Shown: positions 1 to 64,000 of the stretch, one piece after another
How the letters are laid out: each line of letters opens with the position of its first letter
Numbering within the stretch: the stretch's first letter is position 1
Made by a program: the position numbers and the translations under genes
NCBI RefSeq assembly: GCF_008932245.1
Contig: NZ_CP034910.1
Span: 1,798,001-1,862,000, forward strand
DNA length: 64,000 bases
Origin: Sinorhizobium alkalisoli
GTDB taxonomy: Bacteria; Pseudomonadota; Alphaproteobacteria; Rhizobiales; Rhizobiaceae
Direction: 5' to 3'
The notes under the pieces: generated by a model
Told to the model about the DNA's origin: nothing
Databases searched by the model: none
Seen by the model: the letters and a program-made list of their open reading frames with translations, nothing else

Positions 1-236
1 TTCTCCTCCACCTCGGCGACCTTCACCGCGCCGCTGGGCGTCGAGACCAGCACGTCGGCCTTGCCTGACAGGATGACATAGGCAGCATCGCCGATGTCCC
101 CCTGATGAAACAGGTTCTCTCCCGCGCCATAGAGCACTCGGTCTGAGGTGAAGGCCAGGAGCTTGAGCTTTGCAGGTGGCAGACCGGCAAACAGCGTAAT
201 CCGTCGCAGCATTTCCACTTCATCTTTTAGGAGCAT
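1..236 (-). CDS. cyclic nucleotide-binding domain protein, N-terminal part (runs off window)
   Basis: The first 78 residues are visible, read from the ATG at 236 towards position 1; the 3' end lies outside the window. The protein starts MLLKDEVEML, followed by LFAGLPPAKLKLLAFTSD and a segment with F-H-Q-G-D then A-A-Y-V-I-L-S-G-K-A-D-V. This is the first beta-roll of the Crp/cNMP-binding fold. No HTH can be seen because the C-terminus is missing, so it may be a Crp/Fnr regulator or a free-standing sensor domain. It lies 93 bp downstream of the ABC-like gene at 330-3041 on the same strand and is probably co-transcribed with it. A class III cyclase at 14745-16094 could in principle supply the ligand; that link is inference. 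Confidence 0.7.
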   Translation of the reverse strand, partial: MLLKDEVEMLRRITLFAGLPPAKLKLLAFTSDRVLYGAGENLFHQGDIGDAAYVILSGKADVLVSTPSGAVKVAEVEE

Positions 237-329
237 GTCAGTCCGCTTCTCTCCGCATCTCTCACGGGCGCATACACCTCCCGTCCCCACGTTCGGGAAA
301 TATGCCTGCCTCCTCACACAAATACTACA

Positions 330-3041
330 TCAAGATGCCAATTCCTTGTAGTCGCTGTCCTTTGCGGGCGTTTGCGCGCTCTCATCCCTCAACAGGCGCC
401 CATTCTCGAAATGCGCAACGCGATCGAAGAGTTCCGAAAGGGCCGGATTGGAAATGACCCAGACGATGGCTGGATTGCGATTCTCATCGCGGAGGAACGC
501 AAAGACATTCCGCGTAATTCGGTCCTGCGTCCGCTGATCGAGGGCAAGCAGGGGCTGATTGAACACATAGAAGTCCGAGACGCGCATGAGCGTGCGCGCC
601 AGATTGAGTTTCTGTCGCTGACCAGCCGTCAGGCGCTTGCCGCCCGCCCCGACGTCGAAATCGAGGCCGAAGGCCAGCACCTTGCCGTCAAGCCCAAGCG
701 ATTCGAAAAGATCGCGCACGATCGCGCGAATTCTGTCCGAACCGTCCGTGTGCTTGTGGCCAATGCGGCCGAAGAGCACGTTGTCGATGATGCTCGCAGA
801 AGCCATGTAGCGGCTCGGCTCGTAATGCTCGATGATACCCACGAGATCGGCGGGCAGGCCGTCGCTGAACTCGCGCCGGGCCTCGACGATCTTCTTCATC
901 AAGTCATCGCTCAAGAGACCGAAGCGGTGCCGCGTCTCGATGTAGCCGAAGCATAGGCGGATGATGCGAATAGCGTCATCTTCCGAGACCTCTTCGAGCG
1001 GCCGCCCTCTCAGCCTCTGCAGGAGCCCTTCATAGACGGGAATCTCATCACTCGTCATGAAGGTGAGCTGCTGGAAGAACGGATGATCCGGAGGCAGGTC
1101 GCGGAACAATTCGACGACGTTTTCCGCGATCTCCAGCCCCATTTCATAAAAGGTCTCGTGCAGACCCGCGCGCTTCAGCACCGTCTTGAAGAACGGATGG
1201 TTTTCAAGCGCCTGCTCCCACCTTGCCCGGTCCGTTACGGTTCCGAAAAGCAGGTTCTCGCCGACGGTCGCCTCGATGTTGTAGGTGCCAGGCTCGAAGA
1301 ACACGACCAGATCGCTTAGCTTCTCGTCCTCCAGGCGCCGGCGCAGGGCGCCTCGCATATCGACGATCTCGCCTGCGAAGTCCGCATGTTCTACCGGATC
1401 CATGGTTGAGCGGACGGCCAGCGCCAAGACGTCATTGGTCAGCAGTACAACATCGAGAACCGCCCTCACCTTGGCAAAGAGATCCTCCGTGCCGGTCACA
1501 CCGGCGGCGGCGTAGTCGATCCAATCGCTGTTGATATCGAGCGACGGATTGCCGGCAAGCTTCGCTTCCAGCAACTCCCATCTGCGGTGGGCGGCCCTGT
1601 CACCCTCATAGACGACCTCGGTCAACGGCGCGTGCTTCAGCCCGTAGAGAAGATTGTCGCCTAGGCTGCCCTGGAAGGCGTAGACCTCGGAAGAGGCATA
1701 GGAGATCCGCCGCCCGACGATGGCTTCCGGCACTTCGCGGATATCGTTGTCACCGACGACGATCCTCCCGCTTGCGGGCCACGTCAACCGGCCGAGAGCC
1801 TCGGCCAGCGCCTCGCCGCCACTGCCGGTGCCGCCGGTGATCGCAACCGTCTCGCCCGGACGGATCTGGAGCGACACGTGCTCGACGAGCTTCGCCCCGC
1901 CGTCATCGGCGAGCGACAGATTGACCGCCGCAAGCGCGCCGCTCAGTTGAGGAGCCGGCTCGACCGAGACCTCCTGGACCTTCGGATCGATCAGCGGTTC
2001 GACGCTGAACTGTTCCACGACCTGCGTGTATTTCACCTGGACGTCCTGGCGGGCCTGATCCCAGTCTATCAGTTCCTTCAAAGGACCTGGCAGATCCTTG
2101 TAGGCACCGATCACCGCGACGAGTTGGCCAATGTCGAGCCGCCCCTGCAGCGCGAAATAGCCGCCGATCGAGTAGAAGAGGAATGGCGTCACCTGGGCGA
2201 GGAAGTTGTTGAGAAACTTCACCAGGAACTTCCATTGGTAGAGGTCGTAGCGGATCTTGAAGATATAGCCAAGGCGCGCGGCGATATCGGCCCTCTCGTA
2301 GTTCGACGTATCATGACCGCGGATGGTGTGAATGCCGTCGACGATTTCGCTGACCCGGCCCGAGAGCTGACGGGCGGTCAGCTGGCGCTCGCGGCCGAGG
2401 ACCAGCAGCCGCTTGCGCATGCGCGGAATGATTATCGCCTGCAGGGCGACGACGAGCGCCGCAACGAAGCCGAGCCAGAAATTCTGGAGAAGGATGAAGA
2501 CCAACGCAGTCAGCGCCTGCCCGCCGAGCAGCGCCGGCTGCACGAAGGCGTCGCCCGTGAAGCCGCCCATAGGTTCGACCTCGTCCTTGACCATGGTTGC
2601 GATTTCGGCAGGCTTTACCCGCTTCAAATAGTTGGGCGGGAAGCGCAGGACGCGATCGATCAGTTCGAAACGGATGCGTCTGAGGAGCCGTTCGCCAAGG
2701 CGGCCCTTGTAGGTGTTGATGTAGAACTTGAAGAGACCGTTGACGATCACGAGCAAGAGAAACACGAGGCTGAGCGCCAGCAGCGTACCTTGCCGGCCAA
2801 GCTCCAAGCCGGAAAACAAATCGACATGACCAACGATCGGCAAATCGAAGGAAATCGGCATGAAGGGCTGGGTAGCCCCGGGTGTTTCGAAGCCGTCACC
2901 CTGAATTGGCCCGTTGACGATCTGCTTCGGCAGGTCGAAGGACAGGAAATAGGGAATCATCGACAGTGCCACGACCAGCAGGATCCAAAGCTGCTGCTTG
3001 CGGGTATGAGTCCATATGTAGCGGGAAAGACGTGTTTCCAT
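330..3041 (-). CDS. ABC exporter-like protein with degenerate, expanded nucleotide-binding domain
   Basis: 903 residues. The first ~330 form an ABC type-1 exporter membrane domain: hydrophobic segments near 15-35, 85-110, 165-200 and 280-310, with a periplasmic loop after the first. The C-terminal part has an ATPase-domain layout but not its chemistry. The P-loop near 397-405 reads G-G-T-G-S-G-G-E, so the Walker A lysine and the following Ser/Thr are missing. The signature near 803 reads L-T-A-G-Q. The Walker B end reads F-N-Q-P in place of D-E-P. A segment ending N-(L/V)-L-(Y/F)-G, as seen after an ABC Q-loop, occurs three times (near 464, 595 and 752), so the domain is much longer than usual. 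A transport ATPase role is doubtful; a regulatory or scaffold role is possible. It is followed by the cNMP-binding gene. Confidence 0.75.
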   Translation of the reverse strand: METRLSRYIWTHTRKQQLWILLVVALSMIPYFLSFDLPKQIVNGPIQGDGFETPGATQPFMPISFDLPIVGHVDLFSGLELGRQGTLLALSLVFLLLVIVNGLFKFYINTYKGRLGERLLRRIRFELIDRVLRFPPNYLKRVKPAEIATMVKDEVEPMGGFTGDAFVQPALLGGQALTALVFILLQNFWLGFVAALVVALQAIIIPRMRKRLLVLGRERQLTARQLSGRVSEIVDGIHTIRGHDTSNYERADIAARLGYIFKIRYDLYQWKFLVKFLNNFLAQVTPFLFYSIGGYFALQGRLDIGQLVAVIGAYKDLPGPLKELIDWDQARQDVQVKYTQVVEQFSVEPLIDPKVQEVSVEPAPQLSGALAAVNLSLADDGGAKLVEHVSLQIRPGETVAITGGTGSGGEALAEALGRLTWPASGRIVVGDNDIREVPEAIVGRRISYASSEVYAFQGSLGDNLLYGLKHAPLTEVVYEGDRAAHRRWELLEAKLAGNPSLDINSDWIDYAAAGVTGTEDLFAKVRAVLDVVLLTNDVLALAVRSTMDPVEHADFAGEIVDMRGALRRRLEDEKLSDLVVFFEPGTYNIEATVGENLLFGTVTDRARWEQALENHPFFKTVLKRAGLHETFYEMGLEIAENVVELFRDLPPDHPFFQQLTFMTSDEIPVYEGLLQRLRGRPLEEVSEDDAIRIIRLCFGYIETRHRFGLLSDDLMKKIVEARREFSDGLPADLVGIIEHYEPSRYMASASIIDNVLFGRIGHKHTDGSDRIRAIVRDLFESLGLDGKVLAFGLDFDVGAGGKRLTAGQRQKLNLARTLMRVSDFYVFNQPLLALDQRTQDRITRNVFAFLRDENRNPAIVWVISNPALSELFDRVAHFENGRLLRDESAQTPAKDSDYKELAS

Positions 3042-3288
3042 GGGTCGGCAATGAAACCTGAACTATAATACGGGATCGCGCGGCCGCCTTGATGGCAGAC
3101 GCTCGCCGCACATGGTTTCTCTACATCTGATCTTCAATGGCTTCCCTTCAACCAACTGTGACCGCTCGCCACGAGCGCAGGCTGCCGTTGCGCCACGGAC
3201 TTCAAATATGGTGAGCTCCCCATCGCCCGAGCCGAGGGCTTCTCGCGCGCTGCTTGCGCTTGGTACAGGGTGAGCTTACAACACCCGC

Positions 3289-3963
3289 ATGACGCATGCC
3301 AGCCACTCCCCCCGCTCCGATGCAGATTGGCACGAGAACGCCTACGATCTTGTGCGGGGACTCGCCGCCTATTCCGGAAGCTTGCTGGCGGACGGCATCG
3401 CAAGGGTGATAGCCAAGCATCCGCATGCGAACATTGCCAACGCCTTCAACTACAAGCAGGTCGGCTGCAAGCTCTGGGCACGCGAGAAGCTCTTCGATTG
3501 CGCCGGCCCCTGCTATCGCAAGATTGCAGTTCTCGGCGGGTGGTACGGCGTACTGCCTGCCATGCTCCTCGAAGACCCACGCTTCGACATTGCGACTGCC
3601 GTAAGCTATGACATCGATCCCGCGGTTGAAGAGGTTTCGCGCACGCTGGGTGCCGGGTTTGGCGAGAGATTTCGCGCGGTCACCGCCGACATGTATGCCC
3701 TCGATTATCGGGCGATCGGGGCCGATCTGATCGTCAACACGAGTTGCGAACACATTGCGGACCTTGCCGGTTGGCTTCGCCTCCTGCCCTCCGGAACTCG
3801 CGTTCTTCTCCAGTCGAATAACTATTTTAGCGAACCCACACACATCAGCTGTGTTCACTCGCTCGACGAATTCCGTGCCCAAGCCGCTCTCGCGCATATC
3901 GATTTCGCGGGCGCACTGCCGATGAAGAAATACACGCGCTTCATGCTGATCGGAACGGTCTGA
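3289..3963 (+). CDS. class I SAM-dependent methyltransferase-like protein
   Basis: 224 residues, no signal peptide. The motif I-like stretch K-I-A-V-L-G-G-W-Y-G-V-L-P lies near residues 80-92, followed by an acidic strand end (S-Y-D-I-D-P) and A-D-M-Y, then D-L-I-V-N-T-S-C-E-H-I. This order fits a Rossmann-fold methyltransferase. The substrate cannot be told from sequence. The gene stands alone on the plus strand between minus-strand genes, and its 3' end overlaps the 3' end of the convergent glycosyltransferase gene by 23 bp. The closest family is uncertain; I would call it a methyltransferase fold rather than a proven enzyme. Confidence 0.6.
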   Translation: MTHASHSPRSDADWHENAYDLVRGLAAYSGSLLADGIARVIAKHPHANIANAFNYKQVGCKLWAREKLFDCAGPCYRKIAVLGGWYGVLPAMLLEDPRFDIATAVSYDIDPAVEEVSRTLGAGFGERFRAVTADMYALDYRAIGADLIVNTSCEHIADLAGWLRLLPSGTRVLLQSNNYFSEPTHISCVHSLDEFRAQAALAHIDFAGALPMKKYTRFMLIGTV

Positions 3964-5122
3964 TCGTTCTATCTCGCGACAACTGATCCTCGAGGATCAT
4001 TGCGGTCTGCGCCGCACCGTTTAAGTCGAGCGGCGGCATGGCCGATCTTGGCCGCACGAGCATTGCTTCGACGCGATGCGCAAGGTCCTCGGGCGTGATG
4101 CCCTCTTCTGGCAGAACGGCCGCAAGACCAAGCCTTTCAAGCCTCTCCGCACGTGTACTCTGTTCGGTTTCCCCGCCCGCGGTGAAGGGAATGAGCAACG
4201 AAGCGCATCCGGCGCGAAGGACATCGCAGACGGTGTTGTAGCCGGCCTGAGAAACCGAAAGGCGGGCACCGGCGAGCAGGTTCGCAAAGTCCTGACGGAA
4301 GCGAAACAGACCGACGCCCGCGGGCAACGCTGCGCTGAGCGCATCGAAATCGCCTTGCGGCAGGTTGGGACCGGTCACCAGGCACCAGCGAAGCGCGTCC
4401 GGCAGCAGCCGCGCAGCCGCGAGCGCGGCGGCGATCAATTCCTTGCCGACCGCACCGCCGCCGGCGGAGACTACGACGTCGAATCTTTCGCTCGACTGCG
4501 CTGGCGGCGGCGGTGCGACGAGGCCCGTATAGACGACCCTGTCCGCGACCTCGCCTGCGAGCGGAAAGGTCTCCTCAAGCCGCGCGAAGGCCGGATCGCC
4601 ATGGACGAGCACCAGATCGAAATGCTCCCTGACGAGCGCCACCGTCTCCTCCGCGCGTCCTGGCTTCAGCCGCTCCTGCAAGATGTCGCGCAGCGAAGTC
4701 GCGACGAGAGGACGCCGTTCCATGGCCGCAATGGCGTCGAGCAGCGGCAGGAGTTCGAAGCGCATCTGCCGGCGCCCGAACGGGAAAGCTTCTATGATGA
4801 CAACGTCCGGCTTGGCACGCCGCAACGCATCGATAAGCAGGTCCTTTCGGTGCTCAAGGAATGCCGGCGTCACCGGATCGCCGGCCGCGTCGCAGAGACC
4901 GGAAAAGCCATGATCGCCCGCCGCCACCGCCGGTAGGGCAACCGTCTTTATTCCCGCTCCCGGAAAGCCCGGCACGGGCAAGCCGCCCATCACCATCGCC
5001 ACGTCGAAGCCCCGTTCGCCAAGCGCCTTGGCAATTCGACTCGCCCGCGCGAGATGGCCGATCCCGAGAAGGTGCTGGACATAGAAGAAGACGCGCCGTT
5101 TGCTCAAGGAACCTTTCTCCAT
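3941..5122 (-). CDS. MurG-like (GT-B fold) glycosyltransferase
   Basis: 393 residues. The N-terminus has a Y-V-Q-H-L-L-G-I-G-H-L-A-R-A-S-R segment typical of GT28/MurG-like acceptor domains. The C-terminal half has V-V-S-A-G-G-G-A-V-G-K-E and S-V-S-Q-A-G-Y-N-T-V-C-D, the donor-nucleotide-sugar site. A G-G-E-T-E-Q motif follows. It should transfer a sugar from a nucleotide-sugar donor in the cytoplasm; the acceptor is unknown. Its start overlaps the end of the GT4 gene by 19 bp, so it is the third gene of a three-glycosyltransferase unit. It is distantly similar to the first gene of that unit (6357-7571), sharing the G-I/L-G-H-L and S-x-G-G/A-Y-N-T landmarks. Confidence 0.75.
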   Translation of the reverse strand: MEKGSLSKRRVFFYVQHLLGIGHLARASRIAKALGERGFDVAMVMGGLPVPGFPGAGIKTVALPAVAAGDHGFSGLCDAAGDPVTPAFLEHRKDLLIDALRRAKPDVVIIEAFPFGRRQMRFELLPLLDAIAAMERRPLVATSLRDILQERLKPGRAEETVALVREHFDLVLVHGDPAFARLEETFPLAGEVADRVVYTGLVAPPPPAQSSERFDVVVSAGGGAVGKELIAAALAAARLLPDALRWCLVTGPNLPQGDFDALSAALPAGVGLFRFRQDFANLLAGARLSVSQAGYNTVCDVLRAGCASLLIPFTAGGETEQSTRAERLERLGLAAVLPEEGITPEDLAHRVEAMLVRPRSAMPPLDLNGAAQTAMILEDQLSRDRTIRPFRSA

Positions 5123-6351
5123 TCTTCTTGGAAAAGCCCGATCAATTGGCGGACGCTCGAGTGATGATCGAATTCGGTGCGCACGCGCCTTTCCGCGGCC
5201 GCCCCGAGGTGCCGCCTAAGATCGGGGTCGCGGATCAGGCGCTCGAGCGCCGCGGAAAGCGCGCGAGGGTCTTCGGGCGGCACCACGAGACCGTTTTCCC
5301 CATCATCGAGCAATTCCGGCACGCCGGAGACAGCGGTCGAGACACAGGCGAGCCTCTGGCTCGACGCCTCGACCAGGACGTTCGGCAGACCGTCGCGGTC
5401 ACCATCCGCGGCAATCCGGCAGGCGAGTGCGAAGACATCGCTTTCGCGGTAACGGGCAAGGACGTCCTTCTGATCGAGCGCGCCGTTCCAGCTCACCCGT
5501 TCGGCTAGGCCAAGCTCGCCGGCGAGTGCGCGAAGTTCCCTCGTCAGATCACCGGCACCGATGTGGTCGAATCGCCAATTGAGGTCGGGGGGCAGCAGCG
5601 ACAGCGCCTTCAAGAGAACGTCGAATCCCTTCTTTGCGACCGCCCGGCCGACGCTGACGATCCGAACGGGATCGTCCGGGTCCGAGCCGTCGCGGCTCGA
5701 ATGATCACCCGCAAACACCGGAAAGCGGGCGAGATCGAGGCCATGATAGCTCAGGTGCACACGCGATTCGGCATCCGTGAGGCCCTTGAGATGCTCGAAA
5801 CCTGTCCTGGTGCAGGTCACGGTCCAGCGAGCGCGCCCCAGCTTCTCGGAAAGCTCCCAGTCGGAAGACGTCCAGATGTCCTTCGCATGCGCCGAACAGG
5901 TCCAGGGAACGCCGGCCATGAGGCTGGCATAGGCCGTGACCGATGCTGGCGTGTGGATGAAATGCGCGTGCAGCCAGCCTGCGTCTCCGGGCCACTCTGC
6001 GAAGAGCACCAGCGCCTGGCCGAAGCGGCGAAAGCGGTTGCGCGTCCTGTCACGCAGGAGGTCGCGGAGGAAGGGCCCGAGCGCGCGCCAAAAACCGGCT
6101 TTCGGCACCGACCTGACAAGCGCCCGCAGCACGCGACGGGGTTCATCGTGCAAATATTCCGGCAGATAATGGACGGCGGCGCGGATCTCGTCATGGACGG
6201 GGTGGCGCTTCAGGTCGGTCGGTCGGCGGAGCGCGATAAGCACGAGCTCGTGTCCCGCCCTTTCGAGACCAAGCAATTCCTGCGCGATGAATGTTTCCGA
6301 AAGGCGCGGATAGCCCTTCAGGACGACAGCGATTTTTCGATTCGAGGACAC
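5104..6351 (-). CDS. glycosyltransferase family 4 (exopolysaccharide type)
   Basis: About 415 residues from a GTG at 6351. An in-frame ATG at 6411 would add 20 residues that lie inside the upstream gene, so I prefer the GTG just after that gene's stop. The N-terminus reads K-I-A-V-V-L-K-G-Y-P-R-L-S-E-T-F-I, the usual opening of colanic-acid/EPS-type GT4 enzymes. The donor-binding part has V-S-V-G-R-A-V-x-K-K-G-F-D-V-L, S-D-V-F-A-L-A and the E-A-S-S-Q-R-L-A-C-V-S-T-A-V-S-G-V-P-E region containing the EX7E-type glutamates. The sugar and acceptor are unknown. It is the middle gene of the three-glycosyltransferase unit. Confidence 0.8.
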   Translation of the reverse strand: MSSNRKIAVVLKGYPRLSETFIAQELLGLERAGHELVLIALRRPTDLKRHPVHDEIRAAVHYLPEYLHDEPRRVLRALVRSVPKAGFWRALGPFLRDLLRDRTRNRFRRFGQALVLFAEWPGDAGWLHAHFIHTPASVTAYASLMAGVPWTCSAHAKDIWTSSDWELSEKLGRARWTVTCTRTGFEHLKGLTDAESRVHLSYHGLDLARFPVFAGDHSSRDGSDPDDPVRIVSVGRAVAKKGFDVLLKALSLLPPDLNWRFDHIGAGDLTRELRALAGELGLAERVSWNGALDQKDVLARYRESDVFALACRIAADGDRDGLPNVLVEASSQRLACVSTAVSGVPELLDDGENGLVVPPEDPRALSAALERLIRDPDLRRHLGAAAERRVRTEFDHHSSVRQLIGLFQEEWRKVP

Positions 6352-6356
6352 GGATA

Positions 6357-7571
6357 TCAGCTTGTCTGCTTTACGATGCTCAAGTGCTGTTGCGACCGGT
6401 GGTCGAGCCAATCTCCGACGATGTCGGAAATGTGCATAAGGCCCTCCAGCCTCAGCCCGTGGGCGCTGCGGGACGGCGGTGCGCGATGCGGCAGGGCCTT
6501 GATGGCGGCGGCGAAGCGCAACGGATCTTCGGACTCCTGCGGCAGCAGCATGTCGACGAGGCCGAGGGCGGAGGCACGCTGCGCCCGGATCAACTGCTCC
6601 TCACGCGGTACCAGTCGCGGCACGATCAGCGCTGGCTTGTCGAAGGAAAGGATCTCGCAATAGGTATTATATCCGCCCATCGACACGACGCCTTTGGCGC
6701 CGGCGACCAGTTCCTCCATGCGATTGTCGAACTCGATCATCCTGATGAAGGGTATGCTGCTGCCCTTGCGGGTCAGCTTGTTGCGCTTCTTGGCAGGCAT
6801 GTAGGGTCCGAGGACGACAAGCGCATTGTAGGTCAGTTCGGGATCCTGCTGATAGGCATGGATGACATCATGGATCAGATCGGCGCCGTCGCCGCCGCCG
6901 CCGGTCGTCACGAGGATGTAATCCCCCTCCGGCCTGTGGCTCGGCATATTGTCGCGCGGAACGCCTCTTTGCAGGAAGCCGACGAAGTTCATCCGGTCGC
7001 GAACGGCCATGGGCACATCCAGTCCCACCAACGGATCATAGAAGTCCGGCGGGCCATAAACCCAGATGGCATCGTAGAACTGCTCGATCTTACGCATCGT
7101 GTCGCGGCGTTTCCACTCGACCTCAAGCAGGTGTGGCGCGTCCATGACGTCGCGCAGACCGAGGACCAGCCGGGTTCCGTGCGCCTTCAAATATGTCAAG
7201 GTGTCCTCTACCTCGCCGCGCAGGCCCATCGGCTCCTTGTCGACGATGAAGATGTCCGGCTTGAAGGTCTCCGCCGTGGAGCGAATGATCGACTGGCGCA
7301 TCTTCAGCGTCTCGTGCAACTCGATGTGCCGGTCGAGCGAGGTGTATTCGCCGTTTCGAAGCTTGATGACGCTCGGGATCTTCACGAAATCGACGCGGGC
7401 GCGATAGTCGAACGCGCCGGCGATCGTCGCGCCGGAAATGATGAGAATCTGCAGACCGCTATAGTCCTCGACCAGCGCATGCGCAATCGCACGACAGCGC
7501 CTGAGGTGACCGAGGCCGAAGGTATCATGGCTGTACATCAGGATTCGGGCATCTTCGAAACGCCGTGTCAT
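6357..7571 (-). CDS. MurG-like (GT-B fold) glycosyltransferase
   Basis: 404 residues. The N-terminal part has H-D-T-F-G-L-G-H-L-R-R-C-R-A-I-A, and the C-terminal part has V-T-T-G-G-G-G-D-G-A-D and V-S-M-G-G-Y-N-T-Y-C-E-I-L-S, the donor site of GT28-like enzymes. P-R-E-E-Q follows. It is the first of three consecutive glycosyltransferase genes on the minus strand; only 75 bp separate it from the upstream permease gene, so the transporter and glycosyltransferases may share a transcript. The role is probably building a small glycan or glycolipid. No membrane anchor is obvious. Confidence 0.75.
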   Translation of the reverse strand: MTRRFEDARILMYSHDTFGLGHLRRCRAIAHALVEDYSGLQILIISGATIAGAFDYRARVDFVKIPSVIKLRNGEYTSLDRHIELHETLKMRQSIIRSTAETFKPDIFIVDKEPMGLRGEVEDTLTYLKAHGTRLVLGLRDVMDAPHLLEVEWKRRDTMRKIEQFYDAIWVYGPPDFYDPLVGLDVPMAVRDRMNFVGFLQRGVPRDNMPSHRPEGDYILVTTGGGGDGADLIHDVIHAYQQDPELTYNALVVLGPYMPAKKRNKLTRKGSSIPFIRMIEFDNRMEELVAGAKGVVSMGGYNTYCEILSFDKPALIVPRLVPREEQLIRAQRASALGLVDMLLPQESEDPLRFAAAIKALPHRAPPSRSAHGLRLEGLMHISDIVGDWLDHRSQQHLSIVKQTS

Positions 7572-7646
7572 GCCAGAACCTTTCTCTTCTTGAGACCGCG
7601 GCCCGCTGCAGCGCGAGATGGCCCGGGAGGTGAGGTGATACCGAGG

Positions 7647-8822
7647 CTATTTGTAGGGATCGGCGGCGTCGCGCAACCCGTCTCCCAGGAAGTTGAACGC
7701 CAATATCACAAGAATAACAGGTATGGTCGGTAACAGCAGCCATGGGTAGAAGGCAATGACGCTGACGCTTCTTGCCTCCGTCAGGAGGATGCCCCAGCTC
7801 GTGATCGGCGGCCGGAGACCGAGACCAAGGAAGCTCAGCGCGGTTTCGCCGAGGATCATGCCGGGGATCGAGATGGTGGCCGTGGCGATCAAATGGGACA
7901 TGAAGCCCGGCACGAGATGGCGCCCGATGATACGGCTGCTTCTTGCTCCCATCAGCTGCGCGGCAAGGACATAATCTTCTTCTCTCAAAGCAAGCAGCTT
8001 CGACCGCACGGCGCGCGCAAGCCCGGTCCAGTCGAGCAGCCCGAGGATCACGGTGATGCCGAGATAGATCAGGATCGGGCTCCATGTTGCGGGCATGATC
8101 GCCGCGAGCGCCAGCCACAGGGGAATGCTCGGTATCGATTGCAGGACCTCGATCAGCCGCTGGACGACGAGGTCGAAGACCCCACCGTGATAGCCGGCCA
8201 GTCCGCCGATGATGATACCCAGGACGAAGCTGACGGTGATGCCGAGGAGACCGATCGTGAGCGAAATCCGCGCGCCATAGATGATGCGCGACAGCACGTC
8301 GCGACCAAGCCTGTCCGTGCCGAGGAGAAAGAGCTGACCACCTTCTGCCGGACAGAAGAGATGCACATTGCTTTCGAAGAGACCCCAGAAGCGATAGCTG
8401 TCGCCGCGACAGAAGAAACGCACCGGCTCCACGTCGGCAGGGTTGTCCGCATAGTTTCGCTTCAGCGTGTCCATGTCGAGCGTCATGGTCCGGCCATAGA
8501 CGAAGGGGCCGACGAATTCGCCCTCATGGAAAAGATGGATCTGCTGCGGCGGCGCATAGATGAAATCGACATTGCGCGTATGCAGATTGTAGGGCGCCAG
8601 GAACTCGCAGATGAGGATCATTCCGTAGAGGACCGCAAGGAAAATGCCGGACGCAAGCGCCAGCCTGTGACGCTTGAATTTCCACCACATCAGGCGCAAC
8701 TGCGATGCCTGGTTGACGCGGACTTGCTCCTCCGTCATCTCCTCGACCGAATAGGGATCGAAGGGAGCGGTCGAAACGTAATGCGGCAGGGGCTCGCCGG
8801 GCGCCGGAATGGGGGACGTCAC
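7647..8822 (-). CDS. OppC/DppC-type ABC transporter permease
   Basis: 391 residues. There is a cytoplasmic N-terminal stretch, one membrane span near residues 48-68, a long periplasmic insert to about residue 175, then five further spans. The insert is longer than in standard DppC proteins and resembles YejE-like members. The EAA loop is visible as A-A-Q-L-M-G-A-R-S-S-R-I-I-G-R-H-L-V-P. It overlaps the OppB-type gene by 4 bp. With its partner it forms the channel of an oligopeptide/oligosaccharide-class importer. Confidence 0.85.
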   Translation of the reverse strand: MTSPIPAPGEPLPHYVSTAPFDPYSVEEMTEEQVRVNQASQLRLMWWKFKRHRLALASGIFLAVLYGMILICEFLAPYNLHTRNVDFIYAPPQQIHLFHEGEFVGPFVYGRTMTLDMDTLKRNYADNPADVEPVRFFCRGDSYRFWGLFESNVHLFCPAEGGQLFLLGTDRLGRDVLSRIIYGARISLTIGLLGITVSFVLGIIIGGLAGYHGGVFDLVVQRLIEVLQSIPSIPLWLALAAIMPATWSPILIYLGITVILGLLDWTGLARAVRSKLLALREEDYVLAAQLMGARSSRIIGRHLVPGFMSHLIATATISIPGMILGETALSFLGLGLRPPITSWGILLTEARSVSVIAFYPWLLLPTIPVILVILAFNFLGDGLRDAADPYK

Positions 8823-9817
8823 TTGGTGCTCCTGCCTTGCAAGCGAATTCTCGGATCGAGGACGGCCAGCGCCAGATCGGAAATCAGCACGCCGATGACG
8901 GTGAGGAAGGCGAGGAACATCAGAAACGAACCGGCCAGATACATGTCCTGGCTCTGCAGCGCCTTGACCAGCATCGGGCCGGTGGTCTCGAGCGAGAGCA
9001 CGATCGCCGTGATTTCCGCACCGGAGATGATGGCCGGCAGGATCGAGCCGATGTCGGAGATGAAGAAATTGAGCGCCATGCGCAGTGGATATTTGAGCAG
9101 CGTCTTCGTCGGCGAAAGCCCCTTGGCCCTCGCCGTGACGACATATTGCTTTTGAAGCTCGTCAAGCAGGTTGGCTCTCAGCCGCCGGATCATGCCGGCC
9201 GTACCGGCGGCGCCGATAATGACAACCGGAATCCAGATGTGTTCGAGGATCGATTTCGCCTTCTCCCAGCTCATCGGCTCCGCGAAATATTTCTGGTCCA
9301 TGAGATGGCCGATCGAGGTGCCGAACCAGATGTTGGCGAAATACATGAGGATCAGCGCCAGCATGAAGTTCGGGACTGCGATGCCGATGAGCCCGACCAG
9401 CGACAGGCCGTAATCGCCCCAGCTATATTGATGCGTCGCGGCATAGATGCCGATCGGAAAGGCGATGATCCAGGTAAACACGATCGTGAGGAAGGAGACG
9501 AGAATCGTCAGCCACAACCGGTCGCCGACGACCTCGCTCACCGGCAGCTGGTATTCGAAGGAATAGCCGAAGTCGCCCTGCAGCATGCCCCCGACCCAGT
9601 AAACGTAACGCAACACTGCCGGCTTGTCGAAGCCGTACTCTCTGCGCAGCGCCTCTATCTGCTCCATGTCGACACCCTCGCCCTGGGCGCGCAGTTCGGC
9701 AATGTAGCTTTCGAAATAGTCGCCCGGCGGCAGCTCTATGATCGCGAAGACGAGCGCGGAAATGATGATGAGGGTCGGCACCATGACAGCGATACGCCAG
9801 AGGATGTAGCGAAGCAT
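8819..9817 (-). CDS. OppB/DppB-type ABC transporter permease
   Basis: 332 residues from the ATG at 9817 (MLRYILWRIAVMVPTL...), the normal OppB-type start. Upstream in-frame ATGs (as far as 9901) lie inside the binding-protein gene and give an unlikely basic leader. Six membrane segments are expected. The EAA motif reads T-A-R-A-K-G-L-S-P-T-K-T-L-L-K-Y. The start is 1 bp before the stop of the binding-protein gene, showing translational coupling. Confidence 0.87.
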   Translation of the reverse strand: MLRYILWRIAVMVPTLIIISALVFAIIELPPGDYFESYIAELRAQGEGVDMEQIEALRREYGFDKPAVLRYVYWVGGMLQGDFGYSFEYQLPVSEVVGDRLWLTILVSFLTIVFTWIIAFPIGIYAATHQYSWGDYGLSLVGLIGIAVPNFMLALILMYFANIWFGTSIGHLMDQKYFAEPMSWEKAKSILEHIWIPVVIIGAAGTAGMIRRLRANLLDELQKQYVVTARAKGLSPTKTLLKYPLRMALNFFISDIGSILPAIISGAEITAIVLSLETTGPMLVKALQSQDMYLAGSFLMFLAFLTVIGVLISDLALAVLDPRIRLQGRSTK

Positions 9818-9818
9818 G

Positions 9819-11720
9819 TCAGTTGCCCTCTTCCAGCCAGAACGTATCGGTCTTGTAGACGCCGAAATAGCTCGTCGGATCGAAGCCATAGAGCCCCTCA
9901 TCCGGGAAGTTGCGCAGTTTCTCCGTGACGAGGATCGGCTGTAGCGATGCGTTGACCAGTCCTATCGAGAAGACCTGGTCCGTGTAGATGGAGAGCATCT
10001 CCTTCCATATCTCTTCCCGCTCGGCAGCGTCGGAGGAAAGCCTCCAGCGCTTGAGAAGCTTGAGAAGCTCGACGACCGACGGCATATCGGGCGCCTCACC
10101 CATCTCGCCGTGGGACATGTAGTTGAGCCCCCAGACCGGCCATTGCAACTGGTCATCCGCAGTCGGCGCGAGCTGGCCGGGATTCATGTCTGCCGTCGGC
10201 ACGCCGTTGTCGATGCCGAACCACAGCGACATGATGATCTCGCCGCCGACGGCGCGGCTGCGGAAGGTATCGCGCTGCGAGGCACGGATGAAGAGCGATA
10301 TGCCAACCTTGTGCCAATAGTCGGCGACAAGCTGGAGCACATCCGTATCGAGCGTGCTTTCGCCGGGCGTTTCCACGACGATTTGCGCCCTGCGCCCGTC
10401 GGGCAGGAAACGGATGCCGTCGCTGTCGCGTTCGACGAGACCGGCCTCGTCAAGCAGCGCATTGGCGCGATCCGGATCGTGAGCGATCCAGGCACTGGCG
10501 AATTCAGGCGCGAAGAGCGGGCTCTCCGGCAGGACGGTATCGGCGCTTTCCTTCGTCAGGCCGTAGAACATCGCCATGTTGATTTCGCGCCTGTCGATCG
10601 CCAGCGACAGGGCCCGGCGGACGCGCACGTCTCTCAGCAACGGCCGCCAGACCGGATCTGCGCAGTTGAGATTCGGAAGCAACGCAAGGCGCGAACCTTG
10701 CGTCTTTTTCCACAGCTTGACCTTCACCGGATAACGCTTCTCAGCATCCTTGAGGAAAGTGTAGTCGACAAAGTCGATGCCGGTCGCCTGCAGGTCGCTC
10801 TCACCCGTGCCGGCCTTTGCCGGAATGAGCGCGGACGAGCTGACACTGAGCACGAACCGGTCGATATAGGGCAATTGCAGGCCGTTTTCGTCGACGCGAT
10901 GGAAATACGGGTTGCGCTCGAAGATGAACTGTTCGGCCGGCAGCGGCGTGGTGTTGCGCCAGGGATCGAGCGTTGGAAGATCCGGATTTTCAGGGCGATA
11001 GGAGCGCGCCATGCGCATATGCAATTGGCTCCACTTCTTCAGGCGCTCCTGCCTGAGGATCGCCTTCAGCTTTTCCTCGTCCTGGTACTTCTCGTGGAAC
11101 TGCTTGAGGTAGGCGGACGGCACGGCAATGACCAGTGGCTGCGGCGCGGCAAGCTTCTGGAGGAAATCCGGGTTGGGCACCGACCAGGAATAGCGCAGGG
11201 TGCGCTCGTCTAGGGTTTCGAACTTCCCAGCCTCCCCATCGATGACCAGTGCCGTTGGCAGGCCAGCCGGCGACAATTTCTCGTTAAGCAGCACATCCTC
11301 CCAGCAATAGCGGAAGTCCTCCGCCGTCAGCGGCGTGCCGTCCGACCATTTGTGACCTTCACGCAGGCGGAAGGTGAAGATGCGATCCTCTTCCGTCTCA
11401 TAGCCCTCGAGAACATCGGGGTGAAGGTCGAGATTCTCATCGTAGCCGACCAGCCGGGCATAGCCGTAGATCGTCATTAGGCGAATATCCTTAGCGCTGC
11501 CGATCAGCATACGGAGCCTGCCGCCATGGCGGCCCGGTTCCCGTCCCATCGCAGCGACCTTGATTACCCGCGGGATCTTCGGCAGTCGTTCATTCAGCGG
11601 CGGCACCTTGCCTTCAGCGACGAGCGGCGCCAGAGCGTCGAGCTCGCGCGTGGCGCCGAGCAGCGATCTCGGCAACGCCGTCGAGGCGAGCATGCCGAGC
11701 GCGGTTCTTCGCGTGATCAC
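9819..11720 (-). CDS. family 5 extracellular solute-binding protein of the Opp-type importer
   Basis: 633 residues from a GTG at 11720, chosen because AAGGGAG lies 6 bases upstream and the next residues form a twin-arginine-like export signal (T-R-R-T-A-L-G-M-L-A-S-T-A-L). The mature part has the SBP_bac_5 landmarks: W-S-D-G-T-P-L-T-A-E-D-F near residue 165, R-N-P-Y-F-H-R-V, and R-V-R-R-A-L-S-L-A-I-D-R. It should bind a peptide or oligosaccharide in the periplasm. The GTG overlaps the stop of the dual-ATPase gene by 4 bp. The genes follow the order ATPase, binding protein, permease, permease. Confidence 0.85.
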   Translation of the reverse strand: MITRRTALGMLASTALPRSLLGATRELDALAPLVAEGKVPPLNERLPKIPRVIKVAAMGREPGRHGGRLRMLIGSAKDIRLMTIYGYARLVGYDENLDLHPDVLEGYETEEDRIFTFRLREGHKWSDGTPLTAEDFRYCWEDVLLNEKLSPAGLPTALVIDGEAGKFETLDERTLRYSWSVPNPDFLQKLAAPQPLVIAVPSAYLKQFHEKYQDEEKLKAILRQERLKKWSQLHMRMARSYRPENPDLPTLDPWRNTTPLPAEQFIFERNPYFHRVDENGLQLPYIDRFVLSVSSSALIPAKAGTGESDLQATGIDFVDYTFLKDAEKRYPVKVKLWKKTQGSRLALLPNLNCADPVWRPLLRDVRVRRALSLAIDRREINMAMFYGLTKESADTVLPESPLFAPEFASAWIAHDPDRANALLDEAGLVERDSDGIRFLPDGRRAQIVVETPGESTLDTDVLQLVADYWHKVGISLFIRASQRDTFRSRAVGGEIIMSLWFGIDNGVPTADMNPGQLAPTADDQLQWPVWGLNYMSHGEMGEAPDMPSVVELLKLLKRWRLSSDAAEREEIWKEMLSIYTDQVFSIGLVNASLQPILVTEKLRNFPDEGLYGFDPTSYFGVYKTDTFWLEEGN

Positions 11721-13609
11721 CGTCGTAACTCCCTTGCATCCACCGATTTCCGGGCGAGCACGAAATGACCGCCGCCGAGATCGGCGGGAACCAGCGCATC
11801 CCTCTCGCCGCCGCCGACGAACTGTGCGCCCCATTGCCGCTGATCCGAACCGCCGCTCGCCTGGAGCGACTCGAAGTCGAGCTTGCGGTCGAGGTCCGGA
11901 TAGGGCACGGCCGCCAGCAGCGATTTCGTATAGGGGTGGACGGGGTCGCGCATCAGCACCTCGCGCGGCGCCAGTTCCACGATGCGGCCGGCGCACATGA
12001 CGGCAATGCGGTCCGCCATGTAGTCGACGACGGCGAGGTTGTGCGAGATGAACAGCATCGTCAAGCCGAGCTCCTTCTGCAGATCCTTCAGGAGGTTGAG
12101 GATCTGCGCCTGCACCGACACATCGAGTGCCGAAACGGGCTCGTCGCAGATCAGCAGCTGCGGCAGGAGAGCCAATGCTCGCGCAATGCCGATGCGCTGC
12201 CTTTGGCCGCCGGAGAAACTGTGCGGGTACCGGTTGATGAAACGCTGGTCGAGGCCGACCGCCTGTAGCAGGGAGCGCACGGTTTCGACCCGCGACCGCG
12301 GCGTACCCCGGCCGTGAATTTCAAGCGGTTCGCTCAAGATGTTCTTGATCGTCAGGCGCGGAGAGAGCGACGACACGGGATCCTGGAAGACCATCTGGAT
12401 CTTCGTGCGCATCGCCTTGAGGTCCGCCCCTTGGAGCTTCAGGACATCCACCGGCCCGTCACCGTCGTCGAAGGCGACAGAGCCGCTATCCGGAGTCACG
12501 GCTCGCATAAGAATCTTGCTGACCGTCGTTTTGCCGCAGCCACTTTCGCCGACCAGACCCAGGCATTCGCCGCGGCGAATATCGAAGCTGACATTGTCGA
12601 CCGCCCGGTGACGCGAACCGTCGTCGCCACCAAACCAGCCGGAACTGCGGGTCGTGAACGTCTTCGAAAGATCGCGCACCGACACGAGGACATCCGGTCC
12701 GGCCGCTCGTTTCGCCTGCTGGCTGCCGATCAGCGTGTCCGCCTTGACCGGCACTTCGCGAAGCGCCTTCAACCGTTCGCCGGGCTTCATGTCGAAATGC
12801 GGCACGGCGGCCATCAGCCCCTTCAGATAAGGGTGCTGGGGATTGCGAAAGATCGCATCGACCGGGCCGGCCTCGACGATTTCCCCATGATAGATTACCA
12901 CGACCTCATCGGCCATGTTGGCGACGACGCCGAGATCATGCGTGATCAGCAGCATTGCCATGTTCATCTTGGCCTGGAGCTCACGCAGGAGCTGGAGAAT
13001 CTGAGCCTGCACCGTGACATCGAGAGCGGTTGTCGGCTCGTCGGCAATCAGCAGCGCCGGCCGACAGATCAGTGCCATCGCGATCATCGCGCGCTGCCGC
13101 ATTCCACCGGAAAGCTCGAACGGGTACATGTCGTATGCTCGCTTCGGATAGGCAAATCCAACATATCCCAGAAGCTGCTCGGTCCGCTGCCGCCGCTCGG
13201 CCTTGTCCGCATCCGTATGAATCGTCAGCACTTCGGAAATTTGGTTTCCGACCGTATGGAGCGGCGACAGCGACGTCATCGGCTCCTGAAAGATCTTGCT
13301 GATGCGCGCACCGCGAATCTCGTGGATCTCGCGTCCATCGGGCTCCAGCGCCAGAAGGTCGACAGGCTTTCCAACCGCCTTCGGGTCACTGAACAGGACC
13401 CGCCCGCTGACCTTGGCCACGCTCGGCAGAATGCCCATGATCGCCTGGCTGATCGCCGATTTTCCCGAGCCGGACTCACCGACGAGCGCGGTCACCTTGC
13501 CCGGCAAAATCCTGAAGTTGGCCCCCCGGACCGCATGCACTTCGCCCCCAAGAACCGAAAACGTGATCCGCAGACCCTCAACTCGCAGCAGGTCCGCTCC
13601 CAAGCTCAT
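11717..13609 (-). CDS. dual-ATPase (OppD+OppF / YejF-type) ABC transporter subunit
   Basis: 630 residues from the ATG at 13609. An earlier ATG at 13642 would add 11 residues with no clear benefit. It contains two full nucleotide-binding domains. The first has [16 protein letters not shown] and L-L-I-A-D-E-P-T-T-A-L-D. The second has G-E-S-G-C-G-K-T-T, F-S-G-G-Q-R-Q-R and L-L-I-C-D-E-P-V-S-A-L-D. Each carries the C-terminal extension with H-P-Y that is typical of peptide importers. It is the first gene of the four-gene importer operon, so the promoter should lie in 13610-13776. The ligand is probably an oligopeptide or short oligosaccharide; the adjacent glycan genes favour the latter. Confidence 0.9.
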   Translation of the reverse strand: MSLGADLLRVEGLRITFSVLGGEVHAVRGANFRILPGKVTALVGESGSGKSAISQAIMGILPSVAKVSGRVLFSDPKAVGKPVDLLALEPDGREIHEIRGARISKIFQEPMTSLSPLHTVGNQISEVLTIHTDADKAERRQRTEQLLGYVGFAYPKRAYDMYPFELSGGMRQRAMIAMALICRPALLIADEPTTALDVTVQAQILQLLRELQAKMNMAMLLITHDLGVVANMADEVVVIYHGEIVEAGPVDAIFRNPQHPYLKGLMAAVPHFDMKPGERLKALREVPVKADTLIGSQQAKRAAGPDVLVSVRDLSKTFTTRSSGWFGGDDGSRHRAVDNVSFDIRRGECLGLVGESGCGKTTVSKILMRAVTPDSGSVAFDDGDGPVDVLKLQGADLKAMRTKIQMVFQDPVSSLSPRLTIKNILSEPLEIHGRGTPRSRVETVRSLLQAVGLDQRFINRYPHSFSGGQRQRIGIARALALLPQLLICDEPVSALDVSVQAQILNLLKDLQKELGLTMLFISHNLAVVDYMADRIAVMCAGRIVELAPREVLMRDPVHPYTKSLLAAVPYPDLDRKLDFESLQASGGSDQRQWGAQFVGGGERDALVPADLGGGHFVLARKSVDARELRR

Positions 13610-13776
13610 TGCAACACGCTTCCTTCGCGCCACTCCTCGCATAATCCGGCTTGGTATTATGCAAGCAACCCCAAAGTGTTATCAGCGCCGCTCGCGCATC
13701 CGCGGCGGCCGTCAAGCAAAAACAGTAGCCTAGGTTCAACAGGCTGTCCAGCAGACCGGAAGGCGGGTGAATTCGC

Positions 13777-14748
13777 CTAAAAGGGGCAAGTGCCGTTCGT
13801 CAACACGTCGGTGCAAAATGGCGAGCGACGGAAATCGTCGTAGTAGAGCGTCCAGTCGGTGGTATCGGCAGCGCGATAGGGACCGAATTTGAAATACTGG
13901 TTTTCACCAAGACCCTTGTCCGCATGACCGATATGGCCTTTCACCGTCACGATCGGCTTACCATTGGCATAGAGCTCAATGTGGCCGGTACCGTCGGGGC
14001 CAGGTTTGGTGTAGACGGCGAAATCGATCCAGCCGGAGTCGGGATGGGGCAGCGGGTTGCCATGATTGGTAACCCTCACGGCCGTCGTGCAGGAATTGAA
14101 GAGGCTGCCGTCTTCCGGCTCCCAATTGCTGTCTGCCGCAACCAGAATGCGCATCTGGTTAACGTCAGGGCGGAGCCAAACGGGCGTCTCGCCGGCGCCG
14201 CAGCGTGCGGGGACATTGTCGGGCCCGGTCGAAGCCGGCGGCAGGTAATTCGTCTCTACGGTCGCGAAAAGCTTGCCGAGATCCATGCGCAGCGCAAGGA
14301 AGGGACTGAAATCGCCATCCGCACCGGGGTCGATCTCGCGTTTCCACTGCGCGATGAGGTAGCGGTGATCGCCGTTCGGGATGGGATCGTCGAACTTTAC
14401 CGCGAAGCCGTACCAGACGCCCTCGTCGTAAGGCACGCGCAGCTCTGTCTTTTCCCAGATTTCCGCCCGCTCGCTGCACCCGTCGTTCAGGCTTGGGCAA
14501 TGGGGTACCACGCTGAGCTTCAGGCCCCCAGTGCCCGTTCTTTTGACGAGGCTTTGAAACTCGACCGATCCAGCACTTTGTTCGAAGTTCTCACGGTAAT
14601 AAAGGCCGCCCTCCGGGGCGAAATCCTTGCCGTCGAAGCCGTCGACGAGCTTGCGCTCCGTCGGCGGCTGCGACGATTGAGCACCCGCAACGCCGGGCAG
14701 AATGAAAATGGCAGCCAGCAAAACGACGCGAAGCATTGAACTCCTCAT
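13777..14748 (-). CDS. secreted polysaccharide lyase-fold protein (heparin-lyase I-like, PF14099 type)
   Basis: 323 residues with a clear Sec signal (MRSSMLRVVLLAAIFILPGVAGAQ). The mature part has Y-R-E-N-F-E-Q, G-C-S-E-R-A-E-I-W-E-K, W-Y-G-F-A-V-K-F-D, H-R-Y-L-I-A-Q-W-K and, near the C-terminus, a beta-rich stretch with Y-K-F-G-P-Y-R. This fits the jelly-roll polysaccharide lyase family common in rhizobia. It would act in the periplasm or outside the cell on an acidic glycan; the substrate is not known. The start ATGA overlaps the stop of the cyclase gene, so the two are co-translated. Confidence 0.7.
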   Translation of the reverse strand: MRSSMLRVVLLAAIFILPGVAGAQSSQPPTERKLVDGFDGKDFAPEGGLYYRENFEQSAGSVEFQSLVKRTGTGGLKLSVVPHCPSLNDGCSERAEIWEKTELRVPYDEGVWYGFAVKFDDPIPNGDHRYLIAQWKREIDPGADGDFSPFLALRMDLGKLFATVETNYLPPASTGPDNVPARCGAGETPVWLRPDVNQMRILVAADSNWEPEDGSLFNSCTTAVRVTNHGNPLPHPDSGWIDFAVYTKPGPDGTGHIELYANGKPIVTVKGHIGHADKGLGENQYFKFGPYRAADTTDWTLYYDDFRRSPFCTDVLTNGTCPF

Positions 14749-16094
14749 TGAAGCATCTTGTCGATCAGACCGCGCGGCCCCGACACCTGTTTCTTGTTAC
14801 GATAGAGCAACATGACATGCTCGGCTTCGGAGAGTCCATCCTCAACCGCGCGCTCTGCATTCTCGTCCACGATCGCGGCAAGGGCAGTATCGCGCGGGTA
14901 AAGCACGGTGAACTTCTGGCGCACCCCGCGCAAGGTCTCCTCGCCAAGGGTCAGCCAGTCGCCCCCGCAGTAGTTGACGAAGGCTTCGCTGGCGACAACG
15001 CTGTGGCCATATTTCTTCGTCAGGCTCTGCAGCCGCTGCACCTCGTTCACTGCGGAGCCGAAGACTGAGAACGTCAACCGGTCCCGAAGCCCCACATTGC
15101 CGAACATGACATTGCCCACATGCAGACCGATGCCAAAGCCGATCGGATCGCGGCCAAGTTTTTTCCGCTCGGCATTGAGGGCGGCCATGCGCGCGCTCGC
15201 TGCGCCGACGGCCGCGAAAGCCTCTCGGCTGGCCAGTTCCGACGGCTCCCGGTGCCTGCCGCAGGGATAGACGGCGATGAAGCCGTCGCCGACAAAGCTC
15301 AGGATTTGACCGCCGTTGCGATTGAACGGCGTGGCGATAGCGTCGAAGAAGCCATTCAGCGTTTCGATATAGGCCTGCCGCCCCTCCTTCTCCGCCAACA
15401 TGGTGGAATCGCGCATGTCCGCCATCACCAGGGCAGCGCGAACCGTCTCGCCATCGCCGCGCCGAACCTGTCCGCTCATGACTCGCCGTCCGGCATTGGC
15501 GCCAAGATAGGTCGTCAGCATATTGTCGGCGAGCTTGCCGAGCACGGCGACCTTTGCGGCGATCGCCAAGTGGTTCTGGAGCCGCAACAAGGCCGCGATG
15601 ACGTCATCGCTGAAGCCGCCGTGGCGATCCGTCGTCCACGAGCCGACCATGCCATGCTCGGATTCTGCGCCGAGCGGCTGCATGAACGCGATATAGTCGG
15701 TTGCGCCCTGCTCCTTCAACTCGTCAAAAATCGGAAACTCCGACGGTTCAGACGGGTCGATGCGCCGTCTCACATGGTCGAGATTGTTGCTGAGCAGGTA
15801 ATAATAGGGGCTCTCCAGGAAGCGCTGCGGATTGCGTGCCAATTCCTCGTGGCGCAATCCGGTCACCTCGATGCCCCTGCCGCGCCACCAGGTAAAGCCG
15901 AGTGCGTCATAGAGCGGGTGCAGCATCGAGAAAGACAGATGGACGCGCATCAGCGGCAGGCCCGCCGCCGCGAGCCTTTCGCAGAAGCCGCGCACGATCG
16001 TCTCCAGCGTTTCGTCGCTAAGCGAAGTGCGCATGAGCCAATCCGCAACCTTGTCCAGGAGGATTTCGGAAACATTGCCATCGGATTGGCTCAT
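14745..16094 (-). CDS. class III adenylate/guanylate cyclase
   Basis: 449 residues. The N-terminal ~200 form a sensor-like region seen in many rhizobial cyclases, with a W-W-R-G-R-G-I-E segment. The C-terminal catalytic domain, about 215-400, contains M-A-D-M-R-D-S-T and F-V-G-D-G-F-I, which carry the two metal-binding aspartates, followed by G-I-G-L-H-V-G-N-V-M-F-G-N-V-G. It lacks membrane spans, so it should be cytosolic. Sinorhizobium genomes encode many such cyclases. Coupling by 4-bp overlap to a secreted glycan-active protein is unusual. Confidence 0.85.
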   Translation of the reverse strand: MSQSDGNVSEILLDKVADWLMRTSLSDETLETIVRGFCERLAAAGLPLMRVHLSFSMLHPLYDALGFTWWRGRGIEVTGLRHEELARNPQRFLESPYYYLLSNNLDHVRRRIDPSEPSEFPIFDELKEQGATDYIAFMQPLGAESEHGMVGSWTTDRHGGFSDDVIAALLRLQNHLAIAAKVAVLGKLADNMLTTYLGANAGRRVMSGQVRRGDGETVRAALVMADMRDSTMLAEKEGRQAYIETLNGFFDAIATPFNRNGGQILSFVGDGFIAVYPCGRHREPSELASREAFAAVGAASARMAALNAERKKLGRDPIGFGIGLHVGNVMFGNVGLRDRLTFSVFGSAVNEVQRLQSLTKKYGHSVVASEAFVNYCGGDWLTLGEETLRGVRQKFTVLYPRDTALAAIVDENAERAVEDGLSEAEHVMLLYRNKKQVSGPRGLIDKMLQ

Positions 16095-16483
16095 TGGATG
16101 TCCTCATCGTTGCGGTGGCGTCCGCTCCCGCTACGGCAGGACGGCAAAAGGGATCGCCTGACCGGGGCAGCATCAGAAGTTTCGCACCGTCGAATTAGAA
16201 AAGTTCACGCCGCATTGCGGCAGACTCGTACGGCGACCGGGTGTCGCCTGCCCTCCGCAGATATTCACGGTCGGGCAGGATTTCCAGAGACCTCCGCAAT
16301 TTTCGATCGCAGAGCGACTCTTACACGAAACGTCGGCTCCGTTTGCACCCTCGAATTGCCGGGGTTGCGTGGAGCGGAACGGCCCGTGCTTGACTTGAGG
16401 CTGCATTATCGCCAACAAAACGGAATCGAAATGGCAGCCGCACCATGGTCAGATCGACCGCCTGAGAACACTGGAAACTTAAC
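16095..16483. other. intergenic region between divergent cyclase and UDP-sugar dehydrogenase genes
   Basis: 389 bp that must hold the promoters of both flanking divergent genes. I see no convincing gene. An open frame on the minus strand (16173-16418) would encode a cysteine-rich 81-residue peptide, but it has no clear ribosome-binding site. No strong palindrome or repeat was seen. Confidence 0.4.
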
Positions 16484-17821
16484 TTGACCTCCCCTCATCA
16501 CGACCGGCTCCTCGAATCGATTACAGCGCACGCCGCCCATGTCGGCGTCATCGGATTGGGCTATGTTGGCCTGCCGCTCGCCATTGCCGTCGCGCGCTCT
16601 GGTTTTTCGGTAACCGGCTTCGACATCGACCCTGCGAAGATCGTCGCACTCGATGAGGGGCGCTCGTATGTCGAGGCAGTTACGGACGACGCTCTCGGAC
16701 GCGAAGCGGAAGCCGGGCGCTTCCGCTCGACGACCGATTTCGCCGGCCTCGGCCTCTGCGACGTGATCGTGATCTGTGTACCGACACCGCTCACCAAGCA
16801 CCGCGATCCCGACCTCTCCTTCGTGGAAAAGACGTCTCACGCGATCGCCAAGACCTTGCGGCCGGGTCAGCTCATCGTGCTGGAGTCGACTACCTATCCC
16901 GGAACCACCGATGGCGTTGTGCGCGCGATCCTCGAGGAGACGGGACTGAAGTCGGGCGCTGACTTCTTCCTCGGGTTTTCGCCAGAGCGGGAAGATCCCG
17001 GCAACCGCGCCTTCGAGACGGCCAGTATCCCCAAGGTGGTCGCCGGCGACGGTGCACTCGCCGCGGCGCTCATGGAGCGGTTCTATGGCGCCGTGGTGGC
17101 GTCGGTCGTGCCGGTCTCATCCAATGCGACGGCCGAGGCGGTGAAGCTGACGGAGAATATCTTCCGTGCGGTCAACATCGCGCTCGTCAACGAACTCAAG
17201 GTCGTCTACGACGCGATGGGCATCGATATCTGGGAAGTGATCGAGGCCGCCAAGACGAAACCGTTCGGCTACATGCCTTTCTATCCCGGCCCAGGACTCG
17301 GTGGGCACTGCATCCCAATCGATCCGTTCTATCTCACATGGAAGTCGCGCGAATACGAATTGCCGACCCGCTTCATCGAACTCGCAGGCGAGATCAACTC
17401 GGCCATGCCCCGCCATGTGGTCGGACGGCTCGCCGAGGCGCTCGACCGCCGGCAGGGAAAGGCGCTGAGCCGCTCGAGCGTGCTCATCATCGGCCTTGCC
17501 TATAAGAAGAACGTCCCTGACATTCGCGAGAGCCCGTCGCTGAGGCTGATCGAACTGATCGAGGAACGGGGCGGCAAGGCTTCCTTCCACGATCCGCATG
17601 TGGACGAAATTCCCTCGACGCGAGAGTATCCTTCGCTGAAGGGACGCCGGTCTGTCGCCTTCGACGAAGACACAATCCGCCGTTTCGATGCCGTGCTTGT
17701 CGCGACGGACCATGACGCCGTCGACTATGCCGCCCTCGTCCGCTGGGCGCCGCTGATCATCGACACGCGCAACGTCTTTGCGCGCCGAGGACACTCGGCG
17801 GACCACATCCTCAAGGCATGA
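16484..17821 (+). CDS. UDP-N-acetylhexosamine/UDP-glucose 6-dehydrogenase family (WbpA/WecC-like)
   Basis: 445 residues starting at a TTG (16484); an in-frame stop lies just upstream, so no longer start is possible. The N-terminal Rossmann motif is V-G-V-I-G-L-G-Y-V-G-L-P-L-A near residues 20-33. C-V-P-T-P-L and E-S-T-T-Y-P-G-T-T follow. The catalytic cysteine is in G-G-H-C-I-P-I-D near residue 276. It oxidises a nucleotide sugar to a uronic acid with two NAD+, giving an acidic sugar donor. The C-P-T-P-L and G-G-H-C-I-P-I-D pattern favours the UDP-GlcNAc/ManNAc branch over plain UDP-glucose dehydrogenase. The nearby lyase-fold protein and glycosyltransferases fit an acidic-glycan pathway. Confidence 0.85.
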   Translation: MTSPHHDRLLESITAHAAHVGVIGLGYVGLPLAIAVARSGFSVTGFDIDPAKIVALDEGRSYVEAVTDDALGREAEAGRFRSTTDFAGLGLCDVIVICVPTPLTKHRDPDLSFVEKTSHAIAKTLRPGQLIVLESTTYPGTTDGVVRAILEETGLKSGADFFLGFSPEREDPGNRAFETASIPKVVAGDGALAAALMERFYGAVVASVVPVSSNATAEAVKLTENIFRAVNIALVNELKVVYDAMGIDIWEVIEAAKTKPFGYMPFYPGPGLGGHCIPIDPFYLTWKSREYELPTRFIELAGEINSAMPRHVVGRLAEALDRRQGKALSRSSVLIIGLAYKKNVPDIRESPSLRLIELIEERGGKASFHDPHVDEIPSTREYPSLKGRRSVAFDEDTIRRFDAVLVATDHDAVDYAALVRWAPLIIDTRNVFARRGHSADHILKA

Positions 17822-17844
17822 CGGAAGAACCGGCGACCCCACTA

Positions 17845-17956
17845 GATCACGATGATTTTAGGTCGGATGGACCTAAATTCATAAACGTGATCGATTCTAA
17901 AGAGTTGGCGCGGGATGCGGGGCGGAAAACCGCGCACACTTTTCCTCATCCCGCGC
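17845..17956. repeat. RIME-type rhizobial intergenic mosaic palindrome
   Basis: There are two consecutive palindromes. The first, 17845-17892, has arms GATCACG...CGTGATC with an inner ATGATTTTAGGTC/GACCTAAATTCAT pairing. The second, 17908-17956, pairs GCGCGGGATG with CATCCCGCGC around a GCGG...CCGC core. Its 112 bp length and two-palindrome layout match the RIME elements known from Rhizobiaceae. It lies between convergent genes, and its right end supplies the stop codon of the DUF3095 gene. Confidence 0.85.
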
Positions 17957-19121
17957 TAGCGAACCGTCCCGGAAAGATCGCCTTGAGGTTCTTTGCAGCC
18001 ATTGCATAGCCGCCGGCGGCACCGTCGATGAAATGCATGTGATCGCGGCTCATGGGTGTGGGAACGATGCAGGTCATCAGTGCCGAGTCCTGCCGATGCA
18101 GTCCGTACCGGCAAACGCGTGCGTCCACCCCTCGCTCCAGCCGCTCTTCGATGCGGCGCAACCGATCGGCGCTGACGTCGATCGTCATCTTGAGCCCGTC
18201 ATCGAACTTGCGGAAATCGGAATTGCTGGCGAGATCGTGCTTGTATTGAGCGACATCGAATTTGCCAAGATTGAGGCCTAGCCGGAAGCACAGGAAGAGC
18301 ACGAGGCTCTGCAGTGCGATCCACGACCAGGCGAGCAACCGCCAGCTTCTCGAAGCCACGGCGCGCGATTCGACCGTGACCCCGTTGATCGACAGACGCG
18401 GCTCCGGGCCGTCTTCGGGCACCGGGTGCGCCGCCCGCTCCTCGCCCTCGGCCAAGGCCACGATCTCGCCGATCAAGGCCTGGAATTCGGGGCCGCTGCC
18501 ACGCTCGCCCGGCAGGGCGATGATCGAGACGATGGCGCCGTGTCTTGAGACGATCGGGCTCCAGCGGCAGGAGAGGCCGGTCAAGTCGGGCCTCGTGCCA
18601 GGCGGCGCCGCCTCGACCTGGTAACGGCCTGCTTTCATCTCGGCTTCCGCCCAGCTTGCGCCGCCGCCGGAAAACATGGCGTAGGAGACCTGCTCGCTCG
18701 CCTTGAAGCGGGCCACGCGCATGTCGAGCCCCTGTGCCCGAATGTCGGAGACGGGCACCAGCGCAGCACGCAACTCGAGGCCGAGTTCCTCCGCCACCCA
18801 GGTCTTGGCCGCCGCGAGGGCCGATCGCGCCTTGACCGCCACCGCCGCCGGTATGGCGGCAAGCGCCCCGTCGCCGCCGAAGACGAAGGCCAGGTTTCGC
18901 TCGTCAAGCGCATTCATGAGCGCTGATATCACGCTGGCACCGGCGGTATTGACGCTCTTGTACTTCCCGTCCGCAATCGCGCCGGTAGAATTGACAATGT
19001 CGGCAACGGCGAGCAGCCAGCCTTCAGGCAGGGGCCTGTAGTTGGCCTCGTCTGCAACGCCTTCGAACGCCTCGAAAAGCGGTAGGTTCGCGTAGAACTG
19101 CATGTCGGCCGCGTTAGCCAT
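17946..19121 (-). CDS. DUF3095 family, nucleotide cyclase-like protein with membrane segment
   Basis: 391 residues. The N-terminal domain has V-A-D-I-V-N-S-T near residues 40-47 and F-V-F-G-G-D-G-A near 80, which mirror the two metal-binding strands of class III cyclases. A hydrophobic span lies near 270-290 (W-I-A-L-Q-S-L-V-L-F-L-C-F). The family function is not established. The C-terminal codons and the TGA stop fall within the adjoining RIME palindrome, so the natural end may have been altered by that insertion. Confidence 0.75.
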   Translation of the reverse strand: MANAADMQFYANLPLFEAFEGVADEANYRPLPEGWLLAVADIVNSTGAIADGKYKSVNTAGASVISALMNALDERNLAFVFGGDGALAAIPAAVAVKARSALAAAKTWVAEELGLELRAALVPVSDIRAQGLDMRVARFKASEQVSYAMFSGGGASWAEAEMKAGRYQVEAAPPGTRPDLTGLSCRWSPIVSRHGAIVSIIALPGERGSGPEFQALIGEIVALAEGEERAAHPVPEDGPEPRLSINGVTVESRAVASRSWRLLAWSWIALQSLVLFLCFRLGLNLGKFDVAQYKHDLASNSDFRKFDDGLKMTIDVSADRLRRIEERLERGVDARVCRYGLHRQDSALMTCIVPTPMSRDHMHFIDGAAGGYAMAAKNLKAIFPGRFASAG

Positions 19122-19382
19122 GGATATCCATACCCTTCAACTGATCGCGCGAGCGGGCCCGCTACCGGATCAGCGCCCGATCAACATCTATCGCGTCCCG
19201 CCGATGGACAAACACGTTGGTGCGCCAAAACAGAGTTTCAAGGGGGGCTCCGGTCGGCCGCACCAGAGATGCAGTCCGGCCGCGAGGCGCGAATGCCTTG
19301 CAGGACCATGATAATGTGTGCTTGTCTAGTCAGCGCGCTTTAGGCAAGGGGCTCGAAGCGGGCAGGATAAAGCCGGATTGGA

Positions 19383-20213
19383 ATGCAGGAAGAAACCTTT
19401 CGCGTGAGGTTCTGGGGCGTACGAGGCAGTTTGCCGGTTTCCGGTGAGCAATTCCTGGCCTATGGCGGCAATACCTCCTGCATCGAAGTCCGCTACGGCA
19501 ACGAGGTGCTGATCTTCGACGCCGGTTCCGGTATACGGGAAGCCGGGCTGTCACTGATGCGGGAAGGCATATCGAAATTCGATGTCTTCTTCACCCATAG
19601 CCATTACGACCATATTATCGGCCTGCCCTATTTTAAACCGATCTACCGCTGCAGCACGGCGGTGCGTTTCTGGTCCGGGCACCTTCACGGGCAGATGTCG
19701 ACCCGGGAGATGATCAACGAGTTCATGCGGCCGCCGTGGTTCCCGGTCGGCACGGGAATATGCGAAGCCAGCCTCGACTGCGTCGACTTCGGTCCTGGCG
19801 ATACGCTTTCTCCCCGAGACGATGTCTCCGTCCGAACAATGAGCCTTGTTCACCCGGGCGGCTGCGTCGGCTACAGGGTCGACTGGGGTGGCCGCGCTGT
19901 CGCGCTCATCTATGACACGGAACACGAGCCGGGCATCCTCGATCCCGCGCTCCTCGATTTCATCGCCGGCGCCGACCTGATGGTCTACGACTGCACCTAT
20001 CTGGAATCGGAAATTCCGACCTATCGTGGCTTCGGTCATTCGACAGGTATGCACGGTTCACGCTTGGCAAAGGCCGCCGGCATTCCGCGGCTTGCCATGT
20101 TCCATCACGACCCTTCGCGCACCGATGCGGCGCTTGCCGCGATGGAACAGGAAGTGCAGGTTTTCTTTCCCGGTGCGTTCGCCGCTCGCGACCGCCAGAT
20201 CATCGACCTATGA
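19383..20213 (+). CDS. MBL-fold metallo-hydrolase (cAMP-phosphodiesterase/RNase Z-like)
   Basis: 276 residues, cytosolic. The opening V-R-F-W-G-V-R-G-S-L-P is typical of the PdeS/RNase Z-like branch. The metal site is visible as T-H-S-H-Y-D-H near residue 75; later ligands include D-T-E-H and D-C-T-Y-L, with a C-terminal F-H-H-D-P. It may hydrolyse a cyclic nucleotide or another phosphodiester. The 3' end overlaps the convergent deacetylase gene by 14 bp. Confidence 0.8.
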   Translation: MQEETFRVRFWGVRGSLPVSGEQFLAYGGNTSCIEVRYGNEVLIFDAGSGIREAGLSLMREGISKFDVFFTHSHYDHIIGLPYFKPIYRCSTAVRFWSGHLHGQMSTREMINEFMRPPWFPVGTGICEASLDCVDFGPGDTLSPRDDVSVRTMSLVHPGGCVGYRVDWGGRAVALIYDTEHEPGILDPALLDFIAGADLMVYDCTYLESEIPTYRGFGHSTGMHGSRLAKAAGIPRLAMFHHDPSRTDAALAAMEQEVQVFFPGAFAARDRQIIDL

Positions 20214-20970
20214 GATCGGCGACGCTGCGCCACCGGCAGGCGGGGTGCGACGCGGTGATTTCGAACAGCTTCGACAGGAACGCCCAGACGCTCTCGTCGT
20301 GAACCAGGTGGTGGGTGAGGATTCCGACCGTTCCCTCGCCATCACTTACCTCGTCCAACCGCCGCAGGATTTCGTGGACGAGCATCGCGTGATCGCGACC
20401 GCCGCGTGTCCCCCGCCAATCCATCACGTCCACATGGGTATTGATGAAAGCGAGCTCCGGCCGGCGAAGGGCGGCGGCTTTGCCGGCGGCCTCCGGGCCG
20501 AAGACCGAGAGCGCCCTGAATCCGATATTGGAGAGTTCGGCAACTACCCCGGCATCGATGCGGTTCCACGGCGGGACGAGCAACGGCACGAAGGCCGCGG
20601 GAAAGAGCATGCGCAGACGCGCATATCCGGTGCTCAATTCCCCGACGATCGCGCCGCTCGGCCGGTGCGCTCCGAGTTCCTGCCGCTTTTCTCCCGCCGA
20701 GGCGTGATTTTCGTGCGACCAGCCGTGAACCGCAACGCTGATGCCGCGGCGTCCGGCGACGCAGCGCGCGAGGCGTTCGTCGGTATAGGCGGGTATGACG
20801 GCCAAGGTCGCCGGCACGGAGAAGCGCTCCGTCAGGTCGAGCAACCGGTGAAGCGCCGCGGTGGGTTCGACCGCATCGTCGTCGCGCAGCCAGAAATCGA
20901 CACTTTGCCCGGCGTCCTGCAAATGGTCGAGGCGGTCGATCAGCGCCTGCCAAGCGGAATGCCCGGTCAT
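20200..20970 (-). CDS. polysaccharide deacetylase-fold protein
   Basis: 256 residues from the ATG at 20970. It has F-W-L-R-D-D-D-A near residue 25 (the NodB-fold aspartates), L-A-V-I-P-A-Y, V-A-V-H-G-W-S-H-E-N-H (metal histidines), P-P-W-N-R-I and a late T-H-H-L-V-H-D. No signal peptide is present, so it may act on a cytosolic glycolipid or glycan. The ATGA overlap with the upstream glycosyltransferase gene shows they are co-translated. Confidence 0.8.
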   Translation of the reverse strand: MTGHSAWQALIDRLDHLQDAGQSVDFWLRDDDAVEPTAALHRLLDLTERFSVPATLAVIPAYTDERLARCVAGRRGISVAVHGWSHENHASAGEKRQELGAHRPSGAIVGELSTGYARLRMLFPAAFVPLLVPPWNRIDAGVVAELSNIGFRALSVFGPEAAGKAAALRRPELAFINTHVDVMDWRGTRGGRDHAMLVHEILRRLDEVSDGEGTVGILTHHLVHDESVWAFLSKLFEITASHPACRWRSVADLIGR

Positions 20971-22064
20971 GGCTTGCTCCTCACATAATGGTCGAATATC
21001 CCGCCGAGGCGCTGAGCGGCAGCCGGAAGTGAGCGTTCTTCGAACACGAAACGGCGCGCACGCTCGCCGCATTCGGCCAGAAGCGTCTCGTCATCGCGAA
21101 ATCTCCGGATTGCCGCAGCGAGAAGCGCGACGTCCCCGGGCGGCGTCAGAATTCCCGTCTCACCATCCTTGACGACCGCAGGCACGCCTGCCGTCCTTTG
21201 CGCTACGACCGGCAAGCCCGCCGCCTGCGCCTCGAGATAGGAAAGCCCGTATGCCTCACCGCAGCCGGGCCAGACATAGAGATCGGCGCTAGCCAGAATT
21301 CCGGCGATCGCCCCCGGCTGCGTCGCACCGGCCCAGTCGAGCCGCTCTGCCGGGAGGAAGGAAAAGGCATCAGAAACCTCCGCGCTGGCAGGACCGTCCC
21401 CGACGACCGTCAGCGTCCAGGGCAGATCGACAAGGTGCTGCAAAGCACGCGACAGCATTCGAAAGCTGTCCATCTTGTCGCCCGGCCGCATCATGGCAAC
21501 CGAGATCAGCCGGAAGCTCCCGCTCTTTCTTCTTTCCAGTTTCTCGAAAGGCGCTACGTCGATGAAGGGCGAGAGCATCGCATAGCGCCCGTCCGGGATT
21601 GCGCTCTCCAGTCCCTCCCGATCTCGCTGAGTGAAACAGACATTGACGGCGGCCTGCCGCGCACCGGCGGCCACCTCGTCCTGGGCAAGCTTCCAGGGCC
21701 CGTGACTGCGACGGGACGAATAGGAGCTCTCGGCCGTCACATAGGGAATGGAGAACTCCGCCGACAGGCGGGGACCGATCAGGTCCGGGGACTTGTAGTA
21801 AGGATGGTAGCAGAACCACGCATCGGGTGCGCCGCCCTGCCGCCAGAGGGCGCGAAGGCGCGCGATCTCCTGATCTGCCTGCAGGCGTAGCGTCGAGAAA
21901 TCCGCATGCGAGGCTTCGCGCGAGAAGCTTCGCAAGCGCGAAGCGATGTCGACCTCATGCCCTGCCAGTTGCAGCGCTTCGATGAGCATGCGCGCCATCT
22001 GCCGGTCGCCCGAGGGGACTGGGTGGTCAGGGGGTTTCAGAGGCGCATGGAACGCGATTTTCAT
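20967..22064 (-). CDS. glycosyltransferase family 4
   Basis: 365 residues from the ATG at 22064 (MKIAFHAPLKPPDHPVPSGD). The start places P-S-G-D-R-Q-M-A-R near the N-terminus, as in GT4 acceptor domains. The donor part includes G-D-G-P-A and P-G-C-G-E-A-Y-G-L-S-Y-L-E-A-Q-A-A-G-L-P-V-V-A, with the EX7E-type glutamates. It is the first gene of a two-gene unit with the deacetylase, suggesting transfer of an N-acetyl sugar that is later deacetylated; that order is inference. Confidence 0.82.
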   Translation of the reverse strand: MKIAFHAPLKPPDHPVPSGDRQMARMLIEALQLAGHEVDIASRLRSFSREASHADFSTLRLQADQEIARLRALWRQGGAPDAWFCYHPYYKSPDLIGPRLSAEFSIPYVTAESSYSSRRSHGPWKLAQDEVAAGARQAAVNVCFTQRDREGLESAIPDGRYAMLSPFIDVAPFEKLERRKSGSFRLISVAMMRPGDKMDSFRMLSRALQHLVDLPWTLTVVGDGPASAEVSDAFSFLPAERLDWAGATQPGAIAGILASADLYVWPGCGEAYGLSYLEAQAAGLPVVAQRTAGVPAVVKDGETGILTPPGDVALLAAAIRRFRDDETLLAECGERARRFVFEERSLPAAAQRLGGIFDHYVRSKP

Positions 22065-22143
22065 TGCGCCGCGAGCTATCCCGCCTTCCAGACCCCATGT
22101 CAACAGCAGGCACGAGCACTCTCGTGCTCGCAGGATCAATCAC

Positions 22144-22956
22144 TCAGCCTGCTGCCGCGGCCCGGACGAACTCTCCGGAATCATGCCGATGGCCGAGCTT
22201 TTCCGAGAGCTCTTTCGCCGCGTCGATCAGGACACGGAGATAGGCATCGCGATTGCGCAAACCGTCCTCCTTGGGGGCGACAAGGCAGAGTGTAGCGATG
22301 CAAATTTCGCCCGCATCATAGACCGGCACGGCGAAGCAATGGGTGAAACTGTCTACGATGCTGTTGAAAGTGAAGTAGCCGTTCTTCTTGGCTTCGCGGA
22401 CTTGCGCGATGAATTCGGCCGGGTCGAGCCGATGCCCGTTCGGCAGCAGGAAATCCTCCTGCGGGATGAAGGCCAGTAGCTCCTCGTCGCTCATATGATC
22501 CACGAGCAAGCGGCCAGAAGCAGTCCACGGAATGGCGACCGGTTCGCCGATATTCGTCGAGATGCGGAAGGGCCGGCTGCCCTCGTTCATCAGAACGACG
22601 GCATATTTATTGCCTTCCAACTGGCACATCTGCGCGGTTTCGCGCGTCTCTTCGGCAATCCGCGCGAGCAGATGCTCCGACTCGCGGATGAGATCGAACT
22701 GCTCGGCATAGGCGGCGCCGAGAAAATAGAGCCTGCGGCCCAGAAACACGCGGCCGTCGTCGCCCCGATATTCGAGCACGCCCTGACGGAGAAGCAGATT
22801 GACGAGTTCATAGACCGACGAACGCGGTGCCTCGATCCCCTGGGCGATTTCGTTCGGGCGGAGCGGCTGGCGCTGAAGACGCAGGAAGTCGAGGATCTCG
22901 AAGGCCCGGTCGAGCCCCCGTGCCCGGCGATTGATCGTGTCTGCTGCGTCCGTCAT
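22144..22956 (-). CDS. IclR family transcriptional regulator
   Basis: 270 residues. The N-terminal winged HTH covers about 15-75, with L-R-P-N-E-I-A-Q-G-I-E-A-P-R-S-S-V-Y-E-L as recognition part. The C-terminal IclR effector domain has A-Q-M-C-Q-L-E-G, I-P-W-T-A-S-G-R-L-L-V-D-H and F-A-V-P-V-Y-D. It is the last gene downstream of the amino-acid ABC genes and RidA, all on the minus strand, and probably controls that unit and the divergent PLP enzyme. Confidence 0.9.
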   Translation of the reverse strand: MTDAADTINRRARGLDRAFEILDFLRLQRQPLRPNEIAQGIEAPRSSVYELVNLLLRQGVLEYRGDDGRVFLGRRLYFLGAAYAEQFDLIRESEHLLARIAEETRETAQMCQLEGNKYAVVLMNEGSRPFRISTNIGEPVAIPWTASGRLLVDHMSDEELLAFIPQEDFLLPNGHRLDPAEFIAQVREAKKNGYFTFNSIVDSFTHCFAVPVYDAGEICIATLCLVAPKEDGLRNRDAYLRVLIDAAKELSEKLGHRHDSGEFVRAAAAG

Positions 22957-23025
22957 CGCACCCTCGGTTTAGATCGGAACGCGACGAGAAGGTCCCATCC
23001 CGCTCCGGCCACTTGGAAGATCACT

Positions 23026-23409
23026 TCATTTAGCCTTGTAGGCCACGCAGTCAACTTCAACCTTGCAGTCGACCATCATGCGCGACTGCACACAGGCGCG
23101 TGCCGGCGGGTTCATGCCGAAATATTCGGCGTAGACACCGTTGAAGGTCCAGAAGTCGCGCGGGTCATCGAGCCAGACGCCAACCCGGACCACGTCTTCG
23201 ATCCCGTAGCCCGCCTCGTGAAGGATGGCGATCATATTCTCGATCGCCTTACGGCTTTCGGCAATGATGCCGCCGCCGATGATCTCGCCGCCCTCCATGG
23301 CAACCTGGCCCGAGACATAGAGCCAGCCATTCGCCTCGACGGCGCGCGCAAAGGGCAAGGCCTGCTTGCCCGCACCGGTTTCGCCCGTCCCATAACGCTT
23401 GATCGTCAC
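23026..23409 (-). CDS. RidA family (YjgF/YER057c/UK114) protein
   Basis: 127 residues. It has the family landmarks W-L-Y-V-S-G-Q-V-A and near the C-terminus P-P-A-R-A-C-V-Q, where the arginine aligns with the substrate-binding Arg of RidA. RidA enzymes deaminate reactive enamine/imine products of PLP enzymes, which fits the PLP enzyme at 26628-27686. It lies 34 bp after the ABC ATPase gene in the same unit. Confidence 0.85.
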   Translation of the reverse strand: MTIKRYGTGETGAGKQALPFARAVEANGWLYVSGQVAMEGGEIIGGGIIAESRKAIENMIAILHEAGYGIEDVVRVGVWLDDPRDFWTFNGVYAEYFGMNPPARACVQSRMMVDCKVEVDCVAYKAK

Positions 23410-23443
23410 ACGTCACTCCACTTCTTGATTTTTCAGCTGAATG

Positions 23444-24211
23444 TCAATTGAACGCCGAGGATTTCAGGAATTCCGCCAGCCGCTCCGTCTTCGGCTTCAC
23501 AAACATCTCGCGGGGGTCGCCCTCCTCGCCGATCCGCCCCTGGTTCATGAAGATGACCCGAGACGACACCTCGTAGGCAAAGCGCATCTCGTGCGTGACG
23601 ATGAGCATGCTCATGCCGTCTTCCGCGAGCCCCTTGATCACCTGCAGCACCTCGTTGACGAGTTCCGGGTCGAGCGCGGATGTCACCTCGTCGAAGAGCA
23701 TCAGCCTCGGATTCATGGCGATGGCGCGGGCGATTGCGACGCGCTGCTGCTGACCGCCGGAAAGCTGACCGGGGTAATGGTCGATACGGGAGAGGAGCCC
23801 CACCCGGTCGAGCCATTTCTCGGCAAGCGCCCTTGCTTCGTCGCGACCCATCTTCTTCACCTTGATCAGCCCCAGCATCACATTTGCCGCGGCGCTCATG
23901 TGCGGAAACAGATTGAACTGCTGGAAGGCCATGCCAGTCAGGGCGCGCTGGCGAGCGATCTCGCGCTCCGGCTTGCGACGGCGCACGCCGCCAACCGTCT
24001 CGTAGCCGATTTCCGCGCCATCGAGGGTGATGGTGCCACCCTGGAACTCCTCGAGCATGTTGATGCAGCGGAGCATTGTCGTCTTGCCGGAACCGCTCGA
24101 GCCGATGATGCTGATCACCTCGCCCTGGCGCATCGTACAATCCACGCCCTTCAGGACCTCGACCGTGCCGTAGCGCTTGTGAAGATCACGGATTTCGAGA
24201 AGATTGTTCAT
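23444..24211 (-). CDS. polar amino-acid ABC transporter ATP-binding protein
   Basis: 255 residues, one nucleotide-binding domain: G-S-S-G-S-G-K-T-T near 36-44, [14 protein letters not shown], and [13 protein letters not shown]. The [10 protein letters not shown] form is typical of the GlnQ/HisP group. It follows the second permease gene by 7 bp. It drives import of an amino acid through the adjacent permeases. Confidence 0.92.
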
Positions 24212-24218
24212 CGGGGCC

Positions 24219-24887
24219 TCACGATGGAACGGCGGTCTTGCGCTCGACGTAGCGGCCGAAGCGCTCGATGCCGTAGTTGATGACGAAATAGAGGAAGCCC
24301 GCGAAGAAATAGAATTCGAGGCTCATGAAGGTGCGGGAGATCACTTCCTGCGTGCGCAGCAAGAGCTCGGCCACGCCGATGATCGAAAGCAGCGTCGAAG
24401 CCTTGACCATTTCGGCCGCGGTGTTGACCCAGGCCGGCAGCGCCTGGCGCAGCGCCTGCGGTCCCAGCACATAGGCGAAGGTCTGCGGGAAGGTGAGCCC
24501 GATCGCCTTCGCGGCCTCGGTCTGGCCCTTCGGGATAGATTGCAGCGCCCCGCGCACCAGTTCGCCGACATGCGAGCTGCAAAAGACCGCAAGCGCCAGA
24601 ACGCCCGCCTGGAACGGGCCGAGATTGATGCCCACAGTGCCCAGGACGTAGTAGCTCGCAAGTACGAGGACGAGCACCGGCGTGCCGCGGATGAAATCCG
24701 TGTAACCGCGGACCAGCCATTTGAGCGGTCTCACGCCATAGGTGAGCGCCAGCCCGACAAAAACGCCCAGCACCGTACCGACGACGATCGACGATAGCGA
24801 GATCGAGATCGACACGCCAAGGCCCTTGAGAAGTGGAAACCGCGCCACCCAGAGCTGATCGAGAAAGGAGAAGTCCATTGGCGTCAC
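24219..24887 (-). CDS. polar amino-acid ABC transporter permease
   Basis: 222 residues, HisM/GlnP type, with about five membrane segments and the loop [22 protein letters not shown]. It begins within the stop of the preceding permease (4-bp overlap), and both permeases probably form a heterodimer. Confidence 0.9.
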
Positions 24888-25546
24888 CTCGGCACGGCGA
24901 GCCGCCGCTCGACGGCCCGCATCAGCGCGGCCAGCAGCGAACAGGTTGCGACATAGAGGCAGCTCGCGACGATCCAGGTCTCGATGACCCGGAACGTTTC
25001 GACGTTGATCTTGCGCGCCTCGAAGGTGAGTTCCGGAACCGCGATCGCAGCGGCGAGCGAGGTGTCCTTGAAGAGCGAGATCAAGGTGCTGCCGAGCGAT
25101 GGCAGCACGTTGCGCAGCATCAGGGGGATAATGATCGAGATGCGGATCTGCAACTCAGTCAGTCCGATCGCCAGCCCAGCTTCGCGCTGCCCCGGCGGCA
25201 CGGCGATGAGACCGCCGCGAAAGACCTCGGCGAGATAGGCGCCGGAATAGATCGCAAGCGTCAATACGAAGCTCTCGATCTTGCCGAGACGGATTCCGAG
25301 TTCGGGAAGGGCGAAATAGCTGAAGAGGACGAGGACCAGGATCGGCGTGTTACGGATCATCGTCACGTAGAGGCCGGCCGGCTTTCGCAAGAGAACCCTC
25401 TTCGAGACCAGGCCGAAGGCCGTAATCAAGCCGATCGCACACCCGGCGAGGATCGCCAGTGCCGCCAGACCGAGACTGAGTGCAAGCCCTTGCAGGAGAA
25501 GGTCGAAGGAGCGCCAGACGGCCGAAAAGTTCAAAGTATAGGTCAT
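24884..25546 (-). CDS. polar amino-acid ABC transporter permease
   Basis: 220 residues, same HisM/GlnP class. The coupling loop reads R-E-A-G-L-A-I-G-L-T-E-L-Q-I-R-I-S-I-I-I. It is separated from the upstream binding-protein gene by a 72-bp gap containing a strong hairpin. Confidence 0.9.
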   Translation of the reverse strand: MTYTLNFSAVWRSFDLLLQGLALSLGLAALAILAGCAIGLITAFGLVSKRVLLRKPAGLYVTMIRNTPILVLVLFSYFALPELGIRLGKIESFVLTLAIYSGAYLAEVFRGGLIAVPPGQREAGLAIGLTELQIRISIIIPLMLRNVLPSLGSTLISLFKDTSLAAAIAVPELTFEARKINVETFRVIETWIVASCLYVATCSLLAALMRAVERRLAVPR

Positions 25547-25570
25547 GAGCGATAGCCCGATGGGACCGAG

Positions 25571-25609
25571 CCACTGGCAGTTTCGTCGCTTGACGGGAAC
25601 TGCCAGTGG
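25571..25609 (-). terminator. intercistronic stem-loop after the binding-protein gene
   Basis: A perfect 12-bp stem CCACTGGCAGTT/AACTGCCAGTGG with a 15-base loop lies between the binding-protein stop and the first permease. There is no long T run on the minus strand. It most likely protects or partly terminates the transcript so that binding protein is made in excess. Confidence 0.7.
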
Positions 25610-25618
25610 TTTCGGGCC

Positions 25619-26461
25619 TTACTTGAATTCGACCGGGAAGCCGATCTGCGGCGGCGTCAGGTCCTTGCCGAACCAGGTTTTGAAGGACTTGGCATAGAAA
25701 TCGAACTCGACCCCCGTCATCGCCTCGTGCAGCGCCGTGTTGACGAAGTTCAGCCAGTCCTGGTCGCCGCGTTTCACCCCGCAGGCATAGGTCTGCGGGT
25801 TCCAGCCATAGCCGGCATCCTTGTAGCGGTCCGGATTTTGGGTCATGTACCAGGCAAGCGACGATTGGTCCGTGGCCGCGGCATCGGCACGGCCGGATTC
25901 GAGCGCCTGATAGATCAGGTCCACGGACTCGTATTGGTCGACGGTCGCCTCGGGGAGTGCGGCGTGAACCATATCCTCCGCATAGACGTTCTGCAGCACC
26001 GAAACGGTGACCGAGGAGCCCCCGGCCTTCAGCGCCTCATAATCGGCATATTTGCCGTCGCCCTTCAACATCAGGCCGACACCCTCGCGATAATAGGGAA
26101 TGGTGAAGGCGATCTGCTGGGCGCGCTCGCCGGTCACCGTCATGAACTGACAGGTGATGTCCACCTTGCCGGTGGTGATGTTGGGGATACGCGCGTCCGA
26201 TGACTGATTGACGAATTCGATCTTTTCCGGGTCGCCGAAGAGCGCCTTGGCGATGATGCGCCCCATGTCGACGTCGAATCCCTGCAGTTTGTCTTCTGCG
26301 CTCTTGAAGTGCCACGGCGCGTTCGTGCTGCCGGTGCCGAGTATTAGATGGCCCCGCGACAGCACCTCGTCGAGCTTGCTGGAGGGTTGCTGTGCAGCGG
26401 CCGGCATGGCTGCCAATGCCGTGACGGCAAAGCTCGCCGCCATAGTCAACGTCTTGATCAT
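25619..26461 (-). CDS. family 3 extracellular amino-acid-binding protein
   Basis: 280 residues with a Sec signal ending near A-M-P-A-A-A-Q. The mature part has G-H-L-I-L-G-T-G-S-T-N-A-P-W, L-Q-G-F-D-V-D-M-G-R-I-I-A, V-D-I-T-C-Q-F-M-T-V-T and R-A-D-A-A-A-T-D-Q, the usual SBP_bac_3 order. It binds an amino acid in the periplasm. It is the first gene of the minus-strand unit and is divergent from the PLP enzyme; both promoters lie in 26462-26627. Confidence 0.9.
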   Translation of the reverse strand: MIKTLTMAASFAVTALAAMPAAAQQPSSKLDEVLSRGHLILGTGSTNAPWHFKSAEDKLQGFDVDMGRIIAKALFGDPEKIEFVNQSSDARIPNITTGKVDITCQFMTVTGERAQQIAFTIPYYREGVGLMLKGDGKYADYEALKAGGSSVTVSVLQNVYAEDMVHAALPEATVDQYESVDLIYQALESGRADAAATDQSSLAWYMTQNPDRYKDAGYGWNPQTYACGVKRGDQDWLNFVNTALHEAMTGVEFDFYAKSFKTWFGKDLTPPQIGFPVEFK

Positions 26462-26627
26462 CGGTGATCTCCCCTTTTTTTGTTCCCGGTATCTGTGTAT
26501 TCCAATATACCGGACACTAGTCCCGAATATCGGATTGACCTATCAAAGGCCTCGGTTCATAACTTGTCAAGCGGGCTCGGCGAGATTCGCCGTTTTCGCT
26601 TTCGATCATCGGAGGAACGGAGGCCGC

Positions 26628-27686
26628 ATGACCCTGCCGATCGAGACGCCCGCCGTGCTCGTCGATCTCGACGTTGCCCGGCGCAATATCCGGGCTTTCC
26701 AGGCCTATGCCGACAGGCACGGGATCCGCGTGCGACCGCACATAAAGACGCACAAGCTGCCGCAGATGGCCGAGTTGCAGCTGGACGCGGGAGCGGTTGG
26801 AATTACCTGCCAGAAGGTGAGCGAGGCGGAGGCGATGGTCGACGGCAGCCCCCGCATCCAAGATGTGCTGATCACCTACAATATTCTCGGGGCAGAAAAG
26901 CTGGCGCGGCTCGAAAGCCTGAACGCGCGCGTGACCCTCAGCGTGGTCGGCGACAATCAGACCGTCCTCGATGCCCTGTCGGCCCATTTCGCCCGCACGG
27001 AAAAGCCGCTCACAGTGCTTGTGGAATGCAACACCGGTGCGGATCGCTGCGGCGTGGCGACGCCTGCCGAGGCCGCTCACCTTGCCCGCCGTATCGCCGA
27101 CGCTCCCGGATTGCGCTTCGGCGGCCTGATGACCTATCCGCCGGCCGGCGCCGCGGCACAGGTGCAGTCTTTCATGAGCGAGGCAAAGCGGTTGATCGAG
27201 GCCGACGGGCTGGTGGTTGCGAGCATTACATCGGGCGGCACTCCAGGCATGATGCGGGCGGCGGAGGCGCCCGTCGCCACGGAATACCGGCCAGGCACCT
27301 ACATTTACAACGACCGCTCGCTTGTTGCCCGCGGCGTGGCAACGTGGGAGGATTGCGCCCTTACCGTGCTTGCGACCGTCGTCTCCGTGCCGGCGCAGGA
27401 CAGGGCGATTATCGACGCCGGCAGCAAAGTGCTGACCTCCGACCTGCTAGGCCTCACCGGCTACGGCCATGTGCTCGGCCGAGACGACATTTGCATCGAT
27501 CAGCTTTCCGAGGAGCACGGCCGGCTGGTCTCGGATGGTGCGATTGGCCTTGAGGTCGGCGAGCAGGTCCGGATCGTCCCGAACCACGCCTGTGTCGTGA
27601 CCAATATGGTGGATACCATTCATGTCCTTAAAGGCGGCGCACCGAAAACGAAATGGACAGTCGTCGCGCGAGGGCACGTGCTCTGA
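26628..27686 (+). CDS. D-threonine aldolase / D-serine dehydratase-like PLP enzyme
   Basis: 352 residues from the ATG at 26628, with a good GGAGG-like site upstream. The fold-III alanine-racemase-type N-terminal domain has the PLP lysine in R-P-H-I-K-T-H-K near residues 37-44. Later G-V-G/A-T-P-A-E, S-G-G-T-P-G and a C-terminal E-E-H-G...P-N-H-A-C pair give the His/Cys metal site of the D-serine dehydratase-like domain. The likely reaction is aldol cleavage or dehydration of a D-3-hydroxy-amino acid. The divergent uptake operon with RidA supports a D-amino-acid catabolic route. Confidence 0.82.
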   Translation: MTLPIETPAVLVDLDVARRNIRAFQAYADRHGIRVRPHIKTHKLPQMAELQLDAGAVGITCQKVSEAEAMVDGSPRIQDVLITYNILGAEKLARLESLNARVTLSVVGDNQTVLDALSAHFARTEKPLTVLVECNTGADRCGVATPAEAAHLARRIADAPGLRFGGLMTYPPAGAAAQVQSFMSEAKRLIEADGLVVASITSGGTPGMMRAAEAPVATEYRPGTYIYNDRSLVARGVATWEDCALTVLATVVSVPAQDRAIIDAGSKVLTSDLLGLTGYGHVLGRDDICIDQLSEEHGRLVSDGAIGLEVGEQVRIVPNHACVVTNMVDTIHVLKGGAPKTKWTVVARGHVL

Positions 27687-27904
27687 AGCGCTGACCCGCC
27701 CGCCCGCGTCGGCACTCCTCTATTTGCCTGTGCTGTGGCATATTGCGGTGTGACCCAACAGCAGAGGATCAGGCGGGCACGAAATTCCCCAAAATCCTGC
27801 AAAGACGACAGGACATTTCGCGAATGATAGTTCCAGCATCATAGGTTTGCGTTGCAGTAGTCGACTAAATTGATAGTTTTATTCGGCAAAGGATGGAGGT
27901 CGGG

Positions 27905-28930
27905 ATGAGCTCGAATAAACTTGCCGGAATGCTGAAATTAGCGCTCGTGGTTGGAAGCCTGCAACTTGGCTCGATCGGCCTCGCTCAGGCGGACACGACG
28001 ATCCTCAACGTCTCCTATGATCCCACGCGGGAACTCTACAAGGACATCAACGCCGCCTTCGCCGAGAAATGGGCGGCCGATACTGGGGAGACGGTGATGA
28101 TCCAGACCTCCCATGGCGGTTCGGGAAAGCAGGCCCGCTCAGTCATCGACGGCTTGGCGGCGGATGTCGTGACGCTTGCGCTGGAAGCCGATATCGACGC
28201 GATCGCCGCGGCAACCGGCAAGATCCCCGCCGATTGGAAAAGCCGCCTCGCGAACAACAGCGCACCCTACACCTCGACGATCGTCTTCCTTGTCCGCAAG
28301 GGCAATCCTAAGGGCATCAAGGATTGGGGCGATCTCATCCGCGACGATATCCAGGTGATCACGCCCAATCCCAAGACCTCGGGCGGTGCCCGTTGGAACT
28401 TCCTCGCCGCCTGGGCCTGGGCACGCGCTGCGAACAATGGCGATGAGGCAAAGGCGCAGGCATATGTAAGCGAACTCTTCAAGCATGTTCCGGTTCTCGA
28501 TACCGGCGCGCGCGGGGCAACGACCACCTTCGTCCAGCGTGGCCTCGGCGACGTATTGCTCGCCTGGGAAAATGAGGCCTATCTTTCGCTTGACGAACTC
28601 GGCCCCGACAATTTCGACATCGTCACGCCATCGATTTCGATCAAGGCCGAGCCGCCGGTGGCGCTCGTCGACGGCAATGTCGACAGCAAGGGCACGCGTA
28701 AGGTCGCCGAAGCCTATCTCGATTATCTCTACAGCGACGCCGGGCAAAAGATCGTGGCCAAGCACTACTATCGCCCCTTCAAGCCGGAAGCCGCCGATCC
28801 CGAGGACGCTGCGCGCTTCCCCGAGGTGAAGCTCGTCACCATCGCCGATTTCGGCGGATGGAAGGAAGCGCAACCGAAATTCTTCGCCGATGGCGGGATT
28901 TTCGACCAAATCTACAAGCCGGGACGATAA
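27905..28930 (+). CDS. sbp: sulfate ABC transporter substrate-binding protein (copy 1)
   Basis: 341 residues from the ATG at 27905, preceded by GGATGGAGG. There is a Sec signal (cut near G-L-A-Q-A-D). The mature part opens T-T-I-L-N-V-S-Y-D-P-T-R-E-L-Y, the classic sulfate-binding signature, with S-H-G-G-S-G-K-Q-A-R and the A-W-A-W-A-R segment. It binds sulfate (or thiosulfate) in the periplasm. It starts a complete four-gene operon; cysT begins 6 bp after its stop. A very similar second copy lies at 32175-33200. Confidence 0.93.
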   Translation: MSSNKLAGMLKLALVVGSLQLGSIGLAQADTTILNVSYDPTRELYKDINAAFAEKWAADTGETVMIQTSHGGSGKQARSVIDGLAADVVTLALEADIDAIAAATGKIPADWKSRLANNSAPYTSTIVFLVRKGNPKGIKDWGDLIRDDIQVITPNPKTSGGARWNFLAAWAWARAANNGDEAKAQAYVSELFKHVPVLDTGARGATTTFVQRGLGDVLLAWENEAYLSLDELGPDNFDIVTPSISIKAEPPVALVDGNVDSKGTRKVAEAYLDYLYSDAGQKIVAKHYYRPFKPEAADPEDAARFPEVKLVTIADFGGWKEAQPKFFADGGIFDQIYKPGR

Positions 28931-28936
28931 GATCCG

Positions 28937-29794
28937 ATGGCCTCTCGCACACGCATGCGATGGCGGTTTCGGCAGCCGAGCGTCATTCCGGGGTTCGGAT
29001 TGGCGCTCGGCGTCACACTGACATGGCTCACCCTCATCGTTCTTATTCCGATTGCCGGTCTTCTTTGGCGCTCGAGCGGCCTCGGTTGGTCGAAGTTCAT
29101 CGCGCTGACACTTGACGAACGTACTGTCAACGCGCTGACGATCAGCTTCGGCACCGCGTTCATCGCGGCGATCGTCAACCTCGTCTTCGGCGTCGTCCTC
29201 GCCTGGGTTCTGGTGCGCTACCGCTTCCCCGGCAAGCGCGTGATCGACGCCATGGTCGATCTACCCTTCGCGCTGCCGACCGCCGTCGCCGGCATTGCGC
29301 TCACGACCCTTTATGCGCCGAACGGCTGGATCGGCGCGGTCCTCGAACCACTCGGCATCAAGATCGCCTTCACCCCGGCCGGCATCATCGTCGCCCTCGT
29401 CTTCGTCGGCCTGCCCTTCGTCGTCCGCACGGTGCAGCCAATCATGGAGGAAATCGACAAGGAGGTCGAGGAAGCGGCCGCGACCCTCGGCGCCAACCGC
29501 TTCCAGACGATCAGCCGCGTGCTGCTGCCGGGCCTGTTGCCGGCCGGCTTGACAGGCTTCGCGCTCGCCTTCGCCCGCGGCGTCGGCGAATATGGTTCGG
29601 TCATCTTTATTGCCGGCAACCTGCCCTATGTATCGGAGATCGCCCCGCTGCTGATCGTGATCCGGCTCGAGGAATTCAACTATCCGGCGGCGACCGCGAT
29701 CGCCGCGGTGATGCTGCTCCTCTCTTTCATCATGCTGCTGGTCATCAACATGATCCAGGCCTGGAGCAGACGGAGATATGGCCATGGTTCATGA
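28937..29794 (+). CDS. cysT: sulfate ABC transporter permease CysT
   Basis: 285 residues with about six membrane segments. It contains [15 protein letters not shown] and the EAA-type loop [15 protein letters not shown]. The end overlaps the cysW start. Copy 2 of the operon lacks this gene. Confidence 0.93.
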
Positions 29795-30671
29795 TTTCAG
29801 CCCGGCACCGGCCACGGCACCCTCCCTGCTCGTCGGCGCGGCAACGTCGGAGAGCCGGCTCGCCCGCTCGGTGCTGATCACGCTCGCACTCGGCTTCGTC
29901 GCCCTCTTCCTGCTGCTGCCGCTCGCCACCGTCTTCATCGAGGCGTTCCGCAAGGGGCCGGCGGAGTTCTTCGCAGCACTTGCCGATCCGGAGACCATCT
30001 CCGCCGTCTTCCTGACGCTGACTGTCGCCGGCATCGCCGTTCCGCTCAATCTCGCGTTCGGCGTGGCGGCCGCCTGGGCAATCGCCAAGTTCGAGTTCAA
30101 GGGCAAGGCCTTCCTGACGACGCTGATCGACCTGCCATTCTCCGTGTCGCCGGTCATTTCCGGTCTGGTTTTCGTGCTGCTTTTCGGCGCCAACAGCGTG
30201 CTCGGGCCCTTTCTCCAGAGCTTCGGCCTTCAGATCCTCTTCGCCGTTCCGGGACTGGTGCTCGCCACTGTCTTCGTCACCTTCCCCTTCGTCGCGCGCG
30301 AGTTGATCCCGCTGATGCAGGAACAGGGCACGAGCGACGAGGAGGCGGCGCTGTCACTCGGCGCCAGCGGCTGGCAGACCTTCTGGCATGTAACGCTGCC
30401 CAACATCAAATGGGGCCTGCTTTACGGCGTGCTGCTCTGCAACGCCCGGGCCATGGGCGAGTTCGGCGCCGTCTCCGTCGTTTCCGGCCACATTCGCGGC
30501 CAGACGAACACGATGCCGTTGCAGGTCGAGATCCTCTACAACGAATACAACTTCGTCGCCGCGTTTGCGGTCGCAGCACTCCTTGCGCTTCTGGCGCTGG
30601 TGACGCTCGTCCTGAAGACGGCGCTTGAACTTCGCTACAGCGACGAGATCGCTGCCAGCCGCAGGCATTGA
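29778..30671 (+). CDS. cysW: sulfate ABC transporter permease CysW
   Basis: 297 residues; a second ATG at 29784 is an equally possible start. It has six predicted spans, [14 protein letters not shown] and the loop [14 protein letters not shown]. It pairs with CysT to form the sulfate channel. The last codons and the following bases reappear after copy 2 of sbp as a short scar. Confidence 0.93.
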
Positions 30672-30685
30672 AAGGTCCATAAGGC

Positions 30686-31795
30686 ATGGAAGTCCGCGTC
30701 CAGAACATACGCAAGGAATTCGGCCGCTATCCCGCGCTCGAAGACGTCTCGCTCGACATCCGTACCGGCGAATTGATCGCGCTGCTTGGCCCCTCCGGCT
30801 CCGGCAAGACGACGCTGCTGCGGCTGATTGCCGGGCTCGAGAGCCCCACCGACGGCGTGATCTTATTCGGAAACGAGGACGCGTCGAAGAAAAGCGTGCA
30901 GGAGCGCAATATCGGTTTCGTCTTCCAGCACTACGCGCTGTTCCGGCACATGACGGTGCTCGAAAACGTCTCCTTCGGGCTAAAGGTCCGACCCGCCAGC
31001 AGGCGGCCGCCGGCCGCCGAGATTCGCCGCCGCGCGCTCGAGCTTTTGGACCTCGTGCAGCTATCGAGCCTTGAAAAACGCTATCCGGCCCAGCTTTCCG
31101 GCGGCCAGCGCCAGCGCGTGGCGCTCGCCCGCGCCATGGCGGTGGAGCCCAATGTGCTTTTGCTCGACGAGCCTTTCGGCGCGCTCGACGCGCAGGTCCG
31201 CAAGGAACTCCGCAAGTGGCTGCGCGACATCCACGACCGTACCGGCCACACGACCGTCTTTGTCACCCATGACCAGGAGGAGGCACTGGAGCTTGCCGAC
31301 CGCGTCGTGGTGATGAGCAAGGGTGCGATCGAGCAGGTGGGGACACCCGACGAGATCTACGATCACCCGATCTCGCCCTTCGTCTATGGCTTCATCGGTC
31401 AGTCGAATTGCCTCGATGTCACGCTTCAAAGCGGCGAGATCTGGTTCGAGGACCGGTCGATCGGCCTGCGTGCGGCGAACGAACCGGACGGACCGGCAAC
31501 CCTCTATTTCCGCCCGCACGACGTCGAACTGATCGACGGTTGCGGTGGCTGCCTCGCCGGACTCGTTACCGCCAGCCGGCGCGTGGCGGGCACACGGCAC
31601 CTGGAACTGGACCTCGGCCGGACCCAGCCTCCGGTCGAGATCGAGTTGCCGCCGGAGCGCGCCTCTTCGACCGACCACACCCGCATCGCCTTCCGGCCGA
31701 CGAAATGGCAGCTCTACCGCACTGAGTGCGATTTGGCTGTCGCGCCGATGCCGGCGGAACCAGCACAGGTAGAACGCGCACAAACCGGGACGTAA
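30686..31795 (+). CDS. cysA: sulfate ABC transporter ATP-binding protein CysA (copy 1)
   Basis: 369 residues. Walker [10 protein letters not shown] is near residues 35-43, followed by [14 protein letters not shown] and [11 protein letters not shown]. The C-terminal regulatory domain carries R-P-H-D-V-E-L. It powers sulfate import through CysTW. It differs from copy 2 by a C-terminal tail of about 20 residues. Confidence 0.93.
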
Positions 31796-32174
31796 CAGGA
31801 TATTCAACGGTTCGCTTAGTACTACAGTTGTAAATGACCTCGCTTTCTGTAGTGGGCGAGCATAGCCTGAGCCTGATGGTTTCGTCGCCAGAGAGACCCG
31901 GCGAGAATGAAAGCCCGTTTTGCGGGCTTTCACATGATCAGTGCAAGTGAATTTCGCATGAAGCCGTCCGCCAGTCGACTGGCCCGGAAAGAAATCATGA
32001 TTTCTTGACGTGGTCGCCTGCAGCGGAAGCACCTGAGCATGACCAATCGCATACTTTTGTAGGCAGCCGATCGTGAACTTGGCAAAGAAGCGCTCATTTC
32101 CTCGCCGATATCTTAAGGCTATCCGGCTGGTATTCGAAGAGTGTAGTTTCTTCTGGCCGAGGTTGGAGGTCGAT
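31796..32174 (+). other. intergenic region between the two sulfate transporter copies
   Basis: 379 bp. It holds a strong stem-loop at 31908-31932 and then the presumed promoter and ribosome site (GGTTGGAGG) of the second sbp. An in-frame extension of the second sbp to 32073 exists, but the added 34 residues are not signal-like, so it is treated as non-coding. Confidence 0.6.
31908..31932 (+). terminator. stem-loop downstream of cysA copy 1
   Basis: A 10-bp perfect stem TGAAAGCCCG/CGGGCTTTCA around a five-base TTTTG loop, 112 bp after the cysA stop. No run of Ts follows directly, so it may be a weak or bidirectional terminator. It separates the intact operon from the copy-2 genes. Confidence 0.6.
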
Positions 32175-33200
32175 ATGGAAGCGGATAGACTTGCCCCGGT
32201 GGTGAGCCGAGCTCTTGTGATTGGAATCCTGCAGTTCGGCTCTATCGGCCTCGCTCACGCCGATACGACGATCCTGAACGTGTCCTATGACTCGACGCGG
32301 AAACTCTACAAAGAATTCAATGCCGCCTTCGCTGAAAAATGGGAGGCGGATACAGCCAAGGCGGTGACGATCCGGACCTCCCATGGGGGCTCGGGCAAGC
32401 AGGCGCGCTCCGTCATCGACGGGCTGCCGGCGGACGTGGTGACGCTGGCGCTCGAGGCCGATATCGATGCGATCGCCGCGGCGACCGGCAAGATCCCAGC
32501 CGATTGGAGAACCCGCCTCGAAAACAACAGCGCCCCGTACACCTCGACGATCGTCTTCCTCGTCCGCAAGGATAATCCGAAAGGTATCAAGGACTGGGGC
32601 GACCTCGTCCGTGACGATATCCAGGTGATCACGCCCAATCCGAAGACATCGGGCGGCGCCCGCTGGAACTTCCTCGCCGCCTGGGCCTGGGCGCGCGCGG
32701 AAAATAACGGCGACGATGCCAAAGCGCAGGAATATGTGGCGCAATTGTTCGAGCACGTACTCGTTCTCAACACCGGCGCCTGGGGGGCGATGACCACATT
32801 CGTCCAACGCGGATTTGGGGATGTGCTGCTTGCCTGGGAGAACGAGGCCTACCTCTCCCTCGAGGAACTCGGCCCGGACAAGTTTGAGATCGTCACGCCA
32901 TCGATTTCGATCAAGGCGGAGCCGCCGGTGGCGCTGGTCGACGGCAATGTCGACCGCAAGGGCACGCGCAAGGTGGCGGAAGCCTATCTCAACTACCTCT
33001 ACAGCGATGTCGGACAGAAGCTTGCGGCCAAGCATTATTACCGGCCGTTCAAGCCGGAATTCGCCGACCCCAAGGACACCGCGCGCTTCGCCGATCTCAA
33101 ACTGGTCACCATTGACGAATTCGGCGGTTGGACGGAAGCTCAGCGGAAGTTCTTCGCCGACGGCGGGGTTTTCGACCAGATCTACAAGCCGGGGCGGTAA
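32175..33200 (+). CDS. sbp: sulfate ABC transporter substrate-binding protein (copy 2)
   Basis: 341 residues from the ATG at 32175, the same length as copy 1. It has its own signal peptide, and most positions of the mature protein are identical to copy 1 (T-T-I-L-N-V-S-Y-D-S-T-R-K-L-Y, S-H-G-G-S-G-K-Q-A-R). Changes are scattered, e.g. L-N-T-G-A-W-G-A-M-T-T in place of L-D-T-G-A-R-G-A-T-T-T. The gene is intact, so it is probably still expressed and works with the CysTW of copy 1. It could have shifted specificity. Confidence 0.9.
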   Translation: MEADRLAPVVSRALVIGILQFGSIGLAHADTTILNVSYDSTRKLYKEFNAAFAEKWEADTAKAVTIRTSHGGSGKQARSVIDGLPADVVTLALEADIDAIAAATGKIPADWRTRLENNSAPYTSTIVFLVRKDNPKGIKDWGDLVRDDIQVITPNPKTSGGARWNFLAAWAWARAENNGDDAKAQEYVAQLFEHVLVLNTGAWGAMTTFVQRGFGDVLLAWENEAYLSLEELGPDKFEIVTPSISIKAEPPVALVDGNVDRKGTRKVAEAYLNYLYSDVGQKLAAKHYYRPFKPEFADPKDTARFADLKLVTIDEFGGWTEAQRKFFADGGVFDQIYKPGR

Positions 33201-33206
33201 GATTGC

Positions 33207-33246
33207 ATGGCCCTTGGCAGCCGAGCGTTTGAGCCGCAGGCATTGA
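33207..33246 (+). pseudogene. scar of deleted cysT-cysW between second sbp and second cysA
   Basis: After sbp copy 2 the sequence keeps the start of cysT (ATGGCC, then GGCAGCCGAGCGT as in copy 1 at about 28971) and then jumps to the end of cysW (AGCCGCAGGCATTGA plus AAAGGTCCA, as at 30657-30680). Everything between has been lost. This shows that the duplication first covered sbp-cysT-cysW-cysA and later lost both permeases by an internal deletion. Confidence 0.82.
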
Positions 33247-33261
33247 AAGGTCCAGAGATCC

Positions 33262-34305
33262 ATGGAAGTCCGCGTCCAGAGCTTACGCAAGGAATTCGAC
33301 CGCTTCCCGGCGCTTGTCGACGTTTCCCTGGATATCCGCTCCGGTGAGTTGATCGCGCTGCTTGGCCCCTCCGGCTCCGGGAAGACGACGTTGCTCAGGC
33401 TCATTGCCGGTCTCGAAAGCCCGACCGAGGGCACGATCTTCTTCGGCGCCGAGGACGCATCGAAGAAAACCGTGCAGGAACGCAACATCGGTTTCGTCTT
33501 CCAGCACTATGCGCTTTTCCGGCACATGACGGTGCTCGACAACGTCTGCTTCGGCTTGAAGGTGCAGTCCGCCGCCCGCCGCCCGCCGCCCGCCGAGATC
33601 CGCCGCCGGGCGCTCGACCTTTTGGAACTGGTGCAACTCTCCGGACTAGAAAAGCGCTATCCGGCCCAGCTTTCCGGTGGCCAGCGCCAGCGGGTCGCGC
33701 TTGCTCGCGCCATGGCGGTGGAACCGAGCGTGCTGCTGCTCGACGAGCCCTTCGGCGCGCTCGACGCGCAGGTGCGTAAGGAACTGCGCAAGTGGCTCCG
33801 GGAAATCCATGACCGCACCGGTTATACGACCGTCTTCGTCACCCATGACCAGGAGGAAGCGCTCGAGCTTGCCGACCGCTTGGCCGTGATGAATAAGGGC
33901 GCGATCGAGCAGGTCGGCACGCCCGACGAGATCTACGACCACCCAATTTCTCCCTTCGTCTACGGCTTCATCGGCCAGTCGAACTGCCTGGAGGTGACGC
34001 TTGCGAGCGGTGAGATCTGGTTCGAGGACCGCCCGATCGGTCTGCGCGCCGCAAACGAACCGAGCGGGCCGGCAACCCTCTATTTCCGCCCCCACGACGC
34101 CGAGCTCATCGAGGGCTCCAGCGGCTGCCTCGCCGGCCGCGTCACAGCGAGCCGGCGCGTCGCGGGCACGCGCCACTTGGAACTCGATCTCGGCAAGACG
34201 CAGCCTTCGATCGAGATTGAGTTGCCGCCCGAGCGCGCGTCCTCGGCCGACCGCAGCCGTATCGCGTTCCGCCCCACTAAGTGGAGGCTGTTTCGCAGTG
34301 AGTAG
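33262..34305 (+). CDS. cysA: sulfate ABC transporter ATP-binding protein CysA (copy 2)
   Basis: 347 residues, near-identical to copy 1 through the nucleotide-binding domain ([28 protein letters not shown]) and the start of the C-terminal domain, but ending about 20 residues earlier (…K-W-R-L-F-R-S-E). All ATPase motifs are intact, so it may energise the permeases encoded by copy 1. Confidence 0.9.
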
Positions 34306-34370
34306 CCGAACTCTATCATTGAGCGTGAGCGATCGGAGGCTGAGCTCCAGGGCCGGCAAGAATTTCCCGG

Positions 34371-34444
34371 ATGTTCTTGGAAGAGTATCTCGACACCGGC
34401 GCCCGGGCGGCAACGACCACCTTCGTGCGGCGCTGCCTTGGTCG
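34371..34444 (+). pseudogene. third, short sbp fragment
   Basis: A stretch reading L-D-T-G-A-R-A-A-T-T-T-F-V-R-R-C-L-G matches the central part of the sulfate-binding protein and is nearer to copy 1 (L-D-T-G-A-R-G-A-T-T-T-F-V) than to copy 2. It has no gene context and stops matching after about 70 bp. It is a remnant of another copy. Confidence 0.7.
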
Positions 34445-34455
34445 TCACGCAGGCA

Positions 34456-34965
34456 CTAAATCCACGACGCCGGCGACTTTGGCAGCCGGCCCTCGGGATC
34501 GACGACGTCGAGCCTCGGTCCATTCTTGCCATTCCAGCGCCAGAGCGCGGCACAGGTGCCGCCGGGCGACATGAAGGACGGGTAGATCACGCCGTGAAAC
34601 CCGCGGGCGAGGAGGTTCGCGTGCACGGTGTGCGTCTGCGGCGCCACTCCGCGGTCGAGTTCCTCGCGCCATTCGCAGCGGTGAATGGCCTCCTCAAGGT
34701 CAAGCTCGGCGAGCACGCCGGCGTCGGTAAGGTCTGCAAGCTTCGCGTCACGCAGTTCCAGCTTCACGATAAGTGCCGGATGCTGGACGAAACCCTGATT
34801 GTATTCCGCCCAGGCGGTGGAAAGCTCGCGCGCCGCATAGATGGTCGGCGTGCCGATCGGATTCCATCGGCCGCCGAATCGGGCGGCACCCTCACCGGAA
34901 AGCGGCATATGCGCCCAGCGCGGCACGAAGGCGCGCCAGAGCTCCGTCGGCTCGGCTGGCGTCAT
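34456..34965 (-). CDS. RES-domain toxin (NAD+-degrading family)
   Basis: 169 residues. The RES core is visible: R-F-G-G-R-W-N-P-I-G-T-P-T-I-Y-A-A near residues 29-45, then S-T-A-W-A-E-Y. The conserved Arg and Glu expected in RES toxins are present. Members of this family degrade NAD+. The start overlaps the antitoxin stop, so the two are co-translated, antitoxin first. Confidence 0.85.
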   Translation of the reverse strand: MTPAEPTELWRAFVPRWAHMPLSGEGAARFGGRWNPIGTPTIYAARELSTAWAEYNQGFVQHPALIVKLELRDAKLADLTDAGVLAELDLEEAIHRCEWREELDRGVAPQTHTVHANLLARGFHGVIYPSFMSPGGTCAALWRWNGKNGPRLDVVDPEGRLPKSPASWI

Positions 34966-35336
34966 CAGGAATAGACGCCGGCGCGCACGGACTCGAGATA
35001 GGCAAGCACCTTGTCGGCCTTGCCTTCGCCCACCAGGTCATGGGCCGTCTTCCCGGCCCAGCCCGGGATCGGCTGATGCTTGAACCAGATGACGGCACGG
35101 GTCTCGTCCCCCGCCATTTCCGATGCCATTGCAAGGATGCGCACGACCTGGCTCAGCGCGCTGTCGACCTTCCGCACCCCGGACTTGGCGGTCAAGGTGT
35201 TGCGGGCGACGCCGATCAGCTTGGCGAGTTCCGCGAGCGTCACGCCCAGCCGGTCGGCAACCAGGCGGGCCGACAGATACGGCGAGTGGTCCTCTCCGAA
35301 GCGCGCAGCGGTAATGTCGAAATCGACAGCGATCAT
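34965..35336 (-). CDS. Xre/MbcA/ParS-type antitoxin of the RES module
   Basis: About 123 residues from the ATG at 35336; a TTG two codons earlier is possible. It has a Xre-like DNA-binding part (L-A-E-L-A-K-L-I-G-V-A-R-N-T-L) and the C-terminal toxin-binding segment W-F-K-H-Q-P-I-P-G-W-A-G-K-T-A with the usual A-x-x-L-V-x-E-G-K-A-D-K. It should bind the toxin and repress its own promoter at the inverted repeat upstream. Confidence 0.87.
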   Translation of the reverse strand: MIAVDFDITAARFGEDHSPYLSARLVADRLGVTLAELAKLIGVARNTLTAKSGVRKVDSALSQVVRILAMASEMAGDETRAVIWFKHQPIPGWAGKTAHDLVGEGKADKVLAYLESVRAGVYS

Positions 35337-35346
35337 GACCAATCTC

Positions 35347-35383
35347 GATCCTGTTTTGATCAGCTTGATGTTAAAATAGGATC
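35347..35383. promoter_or_regulatory. inverted repeat upstream of the RES/Xre pair (operator candidate)
   Basis: GATCCTGTTTT at 35347-35357 and AAAATAGGATC at 35373-35383 form an 11-bp arm pair with one mismatch, in an AT-rich stretch just upstream of the antitoxin start. This position fits an autoregulatory operator. Confidence 0.6.
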
Positions 35384-35414
35384 AAATTCTGATTAGTTCA
35401 AGCGCAAGCAGAGC

Positions 35415-36200
35415 TCAAGCGCGCCAGGACGGCTCACGGCGCTCGAAAAAGGCCGATACCCCTTCCCGCGCTTCGTCCGTCTCCCAGGTATCGGCGAGTC
35501 GCTCGATCGTCGCGGCAATGATAGCATCGGTGATGGGAGCACCTAGCGATCGCGCCAACCGCTTCGCCCGCCCGGCTGCTGCGGGAGCGGCGGCAAGATA
35601 GGTTAGGGTTTCGGCTTCGATCGTGGCGTCCAACTGGGCGGCATCGACAACCGCCGTCACCAGCCCTGCGGTCGTCGCCTCTTGCGCTTCGAAAAGCCGC
35701 CCGGACATGAACAGTGGCCGGGCTCTTCCCTCGCCGATCCGGGCAACGACATAAGGACTGATTGTGGCTGGGATCAAACCGAGCCGCGTTTCCGTCAGGC
35801 CGAACTTCACCCCCTTCGCCGCAATGACGGCGTCGCAGACGCTCATCAGCCCGACGCCGCCGCCGAAGCTATTGCCGTGCACGCGCGCGACCAGCGGTTT
35901 CGGCAGTTCATTCAGCGCCTTGAGCATCATCGCCAGCCGCGTCGCTTCGGCGATCCGCGTCTGCCGATCAGCGGCAAACTGCTCGCGCATCCATTCGAGA
36001 TCGCCCCCGGCGCAGAAACTCTTCCCTTCGGCATCGAGCACGACCGCGCGCACTGCCGCATCGGCAGAGAGCCTGACGGCTGCGTCGGTGAGTTCGCCGA
36101 TCATCACCGCGGAAAGGGCATTGTGCTTTTCGGGGCGGGCAAGCGTCAGCCGGGCGATACCGCGATCCTCGACGACAAGTCGAATCGTGTCATAGGTCAT
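35415..36200 (-). CDS. enoyl-CoA hydratase/isomerase family, likely methylglutaconyl-CoA hydratase
   Basis: 261 residues. It has the crotonase oxyanion segments S-F-C-A-G-G-D-L-E-W-M near 62-72 and N-S-F-G-G-G-V-G-L near 110-118, and E-T-R-L-G-L-I-P. In this operon the expected step is hydration of 3-methylglutaconyl-CoA to HMG-CoA. It is the last leucine gene and overlaps the HMG-CoA lyase gene by 4 bp. Confidence 0.88.
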   Translation of the reverse strand: MTYDTIRLVVEDRGIARLTLARPEKHNALSAVMIGELTDAAVRLSADAAVRAVVLDAEGKSFCAGGDLEWMREQFAADRQTRIAEATRLAMMLKALNELPKPLVARVHGNSFGGGVGLMSVCDAVIAAKGVKFGLTETRLGLIPATISPYVVARIGEGRARPLFMSGRLFEAQEATTAGLVTAVVDAAQLDATIEAETLTYLAAAPAAAGRAKRLARSLGAPITDAIIAATIERLADTWETDEAREGVSAFFERREPSWRA

Positions 36201-37066
36201 GCGGCACCTAACAAGGACCGGGCGAAGGCTGCGGCGTGATCGAGCTTCTCCCCATCAAGACCCGTCGAATATCCTTTTGTCAGCAGGAAGGCGTTCACCG
36301 CGAGCGAGTCGACATTGCCCGCCGCCCCTGGAGCATAGGGGCAGCCGCCGAGGCCGCCCACGGAGGCGTCGAACACCCTCAGCCCGTGATCGAGGGCAGC
36401 GGCGATATTGTCGAGCGCCCGACCGGACGTATCATGAAAATGGCCCGCGAGCTTGCTCGCGGCAATCTCGCCGAGCACTGCCGCGAGCATCGCATCGACG
36501 GCTTTCGGCGTGCCGCGTCCGATCGTGTCGCCGAGGCTGATCTCATAGCAGCCGAGGTCAGCCATTAGCCGCGCGACGCGCAAAACCGCCGTCGGCGCGA
36601 TGGCGCCCTCATAGGGACACTCGATGACGCAACTCACATAGCCGCGGAGCGGAATGCGACGGTGATGGGCCGCCTCCGCGACCGGACGAAATCGCTCGAC
36701 GCTCTCGGCGATCGAGCAATTTATGTTCTTCTGCGAAAAGGTTTCCGAGGCGGAGGCGAAGATCGCCACCTCGTCGGCACCAGCGGCAATTGCCGCCTCG
36801 AACCCCTGCATGTTGGGCGTCAATGCGGCGTAGCGCGTGCCCAGGCGCCGCCTTATGCCCGACAGGACGGCCGGCGCGTCGGCCATCTGCGGCACCCAGC
36901 GCGGGCTGACGAAGCTCGTGACTTCTATTCGTTCGTAGCCGCAATCGGAAAGGAGATCGACGAGCCTGATCTTGTCGGCCGTGTCGACCAGACGCGGCTC
37001 GTTCTGAAGCCCGTCGCGGGGCGCCACCTCGACGATCGTGACATGTCCTGCCCGCTGCGAGGTCAT
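36197..37066 (-). CDS. hmgL: hydroxymethylglutaryl-CoA lyase
   Basis: 289 residues, TIM-barrel DRE family. P-R-D-G-L-Q-N-E-P is near residue 13. The cysteine signature near the C-terminus reads G-G-L-G-G-C-P-Y-A-P-G-A-A-G-N. It cleaves HMG-CoA to acetyl-CoA and acetoacetate. Its start overlaps the end of mccA by 1 bp. Confidence 0.93.
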   Translation of the reverse strand: MTSQRAGHVTIVEVAPRDGLQNEPRLVDTADKIRLVDLLSDCGYERIEVTSFVSPRWVPQMADAPAVLSGIRRRLGTRYAALTPNMQGFEAAIAAGADEVAIFASASETFSQKNINCSIAESVERFRPVAEAAHHRRIPLRGYVSCVIECPYEGAIAPTAVLRVARLMADLGCYEISLGDTIGRGTPKAVDAMLAAVLGEIAASKLAGHFHDTSGRALDNIAAALDHGLRVFDASVGGLGGCPYAPGAAGNVDSLAVNAFLLTKGYSTGLDGEKLDHAAAFARSLLGAA

Positions 37067-39054
37067 TACTCAGCCGCCTCCTCTTGTAGCGTCACGAGCA
37101 CCGTACCTTCGCTGACCTGCGCTCCCTCGGCCACGAGCACGCTCGCGACAGTTCCCTCGCGCGCCGCCGAAAGGGTCAATTCCATTTTCATCGCCTCCAT
37201 GACGACGAGCGCTTGGCCCTTGGCCACAGCCTCCCCCGCCCCGACCCGGACCAGCTTGATCAGTCCCGGCATCGGCGCGATGAGTTCGTCGTCGGCGATT
37301 TCTCCGCCGTGTCCGCCAGCGAAATGGTCCGGCAACTGGAACGTCAGGTTGCGGCCGTCGACAAACAGGGTCAATGTCTCGCCTTGGCGAACGAAGCGCA
37401 GCGCCCGCCGCCGGCCCGATACCTCGACACTGGCGCCATCCTCGAAACGCTCCAGCACTAGCACGGGAAAGGTGCTCGTACCCGCATGAACCGCGAACTG
37501 ATCACGCCCGCGCGCCTTCAGCGTCACGACCGAGTGCCCGCCCGCATGGTCGATCATGACGGTCCGGTCCGCGTCGCCCCAGATCTGCCAATGGCCGAGC
37601 GATAGCCACGGATCGTTGGAGGTGATCGGCCGGAGCACATCGGTCGAAACGATCGCCGCCAATGCCAGTTCCTCGTCGTCCGGGGCGACCGGTGCCGTGA
37701 GTCGTTCGATTTCGCGGTCGATCAGTCCCGTGTCCGGCCTCCCAGAGCGGAATTCATGCTCCTCCGTCAGCCGGATGAGAAAGTCGAGATTGGTCGCCGT
37801 CCCGCCGATGCGGCTTTCCTTGAGTGCGGTCTGCAGACGCGCGAGGGCCGCCGCTCGATTGCCGCCATGGACGATCAGCTTGGCGACCAAAGGATCGTAA
37901 TAGGGAGTGATCGCATCGCCCTGCCGTACGCCGGAGTCGATCCGCACGCCTTCGTCCGGAAAGCTCAGGTGCTTCAGTTCACCCGTTGCCGGCAGGAAGC
38001 CCCTGGCGGGATCTTCCGCATAGATTCGTGCCTCGAAGGCCCAGCCATCGACGCCGATATCCGCCTGTCTTCGCGGTAGCGGTTCGCCGGCAGCGACGCG
38101 CAATTGCCATTCGACGAGGTCGAGCCCGGTAACTGCCTCCGTCACCGGGTGCTCCACCTGCAAGCGTGTGTTCATCTCCATGAAATAGAACCGGTCCGGC
38201 CATAGCCCGTTCGTCACATCGGCAATGAATTCGACCGTGCCAGCCCCGACATAGCCGATCGCCTGCGCCGCTCTGACTGCGGCGTCGCCCATGGCGCGGC
38301 GCACCTCCGCCGTCATGCCCGGCGCCGGAGCCTCCTCAATCACTTTCTGGTGACGGCGTTGCAGCGAGCAGTCGCGCTCGAAGAGGTGAACGATATTTCC
38401 TTGGCGGTCGCCGAACACCTGCACCTCGATGTGGCGCGGCCGCGTCAGGTATTTCTCGATCAAGACCCCATCGTCGCCGAAGGCGGCCTTCGCTTCGCGC
38501 CGCGCCGATTCGAGCGCCTCGATGAAATCCTCCATCCGCTCGACGCGCCGCATGCCCTTGCCGCCACCGCCGGCTCGTGCCTTGATCAGCACCGGGTAGC
38601 CGATTTCCGCCGCCTGCCCTGCGAGGAAGTCCGCCTCTTGTGCATCGCCATGATAGCCCGGCACGACCGGAACGCCGGCGCGCTCCATCAGGGCCTTGGC
38701 CGCGTCCTTGAGACCCATGGCGCGGATCGCAGGCGCGGGCGGGCCGATGAAGATCATGCCGGCAGCCTCGACGGCTTCGGCAAAGTCGGCATTTTCCGAA
38801 AGGAAGCCGTAGCCTGGATGAATGGCGTCCGCGTCAACGCTTTTCGCCGCCGCAATGATCCGCTGGATCGAGAGATAGCTGTCGGCGGCGGGTGCCGGCC
38901 CGATCCGTATCGCTTCATCCGCCAGTGCCGCATGCATCGCCCCGTCGTCGGCATCGGAATAGACGGCAACGGTGCGCATGCCGAGGCGATGAGCAGTTCT
39001 GATGATGCGGCAGGCAATCTCACCGCGATTGGCAATCAGGAGCTTCGAAACCAT
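37066..39054 (-). CDS. mccA: 3-methylcrotonyl-CoA carboxylase alpha (biotin carboxylase + BCCP) subunit
   Basis: 662 residues. The biotin carboxylase part opens L-L-I-A-N-R-G-E-I-A-C-R-I and has the ATP-binding G-G-G-G-K-G-M-R-R-V. The C-terminal biotinyl domain has E-A-M-K-M-E with the biotin lysine near residue 623. With the beta subunit it carboxylates 3-methylcrotonyl-CoA. It is in one operon with the other leucine genes. Confidence 0.94.
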   Translation of the reverse strand: MVSKLLIANRGEIACRIIRTAHRLGMRTVAVYSDADDGAMHAALADEAIRIGPAPAADSYLSIQRIIAAAKSVDADAIHPGYGFLSENADFAEAVEAAGMIFIGPPAPAIRAMGLKDAAKALMERAGVPVVPGYHGDAQEADFLAGQAAEIGYPVLIKARAGGGGKGMRRVERMEDFIEALESARREAKAAFGDDGVLIEKYLTRPRHIEVQVFGDRQGNIVHLFERDCSLQRRHQKVIEEAPAPGMTAEVRRAMGDAAVRAAQAIGYVGAGTVEFIADVTNGLWPDRFYFMEMNTRLQVEHPVTEAVTGLDLVEWQLRVAAGEPLPRRQADIGVDGWAFEARIYAEDPARGFLPATGELKHLSFPDEGVRIDSGVRQGDAITPYYDPLVAKLIVHGGNRAAALARLQTALKESRIGGTATNLDFLIRLTEEHEFRSGRPDTGLIDREIERLTAPVAPDDEELALAAIVSTDVLRPITSNDPWLSLGHWQIWGDADRTVMIDHAGGHSVVTLKARGRDQFAVHAGTSTFPVLVLERFEDGASVEVSGRRRALRFVRQGETLTLFVDGRNLTFQLPDHFAGGHGGEIADDELIAPMPGLIKLVRVGAGEAVAKGQALVVMEAMKMELTLSAAREGTVASVLVAEGAQVSEGTVLVTLQEEAAE

Positions 39055-39070
39055 GCGTCTCTCTTCCGCT

Positions 39071-39454
39071 TCACTGCGCCGCCACCACTTCGACCTCGAG
39101 CAGCCAGGCCGAATCGAAAATACCGGTGACCACGACCGTCATCGCCGGCGCCAGGGTGCCGAGATACTCGTTGCGGATCTCCCGGTTCTCGACGGTGTGC
39201 TGCCTGTCGGCGAGATAGGTCGTCACCTTCACGACATCGGTCTTGGACATGCCAGCGGCCTTCAACTGCGCATCAACGTTGAGCCACACCTGGCGCGCCT
39301 GGGCGTCAAACCCCTCCGGCACGGCATCGTCCGATGTCATCGGGATCTGGCCGCTGACAAAGAGCAGCCGGCGGAAGTTCTCGATGCTGACCGCCTGCGA
39401 ATAGCCGCCGCGAGGCTGCGGCGCATTCATGGCATTGATATTGTCCCGTTTCAT
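39071..39454 (-). CDS. RidA family protein in the leucine operon
   Basis: About 127 residues from the ATG at 39454. Landmarks are R-R-L-L-F-V-S-G-Q-I-P and V-V-K-V-T-T-Y-L-A-D-R. It is longer at the start than the other RidA copy and lacks an obvious P-x-R motif, ending V-V-V-T-G-I-F-D-S-A-W-L-L-E-V-E-V. It lies between mccB and mccA, so it belongs to the operon, but the pathway has no PLP step, so its role is unclear. Confidence 0.8.
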   Translation of the reverse strand: MKRDNINAMNAPQPRGGYSQAVSIENFRRLLFVSGQIPMTSDDAVPEGFDAQARQVWLNVDAQLKAAGMSKTDVVKVTTYLADRQHTVENREIRNEYLGTLAPAMTVVVTGIFDSAWLLEVEVVAAQ

Positions 39455-39472
39455 CCCCGACCCTTCCATAAC

Positions 39473-41080
39473 CTACATTCTGAACAAGCCGAAACGCGTC
39501 TCCTCGATCGGCGCATTCAGCGCCGCCGAGAGCGACAGGGCCAGAACCTCGCGGCTCTTGCGCGGATCGATGACGCCATCGTCCCAAAGACGCGCCGAGG
39601 CATAAAGCGGATGGCTTTGGCGTTCAAAAAGATCGAGAACGGGTTTGCGGAAACGTGCTTCCTCCTCGTCGCTCCAAGGGGTGCCGGCCCGACGCAACGC
39701 TTCGCCGCGCACGGTCGAGAGTACTCCCGCCGCCTGTTCGCCGCCCATGACGGAGATGCGGCTGTTCGGCCAGGTCCAGAGGAAGCGCGGCGAAAAGGCC
39801 CGGCCGCACATGCCGTAATTGCCGGCCCCGAACGAGCCGCCGACGAGCATGGTGATCTTCGGCACCTTGACGGTCGCGACGGCCGTCACCAGCTTGGCCC
39901 CGTGCTTGGCGATGCCCTCGGTCTCGTACTTGCGCCCGACCATGAAGCCGGTGATGTTCTGCAGGAAGACGAGCGGAATGCGGCGCTGCCCGCAGAGTTC
40001 CACGAAATGCGCGCCTTTCAGTGCCGATTCGGAGAACAGGACGCCGTTATTGGCGATGATGCCGACCGGCATGCCGTGGACATGGGCGAAACCGCAGACG
40101 AGCGTGGTTCCGAAACGCCCCTTGAACTCGTCGAAGCGCGAACCGTCCACGATACGGGCGATAACCTCGCGAATCTCATAGGGCGTCCTCACATCGGCGG
40201 GGACGATACCGGCGATTTCGCCCGGATCGTAGAGCGGCGGCTCAGGCGCGCGCAGTTCCACCGTCCAGGGCTTTTCGCGGTTCAATGCGGAAATGACGCG
40301 GCGCGCAAGCGCCAGCGCATGCGCGTCGTCGCGGGCGAGGTGATCGGCAACGCCGGAGAGACGCGTATGCACATCGGCACCGCCAAGATCCTCGGCTGAG
40401 ACAATCTCTCCCGTTGCTGCGCGCACAAGCGGCGGACCAGCGAGAAAGATCGTGCCCTGCCCCTCGACGATGATCGTCTCGTCCGACATGGCCGGCACGT
40501 AAGCGCCCCCGGCCGTGCAGGAGCCCATCACCACTGCGACCTGGGGAATGCCGGCCGCAGACATGTTCGCCTGGTTGTAGAATATCCGGCCGAAGTGATC
40601 GCGATCGGGAAAGACCTCGTCCTGGTTCGGCAGGTTGGCACCGCCGGAATCGACGAGATACACGCAAGGGAGACGGTTCTCGGCCGCGATCTCCTGCGCC
40701 CTCAAATGCTTTTTCACCGTCATCGGATAATAGGTGCCGCCTTTGACGGTCGGATCGTTGCAGACGACCATGCATTCGCGGCCGGAGATACGGCCGATGC
40801 CGGAGATCAGCCCGGCACCGGGTGCGTCGCCGTTATACATGCCGTGCGCGGCGGTCGCGCCGATCTCGAGAAAGGGCGTCGCAGGGTCGATCAGCGATGC
40901 AATCCGGTCCCGCGGCAGGATCTTGCCTCGGCTGACATGGCGTTCGCGCGCCGCCTCCCCGCCCCCGGCAGCGGCGAGCCGCACCGCCTCCTCGACGGTC
41001 GAGATCGCCTCCGCCATGGCGGCGCGATTTGCCCTGAACACATCCGAGGATGGCGAGATTTGCGATCGCAATATTGTCAT
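39473..41080 (-). CDS. mccB: 3-methylcrotonyl-CoA carboxylase beta (carboxyltransferase) subunit
   Basis: 535 residues from the ATG at 41080; an upstream ATG at 41131 would add 17 residues close to the ivdH stop. Landmarks: [34 protein letters not shown] and [11 protein letters not shown], all from the acyl-CoA carboxyltransferase family. Confidence 0.94.
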
Positions 41081-41114
41081 GGTCCCCCCAGACCTATCCT
41101 TTCGCTCCGCCCCG

Positions 41115-42278
41115 CTATTTCGTTTCGGCAAAGAGCTCCCGGCCGATCAGCATGCGGCGGATTTCGCTGGTGCCGGCGCCGATCTCGTAAAGCTTCGCGT
41201 CGCGCAGCAGCCGGCCGGCCGGAAAGTCGTTGGTGTAGCCGTTACCGCCAAGCGCCTGGATCGCCTCAAGCGCCATAAAAGTCGCCCTCTCCGCCGCGTA
41301 GAGAATGCACCCCGCGGCATCCTTGCGCGCCGTCTCGCCGCGGTCGCAGGCGGCCGCTACCGCATAGACATAGGCGCGTGCGGCGTTCAGTGTCACATAC
41401 ATGTCGGCAAGCTTTCCCTGCATCAACTGAAACTCGCCGATCGGTTGACCGAACTGCGTGCGTTCATGGAGATAGGGGACGACGACATCGAGGCAAGCGG
41501 CCATGATGCCGAGCGGACCTGCTGAGAGAACAACCCGCTCGTAGTCGAGGCCCGACATCAACACCTTGACACCCTCACCGATCTTGCCGAGCACGTTTTC
41601 TTCCGGAACCTCGCAGTCCCTGAAGATGAGCTCCGAAGTGTTCGAACCGCGCATGCCGAGCTTGTCGAGCTTCTGGCCGGTCGAGAAACCGGGAAAGGTC
41701 TTTTCGACCAGGAAGGCGCTGATGCCGCGCGGTCCGGCCGCCGGATCGGTCTTGGCATAGACCACCAGCACATCGGCGTCGGGGCCGTTGGTGATCCACA
41801 TCTTGCTGCCATTCAGAATGAAGCGGTCGCCGCGCTTTTCGGCCCTAAGCTTCATGGATACGACATCCGAACCGGCGCCCGGTTCGGACATGGCCAGCGC
41901 CCCGACATGCTCACCCGAAATCAATTTCGGCAGATATTTCGCTTTCTGCGGCGGGGTGCCGTTGCGGTTGATCTGGTTGATGCAGAGATTGGAATGGGCG
42001 CCATAGCTCAGGCCCACCGAGGCGGAAGCGCGGCTGATCTCTTCCATCGCCACGCAATGGGCAAGGTAGCCAAGGCCGGCACCGCCATACGACTCGTCCG
42101 CCGTAATACCGAGCAGCCCCATCTCGCCCATCTGGCGCCAGAGCGGGGCAGGGAAGGCATTGTTGCGGTCGGCCTCGTCCGCCAGCGGTGCGATGCGCTC
42201 GGCAGCGAAGCGGCGAACGCTGTCGCGCAATGCGTCGATCTCCTCGCCGAGTGCGAAGTTCAATCCACCTTGAAACAT
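41115..42278 (-). CDS. ivdH: isovaleryl-CoA dehydrogenase
   Basis: 387 residues from the ATG at 42278. It has the acyl-CoA dehydrogenase landmarks [20 protein letters not shown] and a C-terminal [13 protein letters not shown]. The residues Y-E-R-V and R-T-Q-F-G-Q-P-I fit the isovaleryl branch. It uses FAD to oxidise isovaleryl-CoA. It is the first gene of the leucine operon. Confidence 0.93.
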
Positions 42279-42587
42279 CCCGTCCTCCTCCTTTGGCAAC
42301 CCGGCGATAATCTCCTCACCCGGGTGGCCGAACCGTGCTGCAATTCAACATGCTGCAGCGGTCCATGATAACGCCGCGCGGCTTTGTCGCGAACGATAAC
42401 ATCGCTGACGGCTAATTTCCTTCCAAAGAGCTGGCCCGCCAAGCACGATCTGCAAAGAAGAACCCGGCGCCAACAGCAAGACGCTGCTCCGCCGTCGCCT
42501 GCTTCAGTGCCCGCCAGCGCCCGGGCCACCGATCGTCGCCCGTCAGATCTTCTGTACAATAGGGGAGAAACCAACTATTTTTTGGCA
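42279..42587. other. intergenic region between divergent ivdH and Lrp-family genes
   Basis: 309 bp that should hold the promoters of the leucine operon (minus) and the regulator (plus). An AGGGGAG site lies at 42561-42567, some distance from the Lrp ATG. I did not see a clear operator or a gene. Confidence 0.4.
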
Positions 42588-43055
42588 ATGGATGCAACTG
42601 ACAGAAAAATCGTTGGCATACTCAGCGCAGATGCGCGGACCTCGTTAACGGAAATCGGCGCGACGGTCGCCCTTTCCCCCTCGGCGGTCAACGAGCGCAT
42701 CCGCCGCCTCGTGGCTGGCGGCGTCATCCGCGGTTTCACGCTCGAAGTCGATCACCGGTCGCTGGGGTTCGACGCGCTTGCCTTCGTCTGGATCGCTCTT
42801 TCCGCCGACGCCGACGAGACTGAATTTCGCAGATTCATAGCTGGCCATCCGGCGGTCGCGGAGTGCCATCATGTCACCGGCGGATGGTCCTATTGCGTCA
42901 AGGTCCGCATGCCGACGCTTGGCGACATCGAACCCTTTCTCGGGGAATTGAAGGCGCGCCGTTTCATCGGCCGCAGCGAAACGGTGATCGCCCTCTCAAC
43001 CGTCGCGGAAAACACCCTCACCTTACCGGGCGGCGAAGACCCGAAGCGAGGGTGA
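42588..43055 (+). CDS. Lrp/AsnC family transcriptional regulator
   Basis: 155 residues from the ATG at 42588. The N-terminal HTH spans about 5-55 with S-A-D-A-R-T-S-L-T-E-I-G and L-S-P-S-A-V-N-E-R-I-R-R-L. The C-terminal RAM-type effector domain has A-E-C-H-H-V-T-G-G-W-S-Y-C-V-K-V. The LysE gene starts 3 bp after its stop, so the regulator and exporter form one unit. It could also act on the divergent leucine operon. Confidence 0.9.
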   Translation: MDATDRKIVGILSADARTSLTEIGATVALSPSAVNERIRRLVAGGVIRGFTLEVDHRSLGFDALAFVWIALSADADETEFRRFIAGHPAVAECHHVTGGWSYCVKVRMPTLGDIEPFLGELKARRFIGRSETVIALSTVAENTLTLPGGEDPKRG

Positions 43056-43057
43056 AC

Positions 43058-43687
43058 ATGACCCTCATGCTTTTCGTAAAAGGGCTGGTGCTTGGAGTTG
43101 CGATCGCCGCGCCGCTTGGCCCGATCGGCTTGCTCTGCATCAATCGTACGCTGGAGCGCGGCTTCTGGGCCGGCGTAGCAGGCGGACTTGGTACCGCACT
43201 CGCCGACGCCACCTATGCCATGCTCGCGGCGGCAGGATTTGCCGCCTTCGCAGCGACGCTTGCGACGCTTTCGGTTCCGCTCGGACTCATCGGCGGCCTC
43301 TTCATGCTCTGGCTCGGCTGGCGCGGTCTGAGGCCGACGCCAACGGCCACGGCTGTCGAGGTGGGCAGCCGCGGTCTCGCCCGCATGGTGGCGGCAACCT
43401 TTCTGCTGACGATGGGAAACCCGACCACCATCCTGTCCTTCGCTGCGATCTTCGCGGGTCTCGGCCTTGCCGCGATCGGCGACAGAATGAATACGGCGAT
43501 CGTTGTGGCCGGCGTCTTTCTCGGCTCGCTTGCCTGGTGGTTCGCCTTGAGCGGCGGCGTTGCGTTTGCTCGAGCGAAGCTGCCCGAGCGTTTCGCCGCG
43601 TGGACGTCTCGGTTTTCAGGGCTCATCCTGATCGGGTTCGGCGTCGCCGCGCTTGCTTCGGCAGGTGCCGACCTCATCCGCCGCTGA
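43058..43687 (+). CDS. LysE family amino-acid exporter
   Basis: 209 residues, six membrane segments. The family opening A-I-A-A-P-L-G-P-I-G-L-L-C-I is near residues 15-28 and L-T-M-G-N-P-T-T-I-L-S-F-A-A near 117. It exports an amino acid or related compound and is probably induced through the Lrp-type partner. Confidence 0.88.
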   Translation: MTLMLFVKGLVLGVAIAAPLGPIGLLCINRTLERGFWAGVAGGLGTALADATYAMLAAAGFAAFAATLATLSVPLGLIGGLFMLWLGWRGLRPTPTATAVEVGSRGLARMVAATFLLTMGNPTTILSFAAIFAGLGLAAIGDRMNTAIVVAGVFLGSLAWWFALSGGVAFARAKLPERFAAWTSRFSGLILIGFGVAALASAGADLIRR

Positions 43688-43882
43688 CAGACGACCTCCG
43701 CCCTTTGTCTCGGCGAACCGCGCGACGGCAGCGAAACCGGTTATGGCGCGAGCAACCGATGGTGGTCGCGCGAAAAATGCTGGGCAATACGGAAGAAAAA
43801 GGCATTTCAGCTGCAGAAATTGGCGCGCAAAGATTGCATGGTCGCCGCGATTCAAGCACATTTGGATTCAAGACTACACCTA

Positions 43883-43906
43883 TAGGTAATCGAGTAGGTA
43901 ATCGAG
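43883..43906 (+). repeat. tandem 12-bp repeat upstream of the XRE regulator gene
   Basis: TAGGTAATCGAG occurs twice in immediate succession, about 20 bp before the start of the regulator at 43926, just upstream of its ribosome site AAGGAG. The position is right for an operator or for a spacer in the leader. Confidence 0.8.
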
Positions 43907-43925
43907 CTTGCAAGGAGAATAGCAG

Positions 43926-44372
43926 ATGAAGAAGGATCCCAATCCGATCGATGTCTTCGTCGGTTCGCGCGTGCGAATGCGCCGATTGATGGTCGGACTG
44001 AGCCAGGAAAAACTTGCCGACGGCCTGGGCATCACTTTCCAGCAGGTGCAGAAATACGAGAAGGGCACAAACCGCGTCGGCGCAAGCCGGCTGCAGGCGA
44101 TTGCCGACATCCTTGGCGTGCATCCGAGCTTCTTTTTCCAGGAGGACGACAAGACCCAGGCGCGCGAAGCCCCTGCCGATATCCAGGAATCGCAGGAGAT
44201 TTCCTCTTTCGTCGCATCGCGCGAGGGCATCGCCCTCAACAGAGCTTTCCTGAAGATCGCCGATCCGGTCCTGCGGAAAAAGATCATCTCGCTCGTTGCC
44301 GCTATGGCGAACACGCCGGAGGCGGAGCAACTTCCATCCGGGGCGCACCACAGCGAATCCCTGCACAGCTGA
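43926..44372 (+). CDS. XRE family HTH regulator
   Basis: 148 residues. An HTH is clear near 15-70 (R-M-R-R-L-M-V-G-L-S-Q-E-K-L-A and F-Q-Q-V-Q-K-Y-E-K-G-T-N-R-V), ending A-D-I-L-G-V-H-P-S-F-F-F. This form is common among multi-copy rhizobial regulators, in which the C-terminal ~75 residues are variable. The 12-bp tandem repeat before it may be its own site. Confidence 0.85.
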   Translation: MKKDPNPIDVFVGSRVRMRRLMVGLSQEKLADGLGITFQQVQKYEKGTNRVGASRLQAIADILGVHPSFFFQEDDKTQAREAPADIQESQEISSFVASREGIALNRAFLKIADPVLRKKIISLVAAMANTPEAEQLPSGAHHSESLHS

Positions 44373-44530
44373 CGGTCGTCGGTTGTGGCGGCCTGGAAAG
44401 GACCGAGTACCGCCGACGCAAGGCGCGGACAAGTCGGGCCACCTCGTGCCTTGCCGTTCGACATCACGCGACTGCCGCATCAACGATACGTTGCAGCATA
44501 TGCCCGAACCGGCATGACGCCGTTGCCCGC

Positions 44531-45235
44531 ATGAAAGTCGTCTTCGTCGGTCCTACGGTTCCCGATGCCTCGGAAATGGCCGGTGAGGCGCTCGTCATTC
44601 GTCCGCCTGCCCGGCAGGGCGACATATTGCGCGCCGTGCGCGACGGTACCACCGCGATCGGCATTATCGACGGCATTTTCGAGCGTGTCGCGCCGGTCTG
44701 GCACAAGGAGATCCTTTTCGCTCTGTCGCAAGGCATTGCCGTCCTTGGCGCAGCGAGCATGGGAGCCCTGCGCGCTGCCGAATGCGCCGCCTTCGGCATG
44801 ATTGGGATCGGCGCGATTTACCGCGAATACGCAGCGGGCGGGACTGTGGACGATTCCGACGTGGCGTTGCTGCATGCTCCGCAAGAGCTCGGCTACGCGC
44901 CGCTCACCCTTCCCCTCGTCAACGTCCGGGCGACACTGCGGCGCCTCGCAGAGCGGCAGACCATTTCGGCAACGCACGCATCGGCGATCGAAGACGCCGC
45001 TGCCAAGCTCTTCTACAAGGAGCGAACCTGGCCCACCATCATCGCAGGCGCAAGCCTCCCGCATGCGGATCGCGAAGCTCTGGCAGCGTTGCTGCGCGCC
45101 GGATATGTCGACCAGAAGCACGCGGACGCTCTGGAGCTGTTGAAGGAGCTGTCTCTTCTGTCGGGAGCGGACGCCTCGAGGCAGGGATGGAGGTTCAATG
45201 CGACAAGTCTCTGGACGCGACTTCAGGAAATGTAG
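44531..45235 (+). CDS. TfuA-like protein
   Basis: 234 residues. It has the TfuA core: F-V-G-P-T-V-P, then R-Q-G-D-I-L-R-A, I-G-I-I-D-G-I-F and G-A-A-S-M-G-A-L-R-A-A-E, then M-I-G-I-G-A-I-Y-R-E-Y. TfuA proteins usually act with a YcaO protein to install backbone thioamides or make trifolitoxin-like RiPPs. No YcaO gene is visible in this window. Convergent with the secreted protein at 45313-45939. Confidence 0.85.
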   Translation: MKVVFVGPTVPDASEMAGEALVIRPPARQGDILRAVRDGTTAIGIIDGIFERVAPVWHKEILFALSQGIAVLGAASMGALRAAECAAFGMIGIGAIYREYAAGGTVDDSDVALLHAPQELGYAPLTLPLVNVRATLRRLAERQTISATHASAIEDAAAKLFYKERTWPTIIAGASLPHADREALAALLRAGYVDQKHADALELLKELSLLSGADASRQGWRFNATSLWTRLQEM

Positions 45236-45312
45236 TTGACGCTGCGCATTGGACTTAGAGCGTCGCGGCGGCGGTTTTACCGCTCGGGTGGTTCCCACGG
45301 TGGTTTAAGATC

Positions 45313-45939
45313 TTAATTGGCAGCGAAGCAGTAGAATAGACCGTCTCCGCCGGTGCTCCTGAACGCTTCCAGCGTACAGCCGCCACGCGTCGAATGGGAC
45401 GAGTTCCACGACTTGGCGGCAGCCGAGTCGTCCAAGCCGGTGCGGTCGCTGTGGCCCACGATCGCTGCGCCTTCCGCGCCGCCCATCGTCCAGTTGCCGC
45501 ACGTTTCCGGCGCCGCCGTTCCATCGGGCAGTGAGCCCGTCAGAATGTCGTGGCGGTTCGGGTTGTCACCGCGGCCGGGGATGACTTCTCCTTTTTCGTT
45601 GAGTGCCGTCTGCTTGGATATGTTGTTGCCACCGCCATGTAGCGAGGCAACATCATCGGCAATCCTTTCACCCTTGGCGTTGTACCAGGGTCCTGTGCCA
45701 ATGCGATCCTTGGCATTCTCACGGTCGGTGGAGAGATAGGCTCTCCAGGTCTTGCCTGTCGAACCACTGGCCGCCGCCAGCGCGCTACAATGGGCGTCTG
45801 CGCCCGGAAGGCCTCCGAGGTCCCCGCCCTCGCCTGGGTTGACGCTGGTGACGAAGAAGCTCATCGACGTGTCCTGGGCGCGGGCTGCGAGGACCGAACA
45901 GGCTAATGCGGCTGCGACGAATACTAGCCGACGTTTCAT
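45313..45939 (-). CDS. secreted lectin-like (C-type-lectin-fold) protein
   Basis: 208 residues with a clear Sec signal (cut near A-A-R-A-Q). The mature part has D-A-H-C-S-A-L-A, a W-R-A-Y-L-S-T motif, an acidic G-P-W-Y-N-A-K-G-E segment and cysteines in C-G-N-W, G-G-C-T and F-Y-C-F. This layout resembles the DUF1554/endostatin-like C-type lectin fold, but the assignment is tentative. It would be periplasmic or exported. Confidence 0.55.
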   Translation of the reverse strand: MKRRLVFVAAALACSVLAARAQDTSMSFFVTSVNPGEGGDLGGLPGADAHCSALAAASGSTGKTWRAYLSTDRENAKDRIGTGPWYNAKGERIADDVASLHGGGNNISKQTALNEKGEVIPGRGDNPNRHDILTGSLPDGTAAPETCGNWTMGGAEGAAIVGHSDRTGLDDSAAAKSWNSSHSTRGGCTLEAFRSTGGDGLFYCFAAN

Positions 45940-46148
45940 GACAACCCTCCCGCGATATTCGAGCCTTCAGTGTATTGTCGGAGTCGGCGGCCGTAAAATC
46001 GAAATCTCGTGAGGAGAACGGCGTGCCGCCCGGGCCTTCCAGTATTGGCGAAGAGCGGCACCGCTCTCCGTTGACGTTCGGAACCGAAGAACTCCGTTTT
46101 GAATTGTAGCTGCATGACCAACCGTGCAGCAACGGATACGGGGTTGCG

Positions 46149-46985
46149 ATGGCGACGAGGACATCCGCAGATTCGAAAACAGCTTTCGCGTTGCCCGCCA
46201 CCAGCGAATGGTGGACGCAGCACCGCGGCGACTGGCCGGTCGTCGCAACCGCCATTCACAATGGGCACATGGCTCGCGACGCAGTGCGAAGCCTGTTTGC
46301 GCTTTCCGAAGCAGAACGTCGGCGTGAGGAAGATCCGTTCACCGAGTTCCTGATCCGCGACATCCCGAACCGGATCGTCGTTCACCGCTCGCGGTTTGAA
46401 GTCGACATCAACCGGGCGCGAAGCGGCGCCGTCTATCTGCGTCCGGAACAGGCTTGGGGCCTCAGGGTCTGGAAGACGGAACCGCCGCGGGATCTCGTCG
46501 AAGCATGCCTCGCCATGCACGACGAGTACTATGCGATGCTGCATTCGTTCCTTGCCGGGGTCGAGCGCTGCCACGGACGGTTCGTCGTTCTCGATGTGCA
46601 CAGTTACAATCATCGACGGGCGGGCCCGGGATCGGAACCTATGCTCCCGGCGGAGGCGCCTGACATCAATATAGGCACGTTCTCCATGGACCGGCGAAGA
46701 TGGTCATTTGTGGTGGATCGCCTGGTGGAGGCGCTGCGCGCCTCCGACTTTCCCGGCGGCCGATTGGACGTCCGCGAGAACATCGCATTTCAGGGCCGGG
46801 GCGAGCAGACACGCTTCATCCACGAGCACTTTCCAAACACGGGCTGTGCGATTGCGGTCGAATTCAAGAAAGTCTTCATGGATGAGTGGACCGGCGAGCC
46901 GCGGGGCGATGTCCTCACGGCGCTCAGGCGACTCGTTCGATCGGCCGTGCCGATACTGCTCGACGAATTGGAGGCGCGTCGATGA
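46149..46985 (+). CDS. N-formylglutamate amidohydrolase-like protein
   Basis: 278 residues. Landmarks are R-S-R-F-E-V-D-I-N-R-A-R near residues 80-91 and V-L-D-V-H-S-Y-N-H-R-R near 150-160, which carry the metal-site residues of the family. It could remove a formyl or other acyl group from glutamate or a glutamyl product. The stop overlaps the start of the next gene (ATGA), so the two are co-translated. Confidence 0.82.
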   Translation: MATRTSADSKTAFALPATSEWWTQHRGDWPVVATAIHNGHMARDAVRSLFALSEAERRREEDPFTEFLIRDIPNRIVVHRSRFEVDINRARSGAVYLRPEQAWGLRVWKTEPPRDLVEACLAMHDEYYAMLHSFLAGVERCHGRFVVLDVHSYNHRRAGPGSEPMLPAEAPDINIGTFSMDRRRWSFVVDRLVEALRASDFPGGRLDVRENIAFQGRGEQTRFIHEHFPNTGCAIAVEFKKVFMDEWTGEPRGDVLTALRRLVRSAVPILLDELEARR

Positions 46986-48868
46986 AGCTGGCGAATGCAA
47001 ATGCCGCGAGGGGTGCGGACGCTCCGGAATGGCTTGATGAAGCCTTGAGCGCCATCCAAGCGGGCAAAGCCGTGCGCAAGGAACTTGCCGACGGAGGCCG
47101 CCTCCATATCGACCGGGCACTGCCCTTTCTCTGCGTCCATATCTCGGGAGACGAAGAGCCCGTCGCCCGTGAAATAGTCCAGGCGAACGCGTCCTATCTG
47201 CTCGCGCCCGATGTCGCCGCCGCCACGCCCGTCGTAATGGCCATTGGAAAGCTGCTCGAGCGCCGCTTTGGTGATTTCATGGTGCTCGAAGTCGGTGAGT
47301 TCGCCCGCGATCAACTCTTGACCGAGAAGGCGCCGCTGCTCCCCCCTTTCAAGATCGAAGTCGTCGCAGGCAGTAAAGGGAGCATCCAGACAGCCGCGAG
47401 AGCATTTATCGATGCCGTGGAGGTCATCCAGGGTAAATTCCGCACGCCGCAGGTCGAGTTCCGCGACTGGCCGGAATACGGGAGCGACGCAAATGACACG
47501 CTTGAGGTCCCCTTCCCGATGATGCGCGTGTGCTTTGCACCGATCTACCGCCAACGCGAATCCGGCAATATTTATCCGGAGGTGCGCGAGCGCCTGATCG
47601 CCAACGTGTACGATGCTATCCTGCATGCCTTTGCGGCCTTCGCCGAAGCGACGAGCAGCCTCACTTTTTCGACACATCGCGCCCTTGGGAGGAAGGCCTT
47701 CGTCGATGCAGTGATCCGGACTGACCGGAGTATCGATGAAGTCGCTTCCACTTTCGATTTCCTCCTGGCAGTGACACCGATCAACGCGGAAGCGGCCTGG
47801 AGCGAATTTGCGGCCAGCGACTGCGAGCGCGCGCCGCGCTTCCTCTACCGACCCTTGGTCCTGCAAGTCGATGCCGCGAAAATGAAGCTCTTTTCGATCC
47901 CGTTCGAGCACCTCGAGGATCCCGTGCTCTATCAGCTCTATCGCGAGAAGCAGCAGGAGCTCGATCTGCAACTATCGATGCTGTCGGCGCGGGACACCGC
48001 GAAGTTCGTTGAGTTCGGCCGTGCCCTTTATGGCCCGGTGGAGCCTGGCCTTTTGCTGACCGCGCGAGATATTCTCGCCCGAAGCCAGGGCGTCGTCTCG
48101 GATGTCGCACGAAGGGCCGAACAGCGCGCGGACTGCTATGTCGTCGAAAAGCGTGCGCGCGAGATGATCGCCGAATACGCGCGGCGTTACGACGGCTTCG
48201 AAGCCTGCGTCGAGGTACGGGACGACCTTCCCTCCGGACTGCTGGTTTCGGGCAAGAGGCTGTTGATCGCCCGAAGCACCGTCATGGCTGCAGGCCGTGT
48301 CGAGCCTCTCCTCAGCCATGAGATCGGCGTTCACCTCCTGACCTATGTCAACGGATCAGCTCAGGGCCTGCGTCTGTTTCGCTCGGGCCTCGCCGGGTAC
48401 GAGGGCATGCAAGAGGGGCTTGCAGTCTTTGCGGAATATCTGTCGGGCGGCATGACGGGTGAACGGCTTCGTCTCATCGCTGCCCGCGTGGTTGCCAGCG
48501 CCGCCATGCTCGACGGCGCCTCCCTGCCGGAAGTCTATCGCGCCCTCGTCGCGGATTATGGATTCCGGAAAACGGAGGCCTTCAACATCGTCCTACGCGT
48601 CTATCGGGGTGGGGGTTTCGTCAAGGACGCGATCTACCTGCGCGGACTGCTGCAGCTTCTCGACCACCTGGCGGACGGCGGAACGCTGGAGCCTTTCTGG
48701 ATGGGAAAAATCGCGGCTTCACATTTCGGCGTCATGCAGGAACTGCACGCACGCGGTCTGCTCGGGGCGCCGTCGGTCGATCCCATATTCCTCGATTATC
48801 CGGAAGCATCGTCCCGGCTTGCCAGAGCGCATGCGGGAATGGCTCCGCTCGACATGTTGCAACAATAG
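46982..48868 (+). CDS. DUF1704 / QEGLA-motif metallopeptidase-like protein
   Basis: 628 residues. A metal site is seen as H-E-I-G-V-H (H446, E447, H451) followed 30 residues on by M-Q-E-G-L-A-V-F (E478). This HExxxH plus distant Glu layout is the one known in the MATCAP-type tyrosine carboxypeptidase fold. The family has been labelled a flavohaemoglobin expression modulator in bacteria, but no firm bacterial activity is known. The N-terminal 300 residues have no recognised domain. It is the middle gene of the three-gene operon. Confidence 0.8.
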   Translation: MKLANANAARGADAPEWLDEALSAIQAGKAVRKELADGGRLHIDRALPFLCVHISGDEEPVAREIVQANASYLLAPDVAAATPVVMAIGKLLERRFGDFMVLEVGEFARDQLLTEKAPLLPPFKIEVVAGSKGSIQTAARAFIDAVEVIQGKFRTPQVEFRDWPEYGSDANDTLEVPFPMMRVCFAPIYRQRESGNIYPEVRERLIANVYDAILHAFAAFAEATSSLTFSTHRALGRKAFVDAVIRTDRSIDEVASTFDFLLAVTPINAEAAWSEFAASDCERAPRFLYRPLVLQVDAAKMKLFSIPFEHLEDPVLYQLYREKQQELDLQLSMLSARDTAKFVEFGRALYGPVEPGLLLTARDILARSQGVVSDVARRAEQRADCYVVEKRAREMIAEYARRYDGFEACVEVRDDLPSGLLVSGKRLLIARSTVMAAGRVEPLLSHEIGVHLLTYVNGSAQGLRLFRSGLAGYEGMQEGLAVFAEYLSGGMTGERLRLIAARVVASAAMLDGASLPEVYRALVADYGFRKTEAFNIVLRVYRGGGFVKDAIYLRGLLQLLDHLADGGTLEPFWMGKIAASHFGVMQELHARGLLGAPSVDPIFLDYPEASSRLARAHAGMAPLDMLQQ

Positions 48869-48877
48869 GAGCCGCTA

Positions 48878-49924
48878 ATGCGCATCGCCTTTTTTGTCAA
48901 TTCCATTGAAGGTGAGGCGCCTTACTATACGACGACGTGGCTGGCGCTTGCCGCGCTCGCGCGCGGCCACGAGGTCTGCTACGTCACGCCGGGAGATTTC
49001 GTGCTGCGCCCGGATGACAGCATGCTGATCCGCGCGACGACCCTGGAAGGCTCGAAACCGAAGAAGCCGGAGACACTGCTTGGCGCCTTGCAGAGCAAAC
49101 AAGCGAAAATCGACACGATCGACCTGCGCGAAATCGATGTGCTTTTTCTGCGAAACGACCCCTCCGAAGATGCGGACAGCCGCCCCTGGGCGGTTTATGT
49201 CGGCACGAACTTTGGACGGTTGGCGGCGGCGCGCGGCGTCATCGTCCTCAATGACCCCGAAGGCCTGGCGCTTGCCCAGAACAAGCTTTATTTCCAGGGC
49301 TTTCCTGAGGCCGTACGGCCGACGACGCTGATCTCCAGGAGTATCGAGGAAATCCGGGCGTTTCTCGACAGCCATTCGCGCGGCGTCGTTCTGAAGCCCC
49401 TGCAAGGCTCCGGCGGCAAGAATGTCTTCAAGATCGGCTCCAAGGACGAGGTCAACCTGAACCAGATCTTCGAGGTCGCCAGCGATGGGGGATATCTGAT
49501 AGCGCAGAGCTTTCTGCCGGATGCCGTCGCCGGTGACATCCGTCTCTTCCTCATGAACGGGCGGCCCCTTGAGCGCGATGGCGTGTATGCCGGCTTTCGG
49601 CGTGTCCCGGCCAAGGGCGATGTTCGCTCGAACATTCATGCCAGTGGAACGCCTGAAGCCGCCGCCATCACACCGGAGGTTCTGGCAATCGCCGAAAAGC
49701 TGCGTCCCAAGCTCGTAGAGGACGGCATGTTCCTGGTCGGTCTCGACATTGTCGGCGACAAGGTGCTGGAGGTTAACGTCTTCACACCCGGCGGATTCCC
49801 CGAGATTGCGGCGATCGTCGGTGTGGATTTCAGCGACGCCGTGATCGCGGCGCTGGAGCACAAGCTTCACATCCAGGAACTCTATGGCGGCCGGGTGCCA
49901 AACCGTACTCTGGCGACCCTTTGA
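48878..49924 (+). CDS. glutathione-synthetase-like ATP-grasp ligase
   Basis: 348 residues. It has a Rossmann-like N-terminal part, L-R-N-D-P-S-E-D and then the ATP-grasp motifs V-V-L-K-P-L-Q-G-S-G-G-K-N-V-F near 170-184 and D-I-V-G-D-K-V-L-E-V-N-V-F near 289-301. GshB proteins add glycine to gamma-glutamylcysteine, but the context here points to another ligase that joins an amino acid or peptide. It starts 9 bp after the DUF1704 gene. Confidence 0.82.
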   Translation: MRIAFFVNSIEGEAPYYTTTWLALAALARGHEVCYVTPGDFVLRPDDSMLIRATTLEGSKPKKPETLLGALQSKQAKIDTIDLREIDVLFLRNDPSEDADSRPWAVYVGTNFGRLAAARGVIVLNDPEGLALAQNKLYFQGFPEAVRPTTLISRSIEEIRAFLDSHSRGVVLKPLQGSGGKNVFKIGSKDEVNLNQIFEVASDGGYLIAQSFLPDAVAGDIRLFLMNGRPLERDGVYAGFRRVPAKGDVRSNIHASGTPEAAAITPEVLAIAEKLRPKLVEDGMFLVGLDIVGDKVLEVNVFTPGGFPEIAAIVGVDFSDAVIAALEHKLHIQELYGGRVPNRTLATL

Positions 49925-50054
49925 TATGAACCCGGGACAAGGACGCCAGCGTGAGACCGACGAACCGATAAGGCTGGCCGCTTCCCGCCGCAGATCGGCC
50001 GCGAACCGCGCATCTCCTGCGTGTCGCCGCCGATCTATTTCGCCTCAAATTGAT

Positions 50055-50095
50055 GCAATATGCAGAAACGCAAAAAATTTAGGCAGCCATATTGC
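50055..50095. promoter_or_regulatory. inverted repeat upstream of nasT
   Basis: GCAATATG at 50055-50062 and CATATTGC at 50088-50095 form a perfect 8-bp inverted repeat. Within it AGGCAGCCATATTGCG (50081-50096) has the GG/GC spacing of a sigma-54 promoter, though the -24 part is a partial match. Confidence 0.4.
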
Positions 50096-50108
50096 GAAAA
50101 TTGCTGCA

Positions 50109-50124
50109 CCGCATAATGATGCGG
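50109..50124 (+). promoter_or_regulatory. hairpin touching the nasT start codon
   Basis: CCGCAT-AATG-ATGCGG gives a 6-bp stem whose 3' arm ends one base before the nasT ATG. It could hide the translation start or act in autoregulation. No clear Shine-Dalgarno is visible outside it. Confidence 0.45.
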
Positions 50125-50125
50125 C

Positions 50126-50719
50126 ATGACTCATCGCGACCTGACCATTCTGGTGATTGACGAGAATGCCATCCGTGCCTCGATCATTGAGGCCGGATTG
50201 CGCGATGCCGGCCACAGCCGGGTCAGCGTCGTTCACGACGTCCATGGCGTCGGGCGCGTCATCGAACGGCTGCAGCCGGACGTGATCGTCATCGATCTGG
50301 AAAACCCCAATCGCGATTTGCTGGAGAGCATGTTTCAGCTCTCCCGCTCGGTCAAGCGCCCCATCGCCATGTTCGTCGACCGCTCCGACAGCAGCATGAT
50401 CGAGGCGGCGATCGATGCCGGCGTCTCCGCCTATGTGGTCGACGGGCTGCGGCAGGAGCGGGTGAAGCCGATCCTCGACATGGCGATCGGCCGATTCAAC
50501 GCCTTCTCTCGCATGGAGCGTGAACTCGCGGAAGCGCGCAGCGAGCTCGCGGACCGCAAGGTGATCGACCGCGCCAAGGGTATCCTGATGAAATCGCGCG
50601 GCATCGGCGAAGAAGAGGCCTACAAGCTCCTGCGCACGACCGCCATGAACCAGAATCGCAAAATTGCCGAGATCGCACAGAGTCTTGTGCTTGCGGCGGG
50701 ATTGCTGGAGGACCCTTGA
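50126..50719 (+). CDS. nasT: ANTAR-domain antiterminator NasT
   Basis: 197 residues. The N-terminal receiver-like domain opens L-T-I-L-V-I-D-E-N and has D-V-I-V-I-D-L-E. The C-terminal ANTAR domain (about 135-190) contains D-R-A-K-G-I-L-M-K-S-R-G-I-G-E-E-E-A-Y-K-L-L-R. It binds two-hexaloop RNA hairpins and allows read-through of a leader terminator. NasS holds it inactive without nitrate. It is directly followed by nasS, and a matching leader is seen before nrtA. Confidence 0.92.
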   Translation: MTHRDLTILVIDENAIRASIIEAGLRDAGHSRVSVVHDVHGVGRVIERLQPDVIVIDLENPNRDLLESMFQLSRSVKRPIAMFVDRSDSSMIEAAIDAGVSAYVVDGLRQERVKPILDMAIGRFNAFSRMERELAEARSELADRKVIDRAKGILMKSRGIGEEEAYKLLRTTAMNQNRKIAEIAQSLVLAAGLLEDP

Positions 50720-51940
50720 ATGGCTGCCACCGCCGACATCACTCTTGGTTACATGCCGCTGTTCGACAGCGCGGTCCTGATCGCCGCCGTAGAGAAGGGC
50801 TTTGCCGGCGACGAGGGCCTGTCAGTGCAACTCGTTCGGGAAACGTCCTGGGCGAACATCCGCGACCGGATCGCCGTCGGTCACTTTCAGGCAGCGCATA
50901 TGCTGGCACCCATGCCGATTGCATCCAACCTGGGCCTGACGCCGCTGTCGCTGGAGCTTGTCGCACCCTTCGCGCTCGGTCTCGGGGGCAATGCGGTCAC
51001 GGTTTCGCGTGCGCTCTGGGGGCGCATGTTTGCCGAGGGTGCCGGGCCCGGTACCGATCCGAGCGCCAACGGTACAGCTCTTGGCCATGTCGTTGAGAAT
51101 CGCCGGGCCGCTGGCGAGCCGCCGCTGCGCTTTGCCGTCGTCCACCCCTTCTCTGGCCACAATTACGAGCTGCGTTACTGGCTTGCGGCCTGCGGCGTCG
51201 ATCCGGAAACGGATGTCGAAATTGTTATGGTTCCACCGCCCCTGATGGCCGACGCGCTAGCAACCGGAGCCATCGATGGCTTTTGCGCCGGCGAACCCTG
51301 GAACAGCGTTGCCATTGCAGACGGCGCGGGGCGCATTGTCACAACCAAGGCGTCGATCTGGCGCCTCAGTCCCGAAAAGGTACTGGGCGTCTCGGCGCGA
51401 TTCGCCGCGGAAAACCGCCCGGCGCTGGACGCCTTGCTGCGGGCGCTTTACCGCAGTTCGATCTGGTGCGGCGACAGCGCCAATCACGAAGAACTCGCCG
51501 CCCTGATGAGCGGATCCGAGCACCTGGGCCTTCCACGCGAAAGGCTGATGCCGATCCTGACCGGTCATCTGGCGCTTGGCGACGGCACCACCGACGCGAT
51601 CCCGGAGTTCTTCGTGCCGCATGCCAAGGGGGCAACCTTTCCCTGGCAGAGCCATGCACTGTGGTTCTACAGCCAGATGGTTCGCTGGGGCCACGCAAAG
51701 CACTCGCCCACTAAGGCCGAGCGCGCACGCGACACTTATCGGCCCGATATCTATCGACAGGCACTGAAGCCGATTTCCGCGCCAATGCCGGGCGCCAACA
51801 TGAAGGTCGAAGGGGCGCTGACCGCGGCGGCACCCGTCGGCGCCTCCGAAAAAGGACTGGTACTCGGCCCCGATGGCTTTTTCGACGGGCGGATATTCGA
51901 CCCCGACCGGCTCGACGCCTATCTTGCGAGCCAAAGCTGA
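50720..51940 (+). CDS. nasS: nitrate sensor NasS (NrtA-like protein without export signal)
   Basis: 406 residues. It shares the NrtA/CmpA family layout (L-F-D-S-A-V-L-I-A-A-V-E-K-G-F and N-Y-E-L-R-Y-W-L-A), but there is no signal peptide, so it is cytosolic. NasS binds nitrate or nitrite and releases NasT. The start codon follows the nasT stop with no gap, so the two are made together. Confidence 0.9.
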   Translation: MAATADITLGYMPLFDSAVLIAAVEKGFAGDEGLSVQLVRETSWANIRDRIAVGHFQAAHMLAPMPIASNLGLTPLSLELVAPFALGLGGNAVTVSRALWGRMFAEGAGPGTDPSANGTALGHVVENRRAAGEPPLRFAVVHPFSGHNYELRYWLAACGVDPETDVEIVMVPPPLMADALATGAIDGFCAGEPWNSVAIADGAGRIVTTKASIWRLSPEKVLGVSARFAAENRPALDALLRALYRSSIWCGDSANHEELAALMSGSEHLGLPRERLMPILTGHLALGDGTTDAIPEFFVPHAKGATFPWQSHALWFYSQMVRWGHAKHSPTKAERARDTYRPDIYRQALKPISAPMPGANMKVEGALTAAAPVGASEKGLVLGPDGFFDGRIFDPDRLDAYLASQS

Positions 51941-52079
51941 GTCCGCCCAACGTTCCCTGCCCCATTTTTGTGCACTGCGCAAAATTTATTCAAGCGCTGA
52001 CTTATAGAACATCCGAGCTCTGTTTGGCTCTGCCCTATAATCCCTTGAAAATCCGCGATAATCCGCTGGCTGGCGAAAC

Positions 52080-52095
52080 TGGCACGGTTCGTGCA
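52080..52095 (+). promoter_or_regulatory. sigma-54-like promoter of the nrt operon
   Basis: TGGCACG-GTTC-GTGCA matches the -24/-12 consensus with the correct 10-base spacing and a single change in the -12 box. An imperfect palindrome TTTTGTGC/GCGCAAAA lies upstream at 51966-51984 and could be an NtrC-type site. This would place the operon under nitrogen control in addition to NasS-NasT. Confidence 0.65.
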
Positions 52096-52135
52096 TCGAT
52101 AAAAGCATAGTGCCCCGCGGGGCTCGAAAAAGTTT

Positions 52136-52169
52136 GCGTCCAATGAGGGGCGCTAAAGGCAAGGCTGCC
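52136..52169 (+). promoter_or_regulatory. two-hexaloop ANTAR (NasT) RNA motif in the nrtA leader
   Basis: The first hairpin is GCGTCC-AATGAG-GGGCGC (52136-52153), a 6-bp stem with one G-U pair. The second is GGC-AAGGCT-GCC (52158-52169). Both six-base loops have A at position 1 and G at position 4, the known ANTAR target pattern. The second hairpin shares bases with the 5' arm of the terminator at 52161, so the two exclude each other. Confidence 0.8.
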
Positions 52170-52224
52170 AAACCGGGATCACGCTCTGAACGAGGGGGAG
52201 CGTTGGATTCGGTTTGGCAGCCTT
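52161..52224 (+). terminator. leader terminator controlled by NasT
   Basis: A 15-bp perfect stem, AAGGCTGCCAAACCG at 52161-52175 with CGGTTTGGCAGCCTT at 52210-52224, is followed by TTCTTTTG. The 34-base loop contains a smaller ACGCTC/GAGCGT hairpin. It lies 68 bp before the nrtA start, the usual place for a leader attenuator. Confidence 0.88.
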
Positions 52225-52291
52225 TTCTTTTGCTCCCTGAAACATCGCAACCACAGGCGAACCTCCCATCGCCGCCAGACAGGAGAATAGC

Positions 52292-53692
52292 ATGAGCAGA
52301 CGTTCCATCGACAGATTCGCGAAGTGTTCGATCGTTGCCGCGATGGTGGCTGGCCTCTACAGCGGCACGGCTTCTGTCGCAGCAGCGGAAATGCTGGAAC
52401 TTGAAAAGGACGAACTGAAGCTCGGCTTTATCAAGCTCACCGACATGGCGCCGCTGGCGATCGCCTATGAAAAGGGCTTCTTCGAAGACGAGGGCCTTTT
52501 CGTCACGCTGGAGCCGCAGGCAAACTGGAAGGTGCTGCTCGACCGGGTGATCACCGGCGAACTCGACGGCGCGCACATGCTGGCCGGCCAACCGCTCGCC
52601 GCGACGATCGGCTTCGGCACCAAGGCCCACATCGTCACGCCCTTCTCGATGGATCTGAATGGCAACGGCATCACCGTCTCCAACGACGTCTGGGCGATGA
52701 TGAAGGAGCACATTCCGCTCGGCGACGACGGCAAGCCGGTCCACCCGATCAAGGCCGATGCGCTGAAGCCTGTGGTGGATCAGTTCAAGGCCGAGGGCAA
52801 GCCGTTCAATCTCGGCATGGTCTTCCCGGTCTCCACTCATAATTACGAACTTCGCTACTGGCTTGCTTCCGGCGATATCCATCCGGGCTTTTATTCGCCG
52901 GAAAACGTTTCGGGACAGATCAAGGCCGATGCGCTGCTCTCGGTGACCCCGCCGCCGCAGATGCCGGCAACCCTCGAAGCCGGCACCATTGTCGGCTATT
53001 GCGTGGGCGAACCGTGGAACCAGGCAGCCGTCTTCAAGGGCATCGGTGTTCCGGTCATCACCGATTACGAGATCTGGAAGAACAATCCGGAGAAGGTCTT
53101 CGGGCTGACGAAGGAGTTCACCGAGAAGTACCCGAACACGACGCTCGCCCTGACCAAGGCGCTCATTCGCGCCGCCGAGTGGCTGGACGAGAACAACAAT
53201 GCCAACAGGGCCGAAGCGGTCGAAATCCTGTCGCGCAGCGAATATGTCGGCGCCGACGCGGAGGTCATCGCGAATTCGATGACCGGCACTTTCGAATATG
53301 AAAAGGGCGACAAGCGCGACGTTCCGGACTTCAACGTCTTCTTCCGCCACTACGCGACCTATCCCTACTACTCGGACGCCATCTGGTACCTGACGCAGAT
53401 GCGCCGCTGGGGCCAGATCGCCGAGCACAAGGACGACGCGTGGTACGCCGAGACCGCCAAATCCGTCTACCTGCCGGACGTCTATATGAAGGCGGCGGAG
53501 ATGCTGGTCGAAGAGGGCAACGCCGATAAGGCCGATTTCCCCTTCGGCACCGACGGCTACAAGGCACCGACCTCCGACTTCATCGACGGCATCACTTTCG
53601 ATGCCAAGGCCCCGAACGCCTACATCGACTCCCTCAAGATCGGGCTGAAGAGCGGCCAGACCGTCTCCGGTTCGGAGGTCGTCGGCGGCTGA
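52292..53692 (+). CDS. nrtA: nitrate ABC transporter substrate-binding protein
   Basis: 466 residues with a signal peptide (cut near S-V-A-A-A-E). The mature part has [39 protein letters not shown] and V-G-E-P-W-N-Q. It binds nitrate in the periplasm and is related to NasS. It is the first gene after the NasT-controlled leader. Confidence 0.93.
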
Positions 53693-53697
53693 CATGC

Positions 53698-53732
53698 GGC
53701 GGGCGAGCGCGACCTTCTGGGGTGCGCCCGCC
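53698..53732 (+). terminator. stem-loop between nrtA and nrtB
   Basis: An 8-bp perfect stem GGCGGGCG/CGCCCGCC with a 19-base loop, starting 6 bp after the nrtA stop. No T run follows, so it is most likely a 3'-end stabiliser that raises the level of nrtA message relative to the membrane genes. Confidence 0.6.
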
Positions 53733-53772
53733 ATCCCTTGGACCCACAAATTTCAACAGATGAGACGAATTC

Positions 53773-54846
53773 ATGACTCAAGCGATCACCGTAGCTGACC
53801 CGCGACTTGCGCGACGAGAGCGTCTGTTCCAGCGGATCAACAGAGCCGCCGGCTGGCTGAACGTGCTCGGCCTCGGCTGGGTGACCCCGATCCTGCGCAT
53901 CGCGGCCGGCGACAACGTCGCCGAACAGATGTCGGAGATCCGCAAGGCGCTTCTGGTGCCGCTTGCCGGCATCCTGTTCTTCCTCGCTCTCTGGGCCGTC
54001 CTCGCGCCGAAAGTGCAAACATCGCTCGGCGCCATTCCGGGGCCGACTGCGGTGTTGGCGCAGGCAAACGTGCTTCTCAAGGACCATATCGCGGAACGGC
54101 GCAAGGCCGACGCCTTCTATGCCCGACAGGACGAGCGCAACGCCAAGCTCGTGGCCGAAGGCAAGTCCGGTCAGGTGAAACATCGCATCTTCACCGGCAA
54201 GCCGACCTATCTCGATCAGATTGCCACCTCGCTTTTGACCGTCGGCCTCGGATTCGCGATCGCGACGCTGGTAGCCGTGCCGCTCGGCATCGCCTCCGGC
54301 CTGTCGAAAACGATCAATGGCGCCATCAATCCGCTGATCCAGATTTTCAAACCTGTCTCGCCGCTTGCATGGCTGCCGATCGTCACCATGGTCGTCTCCG
54401 CCCTTTACGTAAATCCCTCGGACCTCCTGCCGAAGTCGCTGGTGATCTCGGCGGTGACCGTGACCCTCTGTTCGCTGTGGCCGACGCTGATCAACACGGC
54501 GCTCGGCGTCGCCTCGATCGACAAGGATCTGGTCAATGTCGGCAAGGTGCTGCAGCTCTCGACCGCGACCACCATCCGCAAGCTGGTGCTGCCGTCCGCC
54601 CTGCCCCTGATCTTCACCGGCCTGAGGCTGTCACTCGGCGTGGGCTGGATGGTACTGATCGCCGCCGAGATGCTCGCCCAGAATCCAGGTCTCGGAAAGT
54701 TCGTCTGGGACGAGTTCCAGAACGGCTCCTCCGACTCGCTCGCTCGGATCATCGTCGCGGTGCTGACGATCGGCATCATCGGCTTCATCCTGGACCGCGT
54801 GATGTACGCGCTGCAGTCCGCCTTCACCTTCTCGTCGAACCGGTAG
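53773..54846 (+). CDS. nrtB: nitrate ABC transporter permease
   Basis: 357 residues. The N-terminal ~135 residues are an added stretch with one membrane span and a charged linker; the remainder is a standard permease with L-L-T-V-G-L-G-F-A-I-A, P-V-S-P-L-A-W-L-P-I-V-T and R-L-S-L-G-V-G-W-M-V-L. It forms the channel for nitrate with the ATPase that follows 9 bp later. Confidence 0.92.
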   Translation: MTQAITVADPRLARRERLFQRINRAAGWLNVLGLGWVTPILRIAAGDNVAEQMSEIRKALLVPLAGILFFLALWAVLAPKVQTSLGAIPGPTAVLAQANVLLKDHIAERRKADAFYARQDERNAKLVAEGKSGQVKHRIFTGKPTYLDQIATSLLTVGLGFAIATLVAVPLGIASGLSKTINGAINPLIQIFKPVSPLAWLPIVTMVVSALYVNPSDLLPKSLVISAVTVTLCSLWPTLINTALGVASIDKDLVNVGKVLQLSTATTIRKLVLPSALPLIFTGLRLSLGVGWMVLIAAEMLAQNPGLGKFVWDEFQNGSSDSLARIIVAVLTIGIIGFILDRVMYALQSAFTFSSNR

Positions 54847-54855
54847 GAGGCACGC

Positions 54856-56613
54856 GTGACCATTCTTGAACTGAGCGACGTCTCGAAATCCTTTGGCGAG
54901 GGCAAGTCTCGCAACGACGTGCTTGCGTGCGCGAACCTCAAAGTCGAGGAAGGCGAATTCATTGCGATCGTCGGCTTTTCCGGCTCGGGGAAATCGACGC
55001 TGATCTCCCTCCTTGCCGGCCTGTCAGCACCTGACAGCGGCGCCGTGCTCTTCCGCAACAAGGAGGTGACCGGTCCCGGTCCGGAGCGCGGGGTCGTCTT
55101 CCAGTCCTATTCGCTGATGCCCTGGCTCTCGGTTCGCGCCAATGTCGCCCTGGCGGTCGATGCGGTGCATGGCGGAAAATCCAAGGCCGAGCGGAAGGTG
55201 ATCATCCAGAATTACATCGACATGGTCGGTCTCTCTCACGCGACGGAACGCCGACCGGCGGAACTTTCCGGCGGCATGCGCCAACGCGTCGCGGTGGCCC
55301 GGGCCCTCGCGATGCAGCCGGAAGTCCTGTTGCTCGATGAGCCGCTGTCGGCGCTCGACGCACTGACCCGTTCCAAGCTGCAAGACGAGTTCGCCGATAT
55401 CTCGTCGAAAGAGAAGAAGACCATCATCCTCATCACCAATGACGTCGATGAGGCGATCCTGCTCGCCGACCGGATCATTCCGCTGACGCCCGGCCCAAAG
55501 GCGACGCTCGGCCCCAGCTTCGCGGTGAACCTGCCGCGGCCGCGCGACCGCGCGGAAATGAACTCCAATGCCGAGTTCATCCGACTGCGCGCTGCCGTAA
55601 CCGAATATCTGATGGATCTCGGCACCGAGCGCAAATCCGAGGACGGCAGCGCCGTTTCCCTGCCGAACGTGGTCCCGATCACGCAGAAGACGCCCAAGCT
55701 GCCCGATGCCTATGCCCGCAAGGCGCATTCGGCGATCGAGAAGAGCTATGTCGAGTTCTTCGAGGTTCGCAAGGTCTATCCGACGCCGAAGGGCCCGCTG
55801 ACCGTCGTCGACGGCTTCGACCTTAAGATGAACAGGGGCGAATTCATCTCGATCATCGGCCATTCCGGCTGCGGAAAGTCGACCGTACTGTCGATGATGG
55901 CCGGCCTCAACCCGATCTCCTCCGGCGGCATCATTCTCGACGGTCGGGAGATCTCGGGCGCCGGACCGGACCGGGCGGTGGTGTTCCAGGCACCGTCGCT
56001 GCTTCCCTGGCTGACCGCCCGGGAGAACGTGGCGCTGGGCGTCGACCGTGTTTATCCGGACGCGACCCCTGCCGAGCGCCGCGACGTCGTCGAATATTAC
56101 CTGCAGCGCGTCGGATTGGGCGATGCGATGCACCGTCTGGCGGCCGATCTGTCGAACGGCATGAAACAGCGGGTCGGCATCGCCCGCGCCTTCGCGCTGT
56201 CACCGAAGCTGCTGTTGCTCGATGAGCCCTTCGGCATGCTGGACAGCCTGACCCGCTGGGAACTCCAGGAAGTGCTGATGGATGTGTGGAAGCGCACGCA
56301 GGTGACGGCGATCTGCGTTACCCACGACGTCGACGAGGCCATCCTGCTCGCCGACCGAGTGGTGATGATGTCGAATGGGCCGAACGCCCGGATCGGCAAT
56401 ATCATGGAGGTCAACCTGCCGCGACCCCGCTCGCGCAAGGAGCTCCTGTCACATCCCGATTACTACGCCTATCGCGAGGAACTCCTGGACTTCCTCGAGG
56501 CCTATGAAGGCGGCGCAAACCCCGCTCCCGAGCATCTCGAAGCGATCCGGGCAAAGCGCGCCGCCCGAACGATGCTGTCCGCCCAAACCCTCAAGACACA
56601 AGCCGCGGAGTGA
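54856..56613 (+). CDS. nrtC: two-domain nitrate ABC transporter ATP-binding protein
   Basis: 585 residues from a GTG at 54856. It has two complete nucleotide-binding domains: G-F-S-G-S-G-K-S-T near 38-46 with [10 protein letters not shown], and G-H-S-G-C-G-K-S-T near 334-342 with L-S-N-G-M-K-Q-R-V. In cyanobacteria NrtC and NrtD are separate proteins; here both ATPase domains are in one chain, and no solute-binding extension is present. Confidence 0.9.
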
Positions 56614-56617
56614 TGGA

Positions 56618-59065
56618 ATGACCGAGAAACTGGTGATCGTTGGCAATGGCATGGCGCCGGGGCGCATGCTGGAAGAGCTCTTCGAAAAGGCGTCTGGGCG
56701 CTACGACGTGACGATCTTCAACGCCGAGCCGCGCGTCAATTACGACCGCATCATGCTCTCGCCGGTGCTCTCCGGCGAAAAGGAATATGAAGAGATCATC
56801 ATTCATGGCGACGGGTGGTACATCAAGCATGGCATTACGCTCTACAAGGGCCACAAGATCATCGCGATCGACCGCGCTGCCAAGACGGTGACGTCCGACC
56901 ACGGCGTCACGGAAAGCTACGACAAACTGGTGATCGCCACCGGCTCGGTGCCCTTCATCATTCCGGTGCCCGGGAAAGACCTACAGGGCGTGATCACCTA
57001 CCGCGATCTCGACGACGTTCAGGCGATGCTGCTTGCGGCCCAATCGCGCGAAAAGGCAGTCGTCATCGGCGGCGGTTTGCTTGGCCTCGAGGCGGCGGCC
57101 GGTCTCAAGTCGCGTGGTATGGACGTGACCGTGCTGCATGTGATGCCGACGCTGATGGAACGCCAACTCGACCCGGCCGCCGGCTATCTGCTGCAGAAGG
57201 CCGTCGAGGAGCGCGGCATCAAGGTCCTCACGAGGGCGAACACCAAGCGCATCCATGGCGAGACCAGGGTCGAGGGCATCGAACTCGAAGATGGCCGGAT
57301 CATTCCGGCGACGCTGGTGGTGATGGCGGTCGGCATTCGGCCGAATGTCGGGCTTGCCAAGGAAGCGGGCCTCGCCATCAATCGCGGCATCGTCGTCGAC
57401 GCCGGCATGCAGACCTCCGACGGAAGCATCATGGCACTTGGCGAATGCGCCGAGGTCGGCGGCATGGTCTATGGCTTGGTGGCGCCGCTCTACGAAATGG
57501 CGCGGGTAGCCGCATCCCATCTCGCCGGGGACCGCAGTGCCGCCTTCGTGCATTCCGATACACCGACCAAGCTGAAGGTGACGGGTATCAATCTCTATTC
57601 GGTCGGCGACTTCGCCGATGGCGACGGACGCGAAGAGATCGTGCTGCGCGATGCCACCGCCGGCATCTACAAGCGGCTCGTGCTGAAGGACAACCGCATC
57701 ATCGGCACGGTGCTCTATGGAGAGACCGCCGATGGCGCCTGGTTCAACGACCTGTTGAAGCGTGGCACCGATATCTCCGAAATGCGCGATACCCTGATCT
57801 TCGGCCAGGCCTATCAGGGAGGATCCCCGCTGGACCCTACGGCGGCCGTTGCAGCCTTGCCGGATGATGCGGAAATCTGCGGCTGCAACGGCGTCTGCAA
57901 GGGCAAGATCGTCTCGACCATCACGGGCAAGGGTTTAACCTCGCTCGACGAGGTGCGTGCCCACACCAAGGCGTCTGCGTCGTGCGGCTCCTGTACGGGG
58001 CTGGTCGAACAGCTGATGTCCGCCACGCTCGGCGCTGCTTACAACCCGGCCGCGGTGCAGCCGATGTGCGGCTGCACCGATCTCGGACACGACGACGTGC
58101 GCCGCCTCATCAAGGCGAAGAAGCTGAAGACCATTCCCGCCGTGATGCAGGAGCTCGAGTGGAAGACCTCCTGCGGCTGCGCCAAATGTCGCCCGGCGCT
58201 CAACTATTACCTCGTCTGCGATTGGCCGGACGAATATGCCGACGACTACCAGTCGCGCTTCATCAACGAGCGCGTCCACGCCAATATCCAGAAGGACGGC
58301 ACCTATTCGGTGGTGCCGCGCATGTGGGGCGGGGTTACGAACTCCAAGGAACTGCGCGCTATCGCGGACGTCGTCGACAAGTTCAATGTGCCGATGGTCA
58401 AGGTGACCGGCGGGCAGCGCATCGACCTGCTCGGCATCGAGAAGGAAAACCTGCCGGCCGTCTGGGCGGATCTCGGCAAAGCGGGCTTCGTCTCCGGTCA
58501 GGCCTATGCCAAGGGTCTGAGAACGGTGAAGACCTGCGTCGGCTCCGACTGGTGCCGCTTCGGCACCCAGGATTCGACCGGCCTCGGCATCCGCATCGAG
58601 AAGTTCATGTGGGGCTCCTGGACACCGGCCAAGGTCAAGATGGCCGTCTCCGGCTGCCCGCGCAATTGTGCGGAAGCGACCTGCAAGGACGTCGGTGTGA
58701 TCTGCGTCGACTCCGGCTACGAAATCCACTTCGCCGGGGCGGCGGGGCTCGACATCAAAGGCACCGAGGTCCTGGGATTGGTCAAGACCGAGGATGAGGC
58801 GCTCGAACATATCGTGGCGCTCACGCAGATGTATCGCGAGCAGGCCCGCTACCTCGAGCGCATCTACAAATGGGCCAAGCGCATCGGCCTCGACGAGATC
58901 CGCCGGCAGATCATGGAAGATGCGGAAAAGCGGAAAGCCTATTTCGACCGCTTCGTCTTCAGCCAGAAGTTCGCCCAGGTCGACCCCTGGTCGGAGCGCG
59001 TCTCCGGCAAGGACAAGCACGAATTCAAGCCGATGGCCGTCATCCAGAAGGAAGCAGCGGAATGA
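56618..59065 (+). CDS. nirB: assimilatory nitrite reductase large subunit NirB
   Basis: 815 residues from the ATG at 56618. The FAD/NADH part opens L-V-I-V-G-N-G-M-A-P-G-R. A BFD-like [2Fe-2S] domain has C-G-C-N-G-V-C-K near 420. The sirohaem/[4Fe-4S] site has C-V-G-S-D-W-C near 640 and V-S-G-C-P-R-N-C near 678. It reduces nitrite to ammonium with NAD(P)H. Its stop overlaps the nirD start (ATGA). Confidence 0.95.
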   Translation: MTEKLVIVGNGMAPGRMLEELFEKASGRYDVTIFNAEPRVNYDRIMLSPVLSGEKEYEEIIIHGDGWYIKHGITLYKGHKIIAIDRAAKTVTSDHGVTESYDKLVIATGSVPFIIPVPGKDLQGVITYRDLDDVQAMLLAAQSREKAVVIGGGLLGLEAAAGLKSRGMDVTVLHVMPTLMERQLDPAAGYLLQKAVEERGIKVLTRANTKRIHGETRVEGIELEDGRIIPATLVVMAVGIRPNVGLAKEAGLAINRGIVVDAGMQTSDGSIMALGECAEVGGMVYGLVAPLYEMARVAASHLAGDRSAAFVHSDTPTKLKVTGINLYSVGDFADGDGREEIVLRDATAGIYKRLVLKDNRIIGTVLYGETADGAWFNDLLKRGTDISEMRDTLIFGQAYQGGSPLDPTAAVAALPDDAEICGCNGVCKGKIVSTITGKGLTSLDEVRAHTKASASCGSCTGLVEQLMSATLGAAYNPAAVQPMCGCTDLGHDDVRRLIKAKKLKTIPAVMQELEWKTSCGCAKCRPALNYYLVCDWPDEYADDYQSRFINERVHANIQKDGTYSVVPRMWGGVTNSKELRAIADVVDKFNVPMVKVTGGQRIDLLGIEKENLPAVWADLGKAGFVSGQAYAKGLRTVKTCVGSDWCRFGTQDSTGLGIRIEKFMWGSWTPAKVKMAVSGCPRNCAEATCKDVGVICVDSGYEIHFAGAAGLDIKGTEVLGLVKTEDEALEHIVALTQMYREQARYLERIYKWAKRIGLDEIRRQIMEDAEKRKAYFDRFVFSQKFAQVDPWSERVSGKDKHEFKPMAVIQKEAAE

Positions 59066-59415
59066 ACGCTTATAATCTTGCAACCGAAGCCGCGTGGATT
59101 CTGGTCGGCACCGTCGACGACATCCCACGCCAGGGTTCGCGCCGCGTCCGCAATGGCGAAACAAAGATCGCGGTCTTCAGGACAATCGATGACCGGATTT
59201 TCGCATTGGAAGACAAGTGCCCGCACAAGAACGGGCCACTCAGCGAGGGGATCGTACATGACGGTTGCGTCACATGTCCGCTCCACAACTGGGTGATTTC
59301 GCTCGAAACCGGGGAGGCCCAAGGCGCGGACGACGGAAGGACATCAACCTTCCCGGTCCGGATCGAGGGTCGGGAAATCTACCTCGACCTGACAACCAAT
59401 TTTGCAGCTCGCTGA
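59062..59415 (+). CDS. nirD: assimilatory nitrite reductase small subunit NirD
   Basis: 117 residues, Rieske-like fold. It has D-K-C-P-H-K-N-G-P-L-S-E-G and C-P-L-H-N-W, so both Cys-His pairs of a Rieske [2Fe-2S] site are kept, unlike NirD proteins that lack them. It assists NirB. Confidence 0.93.
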   Translation: MNAYNLATEAAWILVGTVDDIPRQGSRRVRNGETKIAVFRTIDDRIFALEDKCPHKNGPLSEGIVHDGCVTCPLHNWVISLETGEAQGADDGRTSTFPVRIEGREIYLDLTTNFAAR

Positions 59416-59444
59416 GTCGCTGCCGAACGCGAAAAGGAACCGCG

Positions 59445-60290
59445 ATGTCCTACGTAGCTCCCCAGGAATTCGCCACCAAGATGATAGATGCGGGCGAGTC
59501 CAAAGTCTTCATGTCCACAAAGGACACACTGATCCGCGCCTACATGGCCGGTGCCATCCTCGCGCTTGCCGCAGCATTCGCGGTCACGATCACCGTCAAC
59601 ACGGGAGAGCCGCTGATCGGCGCCTTGCTCTTTCCGGTCGGCTTCTGTCTGCTTTACCTCATGGGCTTCGACCTACTGACCGGCGTCTTCACGCTGGCGC
59701 CCTTGGCGCTCATCGCCAAGCGTCCGGGCGTGACGATCGGCGGTATTTTACGGAACTGGGGTCTGGTTTTCGTCGGTAATTTTGCCGGCGCGCTGACGAC
59801 CGCCGTGTTCATGGCGATTATCTTCACCATGGGCTTTTCGCAGGAACCCAATGCGGTCGGGCAGAAGATCGGTTCGATTGGTGAATCGCGTACGCTGGGC
59901 TACGCCGCTGCCGGGGCCGCTGGTATGCTGACGCTCTTCATCCGGGCAGTCATGTGCAACTGGATGGTTTCGACCGGCGTCGTCGCGGCCATGATGTCGA
60001 ACTCGGTTTCCGGCAAGGTCATCGCCATGTGGATGCCGATCCTGGTCTTCTTCTATCTCGGTTTCGAGCACTCGATCGTCAACATGTATCTCTTCCCATC
60101 GGGCATCATGCTCGGCGGCCAGTTCACCTGGATGGACTATTTCCTCTGGAATGAAATCCCGACGGTGGCAGGCAATCTCGTCGGCGGCATTACCTTCGTC
60201 GGTGGGATGATCTACGCGACCCATTACAAGACCTCGCCGAGCCGCAATTCGACCGAAAAGCCCGCCACGCGCCTTGTTGCCGCCGAATAA
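59445..60290 (+). CDS. nirC: formate/nitrite transporter NirC family
   Basis: 281 residues with six membrane segments. The FNT landmarks G-F-D-L-L-T-G-V-F-T-L and A-V-M-C-N-W-M-V-S-T-G-V are present, and F-E-H-S-I-V-N-M-Y-L-F-P contains the conserved His. It moves nitrite across the inner membrane. It is the last gene before a strong terminator. Confidence 0.93.
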   Translation: MSYVAPQEFATKMIDAGESKVFMSTKDTLIRAYMAGAILALAAAFAVTITVNTGEPLIGALLFPVGFCLLYLMGFDLLTGVFTLAPLALIAKRPGVTIGGILRNWGLVFVGNFAGALTTAVFMAIIFTMGFSQEPNAVGQKIGSIGESRTLGYAAAGAAGMLTLFIRAVMCNWMVSTGVVAAMMSNSVSGKVIAMWMPILVFFYLGFEHSIVNMYLFPSGIMLGGQFTWMDYFLWNEIPTVAGNLVGGITFVGGMIYATHYKTSPSRNSTEKPATRLVAAE

Positions 60291-60309
60291 ACTGACACAG
60301 CAGTTATCT

Positions 60310-60331
60310 GGTCCCGCCTCGCGGCGGGACC
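60310..60331 (+). terminator. intrinsic terminator after nirC
   Basis: A 9-bp perfect GC-rich stem GGTCCCGCC/GGCGGGACC with a TCGC loop is followed by GTTTCCTTTTT. It lies 20 bp after the nirC stop and 23 bp before the kinase start, so the kinase gene is likely expressed at a lower level. Confidence 0.88.
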
Positions 60332-60353
60332 GTTTCCTTTTTGGGAAGGTTTG

Positions 60354-62087
60354 ATGCTGAAGTCGCTCACCCCGGGCAAACTCACGGTTGATCTCGGCCA
60401 GTACTCGTCGGCGGGTCGCAAGACGATCAATCAGGATTTCCATGGCGCCATCGTTCCGGACGGTGCCGCCCTCACGGTGAAGGGCATCGCTCTTGCCATT
60501 GCCGATGGCATTTCCTCGAGCCCGGTCAGCCATATCGCCGCGGAGACAGCGGTCAAGAGCTTCCTGACCGACTATTACTGCACCTCCGATGCCTGGACGG
60601 TCAAAACCGCCGCAAGCCGCGTGATCGACGCGACCAATTCATGGCTCAGTGCCCAGAACCGGGGCCTCGAAGATCGCGATCACGCCCATGTGACAACGTT
60701 TTCGGCGCTCGTTCTGAAGGGCCGGAGGGCTCATCTCTTCCATGTCGGCGACAGCCGCATCTGGCGGCTTTCCGGCCGCAGCCTTGAGCCGCTGACGACC
60801 GATCATCGCCTGGCGCCTTCACATGGCGAGAGCTATCTGGGCAGAGCGCTTGGATTGCTCCCCTCCGTCGAGATCGACTATCGCCGGCTGGATCTCCAGC
60901 CCGGGGACGTCTTCGTGCTGACTACCGACGGCGTTCACGACAGCGTTTCTCTCCGGACTATTGCCGCATGCATCACTTCGAACGCGGACCTTTCCGCCGC
61001 AGCGGCCGCTATTGCAACGTCGGCCCATGAAGCGGGAAGCAGCGACAATCTGACGATTCAGATCGTCCGGATCGAGGGCCTGCCTGAAGACGACCTGGAG
61101 CCGGTCTTTGACAAGGCAGATTCGTTGCCCCCGGCGCCATTGCCTCGCGTGCCCTGTGAGTTCGAGGGCTACCAGCTTCACCGGCAGATCCACGCGAGCC
61201 ACCGCAGCCATATCTTTCTGGCCACCGAACCGGAAACGGGTGAGCGCGTGGCTCTGAAGTTTACATCGGCTGACATGCGCGAAGACGAAAACTACCTTCG
61301 GCGCTTCGCGATGGAGGAATGGATCGCGCGCCGCCTCTCGAGCGTGCACGTCTTGAAGAGTCGGCAGCCGCTAAAGCCACGCAGATTCCTCTACCTGGTT
61401 ACCGAATTCGTCGAAGGCGAGACCCTGGCTCAATGGATGGCAGACCGGCCGCAAGCCGATCTCCGCGCTGTGCGCGATATCATCGGCCAGATTGCTGACG
61501 GTCTTCGCGCGCTCCACCGCAAGGAAATCATCCATCAGGACTTGCGCCCCGAGAACCTCATGATCGATCGGAGCGGGACCGTGAAAATCATCGACTTCGG
61601 TTCGGCCTTGGTGGCTGGCCTCAACGAGGCAGCGCCAGGGATCGACCGCGGCGACATACTCGGCACAGTCCAATATGCGGCCCCGGAATATTTCGTGGGG
61701 GACCATGGGAGCGAGCAATCCGACCTCTATTCGGTCGGCGTGATCGCCTACCAGATGCTGACCGGTCGTCTGCCTTATGGCGCGGCAGTCGCGCGGACTC
61801 GCAATCGGCGACAGCAACAGAAGCTGCGCTTCAGCAGCTTGCGGCAAATCCGCCCGGATGTGCCGGATTGGGTGGAGGGGGCGATCCGCAAGGCGGTCCA
61901 TCCCGATCCCGCCAAGCGGTATCAGGTGTTATCGGAGTTCGTGTACGACCTCTCGCATCCGAACCCAAACATGGTCGCGACTAATCCGCAGTCCCTGATG
62001 GATCGCAACCCTCTGTTGTTCTGGAAGTGCCTGACCGTCCTCTTGAGCCTGGTGACCATAGGACTGCTCCTGAAAGACTTCGGTTAA
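60354..62087 (+). CDS. PP2C-type phosphatase fused to a Ser/Thr protein kinase
   Basis: 577 residues from the ATG at 60354, with GGGAAGG upstream. The first ~235 residues are a PP2C-like phosphatase (I-A-D-G-I-S-S-S near 45, H-V-G-D-S-R-I-W near 130 and T-T-D-G-V-H-D). The kinase part (about 270-540) has A-L-K-F, H-Q-D-L-R-P-E-N near 392 and I-I-D-F-G-S-A near 411, so the catalytic Asp and DFG Asp are present. A hydrophobic C-terminal segment may anchor it. Similar fusions occur in nitrate assimilation loci of other proteobacteria; the target is unknown. Confidence 0.88.
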   Translation: MLKSLTPGKLTVDLGQYSSAGRKTINQDFHGAIVPDGAALTVKGIALAIADGISSSPVSHIAAETAVKSFLTDYYCTSDAWTVKTAASRVIDATNSWLSAQNRGLEDRDHAHVTTFSALVLKGRRAHLFHVGDSRIWRLSGRSLEPLTTDHRLAPSHGESYLGRALGLLPSVEIDYRRLDLQPGDVFVLTTDGVHDSVSLRTIAACITSNADLSAAAAAIATSAHEAGSSDNLTIQIVRIEGLPEDDLEPVFDKADSLPPAPLPRVPCEFEGYQLHRQIHASHRSHIFLATEPETGERVALKFTSADMREDENYLRRFAMEEWIARRLSSVHVLKSRQPLKPRRFLYLVTEFVEGETLAQWMADRPQADLRAVRDIIGQIADGLRALHRKEIIHQDLRPENLMIDRSGTVKIIDFGSALVAGLNEAAPGIDRGDILGTVQYAAPEYFVGDHGSEQSDLYSVGVIAYQMLTGRLPYGAAVARTRNRRQQQKLRFSSLRQIRPDVPDWVEGAIRKAVHPDPAKRYQVLSEFVYDLSHPNPNMVATNPQSLMDRNPLLFWKCLTVLLSLVTIGLLLKDFG

Positions 62088-62408
62088 GGCATATTGCCTA
62101 TTTTGTAGGCATAAAATGCAAACTATTAAATCTTGTGCACTCGCGTTTTTTTTGCCAGTATAGGCAGGCAGTCAGGCGGCTCCATCGCCTTGGCCCTTCT
62201 TAGAAACGGTGCATCCGCAACGGAGCGGCCCCACCGCCAGCCTTACATCCAGGCGCCAGCATCGACGCTGTGTAACTCATCCAACTCCCTCAGGGAGACT
62301 GGCTGAATTGCATGGCGTTTTTCGTTTGGGCAGGCTCGCGATGGGGAGCGTTCTCAAGCGGCGCATTCCACCTGATCCGGTGGTCAAACGAGGAATTGGT
62401 ACGATCGA
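62088..62408 (+). other. leader region before assimilatory nitrate reductase
   Basis: 321 bp without a convincing gene. A small TGCCTA/TAGGCA stem at 62095-62111 follows the kinase stop. CAGC-ATCGAC-GCTG at 62257-62270 has a hexaloop with A1/G4, and a CTCCC/GGGAG hairpin lies at 62285-62297. A GAGGA site precedes the ATG. No full ANTAR two-hairpin motif or clear terminator is seen. Confidence 0.4.
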
Positions 62409-64000
62409 ATGCCAGAACCGGTCCAAGAGAAGTGCACGAAGACCACTTGTCCCTATTGCGGCGTCGGCTGCGGCGTGATCGCTCGCGTCAGTGATGACGG
62501 CACGGTCAGCGTCAAGGGCGACCCCGAGCATCCGGCCAATTTCGGACGGCTCTGTTCCAAGGGATCGGCGCTCGCCGAAACCCTCGACCTGGAAGGCCGC
62601 CTCCTTTATCCGGAAATCGGTGGACGGCGGGCCGGCTGGGACGAAGCCCTTGCCCTCGTCGCCGAGCGCTTTTCGCAAAGCATCGCGGAACATGGTCCGG
62701 ATTCGGTCGCCTTCTACGTGTCGGGGCAATTGCTGACGGAAGACTATTACATCGCCAACAAGCTGATGAAGGGTTTCATCGGCTCGGGCAATATCGACAC
62801 GAACTCGCGGCTCTGCATGTCCTCATCGGTGGCGGGGCATCGCCGCGCTTTCGGGTCCGACACGGTGCCGGGAACCTATGAGGACCTGGAGCTTGCCGAC
62901 CTCGTCGTGCTGACGGGCTCAAATCTCGCCTGGTGCCATCCGGTGCTTTATCAGCGCCTCGCATCGGCAAAGGCGAGCCAGCCGGAAATGAAGGTTGTGG
63001 TCATCGACCCGCGGCGGACGATGACCTCGGACATCGCCGACATGCATCTGGCGATCGCGCCCGACGGTGACACGGCACTCTTTAACGGCCTCTTCACCCA
63101 TCTTGCGACAAGTGGTGCGATCGACCAGAACTACATCTCCGCGCATACGCGTGGCTTCCCGGAAGCCTTTGCCGCCGCCTCGGCGCTGGACCTTCCCGCA
63201 CTCACCAGGGCGACCGGCCTGACGCAGACGGAGCTTGGTGATTTCTACCGGCTGTTCGAAGAAACCGAGAAGGTCGTGACCTGCTACAGCCAGGGCGTAA
63301 ACCAGTCGGCCGCCGGCACCGACAAGGTCAATGCCATCCTCAATTGCCATCTCGCCACCGGCCGCATCGGCCGGCCCGGCATGGGCCCCTTCTCGCTGAC
63401 GGGTCAACCCAACGCCATGGGCGGGCGCGAAGTCGGCGGGCTCGCCAACATGCTCGCGGCCCACCTGGACCTCGAAAAGGAGCACCACCGCAATCTTGTG
63501 CAGCGTTTCTGGAACGCCCCTGGTCTAGCAACCAAACCTGGCCTCAAGGCGGTCGATATGTTTCGCGCCGTCGCCGACGGGCGCATCAAGGCGTTGTGGA
63601 TCATGGCGACGAACCCGGTCGTGTCGATGCCCGACGCCGACGCGGTCGAGGCGGCGATCAAGGCCTGTCCCTTCGTCGTGATCTCAGACGTCTTGCGGGA
63701 GACAGATACGGCCCGTCACGCCCATGTGACTCTGCCCTCGCTCGGCTGGGGCGAGAAGAGCGGCACGGTGACGAATTCCGAGCGACGAATCTCGCGCCAG
63801 CGCGCCTTCCTCGTTGCGCCCGGAGAAGCACGCGCCGATTGGTGGCAACTGGCCGAAGTCGGGCGGCGAATGGGATTTGCGGAAGCCTTCGGCCACACCT
63901 CTCCGGCCGAGGTTTTCGCCGAACACGCCGCCCTTTCCGGCTTCGAGAACGACGGCCGCCGTGATTTCGACATCAGCGCTCATGCCGCGATCGACGAGGC
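62409..64000 (+). CDS. nasA: assimilatory nitrate reductase catalytic subunit (5' part, runs off window)
   Basis: About 530 residues are visible from the ATG at 62409; the 3' end lies outside. The N-terminal [4Fe-4S] motif has C14, C17, C21 (C-P-Y-C-G-V-G-C) and C48 (L-C-S-K-G). The molybdenum-cofactor region has S-R-L-C-M-S-S and later G-Q-P-N-A-M-G-G-R-E-V. It reduces nitrate to nitrite and completes the pathway with NirBD. The gene is called narB in some rhizobial annotations. Confidence 0.93.
   Translation, partial: MPEPVQEKCTKTTCPYCGVGCGVIARVSDDGTVSVKGDPEHPANFGRLCSKGSALAETLDLEGRLLYPEIGGRRAGWDEALALVAERFSQSIAEHGPDSVAFYVSGQLLTEDYYIANKLMKGFIGSGNIDTNSRLCMSSSVAGHRRAFGSDTVPGTYEDLELADLVVLTGSNLAWCHPVLYQRLASAKASQPEMKVVVIDPRRTMTSDIADMHLAIAPDGDTALFNGLFTHLATSGAIDQNYISAHTRGFPEAFAAASALDLPALTRATGLTQTELGDFYRLFEETEKVVTCYSQGVNQSAAGTDKVNAILNCHLATGRIGRPGMGPFSLTGQPNAMGGREVGGLANMLAAHLDLEKEHHRNLVQRFWNAPGLATKPGLKAVDMFRAVADGRIKALWIMATNPVVSMPDADAVEAAIKACPFVVISDVLRETDTARHAHVTLPSLGWGEKSGTVTNSERRISRQRAFLVAPGEARADWWQLAEVGRRMGFAEAFGHTSPAEVFAEHAALSGFENDGRRDFDISAHAAIDE

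Follow-up and report, generated by a model that had tools for sequence, protein, structure and literature searches.

In 2009, Iyer and colleagues reportedly predicted operons that join ATP-grasp ligases with peptidases (amidoligase operons), and the general idea of ligases linked with peptidases recurs in the locus described here. Among the matches listed in our literature search on this set of genes or its families there was no paper on the trio itself, which the 2009 prediction may possibly have included. On animal tubulin, the MATCAP/TMCP peptidases are opposed by ATP-grasp ligases of the TTL type. These peptidases are described, in the part of PMC10499314 available to us, as stripping the C-terminal Tyr and Glu of tubulin; neither the available part of PMC2912261 nor a term search of PMC3616915 added anything on the trio. 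The other close relatives are N-formylglutamate amidohydrolase (FGase), prokaryotic glutathione synthetase (GshB), and RimK with the related alpha-L-glutamate ligases. The names of the three families, all of wide distribution, are 'glutathione synthetase' (NF009110), 'N-formylglutamate amidohydrolase' and 'flavohemoglobin expression-modulating QEGLA protein' (TIGR02421); they say nothing certain about the role of the genes that bear them.

Organization of the locus

The window (the whole stretch of DNA analysed, 64,000 nucleotides) belongs to a Sinorhizobium-like genome, and its open frames include one tight same-strand run of three genes, here called FG, MC and LIG, with the following features.

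46080..46106, + strand: conserved upstream element GGAAC...GAATTG, possible ECF-type promoter
46149..46985, + strand: FG, FGase-family (M14-fold) probable metal-dependent amidohydrolase, 278 aa
46982..48868, + strand: MC, two-domain protein (degenerate FGase-like domain and MATCAP metallopeptidase domain), 628 aa
47066..47659, + strand: MC residues 29-226, predicted FGase/M14-fold domain, metal-site residues of FG lost
47762..48862, + strand: MC residues 261-627, MATCAP peptidase domain
48317..48334, + strand: HExxxH metal motif (HEIGVH, MC residues 446-451)
48410..48424, + strand: QEGLA motif with E478, probable third metal ligand
48878..49924, + strand: LIG, GshB-like ATP-grasp ligase, 348 aa

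MC begins at 46982 with an ATG, overlapping FG by 4 bp, and LIG starts at 48878 after a spacing of 9 bp; the positions, overlap and gap given in the preliminary description agree with the open frames to the base. The three families that it named also held, in that FG, MC and LIG all score above the curated cut-offs of PF05013 (83.6 bits, cut-off 28.9, which places FG in the FGase superfamily), PF08014 (312.3 bits, cut-off 27) and PF02955 (170 bits, cut-off 23), respectively. Judged by family, the trio would combine one maker of amide bonds with two breakers.

The two putative hydrolase genes

The AlphaFold2 model of FG (pLDDT 91.8) has as its best predicted fold match the N-formylglutamate amidohydrolase 2q7s (TM 0.73; about 0.62 for 2odf), but the identity to these enzymes is 15-16%, and FG differs from them in carrying additional conserved motifs, RSRFEVDLNR and EFKKFFMDEW among them. 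The fold ranking is headed by FGases, followed by M14 peptidases, with aspartoacylase as a weak match (E 2.9e-3). All of these are enzymes for single acidic or C-terminal residues. H37, H40, E60, E61, H151 and E238 are invariant in 33 aligned sequences, window included; we take H37, E61 and H151 to be metal ligands and E238 to be the catalytic residue. Against the HutG deformylase equivalog TIGR02017, FG scores 24.2 bits, far below the cut-off of 278.75.

The larger part of MC belongs to the MATCAP family PF08014, with a peptidase domain that has the HExxxH motif and the glutamate ligand, and the protein also exceeds the cut-off of TIGR02421 (352.4 bits, cut-off 338.65). H446, E447, G449, H451 and E478 are each conserved in all 63 aligned sequences (window included), and E478 is probably the third metal ligand, by analogy with the EEG motif of human TMCP1 as it appears in the available part of PMC10499314. 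Residues 29-226, which the preliminary description had overlooked as a domain, appear from the predicted structure to have an FGase/M14 fold that lacks the metal-site residues. The FGase-like match of this front is weak by sequence, its basis being mainly the predicted fold. Human MATCAP/TMCP1 and TMCP2 (PF08014) are related to the MATCAP domain of MC, with 21-22% identity over the structural alignment, but MC differs from them in its extra FGase-like front domain and in having ligase and amidohydrolase genes as neighbors, and a tubulin target is known only for the human enzymes.

Linkage across genomes

The linkage of the three genes is far beyond chance. Among the 80 best relatives of MC, which are mostly MAGs and come from about a dozen phyla as named in the records, 70 have the complete trio (gaps of at most 300 bases, one strand in 68), and the module ranges from Planctomycetes to Bacteroidetes. 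It is likewise present in all 20 Sinorhizobium loci examined. The preliminary description had considered that the three families might seldom be found together; they are very often together. MC and LIG without FG (five of the 80 loci) and MC alone (four of the 80) also occur, which suggests that the parts can work apart, and at L105 an AstE/AspA-family gene adjoins an MC without FG.

Across an even sample of 398 genomes of the phylum, a MATCAP gene adjoins 15 of the 16 family ligases, and the sixteenth sits at a contig end; of the 53 MATCAP places in this sample, 38 have no such ligase adjoining. FG is present in 10 of the 11 ligase-MATCAP loci inspected in this sample (the window, L097-L104, L106 and L107), as a separate gene in four and in fused form in six; L106 is without it. 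The fused form is a second architecture (type B), in which the FG domain and MATCAP are directly joined in one protein and the neighboring ligases form a clade of their own, and H37, E61, H151 and E238 are kept in six of seven such proteins, that of L101 having lost two of these residues. An FG-MATCAP fusion is also found in a Scalindua genome (L155). The alignment of an apparent MC-LIG fusion, P0085 (982 aa), departs from the shared frame past the QEGLA region; we therefore take this protein for a frame-shift artefact and dropped it.

The ligase and glutathione synthetase

LIG shares with prokaryotic GshB the fold family, the ATP-grasp core and most invariant residues (K173, R222, R250, N252, D290, E298, N300 and others), and its closest solved relative is the GshB structure 1gsa (profile E 2.6e-52). 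RimK and related alpha-L-glutamate ligases are further ATP-grasp relatives (5zct, E 1.2e-16), from which LIG differs in keeping the GshB-type N-terminal domain (PF02951). Given that relationship to 1gsa, the NCBI name of its subfamily (glutathione synthetase) and a PF04107 match in 20 of 35 genomes with MC, LIG might be thought an ordinary second glutathione synthetase with unrelated neighbors. We regard this as very improbable. LIG passes the subfamily model NF009110 (PRK12458; 481.8 bits, cut-off 408) but misses both GshB equivalogs, TIGR01380 (199.8 against 299.05 bits) and NF003573 (210 against 272 bits), and the genome has its own canonical gshB elsewhere (249.3 bits). In the ligase tree, for which the program issued a long-branch warning, 36 type-A ligases fall on one side of a branch with support of 100/99, apart from GshB, and the 18 GshB rows group at 96/90, one of them (L151) being a long branch. 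The T of the GshB SPT loop is replaced by G in all 36 type-A and all eight type-B rows (the window reads TPG), and D8 is replaced by N or Y. A search for a gamma-GCS gene (PF04107, PF04262) gave no match in 15 of the 35 genomes with MC, or 14 of the 33 with the full trio, many of these being MAGs of unknown completeness, and the linkage between LIG and MATCAP is nearly strict. Judged by cut-offs, tree, motifs and genome context, LIG lies outside the GshB clade and is not an ordinary GshB; the possibility raised in the preliminary description, that the ligase works as an ordinary glutathione synthetase, was not borne out, and glutathione synthesis by LIG was set aside as the main reading.

Neighboring genes and the upstream element

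A TfuA gene (PF07812, 151.7 bits) does end at 45235, 913 bp upstream of FG, as the preliminary description had pointed out, and its closeness would favor the view that the trio and TfuA form a peptide-modifying (YcaO-type) cluster. We find this view hardly credible, because a frame on the opposite strand (45313-45939) intervenes between TfuA and FG, none of 86 other MATCAP loci has a TfuA-like frame, and TfuA is found with the trio in 2 of 20 other Sinorhizobium loci, where the entire neighborhood is shared. TfuA was therefore rejected as a member of the set for lack of conserved linkage. Our search for precursor peptides covered frames of at least 70 codons and an alignment of Sinorhizobium upstream regions, and a shorter peptide gene is possible. 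With the PADLOC models of anti-phage defense, none of the three proteins matched a family at E values of 0.01 or less, and a defense-system reading was accordingly rejected.

Clustering of the flanking frames, in which many clusters are antisense shadow frames, revealed no neighbor family present in most loci that could name a pathway. Channel-like and response-regulator-like families are the commonest, each occurring at 12 loci and at distances that vary; cotransporter-like genes are near 11 loci (families named by eye). Three candidate gamma-glutamyl cyclotransferases came out of a motif scan; Pfam, applied to the L081 candidate alone, which adjoins FG, confirmed it. LysR-type regulators are located within 0.9 kb in six distinct loci (L097, L099, L100, L102, L103 and L104, the last identical with L066), on the opposite strand in five of them; they were found in proteobacterial loci only, and the 20 Sinorhizobium loci lack them. 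Their presence near some loci fits the sensing of a metabolite.

Upstream of FG, GGAAC with AATT or ATTG at a matching distance is found in 19 of 21 Sinorhizobium regions, and the element is nearly identical in some of these while the flanks diverge; it may be an ECF-type promoter. Across the window, GGAAC-N15-19-TT occurs 34 times against 22.9 expected, which is no significant enrichment. GGAAC resembles the general-stress (RpoE2) box of S. meliloti; in RpoE2-dependent rows in the available part of PMC6180224, a second box, CGTT, follows about 16-17 bases on, and at that place the window element reads GAAT, not CGTT. In Brucella, an N-formylglutamate amidohydrolase gene lies behind a predicted ECF site, and the available part of that source names no ligase or QEGLA gene (PMC8315932).

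Proposed function

What might the three proteins do together? Several loci have tandem ligases, among them Scalindua or Brocadiaceae loci (L022, L031, L033 and L035) and Planctomycetes-type loci (L023, L040 and L082), and these suggest successive couplings. Together with the nearby channel-like (12 loci) and cotransporter-like (11 loci) genes, and with the QEGLA-family-named gene that is 27.5-fold up at 1% versus 3% NaCl in Photobacterium damselae (available part of PMC10308900), they would suit a biosynthetic pathway in which LIG couples building blocks to a peptide osmolyte or thiol, MATCAP and FG carry out trimming or deprotection steps, and expression depends on stress. We consider such a pathway unlikely, given that these neighbors are found in a minority of loci and that the Photobacterium gene may belong to the short type of MATCAP that stands alone.

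We are similarly doubtful of a protein-tail cycle resembling tubulin detyrosination, in which a bacterial protein would receive residues from LIG, at its C-terminus or on Glu side chains, and lose them again to MATCAP and FG. The removal of C-terminal Tyr and Glu from tubulin by the animal MATCAP/TMCP enzymes (PMC10499314, available part), the presence of RimK (5zct) among the solved relatives of LIG, and the M14 kind of fold that FG shares with the tubulin deglutamylase CCP5 (a weak match, rank 23, E 0.012) are consistent with it, but no target gene is common to most loci, the closest solved relative of LIG, GshB, acts on a dipeptide, and the LysR regulators at some loci point to a metabolite. 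A bolder proposal, which we rate as quite unlikely, sees in the trio a bacterial counterpart, or even forerunner, of the machinery that acts on eukaryotic tubulin tails, encoded by one operon in about a dozen phyla: a GshB/TTL-type ATP-grasp ligase would extend acidic tails by amino acids, which a MATCAP peptidase together with an M14-fold hydrolase would remove. If this were true, animal MATCAP would descend from an enzyme that already stood opposite an ATP-grasp ligase.

Our best reading, which we put forward tentatively and at somewhat less than even confidence, is that the trio is a self-contained amide-bond module whose members act on a shared substrate. It builds on the genes themselves, their predicted folds and conserved catalytic residues, the linkage, the FG-MATCAP fusion and the position of LIG outside the GshB clade. 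In this module, LIG would work in the manner of GshB and RimK, activating an acceptor carboxylate at the expense of ATP and coupling an amino acid to it; the acceptor would be an acidic peptide or metabolite, and MATCAP and FG would trim or hydrolyze the product. The types of enzyme present would permit the cyclic addition and removal of an amino acid that the preliminary description suggested. The MATCAP domain of MC would act as a metallo-carboxypeptidase that takes the C-terminal residue off the same product, and FG, as an M14-fold metal amidohydrolase, would cleave an amide, N-acyl or gamma-glutamyl, of an acidic amino acid. Having lost its metal-site residues, the FGase-like domain at the front of MC is most likely a partner or substrate-holding domain for FG. 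The substrate, we infer, would most probably be a small acidic peptide or an amino-acid conjugate that is synthesized and turned over on need.

One module in two architectures offers a direct handle on an amide-bond chemistry that ranges from Planctomycetes to Bacteroidetes, as well as on the bacterial kin of a peptidase that modifies tubulin. Many genome annotations would have to be revised if the module makes a new peptide metabolite or tag.

A three-gene module and its conservation

The preliminary description had assigned three tightly linked open frames to FGase-type, MATCAP-type and GshB-like ligase families, and both the positions and the assignments proved correct. Together, these genes are referred to as the trio:

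46149-46985, plus strand: FG, an FGase-fold gene (PF05013, above the curated cut-off)
46982-48868, plus strand: MC, a two-domain protein with MATCAP (PF08014 and TIGR02421, above curated cut-offs) behind a predicted FGase/M14-fold domain (residues 29-226); overlaps FG by 4 bp
48878-49924, plus strand: LIG, a GshB-like ATP-grasp ligase (PF02955 and NF009110, above curated cut-offs), 9 bp past MC

The predicted structure of FG has the FGase fold (pLDDT 91.8), and in the fold search it matched 2q7s (TM 0.73), followed at far lower scores by M14 peptidases and aspartoacylase. FG is not a HutG, scoring 24.2 bits where the cut-off is 278.75. The contig measures 1.98 Mb in a genome of 6.13 Mb in three contigs, and the closest MC with a named source, an S. 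sojae protein (86% identity), marks the host as Sinorhizobium-like.

Do the three families belong together, as had been supposed? Two views indicate that they do. With an alignment of trio-type MC proteins as the query, 361 relatives were found in a species-representative genome collection, and the best 80, picked by similarity and so not an even sample, were scanned with profiles made from the window's FG, MC and LIG. All three genes were present in 70 of these best 80 of 361 loci, MC and LIG without FG in five, MC by itself in four, and FG and MC in one (L075), where the contig stops inside MC. In 68 of the 70 full-trio loci, the genes lie on a single strand with gaps of at most 300 bases, the exceptions being L026 (422 bases) and L060 (1,326 bases). 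By record title, trio-type MC proteins range over Alpha- and Gammaproteobacteria, Campylobacterales, Planctomycetes, Anaerolineae, Dehalococcoidia, Poribacteria, Verrucomicrobia, Kiritimatiellae, Ignavibacteria, Balneolaceae, Pontibacter and other Bacteroidetes, Gemmatimonadetes, Armatimonadia and Acidobacteria. Several of the best 80 come from isolates or complete genomes, among them Bythopirellula, Stieleria, Pontibacter and Pan216, in which the ligase is broken across two frames (L054). At the four MC-only loci (L053, L057, L067 and L078; three Obscuribacterales by title), the trio-type MC adjoins an opposite-strand frame of approximately 200-220 codons, of one family common to all four.

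In an even sample of 398 genomes of the window's phylum, 16 ligases exceeded the NF009110 cut-off, in 14 genomes. A PF08014 match lay within about 1.1 kb of 15 of the 16 (the window's own counted), and the remaining ligase begins 48 bases from a contig end. Viewed in reverse, such a ligase adjoins 15 of 53 PF08014 places. Ten of the other 38 were read: in nine (L108-L116) the MATCAP gene lacks any trio partner, its frame spanning 393-549 codons in eight and 719 in L115, and L105 has a long MC and no ligase. There, MC adjoins an AstE/AspA-family gene (L105:7061-8119, 126.5 bits) with neither FG nor ligase in the stretch, as if another acidic-amide hydrolase stood in FG's place in this single case. 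MATCAP was rare in the smaller samples (5 of 142 class genomes and 3 of 249 order genomes, the own genome in each); the six other positive genomes comprise four with the module (L011, L012, L016 and, fused, L015) and two without (L010, whose stretch stops just past the MATCAP gene, and L013). Within the genus, the gene was present in 32 of 33 genomes, our own counted, and the trio in all 20 other Sinorhizobium loci read, the L125 ligase being truncated by a contig end.

The module has two architectures. Type A, the window's form, consists of three genes; in type B (L015, L097-L102, L155), the ligase adjoins one protein (open frame of 662-709 codons) with the FG domain joined to MATCAP, both domains being detected by Pfam in the single L155 protein. 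The conserved FG residues H37, E61, H151 and E238 are retained in six of the seven type-B proteins compared (L015, L097-L102), and two of them are gone in L101. One Scalindua contig carries both types some 35 kb apart (L033, type A with tandem ligases, and L155, type B). A candidate MC-LIG fusion, the 982-aa protein P0085, was dropped as a probable frame-shift artefact.

A ligase separate from GshB

LIG resembles GshB (1gsa profile, E 2.6e-52), yet the sequence comparisons place it apart from the ordinary enzyme. In a tree of 62 sequences, for which the program gave a long-branch warning, 36 type-A ligases lie on one side of a branch (support 100/99), seven type-B ligases cluster with Scalindua L152 (100/99), which turned out to be type B, and 18 GshB rows cluster at 96/90. 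For the residue comparison, L151 (long branch) was omitted and L152 placed with type B. Many residues that never vary among the 17 GshB rows, including the ATP-grasp core, are retained in the ligases, but GshB D8 is replaced by N in 36/36 type-A and by Y in 8/8 type-B rows. All 44 have G (TPG in the window) in place of T in the SPT loop, which presumably contacts the peptide substrate in GshB. A canonical gshB (249.3 bits) is found on a different contig of the same genome. Of the 35 MC genomes searched, 33 have the full trio at the locus, L046 lacks FG, and L057 has only MC. None of the 35 matched PF04262 and 20 matched PF04107, a family that includes enzymes besides GshA; neither was found in 15 (14 of the 33 full-trio genomes), many of them MAGs of unknown completeness, so that a single absence is weak. 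An extra PF02955 match above 200 bits occurred in four of the 35.

Genomic surroundings

Clustering of flanking frames revealed no neighbour common to most loci, the top families outside Pontibacter reaching 12 loci. Genes named by eye as mechanosensitive-channel-like (12 loci) and cation-cotransporter-like (11 loci) lie near the trio in L029, L043-L045, L048-L050 and others, and a second protease/ATP-grasp ligase-like set, likewise seen by eye, lies next to a Magnetococcales trio (L104:765-3789). Six distinct proteobacterial loci have a LysR-type regulator no more than 0.9 kb from their type-A or type-B unit, and in five of them it is encoded on the opposite strand. Within the genus, 19 of 21 sequences upstream of the trio share GGAAC...AATT/ATTG, nearly identical in some of them and set between diverging flanks; this element differs from the RpoE2 form given in PMC6180224.

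The suggested association with TfuA did not hold: of 20 Sinorhizobium loci, only 2 have the TfuA, ANTAR regulator and NrtA-like genes beside the trio. The TfuA-like gene of the window (44531-45235) scores 180.8, under the NCBIfam cut-off of 235.2; no YcaO-size frame was seen by eye beside this gene, which is preceded by an HTH gene at 43926. An opposite-strand frame (45313-45939) has a weak DUF1554 match (25.0 vs 27.5 bits). Downstream, 50126-54846 encodes an ANTAR response regulator, two NMT1-type substrate-binding proteins and, by eye, a permease-like frame, perhaps a nitrate-type uptake operon; the regulator and binding proteins adjoin the trio in the same proportion of loci (2/20).

Proposed working of the module

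How might the module work? From their families, LIG would be the enzyme that forms an amide bond. The other two, MATCAP and FG, would cleave amide bonds that flank acidic residues, on the C-terminal and on the N-acyl side, and all three would share one substrate pool. Three points make a small peptide or conjugate a likelier substrate than a protein tail: the nearest ligase of solved structure is GshB, FGase and AstE/AspA enzymes have single amino acids as their substrates, and metabolite-type regulators lie near some loci. Tandem ligases at several loci suggest successive couplings. Each of five loci (L023, L026, L037, L040 and L082) carries a pair of MC genes together with two or three ligase frames, and the ligases of L023, L040 and L082 form separate subclades. 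According to PMC10499314, human TMCP1/MATCAP, which carries HExxxH, takes off C-terminal Tyr and also glutamate, and an acidic substrate for the trio is therefore plausible by analogy. PMC10308900 lists a Photobacterium damselae gene named QEGLA family as 27.5-fold up in 1% vs 3% NaCl.

Searches of open-access papers for the trio or its families turned up no description of it as a set. A 2009 survey of ATP-grasp amidoligases may have included it. Ligase-plus-peptidase modules are a known kind, and the trio, with the activities that its families suggest, would be a highly conserved variant of them.
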